Positions 1 to 64,000 of a stretch of DNA of 64,000 nucleotides are shown here, one piece after another. How positions within the stretch are numbered: the first letter of the stretch is position 1; each line of letters begins with the position of its first letter. The translations under genes were made by a program, and so were the position numbers. The notes beneath the pieces are model-generated. The model worked only from the letters and a program-made list of their open reading frames with translations, ran no database searches and was not told the DNA's origin. The stretch is from Candidatus Kaistella beijingensis (GTDB lineage Bacteria > Bacteroidota > Bacteroidia > Flavobacteriales > Weeksellaceae): NCBI RefSeq assembly GCF_020084865.1, contig NZ_CP071953.1, forward strand, positions 1,426,001-1,490,000. Direction: 5' to 3'.

Positions 1-413
1 CGGTCAACTCCATAGAAATTGGCGTTGTACTGAATCCCGGAAAAATTCACAAAAGAACCATGTGTTAAATGACCACCCATCGATAAATCCAATCCCAAAA
101 TCTTGTCACCTGGTTTTAGAACTGAAAGATAAATCGCCGCATTCGCCTGTGAACCGGAGTGCGGTTGAACATTCGCATATTCCACCCCGAAAAGTTCTTT
201 CGCACGATTAATCGCCAAAGTCTCAACTTCGTCCACCACTTCGCAACCGCCATAATATCTTCTTCCCGGATAACCTTCTGCATATTTATTGGTGAGGACG
301 CTTCCCATCGCTTTCATTACATGATCAGAAACAAAATTTTCTGATGCGATAAGTTCTATTCCGTGAGTTTGTCTTTGTCTTTCCTGTTCAATGAGGTCGA
401 AAATTGGATCCAT
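1..413 (-). CDS. glyA: Serine hydroxymethyltransferase, N-terminal part
   Basis: This is the first 137 codons of a PLP enzyme that interconverts serine and glycine and supplies 5,10-methylene-tetrahydrofolate in the cytosol; the rest lies beyond the left edge. The translation begins [15 protein letters not shown] and contains the family signatures ELIASENF (residues 20-27), [15 protein letters not shown] (about 42-56) and QPHSGSQAN (about 83-91), which help form the PLP and folate sites. The ATG at 413 gives the normal N-terminus. The reading frame is intact to the edge and nothing looks damaged. A TAnnTTTG-like box on the minus strand at 455-462 may be the -7 element, but no convincing -33 TTG accompanies it. 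Confidence 0.97.
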
Positions 414-630
414 GTTTTTATAAATGATAATTGATGATTGTTTAATGATGGTTTCAAATTTAAGGAAAATTCGGGATTTAATTGCTATTGGCTTTCGGCT
501 ATCGGCAATCGGCTTGGTTGGGAATGAACAATAAGTGATCTGACAATATATGTTTTGGGGAGTTTTTCATCCTGAGGCTCTCGAAGGATGAAAAGCAAGA
601 ATCCTCTAAAACAAGGTTACTGTATTTTTT

Positions 631-682
631 TGCAATCGGCTTTCTCCTTTCTGCAATCGGCTTTCTCCTTTCTGCAATCGGC
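631..682. repeat. 21-bp tandem repeat, 2.5 copies
   Basis: Two perfect copies of a 21-base unit beginning tgcaatcggctttctc lie head to tail at 631-651 and 652-672, followed by a half copy. Looser copies of the caatcggc word lie near 490-512. The open frame across it on the minus strand is a by-product of the period of 21 being a multiple of three. Confidence 0.9.
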
Positions 683-683
683 A

Positions 684-729
684 CCAACATCCAACATCAC
701 AACACCAAACACCCAACATCCCACAACAT
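684..729. repeat. Short-period CAACATC-type repeat
   Basis: This is a low-complexity stretch built from variants of ccaacatc and caccaaac with a period of about 7-10 bases. It sits directly upstream of the promoter box of the Smr-domain gene. The same word family returns at 1379-1412 and 2594-2650. Confidence 0.7.
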
Positions 730-733
730 TTTC

Positions 734-741
734 TACCTTTG
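734..741 (+). promoter_or_regulatory. -7 promoter box of the Smr-domain gene
   Basis: TACCTTTG matches the Bacteroidota TAnnTTTG -7 consensus and lies 17 bases before the ATG at 759. No clear -33 TTG is visible because the upstream DNA is repeat. Confidence 0.5.
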
Positions 742-758
742 CAAAAATTTAAGCTAAA

Positions 759-1253
759 ATGAAAATTGGCGATCAAGTTTCCGTTATTGATGAAGATTTA
801 AAGGGTAAAGTCAATTCCGTGAACGGCAACACAATCGTTTTTAAAGATGAACATGGTTTCACCCATCAATACAAAAAAGAAAAATTGGTGCTACAAGTTG
901 GTGAAATCTACGATGAAGTAAAAACCGTTCACAAAAAGGAAACTTCAAAATCCGTTTCCAAAAAACACAACAAAAAACATTTGGTTCTCGACCTTCATTT
1001 TGAAAACCTCGTCAACAATCCTTCAGAGTACGATTCCTTCGAACGACTGTTCACCCAAAAACAAAAATTAATGGAAACGGTGGAGTTTTGTAGAAAGAAC
1101 AAACTCAAACAATTGGAAATCATTCACGGCATTGGTGAAGGCGTTTTACAGAAAATGGTCTATGATTACTTGATCGGACAAACAAACCTAGAGTTTGAAG
1201 AAGGAGACTTTTTCTATCACTCAACGGGTAATGTGGTGGTGAGATTTTTGTAG
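759..1253 (+). CDS. Smr-domain protein (MutS2 C-terminal-like)
   Basis: The protein has 164 residues. The N-terminal 50 or so form a small beta-rich part (GDQVSVIDEDLKGKV) like that found before Smr domains in Bacteroidota. After a lysine-rich linker (about 58-70) comes an Smr domain (about 73-164) with its two signatures, the LDLHFENL box and the HGIGEGVLQ box. Smr domains, as in the MutS2 C-terminus, bind or nick nucleic acid. The stand-alone form has no firm assigned role, so a function in DNA or RNA processing is inference from the family. The gene is complete and probably monocistronic, with its own promoter box. Confidence 0.85.
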   Translation: MKIGDQVSVIDEDLKGKVNSVNGNTIVFKDEHGFTHQYKKEKLVLQVGEIYDEVKTVHKKETSKSVSKKHNKKHLVLDLHFENLVNNPSEYDSFERLFTQKQKLMETVEFCRKNKLKQLEIIHGIGEGVLQKMVYDYLIGQTNLEFEEGDFFYHSTGNVVVRFL

Positions 1254-1378
1254 GTGCAGGTTGATGAATTTTGGGTGTTGATGATGGGTGAAAACTTCAA
1301 TAAACTTAATTTCAAAAATGTCAAAGGTTACACCATCAAATTATTTATTGTCAAAACTTCAATTTGCTTCCGCGTTCA

Positions 1379-1412
1379 ACGTACATCCAACACCCCGCAT
1401 CCAACATCCAGC
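1379..1412. repeat. Short-period CATCCAACA repeat
   Basis: Variants of catccaaca repeat four times just before the next gene. The other end of the same gap (about 1256-1290) carries the complementary words ggttgatg and gggtgttgatg, so the two halves could pair as an imperfect hairpin. Confidence 0.65.
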
Positions 1413-1421
1413 TAAAATTCA

Positions 1422-1429
1422 TAAATTTG
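1422..1429 (+). promoter_or_regulatory. -7 promoter box of the DUF3822 gene
   Basis: TAAATTTG fits the TAnnTTTG consensus and lies 16 bases before the ATG at 1446. A -33 TTG is not evident. Confidence 0.5.
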
Positions 1430-1445
1430 CACAACTTCAAGAAAA

Positions 1446-2165
1446 ATGCAGAAATTATCTTTACTTTTTACCAAAGACGGGCTTCAGTATCAGCTTTCAA
1501 AAAACAGAAATGTTCAGCACGAACAGTCTTTTTTCATGAATGAGGAAACTGGTGACAACTTTGTTTCAGAAAAACTGGATGAAATTCTAGCACAAAAAAA
1601 CTTTCAGGAAATCAGCGTCATTTCTGCTTTGAACCACTTTACCTTAATGCCTGAAAACTTTTCTGATCATGAATCAGGATACGATTTAATTGCCTACAAT
1701 TCCGCCGTTGAACGTGAAAAGGAAGAACTCATGCTTTCTGTGAACAAAAAATTCGGCGTTCAGTTTTACTATACTTTTCCGAAAGATTTCTATCAGAAAA
1801 TTAAGAGTTTGAATCTTCCAACTAAATTCAATTTTTCAGGCGAGAAGTTTTTGAACGCTCTAAATCCGAGAAGTCAGAAGGAAATCCACATCAATCTTTA
1901 CCATCACCAATGTGAGTTTTTTGCGATTGCTGGAAAAAAAGTAATCCTTTACAATAACCTCGATGTAAATTCGGAAGTTGATTTCCTTTATTTCATCATG
2001 TTCACCTTAAGTAAAATAGGATTTGGAATTGACGAAACGCAATTCTACGTTTACGGTGAAACCACTGAAAATGAAACCTTTATTTCAGAACTGCAGAAAT
2101 TTGTAAAGTATTTGAAAATTGTTTTTGATAATTTACCGAAGAAGAATTTCATACTTGCAGGATGA
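1446..2165 (+). CDS. DUF3822 family protein
   Basis: This is a 239-residue soluble protein with no signal peptide or membrane segment. The overall pattern (FTKDGLQYQL at the start, an NLYHHQCEFFAIAGKKVILYN stretch near 155, then DFLYFIMFTL) matches the Bacteroidota DUF3822 family, which resembles the ASKHA/actin-fold group but has no established activity. The family is typically found next to rsmD, as here, where rsmD follows one gene later. The start was chosen for the promoter box 16 bases upstream and the family-like N-terminus. The function remains unknown. Confidence 0.8.
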   Translation: MQKLSLLFTKDGLQYQLSKNRNVQHEQSFFMNEETGDNFVSEKLDEILAQKNFQEISVISALNHFTLMPENFSDHESGYDLIAYNSAVEREKEELMLSVNKKFGVQFYYTFPKDFYQKIKSLNLPTKFNFSGEKFLNALNPRSQKEIHINLYHHQCEFFAIAGKKVILYNNLDVNSEVDFLYFIMFTLSKIGFGIDETQFYVYGETTENETFISELQKFVKYLKIVFDNLPKKNFILAG

Positions 2166-2196
2166 TGGATGTTCGATGATGGAGGTAGGTAGTCGC
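2161..2196. repeat. GATGGATGTT-type repeat
   Basis: Variants of gatggatgttcgatg overlap the DUF3822 stop. They are the complement of the CAACATC words at 2594-2650, so the two repeats bracket the four-helix-bundle gene in inverted orientation. Confidence 0.6.
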
Positions 2197-2214
2197 TAAA
2201 AAATAATTTATAAA

Positions 2215-2577
2215 ATGAATGTCATGAGTTTTAAGTTTGAAAAATTGATTATTTGGCAGGATTCGATGACATTTGGTGAAGAAATTTATTTGATGTCTAA
2301 AACTTTTCCAAATGAAGAAACTTTTAACCTAACATCACAGATTCGGAGAGCGGTAGATTCGGTAGCGTTGAATATTTCAGAAGGTAGTATTTTACAAAGC
2401 AATAAAGAGTTCAGACGATTTTTAGGTTATGCGATTCGTTCTATTTCTGAAATAGTAACTTGTCTCTACAAAGCAAAATATAGAAATTATATCAATGAAG
2501 AAATTTTTGATGAACATTACGATAAATCGTACAAGTTAATGAATACGATTATTGCGTTCAGAAAGAAACTACTCTAA
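2215..2577 (+). CDS. Four helix bundle protein (23S rRNA IVS-type family)
   Basis: This is a 120-residue all-helical protein. The pattern KFEKLIIWQDSM, then LTSQIRRAVDSVALNISEG, and EFRRFLGYAIRSISE is that of the family first noticed in intervening sequences of 23S rRNA genes and now seen singly in many Bacteroidota chromosomes. Structures show a homo-oligomeric four-helix bundle with a basic surface, and no enzymatic function is known. It separates two genes (DUF3822 and rsmD) that are usually adjacent, and short inverted-type repeats lie on both sides, which suggests insertion at this spot. A start at 2224 (MSFKFEKL) is equally possible. Confidence 0.85.
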   Translation: MNVMSFKFEKLIIWQDSMTFGEEIYLMSKTFPNEETFNLTSQIRRAVDSVALNISEGSILQSNKEFRRFLGYAIRSISEIVTCLYKAKYRNYINEEIFDEHYDKSYKLMNTIIAFRKKLL

Positions 2578-2593
2578 AGAAATTTCAATTAAT

Positions 2594-2650
2594 CAATCAC
2601 CAAACATCGAACATCCAACACCAAACATCCAACATCAAACACCAAACACC
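2594..2650. repeat. Short-period CCAACATC repeat
   Basis: About seven degenerate copies of accaaacatc or ccaacatc run up to the rsmD start. It is the same word family as 684-729 and 1379-1412. Confidence 0.75.
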
Positions 2651-2659
2651 CTACACTAA

Positions 2660-3250
2660 ATGTACAGAATCATAAGCGGTCGCTGGAAATCAAAACGGAT
2701 TTCTGCCCCAAAAAACTTCGATGTTCGCCCAACCACCGACTTTGCGAAGGAAGCACTTTTCAGCATTATTGAAAACCGTTTCGATTTCGATGAGGAGTTC
2801 ATTTCCGTGCTCGATTTGTTTGCGGGAATTGGCTCCATCAGTTTGGAATTTGCTTCACGCGGCTGCAAAGATGTGACTTCGGTAGAAATGAACCCGAAAC
2901 ATGCGGCATTTATTAATTCTACGGCGGCTGAACTTGATATGTCTTTGCAAATCAATGTGCAAAGAGGCGATGTTTTTGAATACTTGAAGAAAAACAGAAA
3001 CCGAAAAACCTACGAATTAGTGGTCGCCGATCCACCGTTCGACACGGAAGAAAAAAAATACAACGAACTGATTGCTTTGGTTTTAAACAATAATTTTTTA
3101 AAGGAAAACGGAATTTTCATTCTGGAACACCAAAGCCGAATGAAACTTGTTCATCCCAATTTGCTCGATACCAGAAAATATGGGAATGTAAGTTTTTCTT
3201 TTTTTAAAGCTAATGAGCGGGAAAGTCTACAAGTAGAGGAAGCTAAATAA
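2660..3250 (+). CDS. rsmD: 16S rRNA (guanine(966)-N(2))-methyltransferase
   Basis: The protein has 196 residues and a Rossmann-type methyltransferase fold. It transfers a methyl group from AdoMet to G966 of 16S rRNA during assembly of the small subunit. Visible motifs are RIISGRWKSKRI near the N-terminus (substrate binding), the AdoMet loop LDLFAGIGSISLEFASRG (about 51-68) and the catalytic VADPPF motif (about 121-126, a DPPF variant of the N6/N2 amino-methyltransferase motif). The length is normal. The gene is convergent with murI. Confidence 0.95.
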   Translation: MYRIISGRWKSKRISAPKNFDVRPTTDFAKEALFSIIENRFDFDEEFISVLDLFAGIGSISLEFASRGCKDVTSVEMNPKHAAFINSTAAELDMSLQINVQRGDVFEYLKKNRNRKTYELVVADPPFDTEEKKYNELIALVLNNNFLKENGIFILEHQSRMKLVHPNLLDTRKYGNVSFSFFKANERESLQVEEAK

Positions 3251-3267
3251 TCTTAACTAAACATTAA

Positions 3268-3323
3268 ACCACCCCGTCAAAAAATTTTCTCTGAAAATTT
3301 TTGACACCCCTCCAAAGGAGGGG
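3268..3323. repeat. Double-hairpin intergenic repeat
   Basis: In the convergent rsmD/murI gap, a near-perfect palindrome (3276-3305, arms GTCAAAAAATTTTC and GAAAATTTTTGAC) is followed at once by a second (3307-3323, CCCCTCC, AAA, GGAGGGG). The second could act as a bidirectional terminator. The combination ending in an aaggagggg word is familiar to me as a dispersed intergenic element of flavobacteria. Confidence 0.75.
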
Positions 3324-3357
3324 AATTTCTCCCAGTTTCCATCATCCAGCTTACAGC

Positions 3358-4188
3358 TTAAAGCACCTTCAGCTCCAAATCAATATTTTTTCCGAAGAAT
3401 TTTTTAGAAATTTTCTCGAAGTTTTTGGTAATGTCCGAAAGGTAGAAATGATAGCTCGGATTGGTGTTGTTTTCGTTGAGCAAGTGGTGTTTTTCCAAAA
3501 TCATTTTCAGCTGACTCGCCACAATATTGGGTGAATCGATGACACGGACGCGGTTTCCATAATACTGTTTAATTTCGTCAATCAGAAGCGGATAATGCGT
3601 ACAACCTAAAATTAAAGTTTCAATGTTTTTTAATTTATTGTTGCTCAAATAATTATAAATGATTGAATGGGTAATGGGGTGATTTTTAAAACCCTCTTCA
3701 ATGGCAGGGACCAAAAGCGGAGTCGCCAATTCATCCACCTTGATAAACTTGTTGTGTTTGCGGATTGATTTTTTGTAAAGTCCAGAATTTACGGTTGCTT
3801 TCGTAGCAATTACGCCCACATTGTTGTGGATTTCATAGGAAACTTTTTCAGCCACAGGATTAATTACATCAATTACCGGAACTTTTTCATTCACCAATTC
3901 CACCACTTCAGTCAAAGCATTTGCGGTTGCAGAATTACAGGCAATTACAATTGCTTTGCAGTTATTTTCCAATAAAAATTTGGTGATTTTTGTGGAATAG
4001 CCTACAATCGCTTCCCGAGATTTTTCACCATAAGGAAGGTGTTTCGTATCTCCAAAATAAATTAAGTCTTCATGCGGAAGAAGTCTCTTGATTTCCTTTG
4101 CGACGGTTAATCCACCAACTCCGGAATCAAAAATCCCAATCGGTTGTTTTGCTGAAAGATGGCTGAAATCCTGTTTTTTCTTTTTCAA
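3358..4188 (-). CDS. murI: Glutamate racemase
   Basis: The protein has 276 residues and makes D-glutamate for peptidoglycan by interconverting L- and D-glutamate without a cofactor. It carries the N-terminal IGIFDSGVGGLTV motif (18-30) and the two catalytic cysteines in their usual settings, Cys84 in IACNSATAN and Cys196 in LGCTHYPLL. The acidic residue of the FDSGVGG motif and LPYGEKS (51-57) complete the active site. The start at 4188 gives a short lysine-rich leader before the fold. A TAnnTTTG-type box (minus, 4204-4211) lies just upstream. Confidence 0.96.
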   Translation of the reverse strand: MKKKKQDFSHLSAKQPIGIFDSGVGGLTVAKEIKRLLPHEDLIYFGDTKHLPYGEKSREAIVGYSTKITKFLLENNCKAIVIACNSATANALTEVVELVNEKVPVIDVINPVAEKVSYEIHNNVGVIATKATVNSGLYKKSIRKHNKFIKVDELATPLLVPAIEEGFKNHPITHSIIYNYLSNNKLKNIETLILGCTHYPLLIDEIKQYYGNRVRVIDSPNIVASQLKMILEKHHLLNENNTNPSYHFYLSDITKNFEKISKKFFGKNIDLELKVL

Positions 4189-4268
4189 GGGGAAAGCTTT
4201 TTACAAAAATAAGAATTTTGGCTGGATGGTGGGTGATGGAAGCTGGAAGTTAGTTCAAGTGAATTTTT

Positions 4269-5393
4269 TTACACTAAAAACAAGTCCGAAGCAATTCCAT
4301 CCGCAAGAAACCAGTGTTTTTCAGGGATTTTTAAGTGATTGTTCTCGATGGTTAAAATTCCTTCATTCAATTTCGGATTGATTTCTGTTTGTAAATATTC
4401 TAAGATTTCTGGACTGAATTTTTGGTTTAAAGACTTTAAATCTACACCCCAAATCGTCCGTAAACCAATCATCAGCATTTCGTTGAACTGGTCTTTTTCA
4501 GAAAGTATTTCAGTTTCTTTGGCGAGTTTGTTTTCGCTTAAAAAATTAATGTATTTTTTGTTGTTGGCGATGTTCCAGCTTCTTTCGTTTCGTCCGTTGT
4601 AGGAATGAGCAGATGGGCCGATTCCTAAATATTCCTGGTATTTCCAGTAAGCGGAATTGTGTTTAGAATGAAACCCAGGTTTCCCGAAATTGGAAATTTC
4701 ATAATGCTCAAAACCGTGGTCTTTTAGAAAATCCGACATATAATAAAACTCCCTGTTCTGTTCCGATTCTCTTGGTGCAGCGATTTTATTTTGTTTAATC
4801 CATTGATTCAAGGCAGTTTTTGGTTCAATGGTTAACGCATAAGAAGAAACATGCGGAACTTGAAGCTCTATGGTTTTGTTGAGATTTTCTTTCCAGATTT
4901 CAAAATTGGAAGTGGGTGAACCGTAAATTAAATCAATACTGATATTTTCGAAACCAAAGTCCTGCGCTCGTTTGATGGAGCTTTCAGCTTCCGAGGAATT
5001 GTGGGCCCGGTTCATCAGCATTAAATCTTCATTAAAAAAACTCTGTGTTCCAATGGAAAGTCGGTTGATTTCAGTATTTGCCAAATCTTTTAGAAAACTT
5101 TTATCCAAATCATCCGGATTGGCTTCAAGTGTAATTTCTATATCTTTCTCAAATGTGAAATATTTCAGAACCTCATCCATAATCGATTTCAGTTCATCCA
5201 CCTTTAAAATGGAAGGAGTTCCACCGCCGAAATAAAGCGATTTAAGGTTTTTGTCTTGAAGTTCATCTTTCCGAAGAAAAATTTCCTTTTTTATGGCAGC
5301 AATCATCTCCTCTTTAAAATGTAAAGAAGTAGAAAAATGAAAATTACAGTAACTGCATTTTTGCTTGCAGAAAGGAATGTGAAGGTAGATCAT
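4269..5393 (-). CDS. hemW: Radical SAM family heme chaperone HemW
   Basis: The protein has 374 residues. The 4Fe-4S/AdoMet cluster motif is IPFCKQKCSYCNF (CxxxCxxC) at about 6-18, followed by the GGGTPS AdoMet-binding loop (about 56-61) and a HemN-type C-terminal region. HemW binds heme and is thought to deliver it to heme proteins. It lacks the tripeptide signature of true coproporphyrinogen dehydrogenases, for which it is often mistaken. The length and start (MIYLHIPFC) are typical. The gene stands alone downstream of the PorP gene on the same strand. Confidence 0.94.
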   Translation of the reverse strand: MIYLHIPFCKQKCSYCNFHFSTSLHFKEEMIAAIKKEIFLRKDELQDKNLKSLYFGGGTPSILKVDELKSIMDEVLKYFTFEKDIEITLEANPDDLDKSFLKDLANTEINRLSIGTQSFFNEDLMLMNRAHNSSEAESSIKRAQDFGFENISIDLIYGSPTSNFEIWKENLNKTIELQVPHVSSYALTIEPKTALNQWIKQNKIAAPRESEQNREFYYMSDFLKDHGFEHYEISNFGKPGFHSKHNSAYWKYQEYLGIGPSAHSYNGRNERSWNIANNKKYINFLSENKLAKETEILSEKDQFNEMLMIGLRTIWGVDLKSLNQKFSPEILEYLQTEINPKLNEGILTIENNHLKIPEKHWFLADGIASDLFLV

Positions 5394-5580
5394 TAAAGAA
5401 GAGACAAGTTACAGGAGCCAAGAACCAGTGGTTTGAACAGAAGATTTTACTAAATAGCATGATTAAATGGTGAAATCAACTTCGTAGATGAATTCGTTTC
5501 GCAGTGAATACTGAATTTTTTAGTTACTAAAAGACATTTAATGAATTTGAAATTCACTCGGAAAGAAATTCACTCAATCA

Positions 5581-6531
5581 CTAATACCTAAATCCTCTTG
5601 AATTGATAAAGTTCTCAAAATTATAACCCACGCTCAACATAAAGCTGCTTCCGGCATATTGCTGAATATCTGAAAGTCCGAAATTGTAACTCGCTCCAAA
5701 AGTAAATCGGTTCACTTTTGCCTTGATAATGGGTGAAATCCCCAAACTCTGATTACCAAATTTATTATTGGATGTTCTGAAACTTGCTCCAGCTGAAAAA
5801 GAGTTTTCATCCCCCAAAACGGTCGCCATTAAATTCAGGTCGATCATTTTAGAAGAATTGGTATTGAAATTCATTAAAACTGATGGAGTCACAAAAAACT
5901 GTTCACCCATATAAAAATCATAACCAGTATTGAAAATGAATTTGGTGGGTTCCGGCTCAATTCCGTTGACGATTGGAATATCGTTGGTTAAAGCGATATC
6001 GTTTACTGAAATTCCCGCAAAAAATTTACGGTAAGTTACCGCCATTCCCATATTGGCATACACCAAAAAAATGGAATTAACATCCGGACCTAAAGTAGGA
6101 TCACCCGGAGTTTCTGGATTCAGCATGGCCAAATCGATATGCATATTGTAAAAATTCACGTTCGTACCAAAGGAAAACTGACTTTTTCTTTCGCCATCAT
6201 CATCTATCGGAATAAAATAGGAACCTCCCGCCGAAATTCCATTCGAAGAAATCGCGCCGTTCTGGTCACGAAAGAATGACAAACCTGCTCCAACTCTGTC
6301 GAAAACATTCGCATGCATCCCAATCGACTGTACATTGGGTGACTGGTCGAATTTTGAAAACTGTTTCTGATAATTCAGGTTCAGCACCACATCGTCCGTT
6401 TTTCCGTAAAGCGCAGGATTGAAAAGAAAATCGCCGTCCATCAAATATTGTTGGTAATATGGTAAGGTTTCCTGACTTTTAAAGAGCCCCAGAAAGGTAA
6501 AAACGAAAAATAACAGAGATATTTTTCTCAT
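5581..6531 (-). CDS. PorP/SprF family type IX secretion membrane protein
   Basis: The protein has 316 residues from the preferred start MRKISLLFFVF (6531), which gives a clean signal peptide cut after about FKSQE; an upstream ATG at 6558 would put nine polar residues in front. After QQYLMDGDFLFNPALYGK, a signature of the family, come amphipathic beta-strands ending in an aromatic residue (GFRY), as expected for an outer-membrane barrel. PorP/SprF proteins take part in gliding or in anchoring proteins exported by the T9SS. No SprE-like or adhesin partner is next to it. A TAnnTTTG-type box (minus, 6556-6563) lies just before the start. Confidence 0.9.
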   Translation of the reverse strand: MRKISLLFFVFTFLGLFKSQETLPYYQQYLMDGDFLFNPALYGKTDDVVLNLNYQKQFSKFDQSPNVQSIGMHANVFDRVGAGLSFFRDQNGAISSNGISAGGSYFIPIDDDGERKSQFSFGTNVNFYNMHIDLAMLNPETPGDPTLGPDVNSIFLVYANMGMAVTYRKFFAGISVNDIALTNDIPIVNGIEPEPTKFIFNTGYDFYMGEQFFVTPSVLMNFNTNSSKMIDLNLMATVLGDENSFSAGASFRTSNNKFGNQSLGISPIIKAKVNRFTFGASYNFGLSDIQQYAGSSFMLSVGYNFENFINSRGFRY

Positions 6532-6582
6532 AATTAATTTTGAGTGAATTTTCAACAAATATAAAAAACTTTTAAAAACAAT

Positions 6583-7638
6583 TTATTCCAAATATTTACG
6601 CCATTTTTCGACAGCTTCCTGCATATCTTGCGGCATCGGACTTTCAAAATACATTTCCTCTTTCGTGGTGGGATGAATAAATCCTAAAGTGTGTGCATGA
6701 AGTGCATGACGCGGCAAAACCTCGAAAACATTTTTCACAAACTGTTTGTATTTGGGGAGATTTACTCCTTTCAAAATTTGGTGACCTTCATATCTTTCGT
6801 CATTAAACAAAGTATGACCGATGTGTTTGAAATGGGCACGAATTTGATGGGTTCGTCCCGTTTCCAGCTTACATTCCACCCAAGTCATGTATTTAAAACG
6901 TTCGATGACTTTATAGTGAGTCACCGCATGTTTCCCGAAACTTCCGTCCTCGAAAACTGCCATCTGCATTCGGTTTTTCAGATGTCTTCCGATATGTCCG
7001 CGAATAGTTCCTTCATCTTCTGCAACATTTCCCCAAACAAATGCCCAATACAATCTTCTCGTTTTTCGGTCAAAAAACTGCTTCGCCAAAAAACTTAAAG
7101 CATATTCATTTTTTGCCACCACTAAAAGTCCGGAAGTGTCTTTATCGATTCTGTGAACCAAACCTACCCGATCCAGATCAGATTTCTCACCATTTTTTTC
7201 GAAATGAAAAGCGAGCGCATTCACCAAAGTTCCGTCCCAATTTCCATGACCGGGATGAACCACCATTCCTGCATTTTTATCTACCACCACAACATCATCA
7301 TCTTCATAAACGATATTTAAAGGAATATCTTGTGGAACGATAAAGTTTTCGCGCGGCGGTCTGGTTAAAAGAACCGAGATTTCATCCCCCGGTTTTACGC
7401 GGTAGTTTTGCTTCACGGGTTTTCCGTTCACTACTACGTTTCCCGCACGGCAAGTTTGTGAGATTTTATTTCTGGTAGAGTTCTGACGAATATTATGCAG
7501 AAATTTATCGATGCGCACAATTTCCTGACCTTTATCTACTTTTACATAAAAGTGTTCGTAAAGTCCTTCTGAATCAGCGTCATTCGATTCCTGATCCAGT
7601 AATTCCTCATCTAAATATTCTTCGTGGTCTTCGGTCAT
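6583..7638 (-). CDS. rluD: RluA/RluD-family 23S rRNA pseudouridine synthase
   Basis: The protein has 351 residues from MTEDHEEYLDEELL; an ATG nine codons upstream is possible but less likely. An acidic N-terminus is followed by an S4 RNA-binding domain (about 40-95, with TRNKISQTCRAGNVVVNGK) and the synthase domain with HRIDKDTSGLLV, whose first aspartate is the catalytic residue, then KLETGRTHQIRAH. By family this converts uridines in helix 69 of 23S rRNA to pseudouridine; the exact target is inferred. It lies just downstream of the PASTA gene on the same strand, an arrangement I know from other flavobacteria. Confidence 0.93.
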   Translation of the reverse strand: MTEDHEEYLDEELLDQESNDADSEGLYEHFYVKVDKGQEIVRIDKFLHNIRQNSTRNKISQTCRAGNVVVNGKPVKQNYRVKPGDEISVLLTRPPRENFIVPQDIPLNIVYEDDDVVVVDKNAGMVVHPGHGNWDGTLVNALAFHFEKNGEKSDLDRVGLVHRIDKDTSGLLVVAKNEYALSFLAKQFFDRKTRRLYWAFVWGNVAEDEGTIRGHIGRHLKNRMQMAVFEDGSFGKHAVTHYKVIERFKYMTWVECKLETGRTHQIRAHFKHIGHTLFNDERYEGHQILKGVNLPKYKQFVKNVFEVLPRHALHAHTLGFIHPTTKEEMYFESPMPQDMQEAVEKWRKYLE

Positions 7639-7697
7639 TTTATTTAAAAATAAAGCTCCAACCAATGTTGAAGCTTCAGTTTTTGATATTTAAAAAT

Positions 7698-8777
7698 TTA
7701 TTCAACAATCACTTTTTTAGCTTTCGGTTTTTCTTCCGGTTTTGGAGAAGTGGTTGTTGTAGTTTTTGGCGTTGTTGCAGAAGAAGTTTTCGGTTTCTGT
7801 TCTACAGTAGTCTTTGGTTTTTTCTCCGTCGTTGCTTTTGGAACTTCTGATTTTGGAGTTTCCTGTTTTGGAGTTTCAGTTCTTGGAGTTTCCGGTTTTG
7901 GCTCCGAAACTCTTGGCGCAACTGGTTCTCTATAAACCGGCGGTTCATAATAACTTGGCGGCGGAGTTGTGGTGTCGATTTTAATTCGGTAAATCGAATT
8001 CAGCTGTGAAATTTTGCCGCTCATTTCTGCCGGCGTTTTCTTACTCGCCCAAATATCAATCTGCATTCCCTGATCACGCACATCAAACGAGACCGGATCT
8101 TGATAATAAACAATGTCTGATTCATCGGAACCACCGTCTTCATACTCCACCAAACCAACTTCAAATAAATTTTGAGCGATGATTGCTTTCGCCTGTTGCA
8201 CTGTTAATCCCACTAAATTGGGAACCGAAATATTTCTTTTCGGACCCGCTCCAATTACCAAATCAATCGTTGAAAATCTCGGCAAAAGTGCGCCCGGTTT
8301 TAAAGTCGAGCCATTATACAGCATTCGGATTACTGCATCTCTTTGAATGCTCGGTTCAAAAATAGTATCACCCACTTTTAATCCAACCTGCTCCAATTGC
8401 CTAAAAGCCAAACCTTTATATCGGTCTAAAACATCGGGAACAGATACTTGCGCCCAAGTTCTTGGATTTACTTTTAATATAATGGTTCTTCCGTCTTTCA
8501 CACGCGATCCTGGTGAAGGATAAACCTGCAAAACCTGAAACGGGCGGTATTTTGGATCATACTTAAAACTGTCCACTTCATATTCCAGTCCGGAATCGTC
8601 TAATATTTTGATGGCGTCATGAACGGATTTGTTCATCACATTAGGAACGGGGATTTCTTTACCGTGATTGGTATGAATCTCCAACCAACGGAATGTCAAC
8701 CAAACCAAACCTGTGAAAACTGCCGCCGCTAATAGTATATTTACCAAAACTTTCCAGTGGAAAAGCGATTTAAGCAT
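7698..8777 (-). CDS. PASTA domain-containing membrane protein
   Basis: The protein has 359 residues. One transmembrane helix (about 12-31) is followed by three PASTA domains (about 40-107, 108-180, 184-250) with the typical IPVPNV, SVPDV and SVPNLVG starts. The last 85 residues are a disordered Pro/Thr/Lys/Glu tail made of imperfect repeats of ETPK and KPKTT types. There is no kinase domain, unlike PASTA kinases of Gram-positives. PASTA modules bind peptidoglycan or its precursors, so a periplasmic cell-wall role is likely but unproven. A TAnnTTTG-type box (minus, 8803-8810) precedes the start. Confidence 0.9.
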   Translation of the reverse strand: MLKSLFHWKVLVNILLAAAVFTGLVWLTFRWLEIHTNHGKEIPVPNVMNKSVHDAIKILDDSGLEYEVDSFKYDPKYRPFQVLQVYPSPGSRVKDGRTIILKVNPRTWAQVSVPDVLDRYKGLAFRQLEQVGLKVGDTIFEPSIQRDAVIRMLYNGSTLKPGALLPRFSTIDLVIGAGPKRNISVPNLVGLTVQQAKAIIAQNLFEVGLVEYEDGGSDESDIVYYQDPVSFDVRDQGMQIDIWASKKTPAEMSGKISQLNSIYRIKIDTTTPPPSYYEPPVYREPVAPRVSEPKPETPRTETPKQETPKSEVPKATTEKKPKTTVEQKPKTSSATTPKTTTTTSPKPEEKPKAKKVIVE

Positions 8778-8860
8778 ATTGCTGAAACTTTAAATGTATC
8801 TGCAAATATATAAAATAATCTTTTCGGTAATTGTGGAAATCATTTACAATTATTGTTTCT

Positions 8861-9086
8861 GACCTAGGAGATTTTTGCGTTAAGAAAAATTGAAATTTCT
8901 TTATGCGAGAGTTTTCTTAATGATAACTGAATAAAAATTTCCACTGTTCGAAGCGCGGCAACACATTAACTTCTATAAATAACTTTCCAATCCGCGCAAG
9001 TTTGGAAATTTTCTCAAAAGAAATTTTGATTTTTTAGCAAAAAGATCCAGTCTTGATTTTTTGGATACTTTTGTTTCTTTTGCGGT
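8861..9086 (+). repeat. Palindromic intergenic element, copy A
   Basis: This is the first of three related elements of about 225 bp (others at 12299-12525 and, inverted, 17027-17256). Shared blocks in order are gacctNggagatttttgcgt, aattgaaatttctt, aaaatttccactgttcga, ggaaattttct, ttttgattttttagcaaaaa and tcttgattttttggatact. Block 1 to 3 and block 4 to 5 are approximate reverse complements, so the element can fold into one long imperfect hairpin. It fills most of the gap between the PASTA gene and yicC. Confidence 0.8.
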
Positions 9087-9123
9087 AAAAAAATGTCACG
9101 CACTAAAAAACTTTTGAAATAAT

Positions 9124-9131
9124 TATCTTTG
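9124..9131 (+). promoter_or_regulatory. -7 promoter box of yicC
   Basis: TATCTTTG matches TAnnTTTG and lies 17 bases before the yicC ATG. A -33 TTG at the usual distance is not visible. Confidence 0.5.
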
Positions 9132-9148
9132 CTTATTAAATTCAATCT

Positions 9149-10006
9149 ATGATTTTATCCATGACCGGCTTCGGACGAAGTGAAGGCGTCTTCGAAGGAA
9201 AAAAAATTACCATCGACCTGAAATCGCTCAACAGCAAATCGTTCGACCTCAACATCAAAATGCCTTTACGGTACAAGGAAAAAGAATTCGACATCCGAAA
9301 AGTTTTGAACGATAAAATCCTCCGCGGAAAAGTAGATTGCTACATTAATCTGGAAACACTGAACGATTCCAACGATGTGAATATTAATCATGATTTGGTT
9401 AAATCCTATATCGATGAATTAAAAAAAATTTCTGGTGATGGCCCCGATTTCGAATATTTGAAAATGGCGATTAGATTTCCGGATGCGATTTCCACGAGAC
9501 CCGATGAACTTAATGAAAATGAATGGATTTTCCTCACTGGTTTACTGAATGAGGCGCTTTCAAAGTTTGATAACTTCAGAAAAACAGAGGGTGAAATTTT
9601 GCATGAAGAGCTAAAAAGAAACCTTAAAAATATTGAGGATTATCTTTCTCAGGTGGAACCTCATGAGGACGTCCGAATGGACGGCGTGAAAGAACGTTAC
9701 CGAAAAACATTAAATGAATTCGACCATATCGACGAAACCCGATTCTACCAGGAAATGGCTTATTTTACAGAAAAATTGGATATTTCCGAAGAAAAAGTTC
9801 GGCTCACCCAGCATTTGAAATACTACTACGAAGTGATGAAAAATGAAGATTTCAACGGAAAAAAACTCGGATTCATTTCGCAGGAAATCGGCCGTGAAAT
9901 CAACACGTTGGGTTCAAAAGCCAATCACGCGGAAATCCAAAAATTGGTCGTGATGATGAAGGATGATTTGGAAAAGATTAAGGAGCAAACGTTAAATGTA
10001 CTATAA
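9149..10006 (+). CDS. yicC: YicC/YloC family endoribonuclease
   Basis: The protein has 285 residues. It begins with the family hallmark MILSMTGFGRSEG and has the N-terminal YicC domain (about 1-155) and the C-terminal DUF1732 domain (about 200-285), ending in ...EIQKLVVMMKDDLEKIKEQTLNVL, where the SKANHAEIQ stretch is characteristic. E. coli YicC has been described as an endoribonuclease acting on small RNA. Its usual neighbour gmk follows 83 bases downstream in the same direction, as in many bacteria. Confidence 0.93.
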   Translation: MILSMTGFGRSEGVFEGKKITIDLKSLNSKSFDLNIKMPLRYKEKEFDIRKVLNDKILRGKVDCYINLETLNDSNDVNINHDLVKSYIDELKKISGDGPDFEYLKMAIRFPDAISTRPDELNENEWIFLTGLLNEALSKFDNFRKTEGEILHEELKRNLKNIEDYLSQVEPHEDVRMDGVKERYRKTLNEFDHIDETRFYQEMAYFTEKLDISEEKVRLTQHLKYYYEVMKNEDFNGKKLGFISQEIGREINTLGSKANHAEIQKLVVMMKDDLEKIKEQTLNVL

Positions 10007-10014
10007 ACTTGAAA

Positions 10015-10077
10015 TTGTTTGACTTTGTTTGATTAGAGCGTCTCAAACAATATCAAATATCAAACAAAGTCAAACAA
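10015..10077. repeat. 19-bp perfect inverted repeat between yicC and gmk
   Basis: The 19-base arm TTGTTTGACTTTGTTTGAT (10015-10033) is repeated exactly as its reverse complement at 10059-10077 with a 25-base spacer. There is no U-run, so it is a poor intrinsic terminator. The same ttgtttga word makes up repeats at 10694-10742 and 47779-47862. Confidence 0.9.
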
Positions 10078-10089
10078 CATCAAATTTAA

Positions 10090-10653
10090 ATGAATAAAGT
10101 CATCATATTTTCAGCACCAAGTGGAAGTGGAAAAACCACTTTGGTAAAGCATTGTTTGGAACATTTTCCTGAACTTGAATTTTCAATTTCGTGTACAACA
10201 AGAAATCCTCGCGGAACGGAAAAAGACGGGGTGGATTATCATTTCATTTCTCCTGAAAAATTTCGTCAGAAAATTTGGGAAGAAGCCTTCGTAGAATTCG
10301 AGGAAGTATATGAAGACAAATATTACGGAACCCTAAAATCCGAAGTTGAAAGAATCTGGAACGATGGAAAAACCGTGATTTTCGATGTGGACGTGAAAGG
10401 CGGAATCGCCCTGAAAAAATATTTCGGCGAACAAGCATTATCGATTTTTATTATGCCTCCTTCGATTCAGGAGTTGGAACGAAGATTGATTGCAAGAGCT
10501 ACGGAAGACGCAGAAACCATACAAACAAGAGTGGAAAAGGCAGAACAGGAAATGACTTTTCAAAACGAATTTGACAAAATTTTAGTGAATACTGATTTAG
10601 AAACCGCAAAAGCGGAGATCGAAAAATTAGTGAGCGAATTTTTAAATTCTTAA
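10090..10653 (+). CDS. gmk: Guanylate kinase
   Basis: The protein has 187 residues and phosphorylates GMP to GDP with ATP. It has the P-loop SAPSGSGKTTLV (about 8-19), the GMP-binding region SCTTRNPRGTEKDGVDYHFIS (about 33-53) and VIFDVDVKGG (about 94-103). The length is that of the normal single-domain enzyme. The gene probably shares a transcript with yicC. Confidence 0.96.
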   Translation: MNKVIIFSAPSGSGKTTLVKHCLEHFPELEFSISCTTRNPRGTEKDGVDYHFISPEKFRQKIWEEAFVEFEEVYEDKYYGTLKSEVERIWNDGKTVIFDVDVKGGIALKKYFGEQALSIFIMPPSIQELERRLIARATEDAETIQTRVEKAEQEMTFQNEFDKILVNTDLETAKAEIEKLVSEFLNS

Positions 10654-10693
10654 ATTTATAGTTCGATGCTGGGTGATGGATGCTCGAGGAAAA

Positions 10694-10742
10694 ATCAAAC
10701 CATTTCAAACCATGTCAAACCATTCCAAGTTGAAATTTGAAA
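10694..10742. repeat. 10-bp period CAAACCATTT repeat
   Basis: Three successive copies of caaaccattt or caaaccatgt with a period of ten bases, followed by the partly complementary ttgaaatttga, lie between gmk and nadA. Confidence 0.75.
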
Positions 10743-10767
10743 CAAATTAAACGTTAAACCAAAAATT

Positions 10768-11787
10768 ATGAGCACACAAACCCTAGATAAAGCAAAAGCA
10801 AACCTTCCTGTAAGAGGATTTTTAAAAATAGACGACCTTATTATTCCCAAAGGTGAAGATTTGGTAAAAGCCATTCTCGACCTTAAAAAGGAAAAAAATG
10901 CGGTGATTTTGGCGCATTATTATCAACCTGCAGAAATTCAGGATATTGCGGATTATCTTGGTGATTCCCTTCAATTGGCGAGAGCTGCGAAAGACACCGA
11001 TGCAGATATGATTGCTTTTTGCGGCGTTCATTTCATGGCGGAAGCTGCGAAAATTTTGAACCCAAACAAAAAGGTTGTTCTTCCGGACACACAGGCTGGT
11101 TGTTCGCTTGCAGACGGCTGTAGCGGCGAAGGTTTGAGAAAAATGCGCGAACAGTATCCAAACGCTTTAATCGCAACTTACATCAACTGTAACGCAGAAA
11201 CCAAAGCGGAATCCGACATTATTGTAACGAGCTCCAACGCGGAAACCATTATTAATGCACTTCCTGAAGACCGGCCAATTATTTTCGCTCCTGATAAAAA
11301 TTTGGGAAGATATCTCGCTAAAAAGACAGGTCGCGACATGATTTTGTGGGACGGAAGCTGTATCGTTCATGAAGCCTTTTCCATGGAAAGAATTGCCAAA
11401 CAGTTGGCTGAAAATCCTGACGCAAAACTCATCGCACATCCTGAAAGTGAAACGCCTGTTTTGGATTTGGCACATTTCATCGGTTCTACTTCTGCCCTTT
11501 TAAATTATGTGGAAAAAGATGATGCCCAAAAATTCATCGTCGCTACAGAAGAAGGAATCCTGCACGAAATGAAAAAACGTGCACCACAAAAAGAATTACT
11601 TCCCGCTTTGGTTTTTGATGAAAGCTGCAACTGCTCAGAATGTTTTTACATGAAGCGAAATACTTTGGAAAAACTGTATTTGTGCATGAAATATGAACTT
11701 CCTGAAATTCTTATGGATGAAGAACTTCGTCTAAAAGCTTTAGAACCCATCGAAAAAATGTTGGAACTTTCAACAACCATTAAGTAA
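10768..11787 (+). CDS. nadA: Quinolinate synthase A
   Basis: The protein has 339 residues. It condenses iminoaspartate with dihydroxyacetone phosphate to form quinolinate in de novo NAD synthesis and needs a [4Fe-4S] cluster. The three ligand settings are Cys112 (TQAGCSLADGC), Cys198 (DGSCIVHE) and one of Cys287/289/292 in CNCSECFYM, where the CxxC-type group resembles the redox-sensitive motif of E. coli NadA. FCGVHFMAEAAKIL (about 84-97) is the substrate-binding stretch. No nadB or nadC lies beside it. Confidence 0.96.
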   Translation: MSTQTLDKAKANLPVRGFLKIDDLIIPKGEDLVKAILDLKKEKNAVILAHYYQPAEIQDIADYLGDSLQLARAAKDTDADMIAFCGVHFMAEAAKILNPNKKVVLPDTQAGCSLADGCSGEGLRKMREQYPNALIATYINCNAETKAESDIIVTSSNAETIINALPEDRPIIFAPDKNLGRYLAKKTGRDMILWDGSCIVHEAFSMERIAKQLAENPDAKLIAHPESETPVLDLAHFIGSTSALLNYVEKDDAQKFIVATEEGILHEMKKRAPQKELLPALVFDESCNCSECFYMKRNTLEKLYLCMKYELPEILMDEELRLKALEPIEKMLELSTTIK

Positions 11788-11874
11788 TACGAGATACGGG
11801 TTTCGTGGTAAAAATTCTGCTGCGAAACTCGCACCTCAAATCTCGAATCTCGAATCTCGAATCTTGTAACTCGA
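11788..11874. repeat. CTCGAATCT short-period repeat
   Basis: The gap before folB carries acgagatacgggtttcg followed by several copies of tctcgaa with a period of 8-9 bases; the first half is roughly complementary to the second. Similar ctcgtatctc words recur at about 29830-29860 and 46786-46826. Confidence 0.7.
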
Positions 11875-11876
11875 AA

Positions 11877-12248
11877 ATGACCACAAAAATCCTCTTTGAA
11901 AACCTAAAAATCTACGCTTATCACGGCGTTCTTCCCGAAGAAAAAATAATCGGAACATACTTTATCGTGAACGTTGAGATTCATGCCGATTTATGGAAAG
12001 CCGTTGGAACTGATGATTTGAACGATACCGTGAATTATGCGGAAGTGAATGACATCATTCACGAAGAAATGAAAATTCCATCAAAATTAATGGAACATGT
12101 TTGTGGCAGAATTTCAAAAAAAATCAAATTGGAGTTTCCACAAATTTCTTATATCAAAGTAAAAATGACCAAAACCAATCCACCGATGCAGGGCGAAATG
12201 GAGGGAGTCAGCGTGGAAATTGAGAAGGATTATGGAGGAATAAAGTAA
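11877..12248 (+). CDS. folB: Dihydroneopterin aldolase
   Basis: The protein has 123 residues from MTTKILFENLKIYAYHGVLP; the frame is open further upstream but only through repeat DNA, so the internal ATG at 11877 is the start. FolB converts dihydroneopterin to 6-hydroxymethyl-dihydropterin in folate synthesis. YAYHGVLPEEK (about 13-23) with its catalytic glutamate, the NYAEVNDIIHEEM region and the lysine of YIKVKMTK near 98-105 fit the tunnelling fold. The length is typical. Confidence 0.93.
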   Translation: MTTKILFENLKIYAYHGVLPEEKIIGTYFIVNVEIHADLWKAVGTDDLNDTVNYAEVNDIIHEEMKIPSKLMEHVCGRISKKIKLEFPQISYIKVKMTKTNPPMQGEMEGVSVEIEKDYGGIK

Positions 12249-12298
12249 CTTTTAGAATTTTTTGAAGAATTTCTTTTTAACAACCATTTCTCAGTTTT

Positions 12299-12525
12299 GA
12301 CCTCGGAGATTTTTGCGTTCATAAAAATTAAAATTTCTTCCGGCGTGAATTTTTTATAACGGAATAAAAATTTCCATTGTTTGAGTGGCGGCAATACATT
12401 TTTTTAAAATCGAAACTTAATTTTCCGCCCGAGTTTTGGAAATTTTCTTGTGAGAAATTTTGATTTTTTAGCAAAAATATCCAAGTCTTGATTTTTTGGA
12501 TACTTTGCATCAAGGCAAAAGTATC
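12299..12525 (+). repeat. Palindromic intergenic element, copy B
   Basis: This is the second copy of the element at 8861-9086, in the same orientation. It ends in a short hairpin, GATACTTTGC, atcaag, GCAAAAGTATC. The inner arms aaaatttcca with ggcgg and ccgcc with tggaaatttt are clearly complementary. It occupies most of the folB-lnt gap. Confidence 0.85.
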
Positions 12526-12624
12526 TAATTTTTGAACCTAATTTCTTAAAAGATATTTCAGTAAATTTGGCATTCAAAACAACTTCGTTTATTTCTAATT
12601 TCAGCCGAAGTTCAAAAATCAATT

Positions 12625-14265
12625 ATGAAATACGTTATTCTTTCTTTACTATCCGCGATGCTTTTAAGCATTTCGTGGCCCACTTACGGAATTCCTTTCT
12701 TCATATTTTTTGCGTTGGTTCCTTTAATGATGATGGAGCACGACATCACCAAATTTTCTACAATCAAAAGAAAAGGTTGGGTGATTTTCGGACTTTCCTA
12801 TTTCTGTTTCGTGATTTGGAATATTGTTACGACGGGTTGGTTGTATGGCTCAAAAAATCCTGATGGAACCCATTCTGTGATGGCGGTGGTTTTTCCGGTT
12901 GTGGTGAATTCACTGCTCTATTCTTTCGTTTTTCAGCTCTATCATTGGTACAAAAAGTTGCAGGGAACTTATTGGGGACTTACTTTTTTTGTGGCGATTT
13001 GGATGTGTTTCGAGAAACTACACATGAGTTGGGAATTTACGTGGCCTTGGTTAAATTTAGGAAATGCTTTTTCAGAATACCCGAAAATCATTCAATGGTA
13101 CGACACGTTGGGCGCAACCGGCGGAAGTTTTTGGATTTTGCTGATTAATGTTTACGCATTCTACACTTTAAGAATTTGGGAAGCGGGGAGAAAAAGAAAA
13201 TCGCTAATCATCAATTCGGCTATTCTTGTTGGAGCCATCGCTTTACCGATGTTAATTTCCGTGGTGAAATACAATAATTTTGATGAGAAGCCAATCGGTT
13301 CCGTCAAAGTTTTAATGCTGCAACCTGAACTCGATCCTTACACAGAAAAATATTCAAAAGACAGTTTGACCATTTTGAATGATTTGCTGACTTTAGCCGA
13401 ACAAAACTCAAAAGGACAAATCGATTACTACATCGGTCCCGAAACTTCACTTCCCGGATTTGGTTCCATTTCTGAACGAGGTTTTGAGCAAAGTACGCTT
13501 TTAAATAACGTAAAAGATTTCCTTTCGAAACATCCGAAATCTGTTTTTGCTACGGGAATTTCTTCTCACAAATTCTTTCAAAGTACCGAACAAAAACCAA
13601 ACGCAGCTTATCAAGTTTCTGATGGAAGTTTCGTGGAAAGTTACAATTCCGCTGTTCAAATTATTCCGAATCAAAAAGTGGAAGTTTACCACAAAGGAAA
13701 ACTCGTTCCCGGTGTTGAAATTTTCCCGTACATCAATGTTTTAAAACCGATTCTTGGCGACGCGATGTTGAATTTAGGCGGCGCAACCGTTTCTTTAGGA
13801 ATTGATGAAGAAAGGAAAGTTTTTTCCAATCCATTCAATAAAGGAAAACTCGCTCCAATCATCTGCTACGAAAGTATTTACGGCGAGTTTGTCACAGATT
13901 ATGTAAAAAAAGGCGCCAATTTTTTAGCAATTATGACGAACGATTCTTGGTGGGGAGTTACACAGGGTCACCAACAATTGATGTCTTACGCAAAACTTCG
14001 CGCGATTGAAACACGCCGAGAAATCGCCCGATCTGCAAACAGCGGAATTTCCGCCCATATTGATGCAAAAGGTGATGTTTTAGCCGACACTCTTTATGGA
14101 GATAAAACAGCACTTTTCGCGGAAGTGAAATTGTACGACAAAATGACTTTCTATTCAAGAGCGGGAGATTTGCTGTCGCGAATTTCGATTTTTGTCTTGG
14201 GATTTTTGGTGTTTTATACGCTGATAAAGAAGTTTCAGAACAGGAAAAACATGAGCAGTAAGTAA
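12625..14265 (+). CDS. lnt: Apolipoprotein N-acyltransferase
   Basis: The protein has 546 residues. The N-terminal half has about six to seven hydrophobic helices, followed by a periplasmic nitrilase-like domain (about 225-500) and one last membrane helix (about 512-530). The catalytic triad is visible as Glu in GPETSLPG (about 272-279), Lys in VYHKGKLVPG (about 354-363) and Cys in IICYESIYGEF (about 413-423). It adds the third acyl chain to lipoproteins in the inner membrane. Lipoproteins of the expected lipobox type are encoded nearby (16557, 33128). Confidence 0.95.
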   Translation: MKYVILSLLSAMLLSISWPTYGIPFFIFFALVPLMMMEHDITKFSTIKRKGWVIFGLSYFCFVIWNIVTTGWLYGSKNPDGTHSVMAVVFPVVVNSLLYSFVFQLYHWYKKLQGTYWGLTFFVAIWMCFEKLHMSWEFTWPWLNLGNAFSEYPKIIQWYDTLGATGGSFWILLINVYAFYTLRIWEAGRKRKSLIINSAILVGAIALPMLISVVKYNNFDEKPIGSVKVLMLQPELDPYTEKYSKDSLTILNDLLTLAEQNSKGQIDYYIGPETSLPGFGSISERGFEQSTLLNNVKDFLSKHPKSVFATGISSHKFFQSTEQKPNAAYQVSDGSFVESYNSAVQIIPNQKVEVYHKGKLVPGVEIFPYINVLKPILGDAMLNLGGATVSLGIDEERKVFSNPFNKGKLAPIICYESIYGEFVTDYVKKGANFLAIMTNDSWWGVTQGHQQLMSYAKLRAIETRREIARSANSGISAHIDAKGDVLADTLYGDKTALFAEVKLYDKMTFYSRAGDLLSRISIFVLGFLVFYTLIKKFQNRKNMSSK

Positions 14266-14303
14266 AAAGCAATGAGTAATAATAACTTGGTTCCTGACTC
14301 TTT

Positions 14304-16430
14304 TTACTTGGCTCTTTTAAATTCATAATGATTCAGCAACAACCTGATTTCATTAAACTCAAATTCTTTTGGCAATGCGTTTTTCCAATCGGATAAGGAT
14401 TGATGTTTTTCCCAATTTTGATCAAATTCTTTTTCAAAGGTTTTGAGTTTTTCTTTGTCGAAAATTCGGGGTAAATCCAAAAGTCCCTGTCCCGCAAATT
14501 TTGCCAAATGTCCGAAAATGGTTTCGGTGACTAAACCTCTTTCTTTAGCAATTTCGGGAATCGTTTTTCCTTCCTCAAACAATTGGAAAGATAAAATGTG
14601 CGATGGAACTTTTGCAATTTTGGTGGTCACTTTCACATCATTTTCCACATCGAAAAGTGGTGTTTCCAGAAGATGAACTTTCTTCAAATCATTTAGGTAA
14701 TCTTCCAAATCATCGAGAAATACACGGAAATCTTCGTTGTATTGTTTCAAACCTTTCGTTCCTTTATTTTCCGCATAAAAATCGAGTAACTGCGAAAATA
14801 TTTTTTCATTCACATTCTTAAAAAAGAAATTTACTGCACCTTTCGTTTTGGTTTCAATCTCGCTCCAATCTTCGTTTCCCTGAACAAATTTTTGGGTTTT
14901 CTGAAGGATGACTTTTTCAAATTTTTCAAAAACGGAAGCAAGATTTTCCACTTCGGGTTTTATCGCAGTGTAAAGAAATTTCGCTTTGTCTTTGTCAATC
15001 GCTTTGCTGTGTTTTGCGGAATTGTACCATGGTTCCAAAGAATTTTTAAACCATTTGCAGTCGAGTCGGTTCAAAACTTTTTTAATGCTGTAATCGTATT
15101 TTTCTGCATTCAAAATTTCATCCATTCTGTCGTTTGCGTGGGTTTCATCTTGAAATTTTGAAACTCTTCTGTCCGCAAAAATAACTTCGGGAGTGATTTT
15201 GGATTTTAATACAATTCCTTCCAAAGTTCGGCAACGGGAAAGTGCCACGTACACCTGTCCGGAAGCGAACGATTTTCCCGCATCAATAATCAGTCGGTCA
15301 AAAGTAAGTCCCTGACTTTTATGAATCGTAACCGCCCAAGCTAAACGAATCGGATATTGCTTGAAGCTTCCCAAAACATCTTCCGTAATATTTTTTTCCG
15401 CATCAAGGGAATATTTTTTCTGCTCCCAAACTTCCTTCTTTAAAACGTAATTTTCGTCGTCGCCCTCAATAATTACGGTGATTTCTTTTTCATCTAAATC
15501 GACTACTTCTGCTAATTTTCCGTTGAAATATCTTCGTTCCCCACTTGCATCGTTTCGGATGAACATGATTTGTGCACCGACTTTCAAGTCTAAAACCTCA
15601 TCGTTTGGATATTGATTTTCATTAAAATTTCCAACGATTTCCGCCTTGTAAGAGTAAGTTTTCCCTGAAAGTTCCGCCAACTTTTTCTGATTGATTTCAT
15701 CTGCCATTCTGTTGTGGGAAGTGAGATAAACGTAAGGTTCATCGGTCGGTTCAAAATCAGCAATGTATCTTTCGTTCAACGTTTCAAAATCGATGTCGCC
15801 AATTTCCCCGTCGCGAATTTCATTGAGAATATCCAGGAATTTTTCATCTTTCTGTCGGTAAACGGTGGTTAATTCAATCGTAATTAATGGTAATTCCTTC
15901 AACGCCAAGCTTTCAAAGAAAAAAGGAGAATTGTAGTATTGATTTAAAAGATATTCGTCTCTGACTACCGGTGGAAGTTGGTACAAATCCCCAATAAAAA
16001 GCATTTGAACGCCACCAAATTTCTGCTGATTTCTTCGCACATGACGCAGCGAAAAATCCATCATATCCAAAACATCCGCTCGAAGCATGGAAACCTCATC
16101 AATAATGATGATTTCAATTTCACGCAGAAGTTTCAGTTTGTCTTTTCGGTATTTGAAATGGTGCATCAAATCGGCAATATTCATCGCCAAATTCCCGTCG
16201 ATTCTTTCGGTAGTTGGCAAAAAAGTTCGTGGCGGCAATCCAAACATGGAGTGAATCGTAACGCCACCTGCATTGATTGCTGCGATTCCTGTAGGTGCTA
16301 CAACGATGTGTTTCTTCTTGGTTTTCAGCACGAATTCATTCAGAAAAGTCGTTTTTCCGGTTCCGGCTTTTCCGGTGAGAAATATGCTTCTGTTGGTATG
16401 TTCGGCTAAATTGAAGAGAGATTCGTTCAT
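14304..16430 (-). CDS. PIF1-like superfamily 1B helicase with C-terminal helix-turn-helix
   Basis: The protein has 708 residues. Walker A is LTGKAGTGKTTFL (about 18-30), Walker B is IIIDEVSML (about 108-116) and a late helicase motif is WAVTIHKSQGLTFDRLIID (about 367-385), followed by VALSRCRTLEG, the order found in PIF1/RecD2-like SF1B helicases. The last 100 residues hold a helix-turn-helix segment (EEGKTIPEIAKERGLVTETI) like the HTH_40 domain found on the same helicases in Bacteroidota. It likely unwinds 5'-3' during repair or replication; the substrate is not known. The gene is convergent with lnt. Confidence 0.9.
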   Translation of the reverse strand: MNESLFNLAEHTNRSIFLTGKAGTGKTTFLNEFVLKTKKKHIVVAPTGIAAINAGGVTIHSMFGLPPRTFLPTTERIDGNLAMNIADLMHHFKYRKDKLKLLREIEIIIIDEVSMLRADVLDMMDFSLRHVRRNQQKFGGVQMLFIGDLYQLPPVVRDEYLLNQYYNSPFFFESLALKELPLITIELTTVYRQKDEKFLDILNEIRDGEIGDIDFETLNERYIADFEPTDEPYVYLTSHNRMADEINQKKLAELSGKTYSYKAEIVGNFNENQYPNDEVLDLKVGAQIMFIRNDASGERRYFNGKLAEVVDLDEKEITVIIEGDDENYVLKKEVWEQKKYSLDAEKNITEDVLGSFKQYPIRLAWAVTIHKSQGLTFDRLIIDAGKSFASGQVYVALSRCRTLEGIVLKSKITPEVIFADRRVSKFQDETHANDRMDEILNAEKYDYSIKKVLNRLDCKWFKNSLEPWYNSAKHSKAIDKDKAKFLYTAIKPEVENLASVFEKFEKVILQKTQKFVQGNEDWSEIETKTKGAVNFFFKNVNEKIFSQLLDFYAENKGTKGLKQYNEDFRVFLDDLEDYLNDLKKVHLLETPLFDVENDVKVTTKIAKVPSHILSFQLFEEGKTIPEIAKERGLVTETIFGHLAKFAGQGLLDLPRIFDKEKLKTFEKEFDQNWEKHQSLSDWKNALPKEFEFNEIRLLLNHYEFKRAK

Positions 16431-16556
16431 CCTTCAAATTTACTAAATTGTTTTTGAGGCGCAAGTTGCAGTTGGTGCAATGGTTGCAATAGTTTTTTTG
16501 GAATAAACTAAATCTCAATAAAAGAAGTATTTTTGTAAACCCCTGAAAAAATAAAA

Positions 16557-17009
16557 ATGAAAAATATTCTCATCATCGCGATTTCTCTTCTGACTTTAGC
16601 GTCGTGCAAATCCAAAAAAGTAATTGATCCCGAAACTTTACCGAAAGATATTTCTCAAAAACCAGATAATAATATTTCGCAACAATCTGATAGAGAAAAG
16701 CTTTCAGCTTTAATTAAAGAAATTGAGAAGCTTGCCAATTCCGAAACCTGCAGTGATGTCGCCGATTGGAACTTCGCTGCGATTGGCTCAAAACCTTGTG
16801 GCGGACCGAGTTCCTACATTGCTTATCCGAAAAAAATAGAAGATGAGATTGTGCCGAAAATTAAAAATTTCACCCAGATGCAGTCGGCGTTTAACACAAA
16901 ATACGGTTTGGTTTCGGACTGTATGATGGTGATGCCGCCTTCAGGAATTAGATGTGTGGATGGAAAAGCGGTTTTGGTGAGTAGAAATTCTGCATTGGAA
17001 TCGCAATAA
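16557..17009 (+). CDS. Putative lipoprotein of unknown function
   Basis: The protein has 150 residues with a signal peptide and lipobox (LTLASCKSKK, Cys17), so it is probably anchored in a membrane and exported. The mature part is polar, with a conserved-looking block around SDVADWNFAAIGSKPCGGPSSYIAYPK and cysteines at about 62, 79, 122 and 131 that could form disulfides. I recognise it as resembling flavobacterial hypothetical lipoproteins but can assign no role. A TATTTTTG box at 16528-16535 may be its promoter. Confidence 0.8.
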   Translation: MKNILIIAISLLTLASCKSKKVIDPETLPKDISQKPDNNISQQSDREKLSALIKEIEKLANSETCSDVADWNFAAIGSKPCGGPSSYIAYPKKIEDEIVPKIKNFTQMQSAFNTKYGLVSDCMMVMPPSGIRCVDGKAVLVSRNSALESQ

Positions 17010-17026
17010 TCTCAATACGATATTAA

Positions 17027-17256
17027 TTACTTTTGCCTTGATGCAAAAGTAACAAAAAATCAAGTCTGGATATTTTTGCTAAAAAATTAAAATTTCTTTC
17101 AAGAAAATTTCCAAACTCGGGCGGGAAGTTAAATATAGATTTTAAGTCATTGTATTGCCGCCATTCAAACAATGGAAATTTTTATCTTGTTATAATTAAG
17201 AAAAACTTCGCCGAAAGAAATTTCAATTTTTTTCAACGCAAAAATCTCCTACGACA
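17027..17256 (-). repeat. Palindromic intergenic element, copy C (inverted)
   Basis: This third copy lies in the opposite orientation to copies A and B. The plus strand starts with the hairpin TTACTTTTGC, cttgat, GCAAAAGTAA and ends with acgcaaaaatctcctacg, the complement of the start of copy B. It fills the convergent gap between the lipoprotein gene and the YihY gene. Confidence 0.85.
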
Positions 17257-17290
17257 AAAAACTTAAATCAAAAGAAACTCATATTAATTT

Positions 17291-18226
17291 TCATCCTACG
17301 CTTTGATTGCTTTCTCTTTTGTTCAAAGAATCTTTCAACAATTTTGCGGCACTCCATTTCGCGTGTCGCGATGGTTGGATGAAGTGTCCCATTTTCTGTG
17401 CATAAACTTTGGTAAATTCCGCACCGAAAAAGACCAATTGACACGTATAATTTATCCACATCATCAACAAAATAATAGTTCCCGCCGCACCGAAAATGGA
17501 GGTTGGTTTTGAAATTTCAAAATAGTAACTCAGTAAAAATTTTCCGATATTGAAGAGCAAAGCGGTCACGAAAGCGCCCATCCAAACGGAACGCCACGAG
17601 ATTTCCACATCGGGCAAAACTTTAAACATAAACGCGAAAAGCACCACCACGACAAGAAAACTCACCACAAAATTGATGATTCTCGCCATAAAGAATGTTT
17701 CCAAACCAAAATGTCTTGTAATCCATTCATTTGCCAAACCAAGAATGGACGAAAGAATTAAGCTGATAAGAAGCAAAAACGCAATGATGAGGATCATTCC
17801 CAAAGAATTGGCTCTGTCGAGAACATATTTTTGAAAGGCTTTTTTGGGTGCAGCTTCCACATCCCAAAGTGTGTTCAGACTTCGCTGCATTTGAAAAAAT
17901 AAAGTTGTTGCCCCGAAAATAAGGGTGAGAATCCCAAATATTTTCATCCAAATATTTTGGTTGTCCCAAACTGCACTCATGATCATGGTTTGAATACTGT
18001 CTGCAATATCTTTTCCTGCAATTCCGCTTGCTTGTCGGGTAATTTCGCCACGGATGGCTTCGTCACCGAAAAAAATTCCCGCAATCCAAATCACGATAAT
18101 CAAAAGTCCGGGCAAAGAAAAAATGGCGTAATAGGCGATGCTTGCAGAATCTTTTGAGGCGGAAGAATTGTTCCACTCATTGAAGGTTTCTTTTAAAAGT
18201 TCCCAAATGAATTTTAGGTATTTCAT
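17291..18226 (-). CDS. YihY/virulence factor BrkB family membrane protein
   Basis: The protein has 311 residues with about six transmembrane helices (near 32-52, 95-115, 140-165, 182-205, 215-235, 247-270). The early motif KDSASIAYYAIFSLPGLLIIV is typical of this family, once wrongly called RNase BN. Suggested roles involve envelope transport, but none is established. The C-terminus (about 275-311) is cytosolic and basic. It sits 16 bases downstream of the acetyltransferase gene and may be co-transcribed with it. Confidence 0.9.
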   Translation of the reverse strand: MKYLKFIWELLKETFNEWNNSSASKDSASIAYYAIFSLPGLLIIVIWIAGIFFGDEAIRGEITRQASGIAGKDIADSIQTMIMSAVWDNQNIWMKIFGILTLIFGATTLFFQMQRSLNTLWDVEAAPKKAFQKYVLDRANSLGMILIIAFLLLISLILSSILGLANEWITRHFGLETFFMARIINFVVSFLVVVVLFAFMFKVLPDVEISWRSVWMGAFVTALLFNIGKFLLSYYFEISKPTSIFGAAGTIILLMMWINYTCQLVFFGAEFTKVYAQKMGHFIQPSRHAKWSAAKLLKDSLNKRESNQSVG

Positions 18227-18242
18227 GCTGAAAATTCAAGAT

Positions 18243-18803
18243 TCAAAATTCAAGATTCACAAAATCTTGCTTTAAAATAGAATACTTCAAAACATCAAGG
18301 GGTTTTCCGTTTTTGAAATATTCCTGTTTTAAAGTCGCTTCTAATTTCATACCACAATTTTGCATGATTTTTCCCGATGCGGGATTGTGCGGAAAATGAG
18401 TGGCGTAAATTTTATTCAATCCTGAATCTTGAAAGCCAAATCTGATGATTTCTCGAACGGCTTCTGTCACGAAACCCTTATTCCAAAATTCTTTACCAAT
18501 CCAATAACCGATTTCGGCTTTTAGATGTACTTTGTCTAAATGAATTCCAATCGCACCGATTAATTTTGGATTTTCTTTTTCACGAATGGCGAATGTGAAA
18601 TTTTTCTTTTCCTCAAAACCTTTGTTCACCAATTCATGAATCCAAAACTCAGCATTTTCATTTTGATAAGGAAAAGGAATATTCAATGTGTTTTCTGAAA
18701 AAACGTTATCGGAATTTAGATGCAGAATTAAATCACCCAAATCGTTTTCTGTTGGGCGATTGAGGATTAATCTTTCGGTTTCTAAAGTTGGAAAGTTTGT
18801 CAT
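18243..18803 (-). CDS. GNAT family N-acetyltransferase (RimJ/RimL type)
   Basis: The protein has 186 residues from MTNFPTLETERLILNRPTEND, the usual start for this subfamily; an ATG six codons upstream is an alternative. It has the IGAIGIHLD strand and the acetyl-CoA-binding region AEIGYWIGKEFWNKGFVTEAVREI (about 98-121), then NKIYATHFPHNPASGKIMQNCGM (about 133-155). Relatives acetylate protein N-termini or small amines; the substrate cannot be told from sequence. Confidence 0.9.
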   Translation of the reverse strand: MTNFPTLETERLILNRPTENDLGDLILHLNSDNVFSENTLNIPFPYQNENAEFWIHELVNKGFEEKKNFTFAIREKENPKLIGAIGIHLDKVHLKAEIGYWIGKEFWNKGFVTEAVREIIRFGFQDSGLNKIYATHFPHNPASGKIMQNCGMKLEATLKQEYFKNGKPLDVLKYSILKQDFVNLEF

Positions 18804-18832
18804 TTTGATCTCCTGGTTCAAAAAAATAAATT

Positions 18833-19117
18833 TCGGCTAAAGCCAAATTGTATTTTATCTTTTAATTCAAACGGACTAAAGTCCGTTCCTGTTGATGAAT
18901 TTATCACGCAGAAAAAACCTTCGGTTTTTTGGACAAATACGAATTATGCCCAAAAATAACATTTAATTTTTATGAAAAACCTACGGCTTTTGGACAAGTC
19001 ACGACTTGTCCCTACAATATTTTGACAGAAATTCGCCATTGACTTCGTCGAATCTTTAATTTCACTTGCAAAGCAAAATTCACCGACGAAGGCGAATTCA
19101 CAGCGAAGCAAATTCAA
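18833..19117. repeat. Array of short hairpins in the intergenic gap
   Basis: No gene is visible here. The stretch is a chain of palindromes: GGCTAAAGCC (18835-18844), ACGGACTAAAGTCCGT (18871-18886), AAAAAACC/TTC/GGTTTTTT (18912-18930), GGACAAGTC/AC/GACTTGTCC (18992-19011), and a larger pair in which aattcgcc...cttcgtcg near 19030-19050 is mirrored by cgacgaaggcgaatt near 19083-19097. Confidence 0.8.
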
Positions 19118-19630
19118 TTATTTATACCAACCCGAATACTTCACATAATTATTCGCAATCCGATTCACCTCGCCTTCCAACAATTCGGCAGAAATATCCT
19201 TGATTTTTTTGGCAGGAACTCCGCCCCAAACTTCGCCCGATTTGATGTGCGTTCCTTGTGTTACCACAGAACCTGCACCGACAATCGAATTGCTTTCCAC
19301 CAAACAATCATCCATCACAATGGCTCCCATTCCGATCAGAACATTGTCATGAATGGTACAGCCGTGAACGATCGCATTGTGACCAATCGAAACATTATTG
19401 CCAATATTCAGCGGAAATTTTTCATAAGTACAGTGAAGCATCGCATTATCCTGAACATTCACTTTATCGCCCATTTTAATGTAATGAACATCGCCCCGAA
19501 TGACCGCATTGTACCAAATACTGCAATCTTTTCCCATCACCACGTCGCCGATTATTGTTGCAGTTTCTGCCAAAAAAGTTCCTTTGCCAATTTGCGGAGT
19601 TTTCCCTAAAAGTTCACGAATTATTGCCAT
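19118..19630 (-). CDS. Gamma-class carbonic anhydrase family protein
   Basis: The protein has 170 residues and is a left-handed beta-helix built of hexapeptide repeats. The motifs VIRGDVHYI, VQDNAMLHC and IGHNAIVHGCTI carry the histidines that bind metal in Cam-type enzymes, and the Arg and Asp of VIRGD are also present. Proteins of this group (YrdA/PaaY-like) trimerise, and some hydrate CO2 while others have no measured activity. The sequence is full length and ends GWYK as usual. It appears to be a single-gene unit. Confidence 0.9.
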   Translation of the reverse strand: MAIIRELLGKTPQIGKGTFLAETATIIGDVVMGKDCSIWYNAVIRGDVHYIKMGDKVNVQDNAMLHCTYEKFPLNIGNNVSIGHNAIVHGCTIHDNVLIGMGAIVMDDCLVESNSIVGAGSVVTQGTHIKSGEVWGGVPAKKIKDISAELLEGEVNRIANNYVKYSGWYK

Positions 19631-19786
19631 TTTTATTGTTTAAATTTATCCAAAATTGTTTCGGGTTTCAGGTTTTGTGTTTGATATTATCAGATTTTGC
19701 TTCCTACATTCATCACCCAACATTCTGCCAAATTTAACGATTGACAAAGTCTAATGTCTGTTGTCTGAAATCTAATATCTATTGCC

Positions 19787-19794
19787 TATTTTTG
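19787..19794 (+). promoter_or_regulatory. -7 promoter box of the Nfu gene
   Basis: TATTTTTG fits TAnnTTTG, and a TTG lies 23 bases before it (about 19761), slightly wider than usual. The ATG at 19818 follows 24 bases later. Confidence 0.45.
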
Positions 19795-19817
19795 CAACTC
19801 AAATTTAATGAAATAAA

Positions 19818-20696
19818 ATGAGACAAATTATTATAGAACCTACCGAAAACCCAAAAGTGATGAAGTTTGTAGCCGACTACAATTTGATTCCGGGTTCTTT
19901 GGAGTTGGACAGAAGTTCAGATATTACCGAAATTCCTTTGGCGCAGGAACTTTTCAACTATCCTTTTGTAGACAGGATTTTTATCACGGCAAACTTTATC
20001 GCAGTAGCAAAACAAGACACAGTAGAATGGGAACACGTTGCGGAAAGTCTGAAAAATGTGATTGAAGACGAACTTTTGGCAAACCCGAGAATTTACCTTC
20101 AAAAGAAAAAGGAAATGTATCAGATTTATGCCGAAATGACGCCAAATCCGATGGTGATGAAATTCGTTTCGACAAAAATTTTGATGGATGGATTTGTGGA
20201 AGTAAAGTCGCGTGAAGAAGCTACAGAAGTTCCTTTAGCAAAAGCGATTTTTGATGAATTTGATTTTGCGAAGGAAGTTTTCATTTCCGATAATTTCGTG
20301 GCGGTGACGAAAAACGTTTCCGTGGAATGGCATGAAGTGATGGTTGCAGTTCGTGCATTTATCGCAGATTATTTACAAAATGGCGGAAAAATCTCCAACC
20401 TTGCACCGCAAAAACATGAAAATCCAGTTGAGAAATTAATTAACCGTGATTATACCGAAAACGAGCAGAAAATTTCAGATATTTTAAACGAATATGTCGC
20501 TCCGGCTGTAGAAGGCGATGGCGGAAAAATTTCCCTGTTGGAATATGACGAGGAAAACAAAATCGCAAGAATGTTGCTTCAAGGTGCATGTTCAGGATGC
20601 CCAAGTTCTACGGCAACGTTGAAAGGCGGAATTGAAAATGTGCTGAAACAGTTCGTTCCCGAATTGGTGGAAAAAGTGGAAGCGGTGAATGGTTAA
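19818..20696 (+). CDS. NifU family Fe-S scaffold protein with tandem Nfu N-terminal domains
   Basis: The protein has 292 residues. Two tandem Nfu N-terminal domains (about 1-95 and 98-190) begin with the matching IIIEPTENPKVMKFV and IYAEMTPNPMVMKFV stretches. The C-terminal NifU domain (about 212-290) carries the cluster-binding CxxC in LLQGACSGCPSSTATL. Such proteins receive and pass on Fe-S clusters in the cytosol. The N-terminal duplication is a usual Bacteroidota arrangement. It lies just before hemH, and both genes serve iron cofactors. Confidence 0.93.
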   Translation: MRQIIIEPTENPKVMKFVADYNLIPGSLELDRSSDITEIPLAQELFNYPFVDRIFITANFIAVAKQDTVEWEHVAESLKNVIEDELLANPRIYLQKKKEMYQIYAEMTPNPMVMKFVSTKILMDGFVEVKSREEATEVPLAKAIFDEFDFAKEVFISDNFVAVTKNVSVEWHEVMVAVRAFIADYLQNGGKISNLAPQKHENPVEKLINRDYTENEQKISDILNEYVAPAVEGDGGKISLLEYDEENKIARMLLQGACSGCPSSTATLKGGIENVLKQFVPELVEKVEAVNG

Positions 20697-20700
20697 AAAT

Positions 20701-20774
20701 AGGAGCAATAAGTAACCAGCAATGAGCAATGATGCGCATATAAAAAATTACTTATTACCCATTACTCATTACTT
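20701..20774. repeat. Short-period AATGAGCAA / TTACTCATT repeat
   Basis: The first half repeats aataagtaa and caatgagcaat; the second half, directly before hemH, repeats the complementary cttattaccc and attactcatt. The two halves can pair across the gap. A related sequence lies at about 14256-14282. Confidence 0.75.
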
Positions 20775-21803
20775 ATGAATAAAAAAGGAATATTATTAGT
20801 CAACCTCGGTTCGCCGAAATCGACCAAAGTTGAAGATGTAAAAGAATACCTCGACGAGTTTTTGATGGACGAAAAAGTGATTGATTACCGATGGTTTTTT
20901 CGCTCGCTTCTCGTGCAGGGAATTATTTTGAGAACCCGTCCCGCAAAATCCGCGGAAGCCTACAAAACCGTTTGGACCGATGAAGGTTCGCCTTTAATTG
21001 TCATCACTGAAAAAATTCAGAAGAAGTTACAGAAATTGGTTGACGTTCCTGTGGAAATCGGGATGCGTTATGCAGAACCGAGTATTCAAACGGGAATTCA
21101 AAAGTTGGTTGACCAAGGTGTGAACGAAATTGTTTTGTTTCCGCTTTATCCGCAATATGCGATGAGTACCACGGAAACGGTTGTCGACAAAGCAGAAGAA
21201 GTTCGCAAGAAATTTTTTCCGAATGTAAAAATTAATTATGTTCAGCCTTTTTATAATCGTGAAATCTACATTAACTGTTTAGCGGAAAGCATTAACGAAA
21301 AACTACCAGAAAACTTCGACGCACTTCAGTTTTCCTATCACGGCGTTCCCGAAAGACATATTTACAAAACCGACCCGACTAAAACCTGTAACTTAAACGA
21401 TTGCTGCCAAAGAGAAAACAATCCGAGTCATCAGTTTTGTTACCGTCATCAATGTTTTAAAACCACGGATTTAGTTTTAGAAAAATTGAATTTACCGAGA
21501 GAAAAAGCGTTGGTAACTTTTCAATCTCGCTTAGGAAAAGATAAATGGATTGAACCTTATACCGATGAAACTTTGGAAAATCTCCCGAAAAAAGGGGTTA
21601 AGAATTTAGCCATTGTTTGTCCCGCTTTTGTTTCTGATTGTTTGGAGACTTTAGAAGAAATTTCGGTGGAAGGAAGGGAAGAATTTCTTCATGCAGGTGG
21701 CGAAAAATTCCACTACATTCCTTGTTTGAATGATGAAGACCGATGGATTGAGGTGGTAAAAATGCTTTGTGAAGAGAAATTGGAAGAATTTTACCTGGTT
21801 TAG
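20775..21803 (+). CDS. hemH: Ferrochelatase
   Basis: The protein has 342 residues and inserts ferrous iron into protoporphyrin or coproporphyrin to finish heme. It starts ILLVNLGSPKS (6-16) and has the catalytic His189 in QFSYHGVPERHI and a downstream VCPAFVSDCLETLEEI block with the conserved glutamates (about 282-297). Residues 205-227 hold five cysteines (205, 210, 211, 222, 227) in an internal segment, which resembles ferrochelatases that bind a [2Fe-2S] cluster there. Confidence 0.95.
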   Translation: MNKKGILLVNLGSPKSTKVEDVKEYLDEFLMDEKVIDYRWFFRSLLVQGIILRTRPAKSAEAYKTVWTDEGSPLIVITEKIQKKLQKLVDVPVEIGMRYAEPSIQTGIQKLVDQGVNEIVLFPLYPQYAMSTTETVVDKAEEVRKKFFPNVKINYVQPFYNREIYINCLAESINEKLPENFDALQFSYHGVPERHIYKTDPTKTCNLNDCCQRENNPSHQFCYRHQCFKTTDLVLEKLNLPREKALVTFQSRLGKDKWIEPYTDETLENLPKKGVKNLAIVCPAFVSDCLETLEEISVEGREEFLHAGGEKFHYIPCLNDEDRWIEVVKMLCEEKLEEFYLV

Positions 21804-21898
21804 AAACCGCTTGTTAATTGCCTATCAGCAACTTAAGATTTTATTACCCATCATTTATTAAACTTTTGCCTATTAATCAGCCTTTCAAGTAAAAAATT

Positions 21899-21940
21899 AA
21901 CTTGAGTTCATTTTGTCGTTCCTTTTTTTGATTATCTTTA
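21899..21940 (+). promoter_or_regulatory. Promoter and putative operator of the Crp/Fnr gene
   Basis: The motif AACTTGAGTTCATT (21899-21912), whose AACT and AGTT arms are inverted, ends at a TTG (21913-21915) and lies 20 bases before TATCTTTA (21933-21940), one base off TAnnTTTG. The ATG is at 21947. The same motif recurs right at the 3' end of the gene with almost the same spacing to another -7 box. Confidence 0.5.
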
Positions 21941-21946
21941 ATAGCC

Positions 21947-22513
21947 ATGAAAAAGAACAAAAAAAGAGCGTATCCATTTTTGGAAATTTCAAATGAGGAA
22001 TGGGACTATTTTGCATCAAAATTTACTTATGCAGAGTTTCCAAAGGGAAGCTTAATGCTTAATCATGGGGCGACAGAAAATCACTTGACCTTTTTAGAAG
22101 AAGGTCTTACAAGGAGTTTTCTTCCAAATGATGGTCGGGAAAAAACTTTGCGTTTTACATTTCCGGGAAATTTTGTGAGCAGTTATGCCTCATTTATTTT
22201 GCAAAAACCCAGTGAAATTGCCATTGAAACCCTGTCCGACTGCAAATGTTGGCGCATTACCTATGATGACCTTCAAGATTGCTATCTTCAAATCGAGAAG
22301 GGCAACAGAATGGGTAGAATCTCTGCCGAATATTTATACATCACCAGTTCTTCACGTGAAATTAATATGTTAGTAAAATCTCCTGAACAGCAATATCTTG
22401 AACTTTTAGAGTCTAGTCCCGAATGGTTTCAGCATATCCCATTAAAACATGTTGCCTCTTACCTTGGAATTACTCCACAGGCTTTAAGTAGGATTCGTGC
22501 ACGTATTTTTTAA
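21947..22513 (+). CDS. Crp/Fnr family transcriptional regulator
   Basis: The protein has 188 residues. A cyclic-nucleotide-binding-type beta-barrel (about 20-125) is followed by a short HTH domain with IPLKHVASYLGITPQALSRIRARI at the very end (about 165-188). It lacks the FNR cysteines, and the effector pocket does not match the cAMP-binding arginine/serine pattern, so the ligand is unknown. This compact form is common in Bacteroidota. Matching AACTnnAGTTCATT motifs stand before the gene and over its stop codon, which hints at autoregulation. Confidence 0.9.
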   Translation: MKKNKKRAYPFLEISNEEWDYFASKFTYAEFPKGSLMLNHGATENHLTFLEEGLTRSFLPNDGREKTLRFTFPGNFVSSYASFILQKPSEIAIETLSDCKCWRITYDDLQDCYLQIEKGNRMGRISAEYLYITSSSREINMLVKSPEQQYLELLESSPEWFQHIPLKHVASYLGITPQALSRIRARIF

Positions 22514-22554
22514 CTCAAGTTCATTGTTAATCGTTGGTTTTAAGTCTAAATTTG
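22512..22554 (+). promoter_or_regulatory. Operator-like motif and orphan promoter after the Crp/Fnr gene
   Basis: AACTCAAGTTCATT (22512-22525) repeats the upstream operator-like motif. It overlaps a TTG (22524-22526), and exactly 20 bases later comes TAAATTTG (22547-22554), a full -7 box. Transcription would run into a hairpin and no complete gene. Confidence 0.55.
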
Positions 22555-22584
22555 CACTATTACGTAAATGATGAAAACAAACAG

Positions 22585-22631
22585 GTGATCAAAGCAGCGC
22601 TTCCAGACGAAGCGCTGTTTCTATTGATCAC
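22585..22631. other. Two-part hairpin downstream of the orphan promoter
   Basis: The outer stem is GTGATCAA with TTGATCAC, and the inner stem is GCAGCGCTT with AAGCGCTGT (one G-T pair), separated by an asymmetric internal loop. It lies about 30 bases after the predicted start of transcription. A T-run occurs only about 9 bases later (22640-22646), so it could be a weak terminator or a structured leader. Confidence 0.65.
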
Positions 22632-22636
22632 ACGTC

Positions 22637-22783
22637 TTATTTTTTTACTACGGAGCCAGCTTTTTCTCCGTTTACAATTACATAATAAACACCTGTAAGT
22701 TCATTGGCAGGAATCTGAAACTTAATATTTTTTCTTCGTGCAAAACTTCTGACATTTTCTGAAACCACCTTCGTTATTGATTA
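22637..22783 (-). pseudogene. Remnant of a T9SS C-terminal sorting domain
   Basis: On the minus strand about 46 codons without a start read ...NIKFQIPANELTGVYYV, then IVNGEKAGSVVKK and TAA. The G(V/I)YYV...NG...VVKK ending is that of type A sorting domains of proteins exported by the T9SS. An in-frame TAA (22783-22781) and the lack of any upstream coding sequence indicate a leftover end of a lost gene. It lies between the Crp/Fnr gene and the T9SS plug gene. Confidence 0.55.
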
Positions 22784-23000
22784 CATCATTGTAAAATTCA
22801 AAACAGTTTACAATAAATTTTAATAAAACTGAATAAAGTAATTATAATCAAACACTTTCCAAATATCTCTCCATAAAAATTAACTAATATTAAATTTTAT
22901 TAAAATATGGCAATAGATCAAGAATTCGAGTAAAATAAGTTGAAAAAATCTATTTCAATTCATAGCATTCGAATGACTTCAAAAAAAAAAGATAAAATTG

Positions 23001-24212
23001 CTACCGCACTGGATTGCGAAACTCACCATAACCAATGAGTCCATCGTAATTTCTTCCAAATGGTTGGTAATACAGAAATGCCTGATAAAGATTTTCTGTT
23101 TGCCAGAAATTACCGTTCACTTCGCCAAAATTTAAGGTTCCATCTGGATTTTTCGTGGCCAAAATATAGTTGTAAAAACCTTGTTTTAAATAAATTTTTG
23201 CCATGAACATTTTAGAGCTTTCATCGAAAACCATTTGATTTTCTTTCGATGGAATAAAATCATTGAAGCCTCCCAAAACAAAAATTTCCTTATCTGATTT
23301 CTCAGATTCAAGGGCGAAGTAAACCCAAGAATAATCTCCCTCTCGATCTGCATCTCGCTCGATTCCCAAATCATTTCTTCTGAAATAAAAGGCACCGTTC
23401 ACATCCGGTTGATATTGGTAATTCATCGGAAAAGCCCAAACTGGATATAAATAGGTGTAATTTACCTCAGCGATATTCTCTGTTTTTGCAACCATATCGA
23501 ATGGGTTGTTCATGTTTTTATTGTCGAAATAATAAAATTCATTATTCCCAGGAAAAACCAGATTCATCTGCTGGAAAAGAAGTTTATTTCCTAAAGCGGA
23601 ACTCGGTTTTTGATTGAGTACAGCGACATTCCAATTATTGTTCTGAATCACATTTAAAGAAACTGAATTCATATTTGAGCTTAATACAGAGCTATTTCCA
23701 ATCGCCTGAACTTCAACTCTTTGGTTGACTTCAGGTTTTCTTGCATCTGAAGTTCTTGAAATGTTTAACCCTACATTTGCACCATCTTCAACGACACAAA
23801 ATCTTTTGGTAAAAACAGGTTTATCCTGCGAATCTATATAGACGACCAATTCAAAATTCCCCGAAATTTTTGGCTGTATTTTTTCATTCGGAAAAGTTAA
23901 TGTGTAGTTGGTGTATTTCTGCAAAGTGTTAAAGGAATACTGAAACTGGTCGATCATTCCGTTGAGACTTCCGTTTGCATATTCGGTGAAGAAAAGTCCG
24001 TCGTCATTCCAATTTCTGTCGAAATGTTTGATCGTGTAGCGATAAATGGTGCTTGAATTAGACAAGTCGTCAAAACGAAGAATTAAACGTTCATTAAATC
24101 CAATTACAGGAGTTTCATCATTGGTTTGAGGATTGAACAACTGAATACTTCGAATATCCTGCCCGAAAATGAAACTGCTAGTAAATAATAAAAAAAAATG
24201 TAGATATTTCAT
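23001..24212 (-). CDS. Type IX secretion system plug protein (DUF5103)
   Basis: The protein has 403 residues with a signal peptide (MKYLHFFLLFTSSFIFGQ). The mature part is a beta-rich protein whose ordered blocks (SIQLFNPQTNDETPVIGFNE, RYTIKHFDRNWNDD, YPVWAFPMNYQYQPDVNGAF, GRNYDGLIGYGEFRNP) match DUF5103. The family member Plug closes the SprA translocon of the T9SS from the periplasm when no substrate is passing. Assignment to Plug itself rests on family similarity. The C-terminus ends naturally at ...RNPVR. Confidence 0.88.
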   Translation of the reverse strand: MKYLHFFLLFTSSFIFGQDIRSIQLFNPQTNDETPVIGFNERLILRFDDLSNSSTIYRYTIKHFDRNWNDDGLFFTEYANGSLNGMIDQFQYSFNTLQKYTNYTLTFPNEKIQPKISGNFELVVYIDSQDKPVFTKRFCVVEDGANVGLNISRTSDARKPEVNQRVEVQAIGNSSVLSSNMNSVSLNVIQNNNWNVAVLNQKPSSALGNKLLFQQMNLVFPGNNEFYYFDNKNMNNPFDMVAKTENIAEVNYTYLYPVWAFPMNYQYQPDVNGAFYFRRNDLGIERDADREGDYSWVYFALESEKSDKEIFVLGGFNDFIPSKENQMVFDESSKMFMAKIYLKQGFYNYILATKNPDGTLNFGEVNGNFWQTENLYQAFLYYQPFGRNYDGLIGYGEFRNPVR

Positions 24213-24367
24213 TAATACGAAGATAACGAAAAATACGCCAAAAAATTTTGAACAGCTTATTTTTGTGCTTTCTGCTTTCGGCGAAGAGCTTTCAGCAAAA
24301 TACCGTTCTTTGGAAGTCTTGAATTAGATTTCGTATTTTCGTCACTGTTAAAAATCTTATTCGAATC

Positions 24368-25006
24368 ATGATTACTGTTAAATCTTTCGTTTTCAATCCT
24401 TTCTCCGAAAATACGTATGTCATTTTTAATGAAAAGAATGACGCTTTCATCATCGATCCTGGGAATTTCAGCGAACAGGAAACCGAAACCGTTATAAAAT
24501 TGGTCTCCGAAAATAATTTAAAGGTTAAAAACATTCTTTTGACTCATGCACATATCGACCACGTTTTGGGACTGCAAGAAATTTACAACCAATTTAAAGT
24601 TCCCGTTTTATTGCATGAAATCGAAAAAGAAATCCTTGAAAGAAATCCAATGGATGCAAACCGTTTTGGTTTTTTCTTCAAACCTTTCGAGGGTGAAATT
24701 CAATATTTGAAAGAAGGCGAAACTATAGATTTAGGTGAGGAAAAATTCAAAATCCTTCATGTTCCAGGACATTCTCCAGGTCATGTCGCTTTTTATCACC
24801 AACCACAAAAATTTGTTATTTCAGGTGACGTACTTTTTGAAGGAAGCATCGGAAGAACCGATTTATACAAAGGAAATTACGAACAACTCATCAACAGCAT
24901 CAAAACTAAACTTTTCGTTTTAGAGGATGAAACAAAAGTTTACAATGGACACGGAAATCCTACGACGATTGGTTTTGAGAAAATGCATAATCCGTTTTTT
25001 AGGTAA
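24368..25006 (+). CDS. MBL fold metallo-hydrolase (glyoxalase II-like)
   Basis: The protein has 212 residues. It has the metal-binding LLTHAHIDHVLG (HxHxDH, about 57-68), HVPGHSPGHVAFY (about 124-136) and the aspartate of VISGDVLFEGSIGRTDL, and it ends with YNGHGNPTTIGFE. This arrangement is that of hydroxyacylglutathione-hydrolase-like enzymes with two zinc ions. The natural substrate cannot be inferred; thioester hydrolysis is the usual guess. The length is that of the short (YcbL-like) group. Confidence 0.93.
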   Translation: MITVKSFVFNPFSENTYVIFNEKNDAFIIDPGNFSEQETETVIKLVSENNLKVKNILLTHAHIDHVLGLQEIYNQFKVPVLLHEIEKEILERNPMDANRFGFFFKPFEGEIQYLKEGETIDLGEEKFKILHVPGHSPGHVAFYHQPQKFVISGDVLFEGSIGRTDLYKGNYEQLINSIKTKLFVLEDETKVYNGHGNPTTIGFEKMHNPFFR

Positions 25007-25033
25007 TTTATAGTACGAGAGAACAATATTTTC

Positions 25034-25170
25034 ACCGCAAAAGTAAAAAAAGACATTGCTTTTTTAGTGGTGCAAAAGGCTGCAAAATTAATCCAAATTC
25101 TTTGTCAATAATATTTTTAAACCTTTTAAAAAGCTTATTTCTAAGTTTTTTCTTTTGTTTCTTTTGCGGT
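25034..25170. repeat. Element with 10-bp terminal inverted repeats
   Basis: ACCGCAAAAG at 25034-25043 and its exact reverse complement CTTTTGCGGT at 25161-25170 bound an AT-rich 137-bp stretch in the convergent gap. Single CTTTTGCGGT words also occur at about 9077-9086 and 38567-38576, and ttttgcggtga at about 26897. Confidence 0.6.
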
Positions 25171-25184
25171 AATAAAAAATTAAT

Positions 25185-25742
25185 TTACTTCCATTTGATG
25201 TTGCAGCCCATACTTGGTCTTTGCATTTCATCCTGCGGTTCACCTGCGAGTAGATTTTCGAACGCGATAATTAAATCTTCACCCGTAACTTCTTTAGTAT
25301 TTCCAGGCCTTGAATCGTCCATTTGACCACGGTAAATTAAATCAAGTTTCTCGTCGAAAAAGTAGAAGTCTGGAGTACAAGCTGCATCGTAAGCTTTTGC
25401 AACTGCCTGACTTTCGTCAAACAAATAAGGGAAATCAAATTTTCTATCCACTTGAAATTCTACCATTTTTTCGGGAGAATCTGCAGGATATTTTTCAACA
25501 TCGTTGGAATTGATGGCGATGAATTCGATGCCTTTTTCCTGATAATCTTCGTACAATTCTGCCAATTTATCGATGATGTGAAGCACGAACGGACAATGAT
25601 TACACATGAAAATCACCAAAGTCCCCTTCTCGCCCTTCAAATCATCCAAAGACTGAATTTCATTGCTGTGAGAAGGATTCGGAAGTTCAAAAAAAGGCGC
25701 CTTTGTTCCGAGTTCGAGCATATTTGAAGGAGTGTTTGCCAT
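25185..25742 (-). CDS. Thioredoxin-fold redoxin family protein
   Basis: The protein has 185 residues from MANTPSNMLELGTKAPFFELP; a longer frame exists but the ATG at 25742 fits relatives. It has a peroxiredoxin/AhpC-TSA-like start, the VIFMCNHCPFVLHI motif (about 53-66) with CxxC, and the cis-proline region AACTPDFYFFDE (about 121-132). It lacks a signal peptide, so it should act in the cytosol. CNHCPFV proteins are common and uncharacterised; a redox role is inferred from fold only. Confidence 0.88.
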   Translation of the reverse strand: MANTPSNMLELGTKAPFFELPNPSHSNEIQSLDDLKGEKGTLVIFMCNHCPFVLHIIDKLAELYEDYQEKGIEFIAINSNDVEKYPADSPEKMVEFQVDRKFDFPYLFDESQAVAKAYDAACTPDFYFFDEKLDLIYRGQMDDSRPGNTKEVTGEDLIIAFENLLAGEPQDEMQRPSMGCNIKWK

Positions 25743-25818
25743 AAATTTCAATTTAACAGTTTTATAATTTACCAATGTATCAATAATGATTGCGCAAGAT
25801 TTTTACATTTTCACATTG

Positions 25819-26724
25819 CTACATTTTTACATTATTCTGGAGCAAAGATAACGATTCTTGAAGGGAATTTTCAAAATTTACCCAATTGATGTTTTCTTCT
25901 TTCCGATACCAAGTCAACTGACGTTTTGCAAATCTGCGGGAATTTTTCTTGATTTCTTCAATTGCAAAATCTAAAGTCCAAGTTCCATCAAAATATTTGA
26001 AAAGCTCGGTGTAACCTACGGTTTGAAGCGGAACGAGATTTTTATATTGAAATAAATTTTTGGCTTCATCCAATAAACCGTCTTCCATCATTTTATCCAC
26101 GCGTTGATTTATTCTTTCGTAAATCTTTTCTCGTGGCGCCTCAATTCCAATTCGGATGACCTTGAAATCGCGTTTTTTTAACTGTGAACTAATGTTTTCG
26201 GTATAGGTTTTTCCTGTTTGCCAAATAATGTCGATGGCCCTGAACAGTCTTCTGGGATTGCCTTTGTCAACGGTTTGATAATATTCAGAATCCAGTTCTT
26301 TAAGCATATTTTGAAGCGTTTCGATTCCTTCTTCATTGAAAATTTTTTCGAGTTTTCTCTGGTTTTCTTCGTTCGCTTCGGGTAAATCGTTCAGTCCTTC
26401 AATCACGGCTTTTTCGTACATCATACTTCCACCCACTAAAACCAAAACATCATGTCTTTTAAAAAGTTCAGCAATTTTTTGTAAAGAATCTTTTTCGTAT
26501 TGACCGATTGAATAATAATCTTCCACCGAAAGATTGCCGATAAAGTGATGCGGAACTTCTGCCAATTCTTCACTGGACGGGGTTGCCGTTCCGATTTTCA
26601 TCTCGCGGAAAAACTGTCGGGAATCGCAGGAAATAATTTCGGTGTCGAAATGTTTTGCAATTTCGATGGCGAGTTTTGTTTTGCCGATTCCTGTTGTTCC
26701 GATGATGGAGATGAGGGTTTTCAT
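25819..26724 (-). CDS. miaA: tRNA dimethylallyltransferase
   Basis: The protein has 301 residues from MKTLISIIGTTGIGKTKLA. The open frame runs on upstream to 27015, but that part is basic, repeat-derived sequence and is not part of the protein. The P-loop GTTGIGKT (9-16), CDSRQFFREMKIGTA (about 34-48), the GGSMMYEKAVIEGL region and the C-terminal KRQLTWYRKEE are all family features. MiaA transfers dimethylallyl to N6 of A37 in tRNAs that read UNN codons. Confidence 0.96.
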   Translation of the reverse strand: MKTLISIIGTTGIGKTKLAIEIAKHFDTEIISCDSRQFFREMKIGTATPSSEELAEVPHHFIGNLSVEDYYSIGQYEKDSLQKIAELFKRHDVLVLVGGSMMYEKAVIEGLNDLPEANEENQRKLEKIFNEEGIETLQNMLKELDSEYYQTVDKGNPRRLFRAIDIIWQTGKTYTENISSQLKKRDFKVIRIGIEAPREKIYERINQRVDKMMEDGLLDEAKNLFQYKNLVPLQTVGYTELFKYFDGTWTLDFAIEEIKKNSRRFAKRQLTWYRKEENINWVNFENSLQESLSLLQNNVKM

Positions 26725-27000
26725 TTCGTTGCAAATTACTTGAATTTTTTTATTTTTCCGAAAAGCTTTAGATGTTTTCTCGCTGATTTTGCTGATGGCG
26801 CAGATTTTTTCCAAAAGGAAACAAAATTTAATTTTTAGCCCCGATTGACTCACTAATCTTATTATTTTTAAAGGAATCGTCCAAACTCCTTTGTGGTTTT
26901 GCGGTGAAAATCCTTTTTTGCGGCGGCTTCGCCGCCGCAAAAAAGACTGTAACGAAAAGCGGGACCGATTTGCAAAGATTGCATAAAACTTCAAGCTCCT
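26725..27000. other. Intergenic stretch with a strong hairpin
   Basis: There is no gene here. It contains the word cgctgattttgctgatggcgcagatttt (26778-26805), which I know as a degenerate dispersed flavobacterial repeat, and a GC-rich perfect hairpin (26913-26945) with 15-bp arms, CTTTTTTGCGGCGGC and GCCGCCGCAAAAAAG, around TTC. The A and T runs are on the wrong sides for an intrinsic terminator. Confidence 0.7.
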
Positions 27001-27030
27001 AAAAAAACCGCCCAATTTCTTGAGCGGTTT
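27001..27030 (-). terminator. Intrinsic terminator of the DUF1232 gene
   Basis: Read on the minus strand, AAACCGCTCA, agaaat, TGGGCGGTT is followed by a T-run (27001-27007), about 20 bases after the stop codon. Confidence 0.8.
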
Positions 27031-27049
27031 GTGTATTTTGCTTTGTAAT

Positions 27050-27391
27050 TTATCCTACAATTTCTGCTTCTACAATATTGTTGTCGTTTTGTTTTCTGGA
27101 AGCTTCCCATGCCACAAATTTTTCGGCTTCGGAAGTGAGCATCGGGATTGCCATTGCAAGTAAAGCGAGGTCGTCTAAAACACCGATTACAGGAATCCAG
27201 TCTGGAATAATGTCGAGCGGTGAGAGCAGGTAAAGCATGACCAATGCTGGTAAAATCACGTTTTTGAATTCTGGTTTGTAGCCGCCTTTTGACATGATAG
27301 ACTTCACCATTCTTGCGATAACAGGAATTTTTTGGATGAATCCTTTGTGCTTAAAAGCTTCTTTCGCCAGTTGAATTTTTGATAGTTTCAT
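27050..27391 (-). CDS. YkvA family protein (DUF1232)
   Basis: The protein has 113 residues. The core FKNVILPALVMLYLLSPLDIIPDWIPVIGVLDDLALLAMAIPML (about 41-84) is the DUF1232 signature: two hydrophobic segments around the YLLSPLDIIPDWIP motif, likely membrane-inserted. The flanking basic helices are cytosolic. No biochemical role is established for this small family. It is a single gene with its own terminator. Confidence 0.9.
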   Translation of the reverse strand: MKLSKIQLAKEAFKHKGFIQKIPVIARMVKSIMSKGGYKPEFKNVILPALVMLYLLSPLDIIPDWIPVIGVLDDLALLAMAIPMLTSEAEKFVAWEASRKQNDNNIVEAEIVG

Positions 27392-27466
27392 TCTTGTGTT
27401 TGATTATTTTAAAACGCTGATAATTTCGCAAAATCTGTACCAAGATTTCGTAAATTTTAGTTAAAG

Positions 27467-28018
27467 TTATTTTACGATATTATCAATAAATTCGTGTACG
27501 GATTTGGAGTTCCAATCTTTGGAAGCGTCTTCCTTTAGAAGGATTCTTCCGTTTTTATCCAATAAAAATGTGGTCGGGAAAACTTTTGGTAAAACGTTCG
27601 CAGTGACCGGACTTTGTGCAATGTAAACTGGAGCCGTGTAATTGTTGTCTTTCAAAAATTTTACCACGTCTTCTTCTTGATCCTGCATCGCAATCAAGAC
27701 GAAATCTACTTTATCTTTTTTGGAATCATAAAGTTTTTGAATTGTTGGCCATTCTTCGCGACAAGGAGGACACCAAGTTCCCCAAAAATTCAGCAAAACC
27801 AGTTTATTCCCTTTCAGATTTTTAAGGTTGGTTGAAGTGGTGTTTATTCCTTTTAATTGAATGTCGTAATCTGCATCGTTCAACGTAACTGCGTTTTCAA
27901 TGGCTGCAACCGGAAAGAACAAATCTTTTATTTTCAGTTTAACTTCTGGAAAGGCAAAAAGAATAATCAGCATTGCAGTTGCAATTAAATAGAAAATATT
28001 TTTTTTAACAAAGTTCAT
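27467..28018 (-). CDS. TlpA family thiol-disulfide oxidoreductase
   Basis: The protein has 183 residues. An N-terminal membrane anchor (about 8-26) places a thioredoxin fold in the periplasm. The active site is WGTWCPPCREEW (CPPC, about 84-95), with VFPTTFLLDKNG as the cis-Pro strand (about 147-158). TlpA/ResA relatives reduce disulfides in apocytochromes or other exported proteins. The gene lies 32 bases downstream of another thioredoxin-like gene and is probably co-transcribed. Confidence 0.92.
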   Translation of the reverse strand: MNFVKKNIFYLIATAMLIILFAFPEVKLKIKDLFFPVAAIENAVTLNDADYDIQLKGINTTSTNLKNLKGNKLVLLNFWGTWCPPCREEWPTIQKLYDSKKDKVDFVLIAMQDQEEDVVKFLKDNNYTAPVYIAQSPVTANVLPKVFPTTFLLDKNGRILLKEDASKDWNSKSVHEFIDNIVK

Positions 28019-28050
28019 TTTTATTTTTAAATTTTCAAATTAACACATTT

Positions 28051-28623
28051 TTAAATGAGTTCGAGGATTTCTTGAACGGCATCTTTACCGCGGTTTTTCG
28101 CATAATAAACTTGTAAATCGTTGTAGAATTCTTCTCTTGGATAAGCTTCGGGATTTTCCTTGAATTTTCTCAGAAGTTCCATTCCGTGTTTTGGTCTTGG
28201 TCCCCAATGATTGATGACGTTGAAGTTTTGGTCCAAAATAATAACAATGGGAATTGATTGTGTTCCGTTGGTTAAAAATTGGTCGATTAGGGAAAGGTCG
28301 GAATCACGCAGAAAAATTTTCACTTCATTTCCCGCTGCCTCGAAAAACTTGGAAACTGCAGGAACAGTCGCACTTGCATCGCCGCACCAAGGTTCAGAAA
28401 TCATGAGAATTTTGCCGTTAAAATTTTTTGATTTTAAAGTTTCAAGTTGTGAATCGTCAACTTTAAAAGTTTTTAAAATTCGGTTCATTCTTTGAAGTCC
28501 GAGTTCGTAATATTCCTGATGTTCGTCGTTTTTGTCGGGATTATCATTTGCTCTTTCTTCGGAAATTTTTAGGTATTCGTCGAAACTGATTGCTTTTTGC
28601 CAGTAGTTCTGTAGGTTTGACAT
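28051..28623 (-). CDS. Thioredoxin family protein with WCGDA motif
   Basis: The protein has 190 residues from MSNLQNYWQKAISFDEYL; a start 13 codons upstream is possible but atypical. The MISEPWCGDASATVPAV segment (about 70-86) replaces the classical CxxC with a single cysteine, and QSIPIVIILDQ (about 119-129) provides the cis-proline. It ends ...VQEILELI. This cytosolic family is common in Bacteroidota and Firmicutes; it may bind or repair thiols, but no role is proven. Confidence 0.87.
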   Translation of the reverse strand: MSNLQNYWQKAISFDEYLKISEERANDNPDKNDEHQEYYELGLQRMNRILKTFKVDDSQLETLKSKNFNGKILMISEPWCGDASATVPAVSKFFEAAGNEVKIFLRDSDLSLIDQFLTNGTQSIPIVIILDQNFNVINHWGPRPKHGMELLRKFKENPEAYPREEFYNDLQVYYAKNRGKDAVQEILELI

Positions 28624-28743
28624 GATTTGATTTTGTTTGAAATTATTTAATTTATTCTGCAAATTTCGTGATTAAAAAACGATTAATTTGTGATAACCAT
28701 CACTCTTGAAATGTAATTTTCCAAATCATTTCCTTTAAGGGTA

Positions 28744-29805
28744 TCACACTTTGCGAATTTTATTAATCAAAAACAAATCCGCCAAAACAAAAGCAGCCAA
28801 ATTTTCCACAACAGGAACTGCTCTCGGTAAAACACACGGATCGTGGCGACCTTTTCCTTCCACAATCACGGGATTTCTGTCTTTGTCCACACTTTCTTGC
28901 GGTCTCAAAATCGTGGCAACCGGTTTGAAAGCGACACGAAAATAAATATCCATCCCATTCGAAATTCCGCCTTGAATTCCTCCTGAAAGATTGGTTTTTG
29001 TGGAGAAATCTTCGTTGAATAAATCGTTGTGTTCTTTTCCAGTCATTTTTGCGCCACAAAATCCGCTTCCGTATTCGAAACCTTTTGCTGCGTTGATGTT
29101 CATCATTGCTTTTGCCAATTCTGCCTGCAATTTTCCGAAAACGGGTTCGCCAATTCCAGCCGGAAGATTTTTGATGACGCAGGTTATTGTTCCGCCGATT
29201 GTATTTCCCTCTTTTTTAATTTCCTTAATTTTTGAAATCATTTTTTGGGCGGTTTCCGAATCCGGACAACGAACTTCATTGGAATCAATTTCAGAAAAAT
29301 CTAAATCCTGATAAGGTTTTTCACAGAAAATTTCGCCAACAGAAGAAACGTAAGCACTGATTTCAACGTCTTTTGGGAGAATTTGCTTTGCCAAACTTCC
29401 TGCAACCACCCAATTTACGGTTTCGCGTGCAGAAGATTTCCCGCCGCCGCGATAATCACGGATTCCGAATTTTTGGTCGTATGTAAAATCTGCGTGACTT
29501 GGTCGATATGCTTTTGCAATATGGTCGTAATCTTTCGATTTTTGATTTTCATTTTCGATGATGAAACCGATTGGAGTTCCAGTGGTTTTTCCCTCAAAAA
29601 TTCCGGAAAGAAATTTCACGGTGTCACTTTCTTTGCGTTGCGTCACGATGGAACTTTGCCCAGGTTTTCTGCGGTCGAGTTGATGCTGAACTGCTTCCAA
29701 ATCCACTTCCAAACCTGCTGGAAAATGGGTTAAAATTCCGCCATAAGCGATTCCATGACTTTCACCAAAAGTGGAAAGCGAGAGAAAATTTCCTAAACTG
29801 AACAT
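28744..29805 (-). CDS. aroC: Chorismate synthase
   Basis: The protein has 353 residues. It carries out the last shikimate step, anti-elimination of phosphate from EPSP using reduced FMN. The three signatures are visible: [10 protein letters not shown] (15-24), a central [19 protein letters not shown] block (about 119-137) and [18 protein letters not shown] (about 319-336). The length and start ([10 protein letters not shown]) are typical. It is a single gene here. Confidence 0.97.
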
Positions 29806-29892
29806 GTGACAAAGTTAATGAAAACGTGCGAGATTTCGTGATACGAGGTGCGAACTTAATTGCAGGTAAAAGCATGAAAAATCTTTAATGTA

Positions 29893-31533
29893 CTACCTTT
29901 TAGCATCTAAACTTAAGATGTAATTCTCCAAAACTTCCTGAAGTTGCATTTTTTCTTTTGGTGTTAAATTCTTCCAGATAAAACCTTCTTTCAAAGTTTT
30001 TCCTTTCAATTGTGGAAAAATTCCGGCATCGTGATATTCTTTCAGGTAATCAGGTGAAACGGCAGGAATAGGAATGTCAAAACTTAAAATATATCCATCC
30101 ACGACCTTAAAATCAAGATTTCCGATTTGATAACTTCGATAATGATTCCAATCGTATGTCGAGGGTAGAATAAACTGTTCCGCTTTGAAACTCCCCATTA
30201 ATGATCCCACCCGAAAACTTGGCAGATGATTTTTGAAAAGATTAGGGTAAGAAAGAAAAAGTGCCAAAACAGACGACATGACAAAGAAAGCAGTCATTGA
30301 AAACTTCCTGGAAAACCGGTTGACAAAAAAAACAAAAAATATGACGAAGAACACATCAATGAAAAACCTGTACTGCGCAGAAAACAAAAGAACTAAAACA
30401 CTTTTAGTTACAACCGACACCAATAAAATCCAAACTAATGTTGAATTTTTCTTCAAGGCAAAAACAAAAAAAACAATTAAACTGATGATAAATAATGTGT
30501 TGATTTTACCTTTAATCCCTTCCAATAAAAACCAATTTTTAATATAATCCCACCGCGAAAACTGGTCAATCTTCGAGTAGGTGAACTGCATGTCATAAGT
30601 TTTCTGGATTGCCATTTCTGCAGAATTTTTTAAAAGTTGGGCATTGGGTTTCCAGGACCACCCTAAATCTAAAAATTGCATCGGAAAAACCGGATAACCA
30701 AAAACCCAAATATTCTTGATGAAGAATAACAAAAGAATGCAAATCCCTGGAAGTACAAATTTCACAGATTTTTTTAGGATCAGCAATGAATATAGAAATA
30801 CGAAGAGTGGCACCCAAATCAAAGTTGGTTTGATGCAGAAAATGAAAATGGATATCAAAAAAAGCAAAACCGAATTTGTGTTGGCGCGCCAAACTTCATT
30901 TAAAACCATCAATGAAAAAGCAATAACCGGTAAATCTGGACTTGGAGATTGTGTAAATAAATACAAAACTGGAAGGAAAATTAAATTTATCCACGATTTT
31001 TTTTCAAATATATAAATCAGGTAAGTTATCAGAACCATCGTATTTAACCTTAGGAAAGGATCAGAGAAATTAGATAATCCTGCCTGAAAAATATGCCACA
31101 TCGACATTTGCCCCAAAACCAAATCCAAATTTGAAATTCCTTTTACCAATCCCACTTCCGAGATCCATTTCACGGTTGGAACATAATAACCAAAATGGTC
31201 TAAAATAAATGGATAATAGGAACCGAAAAAAACCGTAATGAAAGCCAGAACGCAAAACTCCCATTGATGTTCCGAAAAGAAATTCCAGACCGATTTATAT
31301 TCTTTAAAATAAAAGAAAGCCGCCAAACCAATGAATAAAATTAGAGCTTCAACCAGAACATTCAGCGGAAAGAAAAATGCAGTTATGGTGAAAATAGTGG
31401 TAATCGAAATGATTCCTGTTAATATTTTCAGAGAAATATTCGATTTGTAAATTCCGCTTAGCTTCATAAAGATGCTTCCGAATCCCAAAAGAACCGGAAG
31501 CAGGAAAATAACTGTAAATAAAATGTAAAGCAC
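29893..31533 (-). CDS. Multi-pass membrane protein of LIC_10190-like type
   Basis: The protein has 546 residues and about twelve hydrophobic helices. The aromatic loops and a DHFGYYVPTVKWISEVGLVKG segment (about 112-132) in the first periplasmic loop recall PMT/GT39-type glycosyltransferases and the LIC_10190 membrane family; the last 110 residues form a soluble tail. The start appears to be GTG at 31533, directly after the TAA of the upstream Asp-box gene with no gap, which implies translational coupling. Transfer of a lipid-linked sugar is a guess from topology only. Confidence 0.75.
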   Translation of the reverse strand: MLYILFTVIFLLPVLLGFGSIFMKLSGIYKSNISLKILTGIISITTIFTITAFFFPLNVLVEALILFIGLAAFFYFKEYKSVWNFFSEHQWEFCVLAFITVFFGSYYPFILDHFGYYVPTVKWISEVGLVKGISNLDLVLGQMSMWHIFQAGLSNFSDPFLRLNTMVLITYLIYIFEKKSWINLIFLPVLYLFTQSPSPDLPVIAFSLMVLNEVWRANTNSVLLFLISIFIFCIKPTLIWVPLFVFLYSLLILKKSVKFVLPGICILLLFFIKNIWVFGYPVFPMQFLDLGWSWKPNAQLLKNSAEMAIQKTYDMQFTYSKIDQFSRWDYIKNWFLLEGIKGKINTLFIISLIVFFVFALKKNSTLVWILLVSVVTKSVLVLLFSAQYRFFIDVFFVIFFVFFVNRFSRKFSMTAFFVMSSVLALFLSYPNLFKNHLPSFRVGSLMGSFKAEQFILPSTYDWNHYRSYQIGNLDFKVVDGYILSFDIPIPAVSPDYLKEYHDAGIFPQLKGKTLKEGFIWKNLTPKEKMQLQEVLENYILSLDAKR

Positions 31534-33060
31534 TTATTTAATAAACTTCACGGATTTCTTTGTGGTTCCATCCACCTTTAGTTCGCACACATAATTACCT
31601 TTCTTCAGTTTCAGAAGGTCGACTTCAATTTTTTGGATGTATTTTCCATAAGTCTGTTTTTCTTTTAAAATCTGATGAACCATTTTGCCACTCATATCGT
31701 AGATGTTGATTTCAACTTGCGATAGGGAATGAAGTTTATAGGAAATGTATGCTTCGTTTACAACAGGATTTGGATAAAAAGAAATGTTGTGATCACTAGA
31801 ATCTTCACTGGTTTGCAAAATCTCATTATCGTTGATATTTGCTGTAACGATTCTACTTGCTCCACCTACCTGATCTCCCCAAATTGGACGAACGACGCCG
31901 TTTCTCACCGCGATATTGGTATAATCTCCAAAAAATATTCCCGCATTCGGGGTGAAGGTTGTTTGGTTCACCTTCATATTCACAAAAGATTGTCCACCAT
32001 CGGTTGATTTGGCAATATAAACATCAGTTCTGCTGTCGGTGTAACTTCTTCTGTCGTAAAATACGAAATAAAGGTTTCCATTGGTGTGATCGATGGTCAT
32101 CCAGGTAAGAAACTGGTGTTTTCCGGAATTGTCGTTATTAACTTTTACGGGACTTGTCCATGTATTTCCGCCATCGGTAGACTTGCTTAAAAAAACGTCG
32201 GTATTATCTGTTCCGTTTCTTTGATCAGACCAGTTCACATAAATCGTTCCGCGATTTGGACCGTTGCTAATGTCGCATGCAGTAATGGGAAGTCCGTTAC
32301 TTCGATCAAGCCCGGGAATCATAAAATCCCAACCTCCTGGAATATCTGCAATTTTGATGTCATTGGTGAGCCAAGTATTTCCGCCATCGAACGAGCGGTC
32401 AAAAACAAGACCAGCCGGTCCTGCCCAAGAAACGTAAATTTCATTATTAGGACCAATTGCTGGGACTGCACCTTCAACCGTATTATCTTCATCCACACAA
32501 TCACCATCAATTTGATTTATTTTGAGGGCATTGCTCCACGAATTTCCTCCGTCTACAGATTTTGAAAATAAGATCGCGGTTTTGTCGTTTGGATTGGTGC
32601 TTCCGTAAGAATCAAACTGAGTCCAGGTCATGTACAGATTGTTGTTACTGTCTACAGCAAGCCACTGTTTATCGTGTTGCTTTCCATTCAATCCTGCAAA
32701 ACTTCCGTTATTATAAGATACTCCCCCATCGGCTGATTTTTGCACGACGATTCTATCGAGCCAACTCCCAGAACTTGGGTTGGACAAATGCCCAAAAAAC
32801 AAATTTCCGGTATTGTCGAAAACCATCACCGGATCTCCCCAAACTCCAAATGTTGAACTTAGAGTTTTGCGCGTCCAGTTTAAACCACCATTGGTTGAAT
32901 AATAATAGTTATTAATATTTGCGGCAGCAACAACGATGTTGGGATTGTTAGGATGAACAGCAATCGTTGGCTCAGTGGGTGTACCACTGTGAATAACAAC
33001 ATTTTGCTGGGCACTAAAAAGCATTGTGGCAAAAGTTGCGAGAAAATAATTGAGTTTCAT
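31534..33060 (-). CDS. T9SS-exported Asp-box (BNR repeat) sialidase-fold protein
   Basis: The protein has 508 residues from MKLNYFLATFATMLFSAQQ, a signal peptide; an ATG two codons earlier is possible. At least six Asp-box-like repeats are visible (STNGGLNWTRK, SADGGVSYNN, SVDGGNSWSN, SFDGGNTWLT, STDGGNTWTS, STDGGQSFVN), predicting a six-bladed beta-propeller. Residues from about 420 (YPNPVVNEAYISY...) to the end (KKSVKFIK) are a type A sorting domain for T9SS export. The catalytic arginine triad and nucleophile of true sialidases are not obvious, so enzyme activity is uncertain. Confidence 0.88.
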   Translation of the reverse strand: MKLNYFLATFATMLFSAQQNVVIHSGTPTEPTIAVHPNNPNIVVAAANINNYYYSTNGGLNWTRKTLSSTFGVWGDPVMVFDNTGNLFFGHLSNPSSGSWLDRIVVQKSADGGVSYNNGSFAGLNGKQHDKQWLAVDSNNNLYMTWTQFDSYGSTNPNDKTAILFSKSVDGGNSWSNALKINQIDGDCVDEDNTVEGAVPAIGPNNEIYVSWAGPAGLVFDRSFDGGNTWLTNDIKIADIPGGWDFMIPGLDRSNGLPITACDISNGPNRGTIYVNWSDQRNGTDNTDVFLSKSTDGGNTWTSPVKVNNDNSGKHQFLTWMTIDHTNGNLYFVFYDRRSYTDSRTDVYIAKSTDGGQSFVNMKVNQTTFTPNAGIFFGDYTNIAVRNGVVRPIWGDQVGGASRIVTANINDNEILQTSEDSSDHNISFYPNPVVNEAYISYKLHSLSQVEINIYDMSGKMVHQILKEKQTYGKYIQKIEVDLLKLKKGNYVCELKVDGTTKKSVKFIK

Positions 33061-33066
33061 AAGCAT

Positions 33067-33100
33067 AAAAAAGATTGCTTAAAATTAAGCAATCTTTCAA
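33067..33100 (-). terminator. Terminator of the glycine-zipper lipoprotein gene
   Basis: Read on the minus strand, AAAGATTGCTTA, attt, TAAGCAATCTTT is followed by more T residues (33067-33072). It lies between the lipoprotein stop and the Asp-box gene start, so the latter needs its own promoter or read-through. Confidence 0.75.
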
Positions 33101-33127
33101 TATATAAATTGTAATTTGGTTTAAAAA

Positions 33128-33688
33128 TTATCTCGGTTGCACTCTACCATCTTTTCTATCCTGCGCTCTACCAATTGCATATCCTGTTGCACCACCTACA
33201 ATACCTCCAATTACGGCACCTGCTCCACGGTTATTTTTGTTGATAATCGCTCCTGCTGCTGCACCACCTACTGTACCAATAATGGTTCCTTTAGCTGCTT
33301 TACTCATCCCTTGTTTTTGGGTGGTACCTTGAGTTGTTCCTGAAGAAGTTCCCTGTGTTCCGGCATAAGTCCCTGAACTTGAAGATGTTCTTGGTGTATT
33401 ATTTACATAAACCGTTCTCGTTTTAGTAACCACTTTAGGTTTAGCAGCGACTGCTGTTGCTGCAGCTGCTTTCGCTTTGTTGGCTTCAACAATACTATCG
33501 GCTTTTTTCTGTGTTTCGTAAGCCATTCTTTCTTTTTCAATCGCCAACTTTTGTTGTTCAATTTCAAGCTGTCTTTGCTGAAATTCTACTTTTTGCTGTT
33601 CTAATGATTTTTCAGCTACCGTGTTGTCCTTTTTACAGGCAGTCAACATAAATACCGACATTACACCTGCTAACAATATATTTTTCAT
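33128..33688 (-). CDS. Lipoprotein with YMGG-like glycine zipper
   Basis: The protein has 186 residues. The signal peptide ends in a lipobox (VFMLTACKKD, Cys18). Residues 28-75 form a charged coiled coil rich in Gln, Glu and Lys, followed by an Ala/Thr/Ser-rich linker (about 75-125). The glycine zipper (KGTIIGTVGGAAAGAIINK, then AVIGGIVGGATGYAIG, about 133-172) may insert in a membrane. A basic tail closes it. Similar lipoproteins are common in Chryseobacterium; the role is unknown, possibly envelope structure. Confidence 0.85.
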   Translation of the reverse strand: MKNILLAGVMSVFMLTACKKDNTVAEKSLEQQKVEFQQRQLEIEQQKLAIEKERMAYETQKKADSIVEANKAKAAAATAVAAKPKVVTKTRTVYVNNTPRTSSSSGTYAGTQGTSSGTTQGTTQKQGMSKAAKGTIIGTVGGAAAGAIINKNNRGAGAVIGGIVGGATGYAIGRAQDRKDGRVQPR

Positions 33689-33837
33689 AATTTTAAATTT
33701 TAGATGATATATCTTTGATCATAGTCACGGAGTGTATGCCAAAAACGAAACCAATTGAGTGTTAAAGAAACGTTAAACTCTTTAAAATTTCTTAAAACAA
33801 AAAAGCAAACTGCTGATATTTAACAATTTGCTTTAAG

Positions 33838-33908
33838 AGGTTCCTAGCGGATTCGAACCGCTGTAGATGGTGTTGCAGACCACTGCCTAACCACTCGGCC
33901 AAAGAACC
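33838..33908 (-). tRNA. tRNA-Cys (GCA)
   Basis: The 71-base minus-strand sequence folds as a cloverleaf. The acceptor GGTTCTT pairs with AGGAACC (one G-T), the anticodon loop reads CTGCAAC with anticodon GCA, and the T arm contains GGTTCGAATCC. The discriminator base is T and CCA is not encoded. A TAnnTTTG-type box (minus, 33920-33927) lies just upstream. Confidence 0.95.
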
Positions 33909-33967
33909 ATTTGGGTTTGCAAATATAGGAATTTTTCTAAAAACTGAAAAATTTGTTGCGGTATAAA

Positions 33968-35344
33968 TTACATTCCCTGGACTAAAAGTTTCAGTTGTGC
34001 GTCGGTATCAATCACTGCTGTAATTCCATTTTGGTTTAAAATAACTTGTGAAGGTTTCAGTTTGAAAACTTTCCCCTGCATTTTCAAGCCTTTGAAATAT
34101 TCTTTGTTGAAGGTTTCTTCAATGCTTTTCTTGGATGAACTTTCTAATTCCGCGGTTGGAATTCCATATTCCTCCTCAATCATTTTCACGATTTTTCCTT
34201 GAAAAAGTAATGTTGCGGTTTTCTGCAAAATATTTTTAGTTTTCAGTTTGAATTTGGTATCACTTAAAACAATTTTTCTTTTCAGCTCATCATAAATCGG
34301 AATTCCCGAAATGAAAGAAGTTCCGTCAACAGTTCCTTCCGTTTGTGCTTCAATCATGATTCGTTGATTTTCGCCATATACTTTAATTTTTGTGATTTTG
34401 ATTTTGGATTTTCCTTCTCTAAAGTCAAATTCCTTATTCAAAAACATTTTTTCAGCGATTGCAGTTGCTTCGGTGAACGGAATATTCGCCGTAGTTTGAA
34501 GTAGAAATTTCTGTGGCAAAGCTTGAACAGAATTAAAATTTGCAATTGTTTTAATTGAAGGCGAAGCTGCAGGTTTTTGTCCCGTAAACGTTTCAGAAAA
34601 GGTATCGATTCCGATATTGGCTTCAATTTGATTTCCGTAGAAAACTAATGGTGAGATATTTACAGCAATCGGTGTGATTTTCAGCCAAGTGTTGTACTCT
34701 TCCGAAATGTTAAAAGGTTGCGAAAACTGATTCCACGCCATAATAGCATATTGCTGAAAGTTGAGTTGCTTCAACATCATCTCATCAATAGTTTTACAAA
34801 AATCGGCTTGCTGTTTTTTCAGACTTGATTCTACCAAATTAGTAATGGGAACTTTAATTTTACCATAATCAAGTACAGGTTTTGTCACCCATTTAAAACC
34901 CATCGGTTGTGTTTTGGTATTCATCGTCCAATTATTATTAAAAGTGAGTTGAGAATTGAAATACATCACCGTTTCAAAAGTCGTGTTTTGGTAAGTGTAA
35001 ACTCCGAACGTTCCGATTCCTTTTTCTGCCCAAATTTTTAAGGGAACTTCAATGAGTAAATTTTGATTTGTTCCGCCAACTAAACGGATTGGTCGGGTTT
35101 TCCAGACTTTTACTTTGAATTGGTCATTGTCATTATCGGTGTACGAATCGTCCTGAAAAACCAATTGCGGAACGGAATTATTAATGATATTGGCAATCTC
35201 CGAAAGAGGAATTTTCACAGGCATCGTAATGGAAGATTTTATCTTCGGGAAATTTAAATCTGTTGCTGAAACGACTTGTACATTTTGTTGTGAAAATACT
35301 TTCGCACCAAAAACCAACAAAAACATTATTAAAAATTTTCGCAT
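33968..35344 (-). CDS. DUF4403 family protein
   Basis: The protein has 458 residues from MRKFLIMFLLVFGAKVFSQ, a signal peptide; an upstream ATG adds eight polar residues. The mature part is rich in beta-strands, with blocks SSITMPVKIPLSEIANIIN, PIRLVGGTNQNLLIEVPLKIW and, near the end, GKVFKLKPSQVILNQNGITAVIDTDAQLKLLV. This is the pattern of DUF4403, a Bacteroidota/Proteobacteria family thought to resemble lipid-binding BPI-like folds. No function is known. It lies just downstream of no obvious partner; tRNA-Cys follows on the same strand. Confidence 0.82.
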   Translation of the reverse strand: MRKFLIMFLLVFGAKVFSQQNVQVVSATDLNFPKIKSSITMPVKIPLSEIANIINNSVPQLVFQDDSYTDNDNDQFKVKVWKTRPIRLVGGTNQNLLIEVPLKIWAEKGIGTFGVYTYQNTTFETVMYFNSQLTFNNNWTMNTKTQPMGFKWVTKPVLDYGKIKVPITNLVESSLKKQQADFCKTIDEMMLKQLNFQQYAIMAWNQFSQPFNISEEYNTWLKITPIAVNISPLVFYGNQIEANIGIDTFSETFTGQKPAASPSIKTIANFNSVQALPQKFLLQTTANIPFTEATAIAEKMFLNKEFDFREGKSKIKITKIKVYGENQRIMIEAQTEGTVDGTSFISGIPIYDELKRKIVLSDTKFKLKTKNILQKTATLLFQGKIVKMIEEEYGIPTAELESSSKKSIEETFNKEYFKGLKMQGKVFKLKPSQVILNQNGITAVIDTDAQLKLLVQGM

Positions 35345-35412
35345 TTTTACATTTTGAATGAAACGCAAATTTCATCAAAATTTTATTATCACCTTTAAAA
35401 TATTTTCTTTCA

Positions 35413-36411
35413 ATGAAACCTTTCGAAATATCCGTCCTTGATTTAGCGCCCGTAAAACAGAATAAGACAATTCACGATACATTTAATGACAGTCTCGATT
35501 TGGCGAGATTTGTTGAAAAACTCAACTACAAAAGATTTTGGCTCGCTGAACATCACAACATGGCGTCGATTGCAAGTTCTGCAACTTCAGTATTAATTGG
35601 ATTTATCGCCAACGGAACAGAAAAAATCCGCGTTGGTTCGGGTGGAATTATGTTGCCGAATCACAGTTCACTCGTTATTGCCGAACAGTTTGGAACACTA
35701 GAAAATCTTTTTCCGGGAAGAATCGATTTGGGCGTTGGAAGAGCTCCCGGAACTGATGGCTTAACTGCAAAAGCTTTGGGCAGAAATCCGATGATTATCA
35801 ATGAGCAATTTCCGAGACAGATTCAGGAATTGCAGCAATATTTTTCTGAAGAAAATTCTGAAAGTTTAGTTCGCGCGATTCCAGGTGAAGGTTGCGATAT
35901 CCCGATTTATGTTTTAGGTTCGAGTACAGACAGCGCTTGGTTGGCTGCAGAATTTGGTTTGCCGTATGCTTTTGCGGGACATTTTGCACCCGAAATGATG
36001 AGTTTTGCGTTTGAAATTTACCGAGACAATTACAAACCGAGCGAAAAATTTCCTGAACCTTATATCATTGCCTGTGTCAATGGAATTGCAGCGGGAACGG
36101 ATGATGAAGCCAAAAAATTAGCGACTACACTCTATCAAGCTTTTGTGAATATTATTAGAAACGACCGAAAACCTTTTTCACCGCCAATCGATGACATGGA
36201 TGAAATTTGGAATCCGATGGAAAAAGCAGGCGTTTTACAAAAACTGCGTTACAGTTTTGTTGGAAGTGCAGAAACTGTTCGGAACCAAATTCAGCATTTT
36301 CAGGAGACTTTCAATGTGGATGAAATCATGATTACTTCCCACATTTATGAGCATGAAGCGAGATTGAAATCTTATGAGATTATTAAAAAGGTGACTGACT
36401 GTTTGCAATAA
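35413..36411 (+). CDS. LLM class flavin-dependent oxidoreductase
   Basis: The protein has 332 residues and a luciferase-like TIM barrel. The N-terminal EISVLDLAPVKQNKTIHDTF and FWLAEHHNMASIASSATSVLIGFIA (about 42-66), then GSGGIMLPNHSSLVIAEQFGTLENLFPGRIDLGVGRAPG (about 75-113), are the hallmarks of the YhbW/alkanal-monooxygenase-like group 1. It would use FMNH2 and oxygen on an unknown substrate. It is a single gene, divergent from DUF4403. Confidence 0.92.
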   Translation: MKPFEISVLDLAPVKQNKTIHDTFNDSLDLARFVEKLNYKRFWLAEHHNMASIASSATSVLIGFIANGTEKIRVGSGGIMLPNHSSLVIAEQFGTLENLFPGRIDLGVGRAPGTDGLTAKALGRNPMIINEQFPRQIQELQQYFSEENSESLVRAIPGEGCDIPIYVLGSSTDSAWLAAEFGLPYAFAGHFAPEMMSFAFEIYRDNYKPSEKFPEPYIIACVNGIAAGTDDEAKKLATTLYQAFVNIIRNDRKPFSPPIDDMDEIWNPMEKAGVLQKLRYSFVGSAETVRNQIQHFQETFNVDEIMITSHIYEHEARLKSYEIIKKVTDCLQ

Positions 36412-36431
36412 TTTAGTGAAATGATTTCCTT

Positions 36432-36824
36432 CTAAAGTTCAATCGCCAACAATTCCTTCGCGAATTCATGAATCCCGTTTTCAATCTTTTTTCTTTGTGC
36501 AGGTCGTGGTTTTTTAAGACCTGTAGAATATTGGTGAATTAGTTTTTGATTAATTCCCGTAATCTTTTCCAATGCAGGATTAGAAAGGATTCCCTTATAA
36601 TATTTCAAAAGACTTTGCGTGTCAAATTTATACACGAGTTCATAATCTCCATCTAAAATTTTTGGTTTTTTATCAAAACTTTTCATGGTTTCAATCCCAT
36701 CCAAAATATCCTGTTTTGCATCTTGAACGGTTTCGCCACCGCCAGTTAATCCTTCCACATTTTCTGCATATGCCCAGAAAAATCCGTCGTTACTTTTTTC
36801 GATTATTATTTTAATTGTTTTCAT
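36432..36824 (-). CDS. hicB: HicB family antitoxin
   Basis: The protein has 130 residues. The N-terminal half is the partial-RNase-H-like HicB fold (IKIIIEKSNDGFFWAYAENVEGLTGGGETVQDAKQDI), which neutralises HicA. The C-terminal half carries an XRE-like helix-turn-helix (LEKITGINQKLIHQYSTGLKKP, about 85-106) for DNA binding. It lies 10 bases downstream of hicA and should autoregulate the pair. Confidence 0.9.
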   Translation of the reverse strand: MKTIKIIIEKSNDGFFWAYAENVEGLTGGGETVQDAKQDILDGIETMKSFDKKPKILDGDYELVYKFDTQSLLKYYKGILSNPALEKITGINQKLIHQYSTGLKKPRPAQRKKIENGIHEFAKELLAIEL

Positions 36825-36834
36825 TTTTAAATTT

Positions 36835-37014
36835 TTAGAGTTTCATTTCTTTTCTCAACTTATTTTCTATTCCTTTACCCATTTCTTTTGAGCCGTGATT
36901 CGGAACTGAAAATTGCACACCATCTTTTTCATAAATTTCATGACTTCCTTTTCCTTGCCGAACCAGAATCCAACCTTTTCGCTTGATTTCTCTTAAAAAT
37001 TCATTTGATTTCAT
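36835..37014 (-). CDS. hicA: HicA family mRNA interferase toxin
   Basis: This is a short gene of 59 codons. The protein reads MKSNEFLREIKRKGW, ILVRQGKGSHEIY, FSVPNHGSKEMGKG and ends RKEMKL. The GKGSHEIY stretch contains the catalytic histidine of the double-stranded-RNA-binding-like HicA fold, and PNHGSKE is the usual following motif. HicA cleaves mRNA and tmRNA when not bound by HicB. The toxin-first order is the common one. Confidence 0.92.
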   Translation of the reverse strand: MKSNEFLREIKRKGWILVRQGKGSHEIYEKDGVQFSVPNHGSKEMGKGIENKLRKEMKL

Positions 37015-37029
37015 GCATTATTGTTTATT

Positions 37030-37060
37030 CAAAGGTATATATTTATATACGTATGTGCAA
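37030..37060 (-). promoter_or_regulatory. Promoter and putative operator of hicAB
   Basis: On the minus strand a TTG (37060-37058) lies exactly 20 bases before TACCTTTG (37037-37030), a full Bacteroidota promoter. Between the boxes is an inverted repeat, GTATATA-tt-TATATAC (37035-37050), suitable for HicB binding. Confidence 0.7.
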
Positions 37061-37189
37061 ATTTTTTAATCCAAACTATATTCTGAAGATATAGTTTCCC
37101 GCGTCCCGAGCTGAACGGAGCTCTTTTTGTGGAACGGAGTGTAACAAAAAAGCGGGAGTGGAGCGCGGAAAAAGACGCCCAAATAAAAA

Positions 37190-37220
37190 TTGCAGTTCGC
37201 CCCAATTCTAAGTATCTTTG
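37190..37220 (+). promoter_or_regulatory. Promoter of ribB
   Basis: TTG (37190-37192), a 20-base spacer and TATCTTTG (37213-37220) give a full match to the Bacteroidota consensus. The ATG follows at 37240, so the leader is too short for an FMN riboswitch. Confidence 0.7.
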
Positions 37221-37239
37221 CAAAAATCTAAAAGTAAAA

Positions 37240-38361
37240 ATGTCCGACATCCTATTAAATACGATTCCTGAAGCTATTGAAGACCTGAAAAACGGCAAAA
37301 TCATCATTGTTGTTGATGACGAAGACCGTGAAAATGAAGGGGATTTTCTTTCAGCCGCGGAATTAACCACCCCCGAAATCATCAACTTTATGACCATTCA
37401 CGGAAGAGGTTTGATTTGTACGCCGCTTCCCGAAAAACGCTGCGATGAATTGGGGCTCGATATTATGGTGACGAGAAGCAGCGACCCGAAAGAAACGGCT
37501 TTTACGGTTTCTGTGGATTTGTTGGGAGACGGCGTTTCTACAGGAATTTCTGCAAGTGACCGAAGCAAAACGATTTTGGCGTTGATGGATGAAAAAACCA
37601 AACCAACCGATTTTATGCGTCCCGGTCATATTTTTCCGTTGCGTGCGAAGAAAGGCGGTGTTTTGAAAAGAGCGGGCCACACCGAAGCCGCGATTGATTT
37701 GACCAAACTTGCAGGACTGAAAGAAGGCGGCGTGATTTGTGAAATCATGAACGAAGACGGTTCCATGGCAAGATTGCCGCAATTGGTGGAACTTGCCAAA
37801 AAGCATGATTTGAAAATTGTTTCCATTGAAGATTTAATCGAGTATCAGCTGAGAAAGGGCAACCTGATTGAAAGAATTGAAGAAAGAAAAGTGAAAACTT
37901 TTTACGGTGATTTTGATTTTTTTGCCTTTAAGGAAACAAGTACAGAACAAATCCATTTTGCTTTAACCAAAGGTTCTTGGAAGGATGATGAACCGGTTTT
38001 GGTTCGCGTGCAGTCTTCCAATTCTTATTTTGATGCTTTGAGCAGATTGATTACCGGTGAAAAACCTTTGCTTGAAAAAGTGACCAAAATGATTAATGAC
38101 GAAGGAAAAGGAGCTTTGATTTTCATTAACAATGTTTCGAATTCTGAAAACACGATGCGCAAATTGCAGCAGTTTTTGGATTTTCAGGATGGACAGGAAC
38201 AGCGTCCTACGCTCGCTTCTAATTTTAGAGATTATGGAATTGGGACGCAGATTTTGAAAAATTTAGGCATCAATAAATTCCGCGTGATTACACAAAATGT
38301 CAACCAGAAACCTGTAGTAAGCGGTTATGACGTGGAAGTGACGGAAATGGTGGAACTTTGA
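37240..38361 (+). CDS. ribB: 3,4-dihydroxy-2-butanone-4-phosphate synthase with degenerate GTP cyclohydrolase II domain
   Basis: The protein has 373 residues from [16 protein letters not shown]. The N-terminal RibB domain (1-205) is intact: [13 protein letters not shown] (acidic metal site), [30 protein letters not shown] and [28 protein letters not shown]. It makes the four-carbon unit of riboflavin from ribulose 5-phosphate. The C-terminal half aligns with RibA, but the zinc-binding cysteine motif expected after VRV is replaced by [13 protein letters not shown], and the RGxG substrate motif is absent. GTP cyclohydrolase II activity is therefore unlikely, and a separate RibA must exist elsewhere. 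Confidence 0.93.
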
Positions 38362-38386
38362 TCATCATTAAGATTCAATAAAATAG

Positions 38387-38411
38387 ATCCCAATTTCGGT
38401 TGGGATTTTTT
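38387..38411 (+). terminator. Intrinsic terminator of ribB
   Basis: ATCCCAA, tttcgg, TTGGGAT followed by TTTTT lies 26 bases after the ribB stop. Confidence 0.85.
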
Positions 38412-38640
38412 GTCGAAATTATTCAAAAGAAATTTAGTAATGTCTTAAAACCACAAAAGTCATAAAAATTTTATGGTTTTCAATGCTGAAAAATAAAGAA
38501 TTAAAGTAAACAAAACTGAGAATCAATAATTTTAAAACTATTCTCATTTACACATTTCTTTTGCGACTTTTGCGGTAGAATTTTTGATCTATTTTTAAAA
38601 TAATTATACTAAATTTGTTTAATCAACTTAACATAATAAA

Positions 38641-39897
38641 ATGGATTTTGCCCGTATTCAGGAAAAATTAGAAATACTTGCAGATGCTGCGAAGTACGAT
38701 GTTTCCTGCTCTTCAAGTGGCGGAAACCGAAAAAATAATGGCGGATTGGGAAACAGTCACGCTTCGGGAATTTGCCATTCTTATACCGAAGATGGAAGAT
38801 GCGTTTCGTTGTTGAAAATTCTCCTTACCAATCACTGTATTTTTGATTGCGCATATTGTGTTTCCCGAAAGTCAAACGACATCAAACGAGCTGCTTTTAC
38901 CGTGGAAGAAGTGGTGGATTTGACGATCAATTTTTACCGCAGAAATTACATCGAAGGTTTATTTTTAAGTTCCGGGATTTTCAAAGATGCAGATACGACG
39001 ATGGAACGGTTGGTTCGGGTCGCCAAAAAATTGCGAACAGAACATCGTTTTAACGGTTACATCCATTTAAAATCAATTCCCGGAGCAAGTGACGAACTGA
39101 TGAAAGAAGCCGGACTTTATGCAGACCGACTTTCCATCAACATTGAAATTCCGACCGAAAAAGGCTTGAAACTTTTGGCTCCCGACAAATCTCACGCGGA
39201 AATGATGAAGCCGATGGATTTTGTGAAAAACGAATTGATTCTCTATAAAGACGAACGAAAAATTTTCAAAAAAGTCCCGAAGTTCGCACCTGCAGGACAG
39301 TCCACGCAAATGATTGTGGGCGCAACGAATGAGACTGACTTAAAAATTATTAAAGTTGCGAATCATTTCTACCAAAATTTTAATTTGAAACGGGTTTATT
39401 ATTCCGGTTATGTCCCTGTTTTGGAAGACAGCCGACTTCCTTCGATACATTCCCAAGTTCCGATGCAGCGGGAAAATAGACTTTATCAAGCGGATTGGTT
39501 GATGCGCTTTTACGGATTTAGAGCGGATGAAATTTTAGAAAACACCAATCCTTTCCTTGATTTAGAAGTGGACCCGAAATTAGCGTGGGCTTTAAGAAAC
39601 CGCGAAAAATTTCCTGTAAACATTAACACTGCTCCCAAAGAATTGATTCTAAGAGTTCCTGGAATCGGAACAAAATCAACAGGAAAAATTTTGATGGCAC
39701 GAAGATTTCAAAAATTAAATTTGGAACATCTGCAAAAAATGGGAGTTGCCGTAAACCGAGCCAAATACTTCGTGGAATTTGAAAGTGAAAATATTTTCAA
39801 CCGATTACTTGATGAACAAAATTTGCGTAAAATTTTACTTTCCGGAATGAAATCAAAGTTTCAAAATCCTTTTTCTCAACAGTTGAGTTTATTCTAA
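38641..39897 (+). CDS. Putative DNA modification/repair radical SAM protein (TIGR03916)
   Basis: The protein has 418 residues. The Fe-S/AdoMet motif is NHCIFDCAYCVSR (CxxxCxxC, about 62-74), after a conserved MDFARIQEKLEILADAAKYDVSCSSSG start. A barrel follows, with PTEKGLKLLAPDKSH (about 171-185). The C-terminal part has a helix-hairpin-helix DNA-binding motif, NTAPKELILRVPGIGTKS (about 330-347). The family is distantly related to spore photoproduct lyase and always pairs with the next gene. Its lesion or substrate is unknown to me. Confidence 0.9.
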   Translation: MDFARIQEKLEILADAAKYDVSCSSSGGNRKNNGGLGNSHASGICHSYTEDGRCVSLLKILLTNHCIFDCAYCVSRKSNDIKRAAFTVEEVVDLTINFYRRNYIEGLFLSSGIFKDADTTMERLVRVAKKLRTEHRFNGYIHLKSIPGASDELMKEAGLYADRLSINIEIPTEKGLKLLAPDKSHAEMMKPMDFVKNELILYKDERKIFKKVPKFAPAGQSTQMIVGATNETDLKIIKVANHFYQNFNLKRVYYSGYVPVLEDSRLPSIHSQVPMQRENRLYQADWLMRFYGFRADEILENTNPFLDLEVDPKLAWALRNREKFPVNINTAPKELILRVPGIGTKSTGKILMARRFQKLNLEHLQKMGVAVNRAKYFVEFESENIFNRLLDEQNLRKILLSGMKSKFQNPFSQQLSLF

Positions 39898-39901
39898 AAA
39901 A

Positions 39902-40666
39902 ATGACCATCTTACTTTACGACGGCAGTTTTGAAGGATTGCTCACTTCTATTTTCGAAGTTTTTGAATATAAATTTGACGATGCCGAAATCATCAGTTCT
40001 GCAAATTATCAGCAGAAAGATTTTTTTGCGGAAATTCATGAAGTCATTTCCCAAAAGGAAAAAGCAGACCGCGTTCTGAAAAAATTGGAGGAAAATTTAG
40101 GCAAAGAGGGTATCAGAAATTTGTTGTGGGTTTATCTTTCTGAAAGAAAGGATCTGGAACGCTTGATTTTGAGTGCGGTTCGATATTCAATAAAAAATCC
40201 AAAAGAAAATATTTTACAGGATTTTGCCCATCCCGATATCATAGAAATCTCTAAAATCTGCAAAAGCGTCGGTCGTGAACGACATCGAATGACGGCTTTT
40301 GTTCGTTTTGAAAAACTACAGGATGATGTTTATTTCTCGAAAATCGAACCTGATTTTAATGTTTTGCCCTTGATTCTGAATCATTTCAAAAACCGTTATC
40401 AGGACCAAAAATGGATGATTTTTGACTTGAAAAGAAATTATGGAATTTTCTATGATTTAGAAAACGCTGATTTTTTCTATCCCGAAGAACATCAAATTTT
40501 GCAATTAAGAAATCCGAAAAACTTACATCACGACGAGGAAAAGAAATACCAAAAATTATGGCAACGATATTTTTTCAAAACTAATATTGTGGAGCGTAAA
40601 AATATAAAACTGCACATTCAGTGGCTCCCGAAAAGGTATTGGAAATATTTGACTGAAAAAAATTGA
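39902..40666 (+). CDS. Putative DNA repair protein, TIGR03915/DUF4130 family
   Basis: The protein has 254 residues. It starts TILLYDGSFEGLLTSIFEVFE, the hallmark of the family, and contains the DUF4130 domain with VGRERHRMTAFVRFEKL (about 126-142) and DLKRNYGIFYDL (about 179-190). It is the fixed partner of the upstream radical SAM gene, four bases away, and certainly co-transcribed. DUF4130 is sometimes fused to uracil-DNA-glycosylase domains, which suggests recognition of damaged bases, but activity has not been shown to my knowledge. Confidence 0.9.
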   Translation: MTILLYDGSFEGLLTSIFEVFEYKFDDAEIISSANYQQKDFFAEIHEVISQKEKADRVLKKLEENLGKEGIRNLLWVYLSERKDLERLILSAVRYSIKNPKENILQDFAHPDIIEISKICKSVGRERHRMTAFVRFEKLQDDVYFSKIEPDFNVLPLILNHFKNRYQDQKWMIFDLKRNYGIFYDLENADFFYPEEHQILQLRNPKNLHHDEEKKYQKLWQRYFFKTNIVERKNIKLHIQWLPKRYWKYLTEKN

Positions 40667-40684
40667 TGGTTTTTAATCGGTTTA

Positions 40685-40798
40685 GGGCTTGGCGTAGTGG
40701 CGGTTTTAAAGCACTACAGTTGATACGAAGCAAGAACGTTCAAATTTAGCAAAAATGTTCATACGAAACACTTCGCCCGCAATTACTCCAAACCCTTG
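40685..40798. repeat. Long imperfect palindrome at the island edge
   Basis: GGGCTTGGCGTAGTGGCGG (40685-40703) is mirrored at 40771-40789 by a sequence whose reverse complement matches it at 15 of 19 bases. Within the loop, GAACGTT (40731-40737) and AATGTTC can also pair. It ends in CCCTTGTTATGCC. I recognise the words ggcgtagtggcggtttt and cccttgttatgc from junctions of accessory genes in other Bacteroidota. Confidence 0.7.
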
Positions 40799-40858
40799 TT
40801 ATGCCTTCGCCCTCCTGTTTTCGTCCTATTTGGCAGTCCGTTTGTTGGTGAGTTGGCT

Positions 40859-40921
40859 TGGTAGCTCTTTTGCAATTTTGTTTGGATTTGTGCGTTTGGA
40901 AAAATGCAAATGTGCTACCAA
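40859..40921. repeat. Left flanking hairpin of the defence island
   Basis: TTGGTAGC-tc-TTTTGCA at the left pairs with TGCAAA-tgt-GCTACCAA at the right, giving an 8-bp stem, an asymmetric TC/TGT internal loop and a second stem of 6 or more bp. The loop contains GTGCGTTTGGAAAA. It ends 10 bases after the last gene of the island. It matches 46588-46646 in design. Confidence 0.75.
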
Positions 40922-40931
40922 TTGCGTTGGG

Positions 40932-41987
40932 TTACTCATATAGACTTTCATAAATTCCGTCTTTTGATAGTTCTTCAACAAGAAAATCTACCCAATCTTC
41001 TGTATAAAGATATGTTTCGTTAGGTTGGTCATAAACACAATGTTCTGCTTTTGTGATTTCAGGTTGTTGAGCATTATTGATAGGTCTTACTTCATATTTT
41101 TTCCAACATCTCGTATGCGTGTCCATATTGAACTTATCTTTTTCTTTTCCATTTTTATGGATTTTGGGACTACCTAATGCAGACTGAACTTTTTCAACAA
41201 CAATTCCTGGTTTTAATAAATCCTTATTTGTTACTGCTACTTGAATGAATTTGTTTTTAACGAGTGCGGCAACTCTATTAACATTAGTTTTTTGATTTTC
41301 ATCAAGTTTATCATAAGCTACAAATTGAATTGGTAATGTGTTTTTTGACTGATGATTTGCGACTTGAATTAAGAACGCTTTAAATGAATATTCTCCACTA
41401 TCTAATACGTCTGCCGTTATGGCACTTCTATATGATTTAATGAAATCTACAATAGGTTTTGTTGTAGGATTGGCAACAACAGCATTATTCAAACTTTTGG
41501 AGGAGGGGTACAATTGTAAAGCGAACGATAAACATTCTCGTAAACAATATTCTTTTCCAAACTCTTTTTCCATTATCTTATCGTAATTCAATAGTAATGA
41601 TTGACATTCTGCAAAAATATCAGAATCTATTTCGGGGATAGATTTATGCTCAATCATATTACGAAGCGGAATAAAAAATTCAAGGTTTTTTCTTATAGGA
41701 TTATTTGTGTCAGTTTTAAAATATTCCTTTAAGCAAGTGCTCAATTCCCAATAACAATAATCTCCATCTTTCTTGTCAAATCTATTGTTGGTTTTGTAAA
41801 AAGGTTTCTTTTTTTGTTTAAAGAATATAGCGTGAAATAAAGAAGTCCAAGAAATTACCATTAGAACAATATAACCCCCCGACTTAAATTTTACGGCAGG
41901 TTTATTGTACGTTTCAACCGCCAATAATGCTGAGTCAACGGATTTTTCTAAACATTTTTTTACAGATTTTGGTAATCCCCTTGGCAT
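40932..41987 (-). CDS. DUF3644 domain protein with HEPN-type motif
   Basis: The protein has 351 residues and no signal peptide. The N-terminal 120 residues are helical and include the DUF3644 core (SAGLLAVETYNKP-like start, then GGYIVLMVISWTSLFHAIFF) and PLRNMIEHKS, where Arg109 and His114 fit the RxxxxH motif of HEPN ribonucleases. The C-terminal half is mixed alpha/beta and includes RCWKKYEVRPIN near 292-303. HEPN proteins often act as RNA-cutting toxins in defence systems; that role here is inference. It is the last gene of the island operon, 4 bases after the frameshifted gene. Confidence 0.8.
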   Translation of the reverse strand: MPRGLPKSVKKCLEKSVDSALLAVETYNKPAVKFKSGGYIVLMVISWTSLFHAIFFKQKKKPFYKTNNRFDKKDGDYCYWELSTCLKEYFKTDTNNPIRKNLEFFIPLRNMIEHKSIPEIDSDIFAECQSLLLNYDKIMEKEFGKEYCLRECLSFALQLYPSSKSLNNAVVANPTTKPIVDFIKSYRSAITADVLDSGEYSFKAFLIQVANHQSKNTLPIQFVAYDKLDENQKTNVNRVAALVKNKFIQVAVTNKDLLKPGIVVEKVQSALGSPKIHKNGKEKDKFNMDTHTRCWKKYEVRPINNAQQPEITKAEHCVYDQPNETYLYTEDWVDFLVEELSKDGIYESLYE

Positions 41988-41991
41988 AATC

Positions 41992-42368
41992 CTACAAATT
42001 TAAACCACGATTAAAGTCTGCTAAATGTTGTGCTGCAATTGTTGCTGTAATTGCATTTACGTCTTGGTTGTGTCCAAGTTGAACAGCATGATTTGTTGCA
42101 AGATATTCTATGTATTCGTTACAGTTAATCCTGTGAATAATATTATTTACTCCTGCCGAAAAAGCATTGCTGGATATGCAGGAAAGTTTGCAACGTTTTG
42201 ATAACAATGTATTCTTCCTTCACTTCCCCAAGCACCTTGATTTTCGTTATGTTCCCAATGAATAGAAGTTGTTCCGTCATTTTTTGAGAGAAAGCCAAGT
42301 GCTTCAAAAAAATCGCTGTTCGATGCAAATTGAATTTGCTGTTTTGTCCCGAAAATTAGTTGTGTCAT
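41992..42368 (-). pseudogene. Small island protein interrupted by a homopolymer frameshift
   Basis: Two overlapping frames make one sensible protein if one base is added to the run of five A (plus strand 42159-42163). The first frame reads MTQLIFGTKQQIQFAS... to ANFPAYPAMLF and then stops after four codons; the second continues SAGVNNIIHRINC...HLADFNRGLNL. The product would be about 124 residues. I do not recognise the family. The gene starts 11 bases after the HNH gene ends. It may be a real frameshift, a sequencing error in a homopolymer, or programmed slippage. Confidence 0.65.
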
Positions 42369-42379
42369 ATTTTTTGGTT

Positions 42380-42751
42380 TTAAAGGTCATTATAAATTGT
42401 TGCCAATTCCGTTTTGATTTGTCTGAAACTCAAATCAAAATTCAGTTCTTGGCTCAATCCTGTGTTTATGCAATAAATGAACGATTCTTTTCGGTAATAC
42501 AACTCGTTTTTCTTTAACGATTTTTCAATGCTGTCCGATTTTGCAAGTAAGCAAACAAGTTGATAATCGGGATTTATCGCATCTGTTTTGTTACTTGGGT
42601 GTGCCTTTGTATAATATTGCGTTGCTGTCAGTTTGATTAAGTTTTCCAAATAGTGAGCGAGTTGTGGAAACTTACTTTTTGGAAAAATGTGATGTATTTG
42701 CGTTGCATCGCCATTTGCCCATTGGTCTCTAACTTCACTTTCAGAATACAT
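42380..42751 (-). CDS. HNH endonuclease domain protein
   Basis: The protein has 123 residues. TQIHHIFPKSKF (His20, His21) and YLENLIKLTATQYYTKAHPSN (Asn37, His51) are the halves of an HNH nuclease site as found in type II restriction enzymes. The ATG follows directly on the TAA of the upstream 111-residue frame, and both are in the same frame (43087 and 42751 differ by a multiple of three). This is therefore probably the C-terminal half of one 235-residue nuclease cut by a nonsense codon, unless re-initiation or read-through occurs. Confidence 0.78.
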   Translation of the reverse strand: MYSESEVRDQWANGDATQIHHIFPKSKFPQLAHYLENLIKLTATQYYTKAHPSNKTDAINPDYQLVCLLAKSDSIEKSLKKNELYYRKESFIYCINTGLSQELNFDLSFRQIKTELATIYNDL

Positions 42752-43087
42752 TTACTTGATTTGGTTCATTGCTTTTTGAACCAAATAAACGTTAAATGCT
42801 GTATCAGTTAATACATTTTGTTCACTTTCGGTATTTGCTTCTTGTCGTGAAATGGTTTTGTCTTTTGACACATCACGCCAATTTTTGCGGTTATACATTA
42901 AGTCCGTGTAATAAAATTCATTATCAGACATTCGACCTTTTACCGAAACAGGTAAATTGTTTTCACAAGCATAAATATTCAGTAACTTCGGATAAATACG
43001 CCTTACTTCAACATCTCCTTTGATTGCTGTATTTCCGATAATGAATTTGATAAAACGCTTTTGCAAATCTTCAAAAATATATTTCAC
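42752..43087 (-). CDS. Unknown protein, probable N-terminal half of the HNH nuclease
   Basis: The protein has 111 residues. It includes VEVRRIYPKLLNIYACEN and FYYTDLMYNRKNWRDVSKDK, a pattern reminiscent of restriction endonuclease N-termini, but I cannot name the family. The frame ends in TAA directly before the in-frame ATG of the HNH protein, with a natural-looking continuation (AMNQIK, then MYSESEVRDQW). The start at 43087 is one base downstream of the dinD-like stop, which suggests coupling. Confidence 0.65.
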   Translation of the reverse strand: MKYIFEDLQKRFIKFIIGNTAIKGDVEVRRIYPKLLNIYACENNLPVSVKGRMSDNEFYYTDLMYNRKNWRDVSKDKTISRQEANTESEQNVLTDTAFNVYLVQKAMNQIK

Positions 43088-43948
43088 TTATATTTTGTTG
43101 TTCTTTTCTTGAATTTTCTTTACCTCTTTCAAGATTTTCTTTTCTTCACTTTCTAATCTTCTTTCTACTTTTTTGACATCTTCTGCTGGTGGAAGTTGTT
43201 CTGGTTTTACACCTCTATCGTGTAACATTTTTCTTACTGCCAAATTATTTTCGATATGTTCTTTAGTAATTTGATTGTCGCCTTTTAAATTTTTATCTAC
43301 AACATTATGGCTTGTCAATTCTGTTGCAAAATCTTTTGCTTTAATTGTTAGAGTTGGAAGAAAATCGGCTAATGGTCGATTTGCAGGAACTTGCAAGATA
43401 CGTTTCATATCGTTTGTGGTTCTTCCTCCAAATAACGCTTGGTCTCCTTTTGAACGAATAATTGCAAAGCTTTTATTATCAACTCCTCGTTCAAAAATAA
43501 TTCCTGATAATTTCTTTTCGGATTGAGATAGTTTTTCACGAGCCGTAACTCTTGCTACATCTAATAATCTTTTTTCTATAATTTCTTGTTTCCGAGTTTG
43601 AACTGCAAAATAGGTTTGAGCAAAAGCAATTTCTGATTTTGTAGTTGAATCACCATTTTGTGCAATCAAATAACAAGCGTATCTTGTCAAAGCAATATCT
43701 TCAATTGGTTTTTGGGCTCCGCTACCGATTTCGACCATTTTGCTGAATTCAGCAAAATGGTTTTTAGTATCTTCTCCTGCCTGTTCACAAGATTTTTCAG
43801 CTTTCTCAATAACATTTTTAAAATTCCTCCATTGAGAATATCCAAGAATGTTTTGTAATTCTCTTGCACTCCAACATTCTACGTCCTCATAATCGTAACA
43901 AGCATCTTCAAACTTCTTAAAAAGTTCGGATATAAATTCCTTTTTCAT
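43088..43948 (-). CDS. dinD: DNA damage-inducible protein D homologue
   Basis: The protein has 286 residues. ECWSARELQNILGYSQWRNF (about 24-43) is a BRO/ANT-like DNA-binding start. It continues HFAEFSKMVEIGSGAQKPIEDIALTRYACYLIAQNGD, the strongest DinD signature (about 63-99), and FAQTYFAVQTRKQE. The C-terminus is a charged coiled coil (about 240-286). E. coli DinD is an SOS-induced protein reported to inhibit RecA. Its place inside a restriction operon is notable. The ATG overlaps the stop of the preceding small gene by one base. Confidence 0.9.
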   Translation of the reverse strand: MKKEFISELFKKFEDACYDYEDVECWSARELQNILGYSQWRNFKNVIEKAEKSCEQAGEDTKNHFAEFSKMVEIGSGAQKPIEDIALTRYACYLIAQNGDSTTKSEIAFAQTYFAVQTRKQEIIEKRLLDVARVTAREKLSQSEKKLSGIIFERGVDNKSFAIIRSKGDQALFGGRTTNDMKRILQVPANRPLADFLPTLTIKAKDFATELTSHNVVDKNLKGDNQITKEHIENNLAVRKMLHDRGVKPEQLPPAEDVKKVERRLESEEKKILKEVKKIQEKNNKI

Positions 43949-44217
43949 CAGTTGATTGTATTTAATGTTTTTCTGAAAGAATGATATTTCAAAATTGTAT
44001 CGTAAAAATCATCATAGTTCCAATTCCCGTTTTCTTCTTGATATATCAATTCTGAATTAAAATCGGCTTTGAAAATGAATAATGGAAAATGATTTTTGTC
44101 CCAATTATTCTTATCTAAACAAAAATTTTCGGCTTCACTTAAAGTTTCAAAAATTTCATAAGTTGAACGGTCATCTGTATAATAATGCTCAACTGCATAC
44201 ATTATTTTTGTTTCCAT
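43948..44217 (-). CDS. Small acidic protein of unknown function
   Basis: The protein has 89 residues, rich in Asp, Glu, Asn and aromatic residues (ETLSEAENFCLDKNNWDKNH, ENGNWNYDDFYDTILKYHSF). No known domain is evident. It lies 3 bases after the DUF3883 gene and overlaps dinD by one base, so it is translated with them. A partner or inhibitor of a nuclease is possible, but nothing in the sequence proves it. Confidence 0.65.
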   Translation of the reverse strand: METKIMYAVEHYYTDDRSTYEIFETLSEAENFCLDKNNWDKNHFPLFIFKADFNSELIYQEENGNWNYDDFYDTILKYHSFRKTLNTIN

Positions 44218-44220
44218 ATT

Positions 44221-44991
44221 TTACCAATTTAAGTGTTCTGTATGATAATTAACTTGTATAGAACTCAACTCTTTTCGGTTGAATTTTAAATTTTTCAAAG
44301 GATTTTCAATAACATTTAATTGCGGTGTTTTTGATAAATTGCTAACTACTACAAGAAAATAATCATCTTTATATTCTTCGGCTTTGACAAATTCATTTTG
44401 TGTAATTCTGATTGAACCTTTTTTATTTCTTACACCTTTTATTTCTGCTAAAACAAATTTTTCCTGTAATTGAATTTGGAAATCATAACCATCGCCCCAT
44501 AATCTTGCATCTTGTAACAAGCCACTTTCAAAAACAGGAACAGCCTTGTAATTGCTCATAAAGAAAAATTCCGCTTCGTTTCCCGTTTCTTGTAATTGTT
44601 TGAATTTTGATTTTACAATCGGCTGAACTTCTTTTGTCGGAAGTATCAATTTTTTGTCGTACTCCTTGATGAATAATTTTACAATGTTTGCAAATGATGT
44701 TACATCTTCATTTCCGAAAAGACTATCAATAAATAACTTAACGTGTTCTCTTTGATTTCTTTGCCACCAACCTTTTCTACCATTTTCAAAATATGGGTCG
44801 AAACTATCTTGTCGATTTGAAACTGCTTTTTCTGTTTTTGCCAAGCCTAATTCTACAACAAATTTATTGAACGCTGTTTTTGTATTGCATCCAAATTCTT
44901 TCGCAAAAGCCAAATCGAATTTTGCTAATCCGTAACCAATCAAATTCATTATTTCTGATTGTCTTTCACTTTCGTTCAATTCATTTTCCAT
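44221..44991 (-). CDS. DUF3883 domain protein, likely PD-(D/E)xK restriction nuclease
   Basis: The protein has 256 residues. The N-terminal part (1-125) is helical and may bind DNA. The C-terminal DUF3883 part shows the nuclease core: Glu140 (GNEAEFFF), Asp170 (WGDGYDFQIQ) and the E-x-K pair Glu183/Lys185 in FVLAEIKGVR, followed by GSIRITQNEFVKAEEYKDDYFLVVVSNL. That order fits Mrr-like endonuclease folds. It overlaps the methyltransferase stop by one base (TAATG), as a cognate restriction partner would. Confidence 0.85.
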   Translation of the reverse strand: MENELNESERQSEIMNLIGYGLAKFDLAFAKEFGCNTKTAFNKFVVELGLAKTEKAVSNRQDSFDPYFENGRKGWWQRNQREHVKLFIDSLFGNEDVTSFANIVKLFIKEYDKKLILPTKEVQPIVKSKFKQLQETGNEAEFFFMSNYKAVPVFESGLLQDARLWGDGYDFQIQLQEKFVLAEIKGVRNKKGSIRITQNEFVKAEEYKDDYFLVVVSNLSKTPQLNVIENPLKNLKFNRKELSSIQVNYHTEHLNW

Positions 44992-46160
44992 TAAGTGACT
45001 TGTTTTAATGCGTTAGGGATTGCAGTGGAAATCCTTTTGAGAGGAACGAGCGAAAGATTGGAACGGAAAGCCCGACCGTAGGGAACGCCCAATTTCAAAA
45101 ACATTTTCTTTTCGAGAATGCTCAAATTATTCAACTTTTCAGTTGATGTATTTGACCATTGAAAAGTATCGGGAATACTCATCGTCAGCATTAGTTCCCT
45201 AATGCTGAAAACTCTGTTTTCTGATGGATGAACAGTATTTTGACTTGATAAAATGTCGTTTCTTGTATGTACGCAAGGACCTTCTCTATCCCAATACCAA
45301 CGAGCATATTTGTCTCCGTTTTTACTTTCGTTAAAAACAATTTTTCCGTCTTTAATTTGGTGCGGAATACGTTCTTTTTCAGTGTTTTGAAATGCGGATT
45401 CTCCTTCTTTCAAATTCTCAATCCAAGGTAACATTTTGGGATTGTATTCTCTAAACGAATGGAAAATATCGCTTTGAGATATTTGTCCCATTTCATTGAG
45501 TTCTTCCAATCCTTTAAAAAGTTTTCTTAATGTTTTTGGCTTTTGTTTTTCGGGAAAAATATCGAACGGACTAATGTTTTGTAAATCTTTTCTAACGCCA
45601 ATTACAAGCGTTCTTGTTCTGCTCGAATTGGAACCATAATCTTTGAAATTTACAACCTTAAAAAGTATATTGTAATGTCCTCCTAAATTTAATTTTATAG
45701 CTTCTTCAATTGTTTTTTCCATTCCGTCAATGTCGGTGCAAGTTGTATTTAAAAATGCTCTTACATTTTCAAAAATAAAGAATTTCGGATTGACTTCTTT
45801 CGTGATTTTTATGGATTCCACAACCAAAGAATTTCTTGTCAATTCTTCGTTTTTCTTGTGGTTGGCAACTGACATTCCTTGACAAGGTGGAGTAGCTATA
45901 ATTACATCAGGTTCGTAAATTTTGTATTCAGCTTGCCATTTTTTGATTTCTTCAAAAAGCTTGTTTTTGATTTCTTTTGTTGAAATGTCTCCGTCCAAAT
46001 AACCTGTATCGTATTTACATTTATTGTTAAACACTTGAATTTTCAAGCGTTTTGTCAAGATTTCGTTTGTTGCAATGCACTCAAAACCGTTTTGTTTGAA
46101 ACCAAAACAACCAACTCCCGCACTGCTAAATAAACTTATATATGTCAATGGTTTGTTCAT
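44991..46160 (-). CDS. DNA (cytosine-5-)-methyltransferase with an abnormal C-terminus
   Basis: The protein has 389 residues. Motif I is SLFSSAGVGCFGF (9-21), motif IV with the catalytic Cys93 is IIATPPCQGMS (87-97), motif VI is FENVRAF (130-136) and motif VIII is SSRTRTLVIGVR. The target-recognition part lies at about 190-300. The end is odd: residues about 357-384 (VPYGRAFRSNLSLVPLKR...) are encoded by a dispersed repeat, and the usual motif X (GEAVPxxIF-like) is missing. The enzyme may therefore be weakened or inactive. Confidence 0.88.
   Translation of the reverse strand: MNKPLTYISLFSSAGVGCFGFKQNGFECIATNEILTKRLKIQVFNNKCKYDTGYLDGDISTKEIKNKLFEEIKKWQAEYKIYEPDVIIATPPCQGMSVANHKKNEELTRNSLVVESIKITKEVNPKFFIFENVRAFLNTTCTDIDGMEKTIEEAIKLNLGGHYNILFKVVNFKDYGSNSSRTRTLVIGVRKDLQNISPFDIFPEKQKPKTLRKLFKGLEELNEMGQISQSDIFHSFREYNPKMLPWIENLKEGESAFQNTEKERIPHQIKDGKIVFNESKNGDKYARWYWDREGPCVHTRNDILSSQNTVHPSENRVFSIRELMLTMSIPDTFQWSNTSTEKLNNLSILEKKMFLKLGVPYGRAFRSNLSLVPLKRISTAIPNALKQVT
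45010..45090. repeat. Dispersed repeat inside the methyltransferase 3' end
   Basis: The stretch containing gcgttagggattgcagtgg and gattggaacggaaagcccg, ending in accgtagggaacgccc, is one I recognise as a high-copy intergenic sequence of Chryseobacterium relatives. Here it lies within an open reading frame. Confidence 0.65.
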
Positions 46161-46163
46161 AGT

Positions 46164-46490
46164 TTAGAATTTTATTTCGGTTTGTTTTACGTTCTTGCTT
46201 TTCAAATAATTAACTTTTTCTTCGGCTACAATTAGAGTTTCAGTCGAACAATTGTAAGCGTACATTTTTTTAGCGAATTGGTCACCAAAATATTCGGTTT
46301 TCAGTTTTTCAAAATCAAGGTCAAAAGCGGTTGCCAATTTATCTAATCGCTTTTCGTCAAATTCTCGTTTGTTATTTTCAATTTTACTCAAATTTGCAGA
46401 GTCAAGTTTGAGAAGTGCGGCAAGTTCAGTCAAAGTAAAACCTTTGTCTGTCCTTAATTGTCTTATATATTCTCCAAACGTTGCTTTCAT
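46164..46490 (-). CDS. XRE family controller protein of the island
   Basis: The protein has 108 residues. An HTH_3 domain (about 6-62) includes LRTDKGFTLTELAALLKLDSANLSKIENNKR, followed by a short tail ending KSKNVKQTEIKF. It resembles controller proteins of restriction-modification systems. It is the first gene of the operon, 3 bases before the methyltransferase, and a perfect inverted repeat sits over its promoter. Confidence 0.9.
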   Translation of the reverse strand: MKATFGEYIRQLRTDKGFTLTELAALLKLDSANLSKIENNKREFDEKRLDKLATAFDLDFEKLKTEYFGDQFAKKMYAYNCSTETLIVAEEKVNYLKSKNVKQTEIKF

Positions 46491-46508
46491 TTGCTTGTAA
46501 ATTTTAAC

Positions 46509-46552
46509 TTGTCAATCATTGACAAAGTTAGCTAAATATTTTAGTTCTACAA
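46509..46552 (-). promoter_or_regulatory. Promoter and controller operator of the island operon
   Basis: On the minus strand, TTG (46552-46550), a 19-base spacer and TAACTTTG (46530-46523) form a full promoter. A perfect inverted repeat, TTGTCAA-tca-TTGACAA (46509-46525), overlaps the -7 box and the start region, an arrangement suited to autorepression by the XRE protein. Confidence 0.75.
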
Positions 46553-46587
46553 TTTTTTTGTCGGATTTTTTTGAGCGTTGGGAAAAT

Positions 46588-46646
46588 TCAAGCTCTTTTG
46601 GTTTTTAGCGGTGGGTTTGTGCGGTTGGAAAACCAAATGTGCTTGA
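46588..46646. repeat. Right flanking hairpin of the defence island
   Basis: TTCAAGC-tc-TTTTGGTTTT pairs with AAAACCAAA-tgt-GCTTGAA. The TC/TGT internal loop and the GTGCGGTTGGAAAA loop match the left element at 40859-40921, while both stems differ by changes on both sides that keep pairing. Confidence 0.75.
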
Positions 46647-46826
46647 ATGTGCGGTGGGTTTTAGAGTGAGGAATAACAAACGCAATAGACGCAAAGTTGC
46701 TTTGATAATAATGCTGCTTTTCTTGAAACTGTTAAGTACTCAAAGGCGTTACACTTAGCAACGAAACTCTTAATAATTATATAATTAAAAAACTCGTATC
46801 TCTAATCCCGTAACTCGCAACTCGCA

Positions 46827-47321
46827 TCACTTTCTAAAACTCCACGGTGAAACTGCATTTGGGTCGCTCCATAAACCGACTTTGTTTTTCATCGCCAATT
46901 CCTCTAATCTTGCATATTCTAAATTGGAAGAATATTTTTTGTAATACCATGCTAAACCTGATTTCACCATTTCTTTGTTGACATTAGTTCCGTCTTCCAA
47001 AATAATTTCAGAAATCAGTCTGCCTCTGGAATCGTAATTCCCATTTCTGCCGTTGCTGATTATGGTGACATTTTTCCCAAAACACAAATCCGAAAGTTTT
47101 TCTTTTGATTTCGTTCCGAAAGGTTGTCTTTTTTCAGGCGCGTCGATGTGTTCAAGCCGAATATTGATCGGGAACTGGTAATACAGTCCTTCCACGGTGT
47201 CGCCATCTTTCACACCGATGATTTTCATTTTTAGAACGACTTGGTTTTTTTGGAGGTGGAAAGTTCCGGGAATTAATGAATTACTTGAGAATAACAGGAA
47301 TAGGAAAAATATTTTATTCAT
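46827..47321 (-). CDS. Secreted thermonuclease family protein
   Basis: The protein has 164 residues. A signal peptide (MNKIFFLFLLFSSNSLIPGTF) precedes an SNase-like OB-fold domain: VKDGDTVEGLYY, IRLEHIDAPEKRQPFG, SDLCFGKNVTIISNG, NYDSRGRLISEI and MVKSGLAWYYKKYSS. Residues for calcium binding and the catalytic Arg/Glu pattern (IRL, DSRGR) appear present. It cleaves DNA or RNA outside the cytosol. It stands on the right flank of the island but looks like a host gene. Confidence 0.92.
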   Translation of the reverse strand: MNKIFFLFLLFSSNSLIPGTFHLQKNQVVLKMKIIGVKDGDTVEGLYYQFPINIRLEHIDAPEKRQPFGTKSKEKLSDLCFGKNVTIISNGRNGNYDSRGRLISEIILEDGTNVNKEMVKSGLAWYYKKYSSNLEYARLEELAMKNKVGLWSDPNAVSPWSFRK

Positions 47322-47398
47322 TATTTATTTAGGAAAATTGAAAAACTCGTTTATAAATTAAAATTTTCATCATTAGTAGAAAAATTCAAATATAAATG

Positions 47399-47428
47399 AA
47401 AAAATCCCAACTTCACAGTCGGGATTTC
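47399..47428 (-). terminator. Intrinsic terminator after the DUF3467 gene
   Basis: On the minus strand, ATCCCGACTG, tgaag, TTGGGAT is followed by six T. It ends the rpoB-rpoC-DUF3467 transcript. Confidence 0.82.
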
Positions 47429-47450
47429 TATATTTAACTTTCAGGAAAAA

Positions 47451-47756
47451 TTACGCCTGAACGTTGTTTTGTCCTAATACGAAAGGTTCAACTTCTTTGA
47501 TTTCTCCAAATTGCTGTTCGTAGTTTGCGATGTTTTGTTGCAATGCAGAAAGAACTCTTTTTGCATGAAGTGGAGCCAAGATTACTCTTGATCTTACTTT
47601 CGCTTGCTGAACTCCCGGCATTAACTGGATGAAATCCACTACAAATTCAGATGGAGAGTGGTTCACTAAAGCCAAGTTTGCATAAACTCCTGCAGCTACC
47701 ATTTCGTTCAATTCGATGTTGATGTTGTTTGGATCTTGATTTTGATTGTTGTCCAT
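47451..47756 (-). CDS. DUF3467 domain-containing protein
   Basis: The protein has 101 residues. INIELNEMVAAGVYANLALVNHSPSEFVVDFIQLMPG and RSRVILAPLHAKRVLSALQQNI are the DUF3467 hallmarks. It is encoded directly after rpoC in this strain, and I know this position from other Bacteroidota. A link to transcription is suggested by location only. It ends with a short Gln/Asn tail. Confidence 0.9.
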   Translation of the reverse strand: MDNNQNQDPNNINIELNEMVAAGVYANLALVNHSPSEFVVDFIQLMPGVQQAKVRSRVILAPLHAKRVLSALQQNIANYEQQFGEIKEVEPFVLGQNNVQA

Positions 47757-47778
47757 TTTGTTTCTTTTGTTTTATGTT

Positions 47779-47862
47779 ATTTGATATTGTTTGATTTGGT
47801 TTGATTTGGTTCGAAAGCCTGAACAATATCAAACTTTCAAACCAATTTCAAACTATTTCAAA
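47779..47862. repeat. 10-bp period TTTGATTTGG / CAAACTTT repeat
   Basis: Between rpoC and the DUF3467 gene, copies of ttgatttggt with a period of ten are followed by the complementary aatatcaaac and aatttcaaac words. The word family is the same as at 10015-10077 and 10694-10742. Confidence 0.75.
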
Positions 47863-47866
47863 TTTT

Positions 47867-50800
47867 TTAATTGATGTCTTCGAATTCTTTTTTAGAACCC
47901 ACGATTACGTTTTGATATTCTTTAAGCCCTGTTCCTGCAGGAATTCTGTGTCCTACAATTACGTTTTCTTTTAGACCGCTAAGATAATCAACTTTTCCTG
48001 AAACCGCCGCTTCGTTAAGAACTTTTGTAGTCTCTTGGAACGATGCTGCAGACATGAAGGATTTGGTTTGCAACGCTGCTCTGGTAATTCCCTGAAGAAC
48101 CGGAGTTGCCGTTGCAGGAAGCGCTTCACGAACTTCTACCAATGCTAAATCTTCACGTTTCAGTTTAGAGTTTTCATCTCTTAATTCTCTTGCCGTAATC
48201 ATTTGTCCCGGTTTGAATTCTTTGGAATCTCCGGCTTCTGTTACTACTTTCAATCCGAAAACTCGGTTATTTTCTTCCAAGAAATCGTATTTGTGTTCAA
48301 GAGCGCCTTCCAAGAATTGGGTGTCACCTCCGTCCACGATTTCTACTTTGGTCATCATTTGACGAACGATGATTTCGAAATGCTTGTCGTCGATTTTTAC
48401 CCCTTGAAGACGGTAAACTTCCTGAATTTCATTTACTAAATATTCCTGAACTGCGGTTGGTCCTTTGATTTTAAGGATGTCATCGGGAGTGATGGAACCG
48501 TCGGAAAGTGGCGAACCTGCTCTCACAAAGTCGTTTTCCTGTACTAAGATTTGGTTGGAAAGTTTTACCAAATATTTAGAGATTTCTCCTGTTTTTGCTT
48601 CCACGATTAATTCGCGGTTACCTCTCTTGATTTTTCCGTAAGAAACTACCCCGTCGATTTCGGTTACTACAGCCGGATTCGATGGATTTCTTGCTTCGAA
48701 CAATTCGGTAACTCTTGGAAGACCACCGGTAATATCCCCTGCTTTTGCAGATTTACGAGGAATTTTAATTAAGATTTTACCTGCCTTAATTTTTTCACCG
48801 TCGTTGACCATTAAGTGAGCTCCAACAGGAAGGTTGTACGCTTTCTGTTCCACACCTTTGGAATCTACCACTTTCAAGGTAGGAACCGCTTTTTTGTTTC
48901 TGGATTCCGAAATTACTTTTTCCTCGAAACCGGTTTGTTCGTCGATCTCCAACTGGAACGAAACCCCTTGAATGATGTCTTCATACTCCACTTTTCCGGA
49001 AGTTTCAGCGATGATTACCGCGTTGTAAGGATCCCATTTCGCGATCATTTCACCTTTGGCAACTTTATCACCCGGCTTCACGAAAATCTCGGAACCATAA
49101 GGTAAGTTTCCGACCATTAGTGGAGTTCTTGCTGCATTGTCTGCAACCAAACGGAATTCCGTAGAACGGGAAACCACGATTTCAGCTTTTTTACCTTCGT
49201 CGTTTTCTGAAGTTACAGTTCTCACCTCATCCATTTCCACGATACCGTCACGTCTTGCAACGATGGATGGATTTTCTGAAATGTTTCCTGCAGTACCTCC
49301 TTGGTGGAAAGTTCTCAACGTCAACTGTGTTCCCGGTTCACCAATGGATTGTGCTGCGATAACTCCTACAGCTTCTCCCATGTGAATTGGTTTTCCGGTT
49401 GCCAAGTTACGTCCGTAACATTTTGCACAGATTCCTTTTTTCGCTTCACAGGTTAACGGTGAACGAACTTCTACCACTTCAATTCCGGCATTTTCGATTT
49501 GTTTTGCCAATGCTTCATCAATGATGGAATCAGCAGTAACAATCACCTCATCGGTTTCAGGATCGTAAACATCGTGAAGAGAAACTCTACCCAAAATTCT
49601 CTCAGAAAGTCTTTCAACGATTTCGTCGTTTTTCTTCAATGGAGCAACTTCGGTACCTCTTAAAGTTCCACAGTCGTCTTCGGTGATGATCACGTCTTGA
49701 GCCACGTCAACAAGTCTTCTTGTCAAGTAACCTGCATCCGCCGTTTTCAAAGCGGTATCTGCAAGACCTTTACGAGCACCGTGGGTAGAAATAAAGTATT
49801 CCAAAATTGATAGACCTTCCTTAAAGTTAGCCACAATCGGGTTTTCGATAATTTCTGCTCCGGTAGAACCTGCTTTTTGTGGTTTTGCCATCAAACCTCT
49901 CATTCCGGATAACTGACGAATCTGTTCTTTTGAACCCCTCGCTCCGGAATCAAGCATCATATAAACAGAGTTGAATCCACCTTGGTCGGTTTTCATTCTG
50001 CTCATAATCATCTCGGTTAATCCTGCGTTGGTATTCGTCCAAACGTCGATTACCTGGTTGTAACGTTCTGTGTCTGTGATAAGACCCATGTTATAGTTTG
50101 CCTTGATTTCATCCACATTTTCTACTGCTGTTGCAATCATGGTTTTCTTTTCTGCAGGAATCACGATGTCTCCCAATGAGAAAGAAAGTCCACCTTTGAA
50201 CGCGTTTGAATATCCAAGGTTTTTCATATCATCCAAGAACTTCACGGTAGTTGGGAAATCTGTATCCGCCAAAATTCTACCGATAACGTTTCTCAAAGAT
50301 TTTTTAGTCAAAAGTTCATTGACGTATCCCACTTCTTTAGGAACGATTTGGTTGAACAAAATTCTACCAACAGTAGTTTCCGTGAGTTTCGTTACCAAAG
50401 CACCGTTTTCTTTGATTGGCAATCTGCATCTTACTTTTGCATTTAAAGAAACTTGTCCTTCAGCATAAGCGATTTCCACTTCTTCAGGGGAATAGAACGC
50501 CAAACATTCACCTTTTACTTTGTAATCTTCTGTTGAATGTGCTTCTTTAGTCATGAAATAAAGACCAAGAACCATGTCCTGAGAAGGAACCGTGATTGGA
50601 GAACCGTTTGCAGGGTTCAAAATATTTTGAGAACCCAACATTAGCAACTGCGCTTCCAAAATTGCTTCCGGTCCTAAAGGTAAGTGAACCGCCATTTGGT
50701 CACCATCGAAATCCGCGTTGAATGCTGTAGTTACCAATGGGTGAAGTTGAATCGCTTTCCCTTCAATCATTTTTGGTTGGAATGCTTGAATACCAAGTCT

Positions 50801-52132
50801 GTGAAGCGTAGGTGCCCTATTCAAAAGTACTGGGTGACCTTTCATCACGTTTTCCAAAATATCGTAAACAACAGGTTCTTTTCTGTCGATGATACGTTTT
50901 GCTGATTTTACGGTTTTTACAATTCCTCTTTCGATTAATTTTCTGATGATGAACGGTTTGTACAGTTCTGCCGCCATATCTTTAGGAATACCACATTCGT
51001 GAAGTTGAAGGTTTGGACCAACAACAATTACCGAACGTGCAGAATAATCTACCCTTTTTCCTAATAAGTTCTGACGGAAACGACCTTGTTTTCCTTTCAA
51101 TGAATCAGAAAGTGATTTCAATGGTCTGTTTGATTCAGATTTTACTGCAGAAGATTTTCTTGTGTTATCGAATAATGAATCTACAGATTCCTGCAACATT
51201 CTCTTTTCGTTTCTTAAGATCACTTCAGGAGCTTTAATTTCCAAAAGTCTCTTCAAACGGTTGTTTCTGATGATAACTCTTCTGTAAAGGTCATTCAAAT
51301 CCGAAGTCGCGAAACGACCACCATCCAATGGAACCAAAGGTCTTAGTTCAGGTGGAATTACGGGAAGAACTCTCATAATCATCCATTCAGGACGGTTGAT
51401 CATTCTTGTGTTTGCTCCTCTTAAAGCTTCTACAACGTTAAGACGCTTTAAAGCTTCTGTTCTTCTTTGTTTTGAAGATTCGTTGTGAGCTTTGTGACGA
51501 AGGTCGAAAGACAACGCATCCAAATCGATTCTTCTCAATAATTCTTCCACCGCTTCTGCTCCCATTTTGGCAACAAATTTATTCGGGTCGGAATCATCAA
51601 GATATTGGTTTTCAGCAGGAAGCGTATCTAGGATATCCAAATATTCTTCCTCTGTTAAAAATTCTTTGTCCTCGAAATCGGAACCATCTGCTTTCTTTGC
51701 AATTCCCGGTTGAATCACGACATATCTTTCGTAATAGATAATCATGTCCAACTTTTTGGACGGCAATCCAAGAAGGTAACCGATTTTGTTCGGCAATGAA
51801 CGGAAATACCAAATGTGTGCTACAGGAACGACCAAATTGATGTGCCCGATTCTTTCACGACGCACTTTCTTTTCGGTAACTTCTACCCCACATCTGTCGC
51901 ACACGATTCCTTTGTAACGGATTCTTTTGTATTTTCCACAAGCACATTCGTAATCCTTTACAGGCCCGAAGATTTTTTCGCAGAAAAGACCGTCACGTTC
52001 AGGTTTGTGCGTTCTGTAGTTAATGGTTTCCGGTTTTAAGACTTCACCTCTTGAATCCTGTAAAATAGATTCGGGAGAAGCAAGACCGATCGTAATTCTG
52101 TTGAAATTACTTGTTTTATTTTTATTTGACAT
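47867..52132 (-). CDS. rpoC: DNA-directed RNA polymerase subunit beta'
   Basis: The protein has 1421 residues. It has the N-terminal zinc ribbon [23 protein letters not shown] (about 62-84), the catalytic metal loop [15 protein letters not shown] (about 470-484) and the second zinc site [16 protein letters not shown] (about 897-912). The trigger-loop area includes [18 protein letters not shown] (about 931-948). The length suits a Bacteroidota beta' subunit, with its lineage insert between the C-terminal segments. It follows rpoB after 104 bases of repeat DNA. Confidence 0.98.
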
Positions 52133-52145
52133 AACTTTTTTAAAA

Positions 52146-52236
52146 ATTAATTAAGAGATTATGAGATTAAGTGATTAAGAAATTACCACCTCATTTATTC
52201 CCACTCCAATTTCTTAATTTCCTAATTTCTTAATTT
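52146..52236. repeat. Short-period GATTAAG / CTTAATTTC repeat
   Basis: Between rpoB and rpoC, gagattatgagattaagtgattaag words occupy one half and the complementary aatttcttaatttcctaattt words the other. The halves could pair in the transcript between the two genes. Confidence 0.75.
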
Positions 52237-55200
52237 TTATTCTTCCAAACGAACGTCTAATCCAAGACCTTGAAGTTCGTGAAGCAATACGTTGAAAGAT
52301 TCAGGAATACCCGGTTCAGGCATCGCTTCACCTTTTGCAATCGCTTCATACGTTTTCGCTCTACCAATCACGTCATCAGATTTTACGGTCAAGATTTCAC
52401 GTAAAATATTTGATGCTCCGAACGCTTCAAGCGCCCAAACTTCCATCTCCCCAAATCTCTGTCCACCGAATTGTGCTTTACCTCCTAATGGTTGCTGCGT
52501 AATCAATGAGTAAGGTCCGATAGAACGTGCGTGCATTTTATCATCAACCATGTGTCCCAATTTCAACATGTAAATTACACCAACAGTTGCAGGTTGTGAG
52601 AATCTTTCACCTGTTCCACCATCATAAAGATACGTGCTTCCGTATTTTGGAAGTCCCGCTTGATCGGTGTATTCGGTAATTTGGTCAAGATTTGCTCCGT
52701 CGAAAATCGGTGTCGCGAATTTCAAGCCTAATTTTTTACCTGCCCAACCGAGAACGGTTTCGTAAATCTGTCCGATGTTCATACGTGAAGGTACACCCAA
52801 TGGATTCAACACGATATCAACAGGAGTTCCGTCTTCCAGGAACGGCATATCTTCCTCGCGAACGATTCTTGATACGATACCTTTATTACCGTGACGTCCC
52901 GCCATTTTATCACCTACATTCAACTTACGTTTTTTAGCGATATAGACTTTGGCCAACTTGATGATCCCTGCCGGAAGCTCGTCCCCGATTGAAATTGCGA
53001 ATTTCTCACGGTTTTTCACCCCTTGAATATCGTTGTACTTGATTTTATAGTTGTGGATCAATTGCTTGATCAGATCATTTTTATCAGCATCAACTGTCCA
53101 ATCAGAACCGCTTACGTTCACATAGTCTTCAACACTTTGAAGCAATTTGGTCGTAAACTTCACTCCTTTTCCGATGATTTCTTCATCAAGGTCGTTTTTC
53201 ACACCTTGAGAAGTTTTACCGTTTACAAGAGTTCCTAATTTTTCAAGAAGCGTATTTCTTAAATCGTCGAATTTCGCTTTGTACGTGTTTTCGATTTCCT
53301 CAAGTTTCAGTTTTTCTTCGGTTCTTTTCTTTTTGTCTTTAATATTTCTTGAGAATAATTTTTTATTGATGACAACACCTCTCAATGATGAATCCGCCTT
53401 CAAAGAAGCATCTTTCACATCACCTGCTTTGTCACCGAAAATCGCTCTCAATAATTTTTCTTCCGGAGTTGGGTCGGATTCACCTTTTGGCGTGATTTTA
53501 CCAATCATGATGTCGCCCGGTTTTACTTCCGCACCAATTCTGATCATCCCGTTTTCGTCCAGATCTTTGGTAGCTTCTTCCGAAACGTTTGGAATATCTG
53601 CGGTTAATTCTTCCATACCTAATTTGGTATCACGAACTTCCAAAGAATATTCATCCACGTGGATTGAAGTAAACCAATCTTCACGAACTACTTTTTCGTT
53701 GATCACAATTGCATCCTCGAAGTTGTAACCTTTCCACGGCATGAACGCTACAGTAAGGTTTCTTCCCAATGCCAATTCACCGTTTTCAGTTGCGTAACCG
53801 TCGCAAAGAACCTGACCTTTTACTACTTTGTCGCCTACTCTTACGTTTGGTCTCAAAGTGATGGTGGTACTTTGGTTGGTTTTTCTGAATTTGGTCAAAT
53901 TGTATGTTTTCGTCGCAGATTCGAATGATACTAAATCATCGTCCTCGCTTCTTTCATATTTAATGGTGATTTTATCTGCGTCAACATATTCTACAACACC
54001 GTTTCCTTCTGCATTAATCAAAATTCTTGAATCGGTTGCCACCTGTTTTTCAAGACCTGTTCCTACAACCGGAGCTTCAGGTTTCAACAATGGAACTGCT
54101 TGACGCATCATGTTGGATCCCATCAATGCACGGTTCGCATCATCATGCTCCAAGAACGGAATTAATGACGCAGAAATTCCCGAAATTTGGTTTGGCGCAA
54201 CGTCAATTAAGTCAACTTGTTGTGGCTCAACTACAGGATAATCACCGTCAAGACGAGCGATCACTCTTTCCGTAGAAATGGTACCGTCATCATTCATTTC
54301 AACGTTTGCCTGTGCAATTACTTTATCTTCTTCGTCTTCAGCATTTAAGAAAACTGCAGCAGTTTTAAGGTCCACTTTTCCGTCTTTAACTTTTCTGTAC
54401 GGAGTTTCGATGAATCCTAAATTGTTGATTTTCGCATAAATTCCTAAAGAAGAAATCAAACCGATGTTTGGTCCTTCCGGAGTTTCGATCGGACAAATTC
54501 TTCCGTAGTGGGTATGGTGAACGTCACGAACCTCGAAACCTGCTCTTTCTCTGGATAAACCACCCGGTCCTAAAGCGGAAAGTCTTCTCTTGTGAGTGAT
54601 TTCCGACAATGGATTAGTTTGATCCATGAATTGTGAAAGTTGGTTGGTTCCGAAAAACGAGTTGATTACCGATGTTAAAGTTTTTGCGTTTACCAAGTCG
54701 ATCGGTGTGAAAATTTCGTTATCTCTAACGTTCATTCTCTCACGGATTGTTCTTGCAATTCTTGAAAGACCAACACCGAATTGTCCTGCCAATTGCTCAC
54801 CAACAGTTTTAATTCTTCTGTTTGACAAGTGATCGATATCATCAACTTCCGCTTTGGAGTTTACCAATTCGATCAAGTGACGAACGATGGAAATGATGTC
54901 TTCTTTGGTTAAAACTTCCGTTTTTTCAGGAATATTTAAACCTAATTTTTTGTTCAATCTGTAACGGCCAACTTCACCTAATGAGTAACGCTGTTCAGAG
55001 AAGAATAATTTTTCAATGATTCCTCTTGCCGTTTCTTCATCGGGCGGATCTGCGTTTCTTAACTGGCGGTAAATGTATTCTACTGCCTCTTTTTCAGAGT
55101 TTGTAGGGTCTTTTTGCAATGTATTTTGGATGATAGAGAACTCGTTTGAATTTTCTTTGTGAATCAAAATCGATTTCACACCTGCATCCAAAATAAGGTC

Positions 55201-56064
55201 TAAATGTTCTTTTTCAAGAACAGTTTCTCTATCCAAGATGATTTCGTTTCTTTCAATGGAAACTACTTCACCTGTATCTTCGTCCACGAAATCTTCGAAC
55301 CAAGTGTTCAAAACTCTCGCTGCCAAAGTTCTACCTTCTACTTTTTTCAACGCTGCTTTAGAAACTTTCACTTCTTCGGCAAGATCGAAAATTTGAAGGA
55401 TATCTTTATCGGATTCATACCCGATTGCTCTCAATAAAGTCGTCAACGGTAATTTTTTCTTACGGTCGATGTAAGCGTACATTACGTTGTTGATGTCGGT
55501 TGTGAATTCCATCCAAGATCCTTTGAAAGGGATAATTCTGGAATAATACAACTTGGTTCCGTTGGCGTGATAAGTCTGTCCGAAAAACACACCCGGAGAA
55601 CGGTGAAGCTGCGTTACGATAACACGTTCCGCACCATTGATGATGAATGATCCCGAAGGAGTCATGTAAGGAACCGGACCTAAATAAACGTCCTGTACAA
55701 CGGTCTGAAAATCTTCGTGTTCAGGGTCTGTACAATACAATTTAAGTCTTGCCTTCAAAGGAACCGAATAAGTCAGTCCTCTTTCCACACACTCGTCGAT
55801 CGAGTAACGTGGTGAATCCACTAGATAATCCAAAAATTCCAAAACGAATTGGTTTCTGGAGTCTGTGATGGGGAAATTTTCTTCAAAGGTTTTGTAGAGG
55901 GTTTCGTGAACTCTCTGCTCCGGAAGGGTATCCAACTGGAAGAACTCTTTGAATGACTGGATCTGAATGTCCAAAAAGTCAGGAGTCTCGATTTTCCCCT
56001 TTGCTGCAGAGAAATTAATTCTTTCGTTACTCTGAGTTTTTGCGACTGCTTTAGATTTACTCAT
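52237..56064 (-). CDS. rpoB: DNA-directed RNA polymerase subunit beta
   Basis: The protein has 1275 residues. The rifampicin-pocket region [33 protein letters not shown] (about 465-497) is wild-type in appearance. The [13 protein letters not shown] (about 1073-1085) and C-terminal [18 protein letters not shown] (about 1188-1205) motifs are intact. The start [19 protein letters not shown] is typical of flavobacteria. It has its own promoter behind the rplL terminator and a leader of about 340 bases. Confidence 0.98.
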
Positions 56065-56482
56065 AAAAATTTGTAAAGAATGGGGGTTAAAAAATATTTT
56101 GGTTAAAAAATATCAGAAAAGCTGGAAGTTGGAAGTCCGAAGCTGGAAGATAAGACTGTTGATTTTTGGCGCTATCAGTAAGTCGTGGTTCTTTTTACTT
56201 GGCTTTTGGCTCATTCACCTTTCTAACTGCAACGCCGGTATATCTTTTCACGGAGTAGTGCAAAATATTTTTCTTGAATTTTTGCTTTGGGCGATAAAAG
56301 GACATAGATCCCTAAAACACGAAACCCCTTCCGGATCTACCGAAAGAGTTGAATTTCAATATTTTACTGATTTACAAACAATTATTAGCGCCAAAACGAG
56401 TGCAAATTTAAAAAAACTTATCCACATTAGCAAATAATTAGGACATCTTTAAACTTGATGAGGTTATAAAGTTTTGTTAAAC
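56065..56482. other. Long leader region of rpoB
   Basis: No gene is seen. On the minus strand the predicted transcript starts near 56395. It includes an inverted-type pair around ctttcggtagatccggaagg and a repeat of the word gctggaag (56121-56150) near the rpoB start. Whether the leader has a regulatory fold is open. Confidence 0.6.
56403..56433 (-). promoter_or_regulatory. Promoter of rpoBC
   Basis: On the minus strand a TTG (56433-56431) lies 20 bases before TAAATTTG (56410-56403), a full Bacteroidota consensus, placed after the rplL terminator. Confidence 0.72.
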
Positions 56483-56510
56483 AAAAACTCCCGATAAATC
56501 GGGAGTCTTA
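56483..56510 (-). terminator. Intrinsic terminator of the rplKAJL operon
   Basis: On the minus strand, ACTCCCGAT, tt, ATCGGGAGT is followed by TTTTG, about 25 bases after the rplL stop. Confidence 0.85.
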
Positions 56511-56531
56511 TTTGTATTCTAGTAAAAAGAA

Positions 56532-56903
56532 TTATTTCAATTCTACTTCAGCACCAGCTTCTTCAAGTTGCTTTTTCAAAGCTTCAGCTTCGTCTTTAGA
56601 AATACCCTGCTTAATTGGAGCTGGAGCACCGTCAACCATATCTTTAGCTTCTTTTAGACCTGCACCTGTTAAATCTTTTACCAATTTAACTACAGCCAAT
56701 TTAGAAGCACCGGCTGATTTCAAGATTACGTCGAATTCTGTTTTTTCTTCCGCAGCTTCTCCACCGCCTGCACCTCCTGATACAACTACCGCAGCAGCAG
56801 CAGGCTCAATGCCGTACTCATCCTTAAGGATTGCAGCTAATTCATTTACGTCTTTTACTGTTAAGTTTACTAGCGTTTCAGCTAAATTTTTTAAATCTGA
56901 CAT
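56532..56903 (-). CDS. rplL: 50S ribosomal protein L7/L12
   Basis: The protein has 123 residues. An N-terminal dimerisation segment (1-35, [20 protein letters not shown]) is followed by an Ala/Gly hinge ([20 protein letters not shown]) and the C-terminal factor-binding domain (about 53-123: [37 protein letters not shown]). It forms the stalk that recruits translation factors. It is the last gene of the operon and lies about 100 bases after rplJ. Confidence 0.98.
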
Positions 56904-57004
56904 TTTGTAATGTTTTTGTTGTTGAACGATTTATTTTTGTTTTTTTGAGTTAATCTCAGTTTGCTCTCGGCTTTATGCTTCAAGCGGATTGAATAATCTA
57001 AAAA

Positions 57005-57643
57005 TTATTCTGCAGCTGGAGCTTCTCCTTCTGCGCTTGCTTCCGGTGTTTCAGGAGCAGCTTCTGCAGCCGGAGCTTCCTCTGTTTTTGCTTCTTCAGT
57101 TTTTGGCTCTTCAGCAGGTGCAGCAACTTCAGCAACTGGTGCTTCTTCTGCTTTTCCTGTAGCTTCTTCTTTGTTTTGAAGCGCAGAAACCAATCTCTGG
57201 ATAGGCGACTGAAGTAATCCGATGATTTCTCCAATCATTTCCTCTCTTGACTTGATGTTTACCAATGTATCAAGATTGTTATCTCCCAAATAGAAAGTTT
57301 CCTGAACGAAAGCGGATTTCAAAGCCGGTTTTTCCTCTTTTTTTCTGAAAGACTGAATCAACTTCGCCGGTGCGTTTGCTGTTTCAGAAATCATCAATGC
57401 AGAGTTTCCTTTGAAAGTATCGAACATTTCAGAGTAATCCACTCCTTCAATCTGTTCCATTGCTTTCTGAAGCAAAGTATTTTTTACCACTTTTACTTTG
57501 ATGTTGTTTTTGAAGGCCTGTCTTCTGAAATCTGATGATTTTCCAGCGTTCAAACCTTCTAGATCTGCTACATAAACTACTTTTGCATCCTGAAGCAAAT
57601 CTTTAATCTCTTGTATTGCTACAACTTTATTTTCTTTAGTCAT
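57005..57643 (-). CDS. rplJ: 50S ribosomal protein L10 with an acidic tail
   Basis: The protein has 212 residues. The first 155 are the normal L10 (VYVADLEGLNAGKSSDFRRQAFKNNIKVKVVKNTLL, FKGNSALMISE). The rest is a low-complexity extension rich in Ala, Glu, Pro and Thr (APVAEVAAPAEEPKTEEAKTEE..., ending EGEAPAAE), which is longer than in most bacteria. It is the base of the L7/L12 stalk. The tail occurs in other flavobacteria. It lies 17 bases downstream of rplA. Confidence 0.97.
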   Translation of the reverse strand: MTKENKVVAIQEIKDLLQDAKVVYVADLEGLNAGKSSDFRRQAFKNNIKVKVVKNTLLQKAMEQIEGVDYSEMFDTFKGNSALMISETANAPAKLIQSFRKKEEKPALKSAFVQETFYLGDNNLDTLVNIKSREEMIGEIIGLLQSPIQRLVSALQNKEEATGKAEEAPVAEVAAPAEEPKTEEAKTEEAPAAEAAPETPEASAEGEAPAAE

Positions 57644-57660
57644 TGTCTTAAGGATTTATA

Positions 57661-58353
57661 TTAGTTTACAGATTTAGTATCAACAGCGATTCCAGGGCTC
57701 ATGGTAGAAGACAAGTAGATTGACTTCACATAAGTTCCTTTAGCGGCAGTTGGTTTCAATTTAATCAAAGTTTGGATCAATTCTGAAGCGTTTTCTTTGA
57801 TTTTCGCAGCGTCGAAAGATACTTTACCGATTCCAGCGTGGATGATTCCGTATTTGTCAACTTTAAAATCAATTTTACCTGATTTTACTTCAGATACCGC
57901 TTTTCCGATTTCCATCGTTACGGTTCCGGATTTTGGATTCGGCATCAAACCTCTTGGTCCCAAAACTCTACCCAATGGTCCTAATTTCCCCATTACAGCA
58001 GGCATTGTTACAATAACGTCAACATCTGTCCAACCTCCTTTGATTTTATCTAAATATTCGTCTAATCCTACATAGTCTGCTCCGGCTTCTTTAGCTTCTG
58101 CTTCTTTGTCTGGAGTTACTAATGCAAGAACTTTTACGTCTTTACCAGTTCCGTGAGGAAGAGAAACAACTCCTCTCACCATTTGGTTTGCTTTTCTAGG
58201 ATCTACACCCAATCTAACTGCTAAATCTACAGAAGCGTCGAATTTTGCATAATTCAGTTCCTTCACCAATGCCGATGCTTCGTCCAAATTATAAATTTTG
58301 TTCTTCTCTAGTTTGCTTGCAACTTCTTTTTGCTTCTTCGTTAATTTTGCCAT
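57661..58353 (-). CDS. rplA: 50S ribosomal protein L1
   Basis: The protein has 230 residues. Signature blocks are [30 protein letters not shown] (about 42-71) and [25 protein letters not shown] (about 120-145). L1 lies near the E site and releases deacylated tRNA. It is encoded 11 bases downstream of rplK. Confidence 0.98.
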
Positions 58354-58364
58354 TTCAATAAGTA

Positions 58365-58808
58365 TTAAGCGTTAGTTGGTTTCGTTCCTGTTACTCGTAT
58401 TCCCATTGATCTTGCAGTACCTGCAACCATGGTAAGTGCGGAATCCATTGTGAAGCAGTTCAAATCCGTCATTTTATCTTCAGCAATTTTTTGAACTTGC
58501 GCCCAAGATACAGATCCTACTTTGTTTCTGTTGGGTTCTCCGGATCCACCTTTCAATTTCGCAGCTTCCAATAGTTGGATTGCGGCAGGAGGAGTTTTGA
58601 TGACGAATTCAAAAGATTTGTCTTCGTACACAGTGATTACCACTGGCAAAACTTGTCCTGGCTTGTCTTGTGTTCTTCCGTTAAATTGTTTACAAAACTC
58701 CATGATGTTCACACCTGCAGAACCCAAAGCTGGACCTACTGGTGGAGAAGGATTGGCAGCGCCACCCTTCACCTGAAGTTTTACCATTTTAAAGACTTTT
58801 TTAGCCAT
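58365..58808 (-). CDS. rplK: 50S ribosomal protein L11
   Basis: The protein has 147 residues. The N-terminal [34 protein letters not shown] and the C-terminal rRNA-binding [25 protein letters not shown] are typical. L11 sits in the GTPase-associated centre. It is the first gene of the operon and has its own promoter because the nusG transcript ends upstream. Confidence 0.98.
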
Positions 58809-58902
58809 TTTTTTGTTTTAAGATTTTTAATTTATGAATGTGGAAGCATTTATAAATCAGCAGATTAAACTATCTCACCTTTTTAACCTGCTTTTCGGAC
58901 TG

Positions 58903-58932
58903 CAAAATTAAGAATAATTTTTAATTCTGCAA
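58903..58932 (-). promoter_or_regulatory. Promoter of rplKAJL
   Basis: On the minus strand, TTG (58932-58930), a 19-base spacer and TAATTTTG (58910-58903) fit the consensus fully. The leader to rplK is about 90 bases. Confidence 0.72.
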
Positions 58933-58967
58933 GTGTAAAGTGTTGATTTTTAAGAAGAATTTTGAAA

Positions 58968-58995
58968 ATAAAAAACCGCTTCCTAAGAAACCGTT
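58968..58995 (-). terminator. Terminator of the exported hydrolase gene
   Basis: On the minus strand, AACGGTTTC, ttag, GAAGCGGTT (one mismatch and one G-T pair) is followed by TTTTTTATTTTC. Confidence 0.72.
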
Positions 58996-59015
58996 GATGT
59001 AGTCGTGTATTCAAT

Positions 59016-61301
59016 TTATCTATTCACAATAACCTTTTTAGTTATTTTTTCGCTACCTGAAGTAATTGAAACCATATATACTCCATTTAACAATGAAATT
59101 GGGATTTCAATATTCCCTGCAATGTCAATTGTTTTTGAGAATGTTTTTCTTCCAGAAAAATCAGTGATGACAACCTCCGTGTTTTTCAATACAAAATCAG
59201 ACTTAATTCGCAATGAATTTTTTACTGGATTTTCAATGGTAATATTTTTTAATTTACCTGCTTCATTGTTTCCAAGTGTCGCATAATTTAAGATTTCGTT
59301 TAAAGCGAACTGCACATTTTGGTCATTTAAAGTCACGTGATTTTGATTTTCATTTGGTATATAATAAGACGCAAACGGCGTTGTAGAAGAAGAATTTATA
59401 TTTGAATAATAATTTCCGTTGTTATTGCTTACTGCCATTGAACTGGTTGCAGGAATAAAATTGAAATACAAAATCTTAAGATTATTCATAAATTCTGTCA
59501 GCATTGCATTTCCGTTGGCTGCGTCTTCAAATTTTTGTAGATCAAATCTTCCACCAGGAGCGGAATCCAATCCATCTGAAGTTGCAGGTGACTTTGCACT
59601 TGCGGCGCTGTTATAAAAAGTAATCCAGAACAAAATCCATTGCTGCCCCTGAAAACTGCTTACTTGCGCTGTAACATTTTGTGCGGGTGTAAAATTGGTT
59701 TTAATAATGGCTCTCTGCGTAGATGAAGTATTAAAAGTATGATCCATCACGACCATTCCCGGAGTCCCGGTCATTGCGCCATTACCTGCACCGTTGCTTA
59801 TTGAAATATTTCTTGTACTCGTAGGGAAACCGATTGCATTTAATTCGTTCTGAAAAGGAGTCCTGTAATTCGGTGAACCTGCAGGCAATAGTTTTGTACC
59901 GTCAAAATCTGTAGTACTTCCGCTTTGCAGATGACCTTCAAAATGATCAATCAGCATTTCTCTGGCAGCCGGACTTTTCAGCATTCCGTTTACGATTCCT
60001 TGCATCGTGACATCTCCCACCGGACCAAATCCCATATAATTGAAGAGATGTTGAAAACCAAGTGGAACATTTGCTCCCAAATGCGGCGAATCAAATGAGA
60101 GATAAAGCCTTGTGTCCGGATTTAAACTGTTCTGTTCCATGTATCGTAATGCATAGCGAGAAATAAGCCCACCCATACTCGGCCCAATAACTACATTTTT
60201 TTCATTGCCCGTTTTGGCACTATTAATTTGTGTCAAGAGTTCTACTAAAATCATGGCGTTCCTTTGAATATAATCAACACCACCATCAATAATTGTTGTT
60301 CCGTCTGATCTTGTGTAAGTTGGGAAATTCAGCACGATGATATCATAACCTTGAGCTCTAATCAAATCTCCTAAATTCTGGGACGTTCCATAATTCAACA
60401 TTTGATAAATTCCGGCGGTATTTCTGGTATCACCCGGATCGAAACCGTCAACCAAAATAATAGGCTTGTCCAAAACACCGTCATTTCCCATATAAACTTC
60501 ATATTCACCGTTTCCTGTAAAGGCGGCCGTTTCCCCGTAACCTTTATACGGAATGGTGGAAGAAATAGACGTTACTATATTTGGTTCAAAGCTTTTAAAT
60601 CCCTTATTTTCTTTTGCCCTTCTTTGATATTGAACATCCATGACGAAAGATTGTTCCAAAACTTTCCCGTCGGAAAAATGAATTCTGTACGGAATCGCAT
60701 TGAGTCCATTTTTTGAAAAATTAATTGTTATTGCTTGATCCTGATAAATTTTGTTCCAATGAGCTCCATATTGAATTTCTATAAAAGCAACTTTTCTGTT
60801 GGATGTATTGAAAACTAAATCACTTTTCAAAATAAATTCAACATGATTTTCCTTTGTTTTGCCTAAAATTGGCGCCAAAAGACTAATTTCATTTTCGTTG
60901 AAAACATTTTGTGACTTATCGGTAATAACATATTGGTTTTTTGTGTTTAGTGCTACACTTTTAGACTCCAAAAAACTTGGTTTAATGCTTTCAAAATCTA
61001 CGATTAATAAAGAAAGCGGAATGTAGTTTTTGCTAAAACCTTCATCTGCTTTTTTCTGTATGACTTCTAAATTCGGCATCCTTTGCAGAAAATCCGCTCT
61101 CTGCATTTCGTGATAAACCTGAAGAAAGTTTGCCGCTGAAACACCGGTTGGTTTTAATTCATTTGCTTTCGAAACTGCGAAAACACGGTCGTAAAGTATT
61201 TTGGTTTTGGTATCGTTCTTCAATAAGTCAAACGATTGATCCTGCGAAAATCCATGGATGACGAAAATCCATAGGAATAAAAAGGTAAATTTAGTTTTCA
61301 T
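59016..61301 (-). CDS. T9SS-exported alpha/beta-hydrolase-like protein
   Basis: The protein has 761 residues. A signal peptide (MKTKFTFLFLWIFVIHGFSQ) and a beta-rich N-terminal part (about 25-265) precede a lipase-like domain: IILVDGFDPGDTRNTAGIYQML (about 282-303), the nucleophile elbow VVIGPSMGGLISRYALR (GxSxG, serine about 374) and DSPHLGANVPLG (about 408-419). The last 75 residues (ENPVKNSLRI...KKVIVNR) are a type A sorting domain for T9SS export. The substrate is unknown. It interrupts the usual nusG-rplK junction. Confidence 0.88.
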   Translation of the reverse strand: MKTKFTFLFLWIFVIHGFSQDQSFDLLKNDTKTKILYDRVFAVSKANELKPTGVSAANFLQVYHEMQRADFLQRMPNLEVIQKKADEGFSKNYIPLSLLIVDFESIKPSFLESKSVALNTKNQYVITDKSQNVFNENEISLLAPILGKTKENHVEFILKSDLVFNTSNRKVAFIEIQYGAHWNKIYQDQAITINFSKNGLNAIPYRIHFSDGKVLEQSFVMDVQYQRRAKENKGFKSFEPNIVTSISSTIPYKGYGETAAFTGNGEYEVYMGNDGVLDKPIILVDGFDPGDTRNTAGIYQMLNYGTSQNLGDLIRAQGYDIIVLNFPTYTRSDGTTIIDGGVDYIQRNAMILVELLTQINSAKTGNEKNVVIGPSMGGLISRYALRYMEQNSLNPDTRLYLSFDSPHLGANVPLGFQHLFNYMGFGPVGDVTMQGIVNGMLKSPAAREMLIDHFEGHLQSGSTTDFDGTKLLPAGSPNYRTPFQNELNAIGFPTSTRNISISNGAGNGAMTGTPGMVVMDHTFNTSSTQRAIIKTNFTPAQNVTAQVSSFQGQQWILFWITFYNSAASAKSPATSDGLDSAPGGRFDLQKFEDAANGNAMLTEFMNNLKILYFNFIPATSSMAVSNNNGNYYSNINSSSTTPFASYYIPNENQNHVTLNDQNVQFALNEILNYATLGNNEAGKLKNITIENPVKNSLRIKSDFVLKNTEVVITDFSGRKTFSKTIDIAGNIEIPISLLNGVYMVSITSGSEKITKKVIVNR

Positions 61302-61407
61302 AATAAATTAATTTCATCAAATATAAAGATTTAATGAAAACAATGTTTACTACGCACTGTATATTATAAAAATTATTTTAATGGATCAAAATTTTTGATT
61401 GAGGCAC

Positions 61408-61440
61408 AAAAAAAGACCGTTCTTTCGAACAGTCCTTTTA
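61408..61440 (-). terminator. Intrinsic terminator after nusG
   Basis: On the minus strand, GACTGTTC, gaaa, GAACGGTC is followed by TTTTTTT, about 18 bases after the nusG stop. Confidence 0.88.
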
Positions 61441-61457
61441 CAATATTATAAAAAGTA

Positions 61458-62000
61458 TTACACTTTTTCAACCTGCATATAGCTCAACTCCATTGGAGTT
61501 TTTCTACCGAAAATCATTACAGAAACTTCAATTTTCTTTTTGTCTTCGTGTAATTTTTCGATCGTTCCGTTAAATCCGTTGAATGGACCATCGATTACTT
61601 TTACGTTTTCTCCTACTACGAACGGAATTGCAGTTTCCACCGCGAATTCTGAAAGTTCATCCATTCTTCCGAGCATTCTGTTTACCTCAGATTTTCTCAT
61701 CGGAACAGGATCTCCTCCTTTCGTTAAACTCAAGAAAGAAATAACGCCTGGAATATTTTTGATGATGTGAGGAATTTCACCTATAAGATTGGCTTCCACC
61801 ATTAAGTAACCCGGATAATAAGGTTTTTCTTTTGGCACCTTTTTACCGTTTCTCATCTGGATCACTTTTTCCATAGGAATAACCACCTGAGTTACGAAAT
61901 GTTCGAAACCAAGCCTCTTCATTTCGTTCTCAATATAGGTTTTCACCTTATTTTCCTGTCCGCTGATGGATTTCAGAACATACCACTTCAAGTCACTCAT
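61458..62000 (-). CDS. nusG: Transcription termination/antitermination protein NusG
   Basis: The protein has 180 residues. The NGN domain starts WYVLKSISGQENKVKTYIENEM (about 5-26) and includes KPYYPGYLMVEANL (about 60-73) and IPGVISFLSL. The KOW domain is KVIDGPFNGFNGTIEKLHEDKKKIEV (about 131-156). It binds RNA polymerase and couples it to ribosomes or Rho. It lies 14 bases downstream of secE. Confidence 0.97.
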   Translation of the reverse strand: MSDLKWYVLKSISGQENKVKTYIENEMKRLGFEHFVTQVVIPMEKVIQMRNGKKVPKEKPYYPGYLMVEANLIGEIPHIIKNIPGVISFLSLTKGGDPVPMRKSEVNRMLGRMDELSEFAVETAIPFVVGENVKVIDGPFNGFNGTIEKLHEDKKKIEVSVMIFGRKTPMELSYMQVEKV

Positions 62001-62014
62001 TTGGGAAAATAATT

Positions 62015-62218
62015 TTAATTAAAGAGGTTGATAAAGAGTGTAAGGACGTTAGTAATAGCCTTACTAAAAGCTGAATCAACACCGAAAGTAAATAATGCCA
62101 AAATAACGGTTGCCACCGTTACCACTATTGTAGATGACTGCAATTCTGACCATTTCGGCCACTCTACCTTATCTTTGAATTCGTGATACGAACCTTTTAT
62201 AAAATCAACTAAGCTCAT
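62015..62218 (-). CDS. secE: Preprotein translocase subunit SecE
   Basis: The protein has 67 residues from MSLVDFIKGSYHEFKDKVEWPKWSEL; the frame is open 8 codons further, but only through the tRNA-Trp 3' flank. It has the amphipathic helix with the VEWPKW motif and one membrane helix (about 31-55). It stabilises SecY. It is encoded between tRNA-Trp and nusG as in many bacteria. Confidence 0.95.
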   Translation of the reverse strand: MSLVDFIKGSYHEFKDKVEWPKWSELQSSTIVVTVATVILALFTFGVDSAFSKAITNVLTLFINLFN

Positions 62219-62231
62219 TATCTTTTTTTTG

Positions 62232-62302
62232 CACGGGCACAAGGATTCGAACCCTGATCAACGGTTTTGGAGACCGGTATCCTACCATTGGACGATGCCC
62301 GT
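62232..62302 (-). tRNA. tRNA-Trp (CCA)
   Basis: The 71-base minus-strand sequence has the acceptor ACGGGCA pairing with TGCCCGT, the discriminator G, the anticodon stem CCGGT/ACCGT-type with loop CTCCAAA (anticodon CCA) and the T arm CAGGG-TTCGAAT-CCTTG. It lies between tuf and secE, its classical place. Confidence 0.96.
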
Positions 62303-62358
62303 AGTTATAAAAAGTTCCGCAAGTTTCCTTACGGAACTTTTAATTATTTAATTAGAAA

Positions 62359-63546
62359 TTAATCTAAGATTTCAGTTACCTGACCTGCACCAACTGTTCT
62401 ACCACCTTCTCTGATCGCAAATCTAAGACCTACGTTAAGAGCGATTGGTTGCAACAATTCTACAGTAATTGTTAAGTTATCACCCGGCATTACCATTTCT
62501 ACACCTTCTGGCAAGAAGATTTCACCAGTTACGTCAGTAGTTCTTACGTAGAACTGTGGACGGTATTTGTTGTGGAATGGAGTGTGACGACCACCTTCTT
62601 CTTTAGACAAGATATAAACCTCAGCTTTGAATTTTTTGTGTGGTTTCACAGATCCTTGCTTAGCGATTACCATACCTCTCTTGATGTCGGTTTTTTCAAT
62701 ACCTCTCAACAATAGACCCACGTTATCACCAGCTTCACCTCTATCCAAGATTTTTCTAAACATCTCTACCCCAGTTACAGTTGATGTTAATTTTTCATCA
62801 CCCATACCTACGATATCAACAGGATCACCAGAGTTGATTACACCAGCCTCGATTCTACCAGTTGCAACAGTTCCTCTACCTGTAATAGAGAATACGTCTT
62901 CGATTGGCATCAAGAACGGCTTATCCTGATCTCTTTGTGGTTGCTCGATCCAAGTATCAACAGCAGCCATAAGTTCTTCAATTTTCTCAACCCATTTAGC
63001 ATCTCCGTTAAGACCACCTAGAGCAGAACCTTGAATTACTGGTGAGTTGTCACCGTCATATTCGTAAGAAGAAAGAAGATCTCTCACTTCAAGTTCAACT
63101 AGTTCTAACAATTCAGCATCATCTACCATGTCAACTTTGTTCATGAAAACAACAATTCTAGGTACGTTTACCTGACGACAAAGAAGGATGTGCTCTCTTG
63201 TTTGAGGCATAGGTCCGTCTGTTGCAGCAACCACAAGAATTGCTCCGTCCATTTGAGCAGCACCAGTTACCATGTTTTTTACATAGTCGGCGTGACCTGG
63301 ACAGTCAACGTGTGCGTAGTGTCTGTTTTCTGTTTCGTATTCTACGTGAGATGTGTTGATAGTAATCCCTCTTTCTTTTTCTTCTGGTGCAGAGTCAATT
63401 GAAGAGAAATCTCTCATTTGTGCTAAACCTTTTTCAGCCAATACTTTAGAGATAGCAGCTGTCAAAGTAGTTTTACCATGGTCTACGTGACCGATGGTAC
63501 CAATGTTCAAGTGTGGTTTGTTACGATTAAACGTTTCCTTTGCCAT
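62359..63546 (-). CDS. tuf: Elongation factor Tu
   Basis: The protein has 395 residues. The G1 motif is GHVDHGKT (19-26), G3 is DCPGHADY (about 81-88) and G4 is NKVD (about 136-139). The switch I region is [26 protein letters not shown]. The C-terminal beta-barrels end in [15 protein letters not shown]. It brings aminoacyl-tRNA to the ribosome. It is the first gene of the tuf-trnW-secE-nusG unit. Confidence 0.98.
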
Positions 63547-63590
63547 GATTTAAATTATTTATTTAATTAATTATTTAATTTTTCGGTTTG

Positions 63591-63617
63591 CAAATATAGT
63601 GATTTTTTGAAAATCAA
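63591..63617 (-). promoter_or_regulatory. Probable promoter of tuf
   Basis: On the minus strand TATATTTG (63598-63591) is a good -7 box. The nearest TTG (63617-63615) is 16 bases upstream, a little short of the usual 19-21. Confidence 0.5.
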
Positions 63618-63728
63618 AAACCATTAGTTAAAAAAAGTTTTTAAGATTCAATTTCAGCAGATTGCAACATACGATATTGCGTGAAAACCGGACTGCAAAT
63701 TTATGGAAATTTATTTAAAACACAATCG

Positions 63729-63746
63729 CACAAATTATAATTTGTG
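63729..63746. promoter_or_regulatory. 18-bp perfect palindrome between tuf and the Vsr gene
   Basis: CACAAATTATAATTTGTG is a perfect palindrome about 90 bases before the Vsr start and about 180 before the tuf start. It could be a regulator site; no factor is known. Confidence 0.4.
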
Positions 63747-63838
63747 AAAACTTTAAATGAACCAAAGCCTATTCTCACCTAATAACATATATTTAGTTAA
63801 AGAAAATTTAACTTTACCCTTCAGAAGCAATTATTATA

Positions 63839-64000
63839 GTGAACAAACTCTCTCCCGAACAACGCCGAAAAAATATGCAGGCAAATAAATCCAAGGGAAC
63901 CAAAATAGAAATCCTTTTGGGAAAAGCTTTGTTTGCGAAAGGAATCCGCTACAGAAAAAATAACAAGAAAATTTACGGAACCCCCGATTTTACTATAACC
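63839..64000 (+). CDS. Very short patch repair endonuclease (Vsr), N-terminal part
   Basis: This is a partial gene of 54 codons running off the right edge. From a GTG start it reads (M)NKLSPEQRRKNMQANKSKG, then TKIEILLGKALFAKG, IRYRKNNKKIYGTPDFTI. The KSKGTKIE and RYR...GTPDF blocks are those of the Vsr fold, whose aspartate in PDF is catalytic; Vsr nicks at T:G mismatches made by 5-methylcytosine deamination. An ATG 12 codons in is a less likely start. A cytosine methyltransferase partner is not adjacent in view. Confidence 0.82.
   Translation, partial: MNKLSPEQRRKNMQANKSKGTKIEILLGKALFAKGIRYRKNNKKIYGTPDFTIT

Follow-up and report, generated by a model that had tools for sequence, protein, structure and literature searches.

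We begin by considering a run of genes on the minus strand of the Candidatus Kaistella beijingensis chromosome (contig NZ_CP071953.1) that begins with an XRE-type control gene and ends with a DUF3644 gene. Do these tightly packed genes make up one defence system, or were they brought together from different sources? The window, that is, the whole 64,000-nt stretch of DNA that was analysed, had earlier been read from its letters alone as carrying a single layered immunity. Comparison with other genomes leads us to a different answer: the operon is probably a mosaic, carried within a single inserted cassette of integron-like type, and not a designed layered system.

Gene order and features

The reading frames agree with the gene order, the strand and the tight spacing given by the sequence-only reading, from XRE to DUF3644. 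Two of its genes, however, are not genes in the sense proposed: the "HNH gene", taken as an intact nuclease gene, is two pieces that lack the N-terminus and are separated by an in-frame TAA, and the "small protein" is a single 125-aa gene that a frameshift has split into two pieces. The ends of the inserted unit lay outside that first reading. The features are as follows (window coordinates; L numbers denote the loci used for comparison).

46670-46677: end box GGAATAAC, 5' end of the putative cassette, complementary to GTTATGCC save one base
46574-46656: right-hand copy of hairpin B, upstream of XRE (pattern match)
46509-46525: 17-nt palindrome TTGTCAATCATTGACAA ahead of the XRE gene, two 8-nt arms with a single central base (seen in the sequence)
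46164-46490, minus: XRE-type control protein, 108 aa (Pfam HTH_3, 42.9 bits; 88-90% identical in L056 and L062)
45093-46160, minus: C5-methyltransferase, what is left (residues 1-356) of an 835-aa ancestral fusion (PDLC03370, 427 bits)
44991-45092, minus: foreign 33-aa methyltransferase tail, read from a DNA element recurring elsewhere
44221-44991, minus: DUF3883/NOV_C protein, 256 aa, restriction-endonuclease-like (Pfam PF13020, 51.4 bits)
43948-44217, minus: 89-aa acidic protein, no known family
43088-43948, minus: DinD (BRO-N domain), 286 aa, intact (NCBIfam PRK11525, 352.6 bits; PADLOC PDC-S13, 387.5 bits)
43077-45092: replacement block, 2,016 bp, with the 33-aa tail, DUF3883, acidic protein and DinD (blastn breakpoints)
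42752-43087, minus: HNH-like restriction endonuclease, middle piece, residues 1 to ~168 missing (PDLC03488 positions 166-270, 55 bits)
42380-42751, minus: the same endonuclease, C-terminal piece after the in-frame TAA (PDLC03488 positions 280-380, 88 bits)
42147-42368, minus: frameshifted 125-aa small gene, 5' part (84-86% identity with L062/L056 over the first 65-70 residues of their intact protein)
41992-42207, minus: the same gene, 3' part, other frame (66-69% identical to residues 67/68-125 in L062/L056)
40932-41987, minus: DUF3644 HEPN-type protein, 351 aa, intact (Pfam PF12358, 172.8 bits; PADLOC PDC-S19, 474.7 bits)
40852-40932: hairpin B, left copy (CTCTTTTG...CAAATGTGC), directly after the DUF3644 stop (pattern match)
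40669-40807, minus: attC-like site (element A), ~138 nt, putative cassette 3' end in gene direction (profile match 40678-40932)
40798-40805: end box GTTATGCC within element A

A restriction operon with its middle replaced

The outer parts of the operon have close relatives. In blastn comparisons, window positions 46661-45093 and 43076-41992 are 82-85% identical in DNA to L062 and L056, with the same breakpoints, 45093 and 43076, against both. Between the breakpoints, 2,016 bp in the window stands where L062 has 1,943 bp, and those replaced 1,943 bp encoded motif X and the second domain of the methyltransferase together with the first ~168 residues of the endonuclease. The window methyltransferase is 73-90% identical to residues 1-356 of the 834-835-aa proteins in L025-L028; the homology ends at residue 356 of 835, ahead of an IGEAVP segment, which we take to be motif X, and is followed by the foreign 33-aa tail. 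A working type II system has a methyltransferase complete in its catalytic and cofactor motifs and an intact cognate endonuclease; the window encodes neither.

On the endonuclease side, where DNA homology begins at 43076, the two pieces match consecutive parts of one 430-position model (PDLC03488), whose positions before ~165 are missing; the C-terminal piece is 90% identical to L056 and L062. The HNH name is a weak label, with a Pfam HNH score of 14.8 bits on the remnant (cut-off 21.4), and the intact L062 endonuclease has no Pfam match at 1e-5. The 125-aa gene is intact in the relatives. The stop and the frameshift could be sequencing errors; the 1.94-kb replacement is not explicable in that way.

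The sequence-only reading had also seen a type II-type system of XRE, C5-methyltransferase and DUF3883. Its restriction-modification base holds, but the usual partner of the methyltransferase is the endonuclease and not DUF3883: the fused methyltransferase adjoins a ~400-aa endonuclease in eight loci (L055, L056, L057, L062, L063, L064, L065, L067), and in three of these (L056, L057, L062) a 114-125-aa gene comes next. The window shares the XRE-methyltransferase-endonuclease order of type II restriction-modification systems with a control protein (PDLC03277/PDLC03370 methyltransferases, PDLC03488 endonuclease), and likewise an operator-like palindrome ahead of the XRE gene. Judged by its sequence, this palindrome, TTGTCAATCATTGACAA, is likely the operator of the XRE gene; its outer arms, TTGTC...GACAA, are retained in L056, L062, L063 and L064 and changed in L010 and L113. 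The window differs from such systems in four losses: ~168 residues of the endonuclease, the reading frame of the 125-aa gene and, from the methyltransferase, motif X and the second domain.

The replacement block

The next question is whether the incoming block made a new working restriction system, in which the truncated C5-methyltransferase protects, DUF3883 cuts and the acidic protein regulates. Relatives at 52-54% identity to DUF3883 occur in two of 395 genomes of the phylum. DUF3883 relatives adjoin C5-methyltransferase-like genes in L058 and L061 and, by eye, a Vsr-like gene in L059; in L058 and L059 the DUF3883 relative shares its end with an overlapping small acidic gene of another kind, and in the window the DUF3883 start and the stop of the methyltransferase overlap. 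The methyltransferase, however, lacks the motif X segment found in its relatives, and the DNA element from which its tail is read occurs elsewhere as well, with distant matches in 60 plasmid records and, in the two plasmid contexts opened, no annotated methyltransferase beside it. We regard a new restriction system as unlikely. Because the tail includes ISTAIPNAL, which loosely resembles motif X, and because of the overlap with the DUF3883 start, we only infer that methyltransferase activity was lost.

The block itself may be older than its present location. The 89-aa acidic protein has no Pfam or PADLOC match at E 0.1 and one weak NCBIfam match below cut-off. Among the matches listed it has 25 homologues, one of them the window's own, and seven lie on contigs of exactly the same size as those of listed DUF3883 homologues; the same coincidence among listed homologues occurs once for the small protein with DinD and once for DUF3883 with DinD. 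Because of these identical contig sizes, DUF3883, the acidic protein and DinD may form an older block. The identification of DinD stands: the match to the equivalog model covers residues 1-279 of 286 and exceeds the cut-off (352.6 bits against 242), so that it is nearly full-length, as in the family (PRK11525; PDC-S13). Here DinD lies in a restriction cassette, whereas on the six plasmid regions opened it is, by annotation, without restriction partners and without the other genes of this operon.

Ends of the island and the attC-like site

We turn our attention to the ends of the island. It is not present in the four closest relatives, in which the flanking genes lie 0.14-0.24 kb apart; 46678-47398 is likewise missing there, and an attC-like site stands on one side only in the window. 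Homology with L113 and L119 stops at the end box GGAATAAC. The window end boxes GTTATGCC and GGAATAAC pair at 8 of 9 positions. In loci chosen through hairpin B or homologues and not at random, end boxes match at 8/9 or better in 18 of 38 consecutive cassette pairs, against 190 of 3,744 other combinations; in the other 20 pairs, which fall below this level, boxes may have been misplaced or sites missed. Within the 18 supported cassettes all 36 ORFs of at least 100 aa read towards their site, as does the window operon, and in the array of the host's own genome, where many site matches are partial (E up to 0.04), 27 of 31 such ORFs do so and four are opposed.

The sites form a family of conserved structure and variable sequence, as expected of attC. 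In a stem of 15 pairs, derived from the same alignment on which it was scored, 92.2% of cells are paired (68.1% when shuffled, 40-55% when slid) and the covariation score is 0.609 against 0.190, each value being reached by none of 500 shuffles; for double changes of any kind, which occur in 11 pairs, 49 of 500 shuffles reach the same count. The stem is broken up in places by unpaired columns; in attC, the choice of strand is set by extrahelical bases and an unpaired central spacer. The window site retains 13 of the 15 pairs but, folded by itself, does no better than its shuffles (z -0.85 and 0.30 on the two strands), and the four other copies folded give z values of -6.5, -4.1, -2.4 and -1.2.

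Supported cassettes measure 0.5 to 9.8 kb, and seven of the 18 are multi-gene units of 3-9.8 kb. Other genes of defence type occur in such cassettes: L110 and L113 hold restriction sets, L105 has a helicase resembling MkoA, L115 a protein resembling LmuB, and L021 a DUF3584 protein that matches JetD weakly. Because end boxes pair across cassettes and genes read towards the site, the evidence suggests that the window island is an integron-like multi-gene cassette.

Alternatively, an IS91/ISCR-type rolling-circle element may have moved the island, in which case hairpin B would be the origin end of that element and the attC-like site would have been carried along. Hairpin B has two pattern matches in the window against 0.03 expected; its right copy folds, as DNA, 4.3 sd below shuffles and its left copy 1.95 sd. 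The left copy is 87% identical to one on a Chryseobacterium oryzae plasmid, where an IS91 transposase and a tyrosine recombinase precede hairpin B by ~0.3 kb, and whole or partial IS91, or its recombinase, occurs in the hairpin B loci L086, L109, L115 and L119. Yet no transposase is among the island genes, the hairpin B sequence varies while its arms (by eye) stay complementary, unlike an insertion-sequence end, and both the pairing of end boxes and the direction of the genes agree with cassettes. Transfer by such an element is improbable in our judgement.

Relation to known integrons

If the island is a cassette, which recombinase would move it? A canonical integron integrase is absent from 19 of 20 genomes, the host included; one exceeds the cut-off. 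The host chromosome carries its array at 194.8-232.5 kb, beside an XerA/IntI-like recombinase whose score of 187.7 bits lies below the cut-off of 265. Because this falls short of IntI, we describe the island as integron-like. With integron cassettes and CALINs, as described for IntegronFinder 2.0 (PMC9024848), the window family has in common a foldable attC-like 3' site, paired end boxes and arrays of one orientation; it differs in lacking canonical IntI in the 19 genomes and in having, among the 18 supported cassettes, seven that are large and multi-gene. In Riemerella anatipestifer, of the same family, PMC13148043 reports that a gene with a predicted attC-like stretch of 140 bp is taken up independently of homology. 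The two cases are alike in a 3' stretch of ~140 bp with predicted stem-loops, the bacterial family and insertion without homology, but the Riemerella case is a single gene and the window holds a multi-gene operon.

On balance we lean towards the view that the Weeksellaceae possess an unrecognised integron-like system of their own, with 138-nt attC-like sites and an XerA/IntI-like tyrosine recombinase in place of canonical IntI. Its array would lie on the host chromosome, its cassettes would often comprise complete operons of several genes, in many cases anti-phage systems, and swapping of the insides between cassettes with shared ends would have made the patchwork in the window.

DUF3644 and the question of one system

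DUF3644, at 172.8 bits against a Pfam cut-off of 27.6, carries the R-x4-H motif of HEPN proteins, as first read, and R109 and H114 are invariant in 14 aligned sequences, the window's included. Its proposed tie to restriction is borne out in part. In three of ten full-length loci (L015, L016, L018) the gene lies between HsdS and HsdR; however, in the fetched stretches of 14 DUF3644 loci (these ten and four with partial relatives) there is no DinD, endonuclease piece, small gene, DUF3883 or close methyltransferase. DUF3644 is an exchangeable HEPN gene that occurs in restriction operons. A link of such HEPN proteins to restriction operons, in a PrrC-like role, was already proposed in PMC3710099. 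DUF3644/EC042_2821 HEPN (PDC-S19) shares with the PrrC-like guards of restriction systems described there the invariant R-x4-H and the restriction-operon setting; it differs in having no ABC ATPase as in PrrC, and the window gene ends a broken type II operon.

Could the genes still act as one layered system, with restriction by XRE, C5-methyltransferase and DUF3883 and an abortive back-up of DinD, HNH and DUF3644? We consider this very improbable: the single direction, tight spacing and overlaps, the recurrence of DUF3644 in restriction operons and the contig-size coincidences of the DUF3883-DinD block speak for it, but DUF3644, DinD and the endonuclease are found apart, with neither DinD, DUF3883 nor the endonuclease in the fetched stretches of the 14 DUF3644 loci and DinD, by annotation, without these partners on the six plasmid regions opened, while the HNH-like gene is truncated and stopped and the small protein of the block was not found at E 0.001 in 255 further family genomes. 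Of the earlier claim of one unit, what remains is that the genes lie together and probably moved together; as a single purpose-built system it fails by the condition set in the sequence-only reading itself, under which DUF3644, DinD and the HNH gene standing mostly apart in related genomes would count against it.

For the mosaic, comparison with relatives shows four things. An ancestral type II-like operon, made up of an XRE control gene, a fused methyltransferase, an HNH-like endonuclease and a 125-aa gene, had its middle 1.94 kb exchanged for the 2.0-kb block of DUF3883, acidic protein and DinD; the endonuclease and 125-aa genes left behind are broken by the in-frame stop and the frameshift; the DUF3644 gene, the downstream hairpin and the attC-like site make up the 3' end; and the four closest relatives are without the island. 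We further infer that the ~6.0-kb unit (40678-46677) moved via the attC-like site folded as single-stranded DNA, recombined by a tyrosine recombinase in trans, perhaps the XerA/IntI-like enzyme beside the chromosomal array at 191-232 kb. As predicted from the genes, DUF3644 most likely still works, as an RNase that an attack would set free against the cell itself, DinD possibly does, and the original restriction activity would be lost.

Implications

Tight gene runs may be mosaics of dead and living genes, and co-direction alone is no proof of one system. If the cassette reading is true, Weeksellaceae shuffle complete defence operons as folded-DNA cassettes, in Bacteroidota, a phylum with few integrons according to one survey. 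It would then account for the assembly of defence islands in Weeksellaceae, with a recombinase and a site that are directly testable.

Gene content of the operon

We begin by considering the operon itself, which is, in our reading, quite probably a mosaic lying within one inserted integron-like gene cassette. The features of the window needed for this reading are the following.

Features of the window
40678-46677: the island, or proposed cassette, about 6.0 kb
40669-40807: element A, an attC-like site of about 138 nt at the 3' end of the island in gene direction
40852-40932: hairpin B, after the last gene and before the attC-like site
46574-46656: hairpin B, upstream of the first gene
43077-45092: replacement block (33-aa methyltransferase tail, DUF3883, 89-aa protein, DinD)
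46827-47321: thermonuclease-like gene (named by eye), adjoining the island

The genes occupy 40932-46490 on the minus strand with few-base gaps or overlaps, just as the sequence-only reading had placed them, and domain searches bear out the XRE, C5-methyltransferase, DUF3883 (NOV_C), DinD and DUF3644 identities that it assigned. An open reading frame is kept by each of the XRE gene, DUF3883, the 89-aa small protein, DinD and DUF3644. DUF3644 matches the PADLOC single-gene candidate family PDC-S19 and DinD matches PDC-S13, and the 89-aa protein has one weak NCBIfam match below the cut-off and none in Pfam or PADLOC. The "HNH gene" of that reading retains its endonuclease homology, but not its status as a single gene: it consists of two pieces split by an in-frame TAA, which correspond to positions 166-270 and 280-380 of the single 430-position endonuclease model PDLC03488 (HNH domain in Pfam: 14.8 bits, under the cut-off of 21.4). 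The small protein ahead of DUF3644, also taken for one gene, is split across two frames.

The ancestral restriction operon and its replaced segment

The methyltransferase is matched in 7 of 296 family genomes at E 1e-40 and the endonuclease family in 4 of 395 phylum genomes at E 1e-6, the own genome being counted in both. A fused methyltransferase with a second domain (834-837 aa) adjoins a 392-401-aa endonuclease in L055, L056, L057, L062, L063, L064 and L065, with one additional gene separating the two in L063. The same pair is found in L067, where the contig start truncates the methyltransferase, while L066 has a split methyltransferase on a short contig without the endonuclease. A relative of the XRE gene stands ahead of the pair in 6 of 8 loci (it is absent from L057, and L067 is cut), and a 114-125-aa small protein follows the endonuclease in L056, L057 and L062. 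From the NPPY motif of the second methyltransferase domain and its weak matches, below the cut-offs, to adenine-specific BREX methyltransferase models, we infer a putative N6A specificity. Behind the split methyltransferase of L066 lies a 331-aa protein (2878-3873), the C-terminal third of which is like the 125-aa small protein. DUF3883 as the native endonuclease of the methyltransferase is ruled out, because an HNH-like protein occupies that place in 8 loci.

When the window is aligned as DNA with the intact relatives L062 and L056, homology breaks off at 45093 and 43076 in each case, with 82-85% identity beyond these points. Since the breakpoints are common to the two comparisons, window 45092-43077 (2,016 bp) substitutes for 1,943 bp of L062 (8505-10447), which code for the last part of the C5 domain, for the second domain and for roughly the first 168 residues of the endonuclease. 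The block opens with 33 methyltransferase-tail codons (44991-45092), where the DNA distantly matches 60 plasmid records, 31 of them from Bacteroides; in the two contexts opened, no methyltransferase is annotated beside this tail-like plasmid DNA. Without the cofactor motif, the second methyltransferase domain and the endonuclease N-terminus, the operon has most likely lost the restriction activity that it once had.

Relatives of DUF3883 (52-54% identity) occur in 2 of 395 phylum genomes; the first follows a short C5-methyltransferase-like gene, the second a gene judged Vsr-like by eye. Their ends are overlapped by two different small acidic genes (L058 6406-6651 and L059 7005-7268), in which similarity to the window's 89-aa gene is not detected, though they stand in its place. 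We compare longest-contig sizes between three listings: for the 89-aa protein 25 homologues (the window's own among them), for DUF3883 120 of the 1,925 homologues found, and for DinD 119 usable sizes out of 7,987 homologues found. The size is exactly that for a listed DUF3883 homologue in 7 of the 25 and that for a listed DinD homologue in one; one listed DUF3883 homologue likewise agrees exactly with a listed DinD homologue. These matching sizes suggest that DUF3883, the small protein and DinD may form an older block. By annotation, none of the partners that DinD has in the window operon appears in 6 plasmid regions opened of the 7 listed with an annotated dinD, and the 89-aa protein, sought in 256 family genomes, is matched in the own genome alone. 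Scanning viral contigs for DUF3883 and for the small protein, and plasmids for the small protein, gave nothing informative.

The insertion and its end elements

In 4 of the 28 genus relatives fetched, namely the ones with 83-85% identity in the neighbour gene, the flanking genes are 0.14-0.24 kb apart, and the island is therefore an insertion. The stretch beside it, 46678-47398, with its thermonuclease-like gene, is likewise missing from those four empty-site relatives. The outer ends of the island, element A and hairpin B, recur elsewhere with other cargo.

Hairpin family B, CTCTTTTG...CAAATGTGC, has variable yet self-complementary arms. It is found in 44 of 296 family genomes against 3 of 296 for a reversed-pattern control, some of the matches being without flanks and chance-like; the copy number per genome rises to 30, in G057, and a Chryseobacterium oryzae plasmid carries the hairpin too. 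An alternative in which an IS91/ISCR-type element moved the island appears improbable to us, and we retain the integron-like cassette as the preferred reading.

As a separate observation, a tyrosine recombinase overlaps an IS91 transposase, with hairpin B behind, in the C. oryzae plasmid (L052/L116) and in L109. In C. oryzae, two copies of the tyrosine recombinase flank a large restriction-type operon.

We turn our attention to the attC-like site. The repeat-site profile is run without the 8 loci that repeat the window, and 36 of 43 sites are aligned, 7 being omitted for unusual length or poor box placement. Among the 15 predicted pairs, 92.2% of cells are paired, compared with 68.1% in shuffled alignments (0 of 500 shuffles reach the observed value) and 40-55% with one side slid, the latter comparison being biased in favour of the stem, which came from the same 36-site alignment. 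Covariation scores 0.609 in the alignment and 0.190 after shuffling (again 0 of 500 reach the former); 49 of 500 shuffles reach the 11 pairs with double change, and 12 of 500 reach the count of further pair types. The window copy keeps 13 of the 15 family pairs. Folded alone it is no stabler than its shuffles (z -0.85 and 0.30 for the two strands), and four of the other 35 aligned copies give z of -6.5, -4.1, -2.4 and -1.2; the window copy may be a worn one. These folds lower the confidence in the cassette reading slightly and raise that in the IS91 alternative by a similarly small step.

Proposed cassettes, host array and recombinase

In integron arrays, the box halves of one cassette are kept apart by its cargo. 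The end boxes are counted at 62 sites, after dropping 16 repeat loci, profile matches that start after position 18 and sites with no box found by rule; the window site is not among them. For neighbouring A sites we compare the box that follows the first with the box that precedes the second: of 38 such pairs, 18 show complementarity at no fewer than 8 of 9 positions, the other 20 falling short. Among the controls, other combinations reach this level in 190 of 3,744 cases, and boxes belonging to one and the same site in 4 of 62. Such complementarity is the signature of a cassette array. The 18 supported cassettes range from 491 to 9,832 bp, and all of their ORFs of at least 100 aa (36/36) point to the site at their 3' end. 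In the window, GTTATGCC (40798) and GGAATAAC (ends 46677) pair at 8 of 9 positions, a level that one each of these boxes reaches with 3/62 and 1/62 of the boxes at other sites.

Cassette cargo, by locus
L110: D12 methyltransferase and its endonuclease
L113: a related XRE gene, followed by a methyltransferase, a weakly matching endonuclease and a Fic protein
L105: MkoA-like helicase with PIN and AAA proteins
L021: DUF3584 protein (weak JetD match)
L115: LmuB-like protein
L106: N4/N6-type methyltransferase

Non-defence cargo exists as well, as in L054 of the own genome, where a 9.8-kb cassette encodes secreted-type proteins. A protein of ~240 aa with SEVGHA(K/R)NVANLQKL near its start recurs in L054 (5235-15066), L101, L102, L108 and, in shorter form, L114; in several loci it stands beside large secreted-type proteins. 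By appearance, none of these genes serves defence.

The element A matches of the own genome, a good number of them partial and weak, are all on one strand (18 at 194.8-232.5 kb and 3 at 259-263 kb), and 27 of the 31 ORFs of at least 100 aa in the 194.8-232.5 kb array follow its direction. Beside the array (together they span 191479-232475, L183-L185) a 360-aa tyrosine recombinase (G000:C1 191479-192561) is transcribed away from the sites; its score of 208.6 bits with the XerA/integron-type model lies under the cut-off of 220, and its score of 187.7 bits with the integron integrase model under that of 265. Among 20 genomes rich in element A sites or holding related loci, the integron integrase cut-off is passed in one, G583 (Bacteroidota), with a canonical integrase of 414.7 bits (G583:C1 3153556-3154491; L158, L178). 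This integrase is rejected as the enzyme for element A, since a search of the 34 kb fetched on either side and across its gene finds no A-type site at an E-value of 0.001. The element A system thus appears integron-like in its working, yet departs from integrons in the integrase. G583 also holds the intact relative L056, distant from the integrase gene.

DUF3644 and the operon today

The sequence-only reading had suggested one layered system, to be checked by conserved co-occurrence of DinD, HNH and DUF3644 genes downstream of DUF3883 restriction genes. A DUF3644 scan of named genomes gives 14 loci (10 full-length, 4 partial), and the stretches fetched there contain neither DinD nor DUF3883, and likewise neither the endonuclease pieces, the 125-aa gene nor the close methyltransferase, which speaks against the single system. 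In L010, DUF3644 shares its operon with an XRE gene at 51% and with a methyltransferase that matches weakly, at 29%. In L015, L016 and L018, HsdS stands directly before DUF3644 and HsdR after it, immediately or 1-2 genes on; Pfam confirms both there, and HsdM in both loci checked. DNA homology starts within a few bases of the DUF3644 start codon in L010, L011, L013, L014 and L016, which argues that DUF3644 moves as a single gene. All 14 aligned sequences share its HEPN arginine and histidine without exception. A restriction link and a PrrC-like role for DUF3644 were proposed in 2013 (PMC3710099).

The part of the operon most probably still alive is DUF3644, as a predicted self-limiting RNase, with DinD next. 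If no methyltransferase functions beside it, the putative DUF3883 nuclease would presumably damage the host unless it is silent or specific for modified DNA.

Defence genes have already been described in integrons of other bacteria. For Bacteroidetes, one survey describes at first nothing but integrases that lack cassettes and, later, a single complete integron, that of Salinibacter (PMC9024848). A 2026 study of Riemerella anatipestifer, another of the Weeksellaceae, describes a gene taken up independently of homology, the 3' stretch of which, 140 bp long, has a predicted attC-like fold (PMC13148043). Among the titles listed for DinD, IS91 and integrons in this group and for integron-borne defence, none concerns multi-gene cassettes of this kind in Weeksellaceae. 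As far as these titles show, it is new that multi-gene defence operons occur as cassettes in this family and that their insides undergo mosaic exchange.
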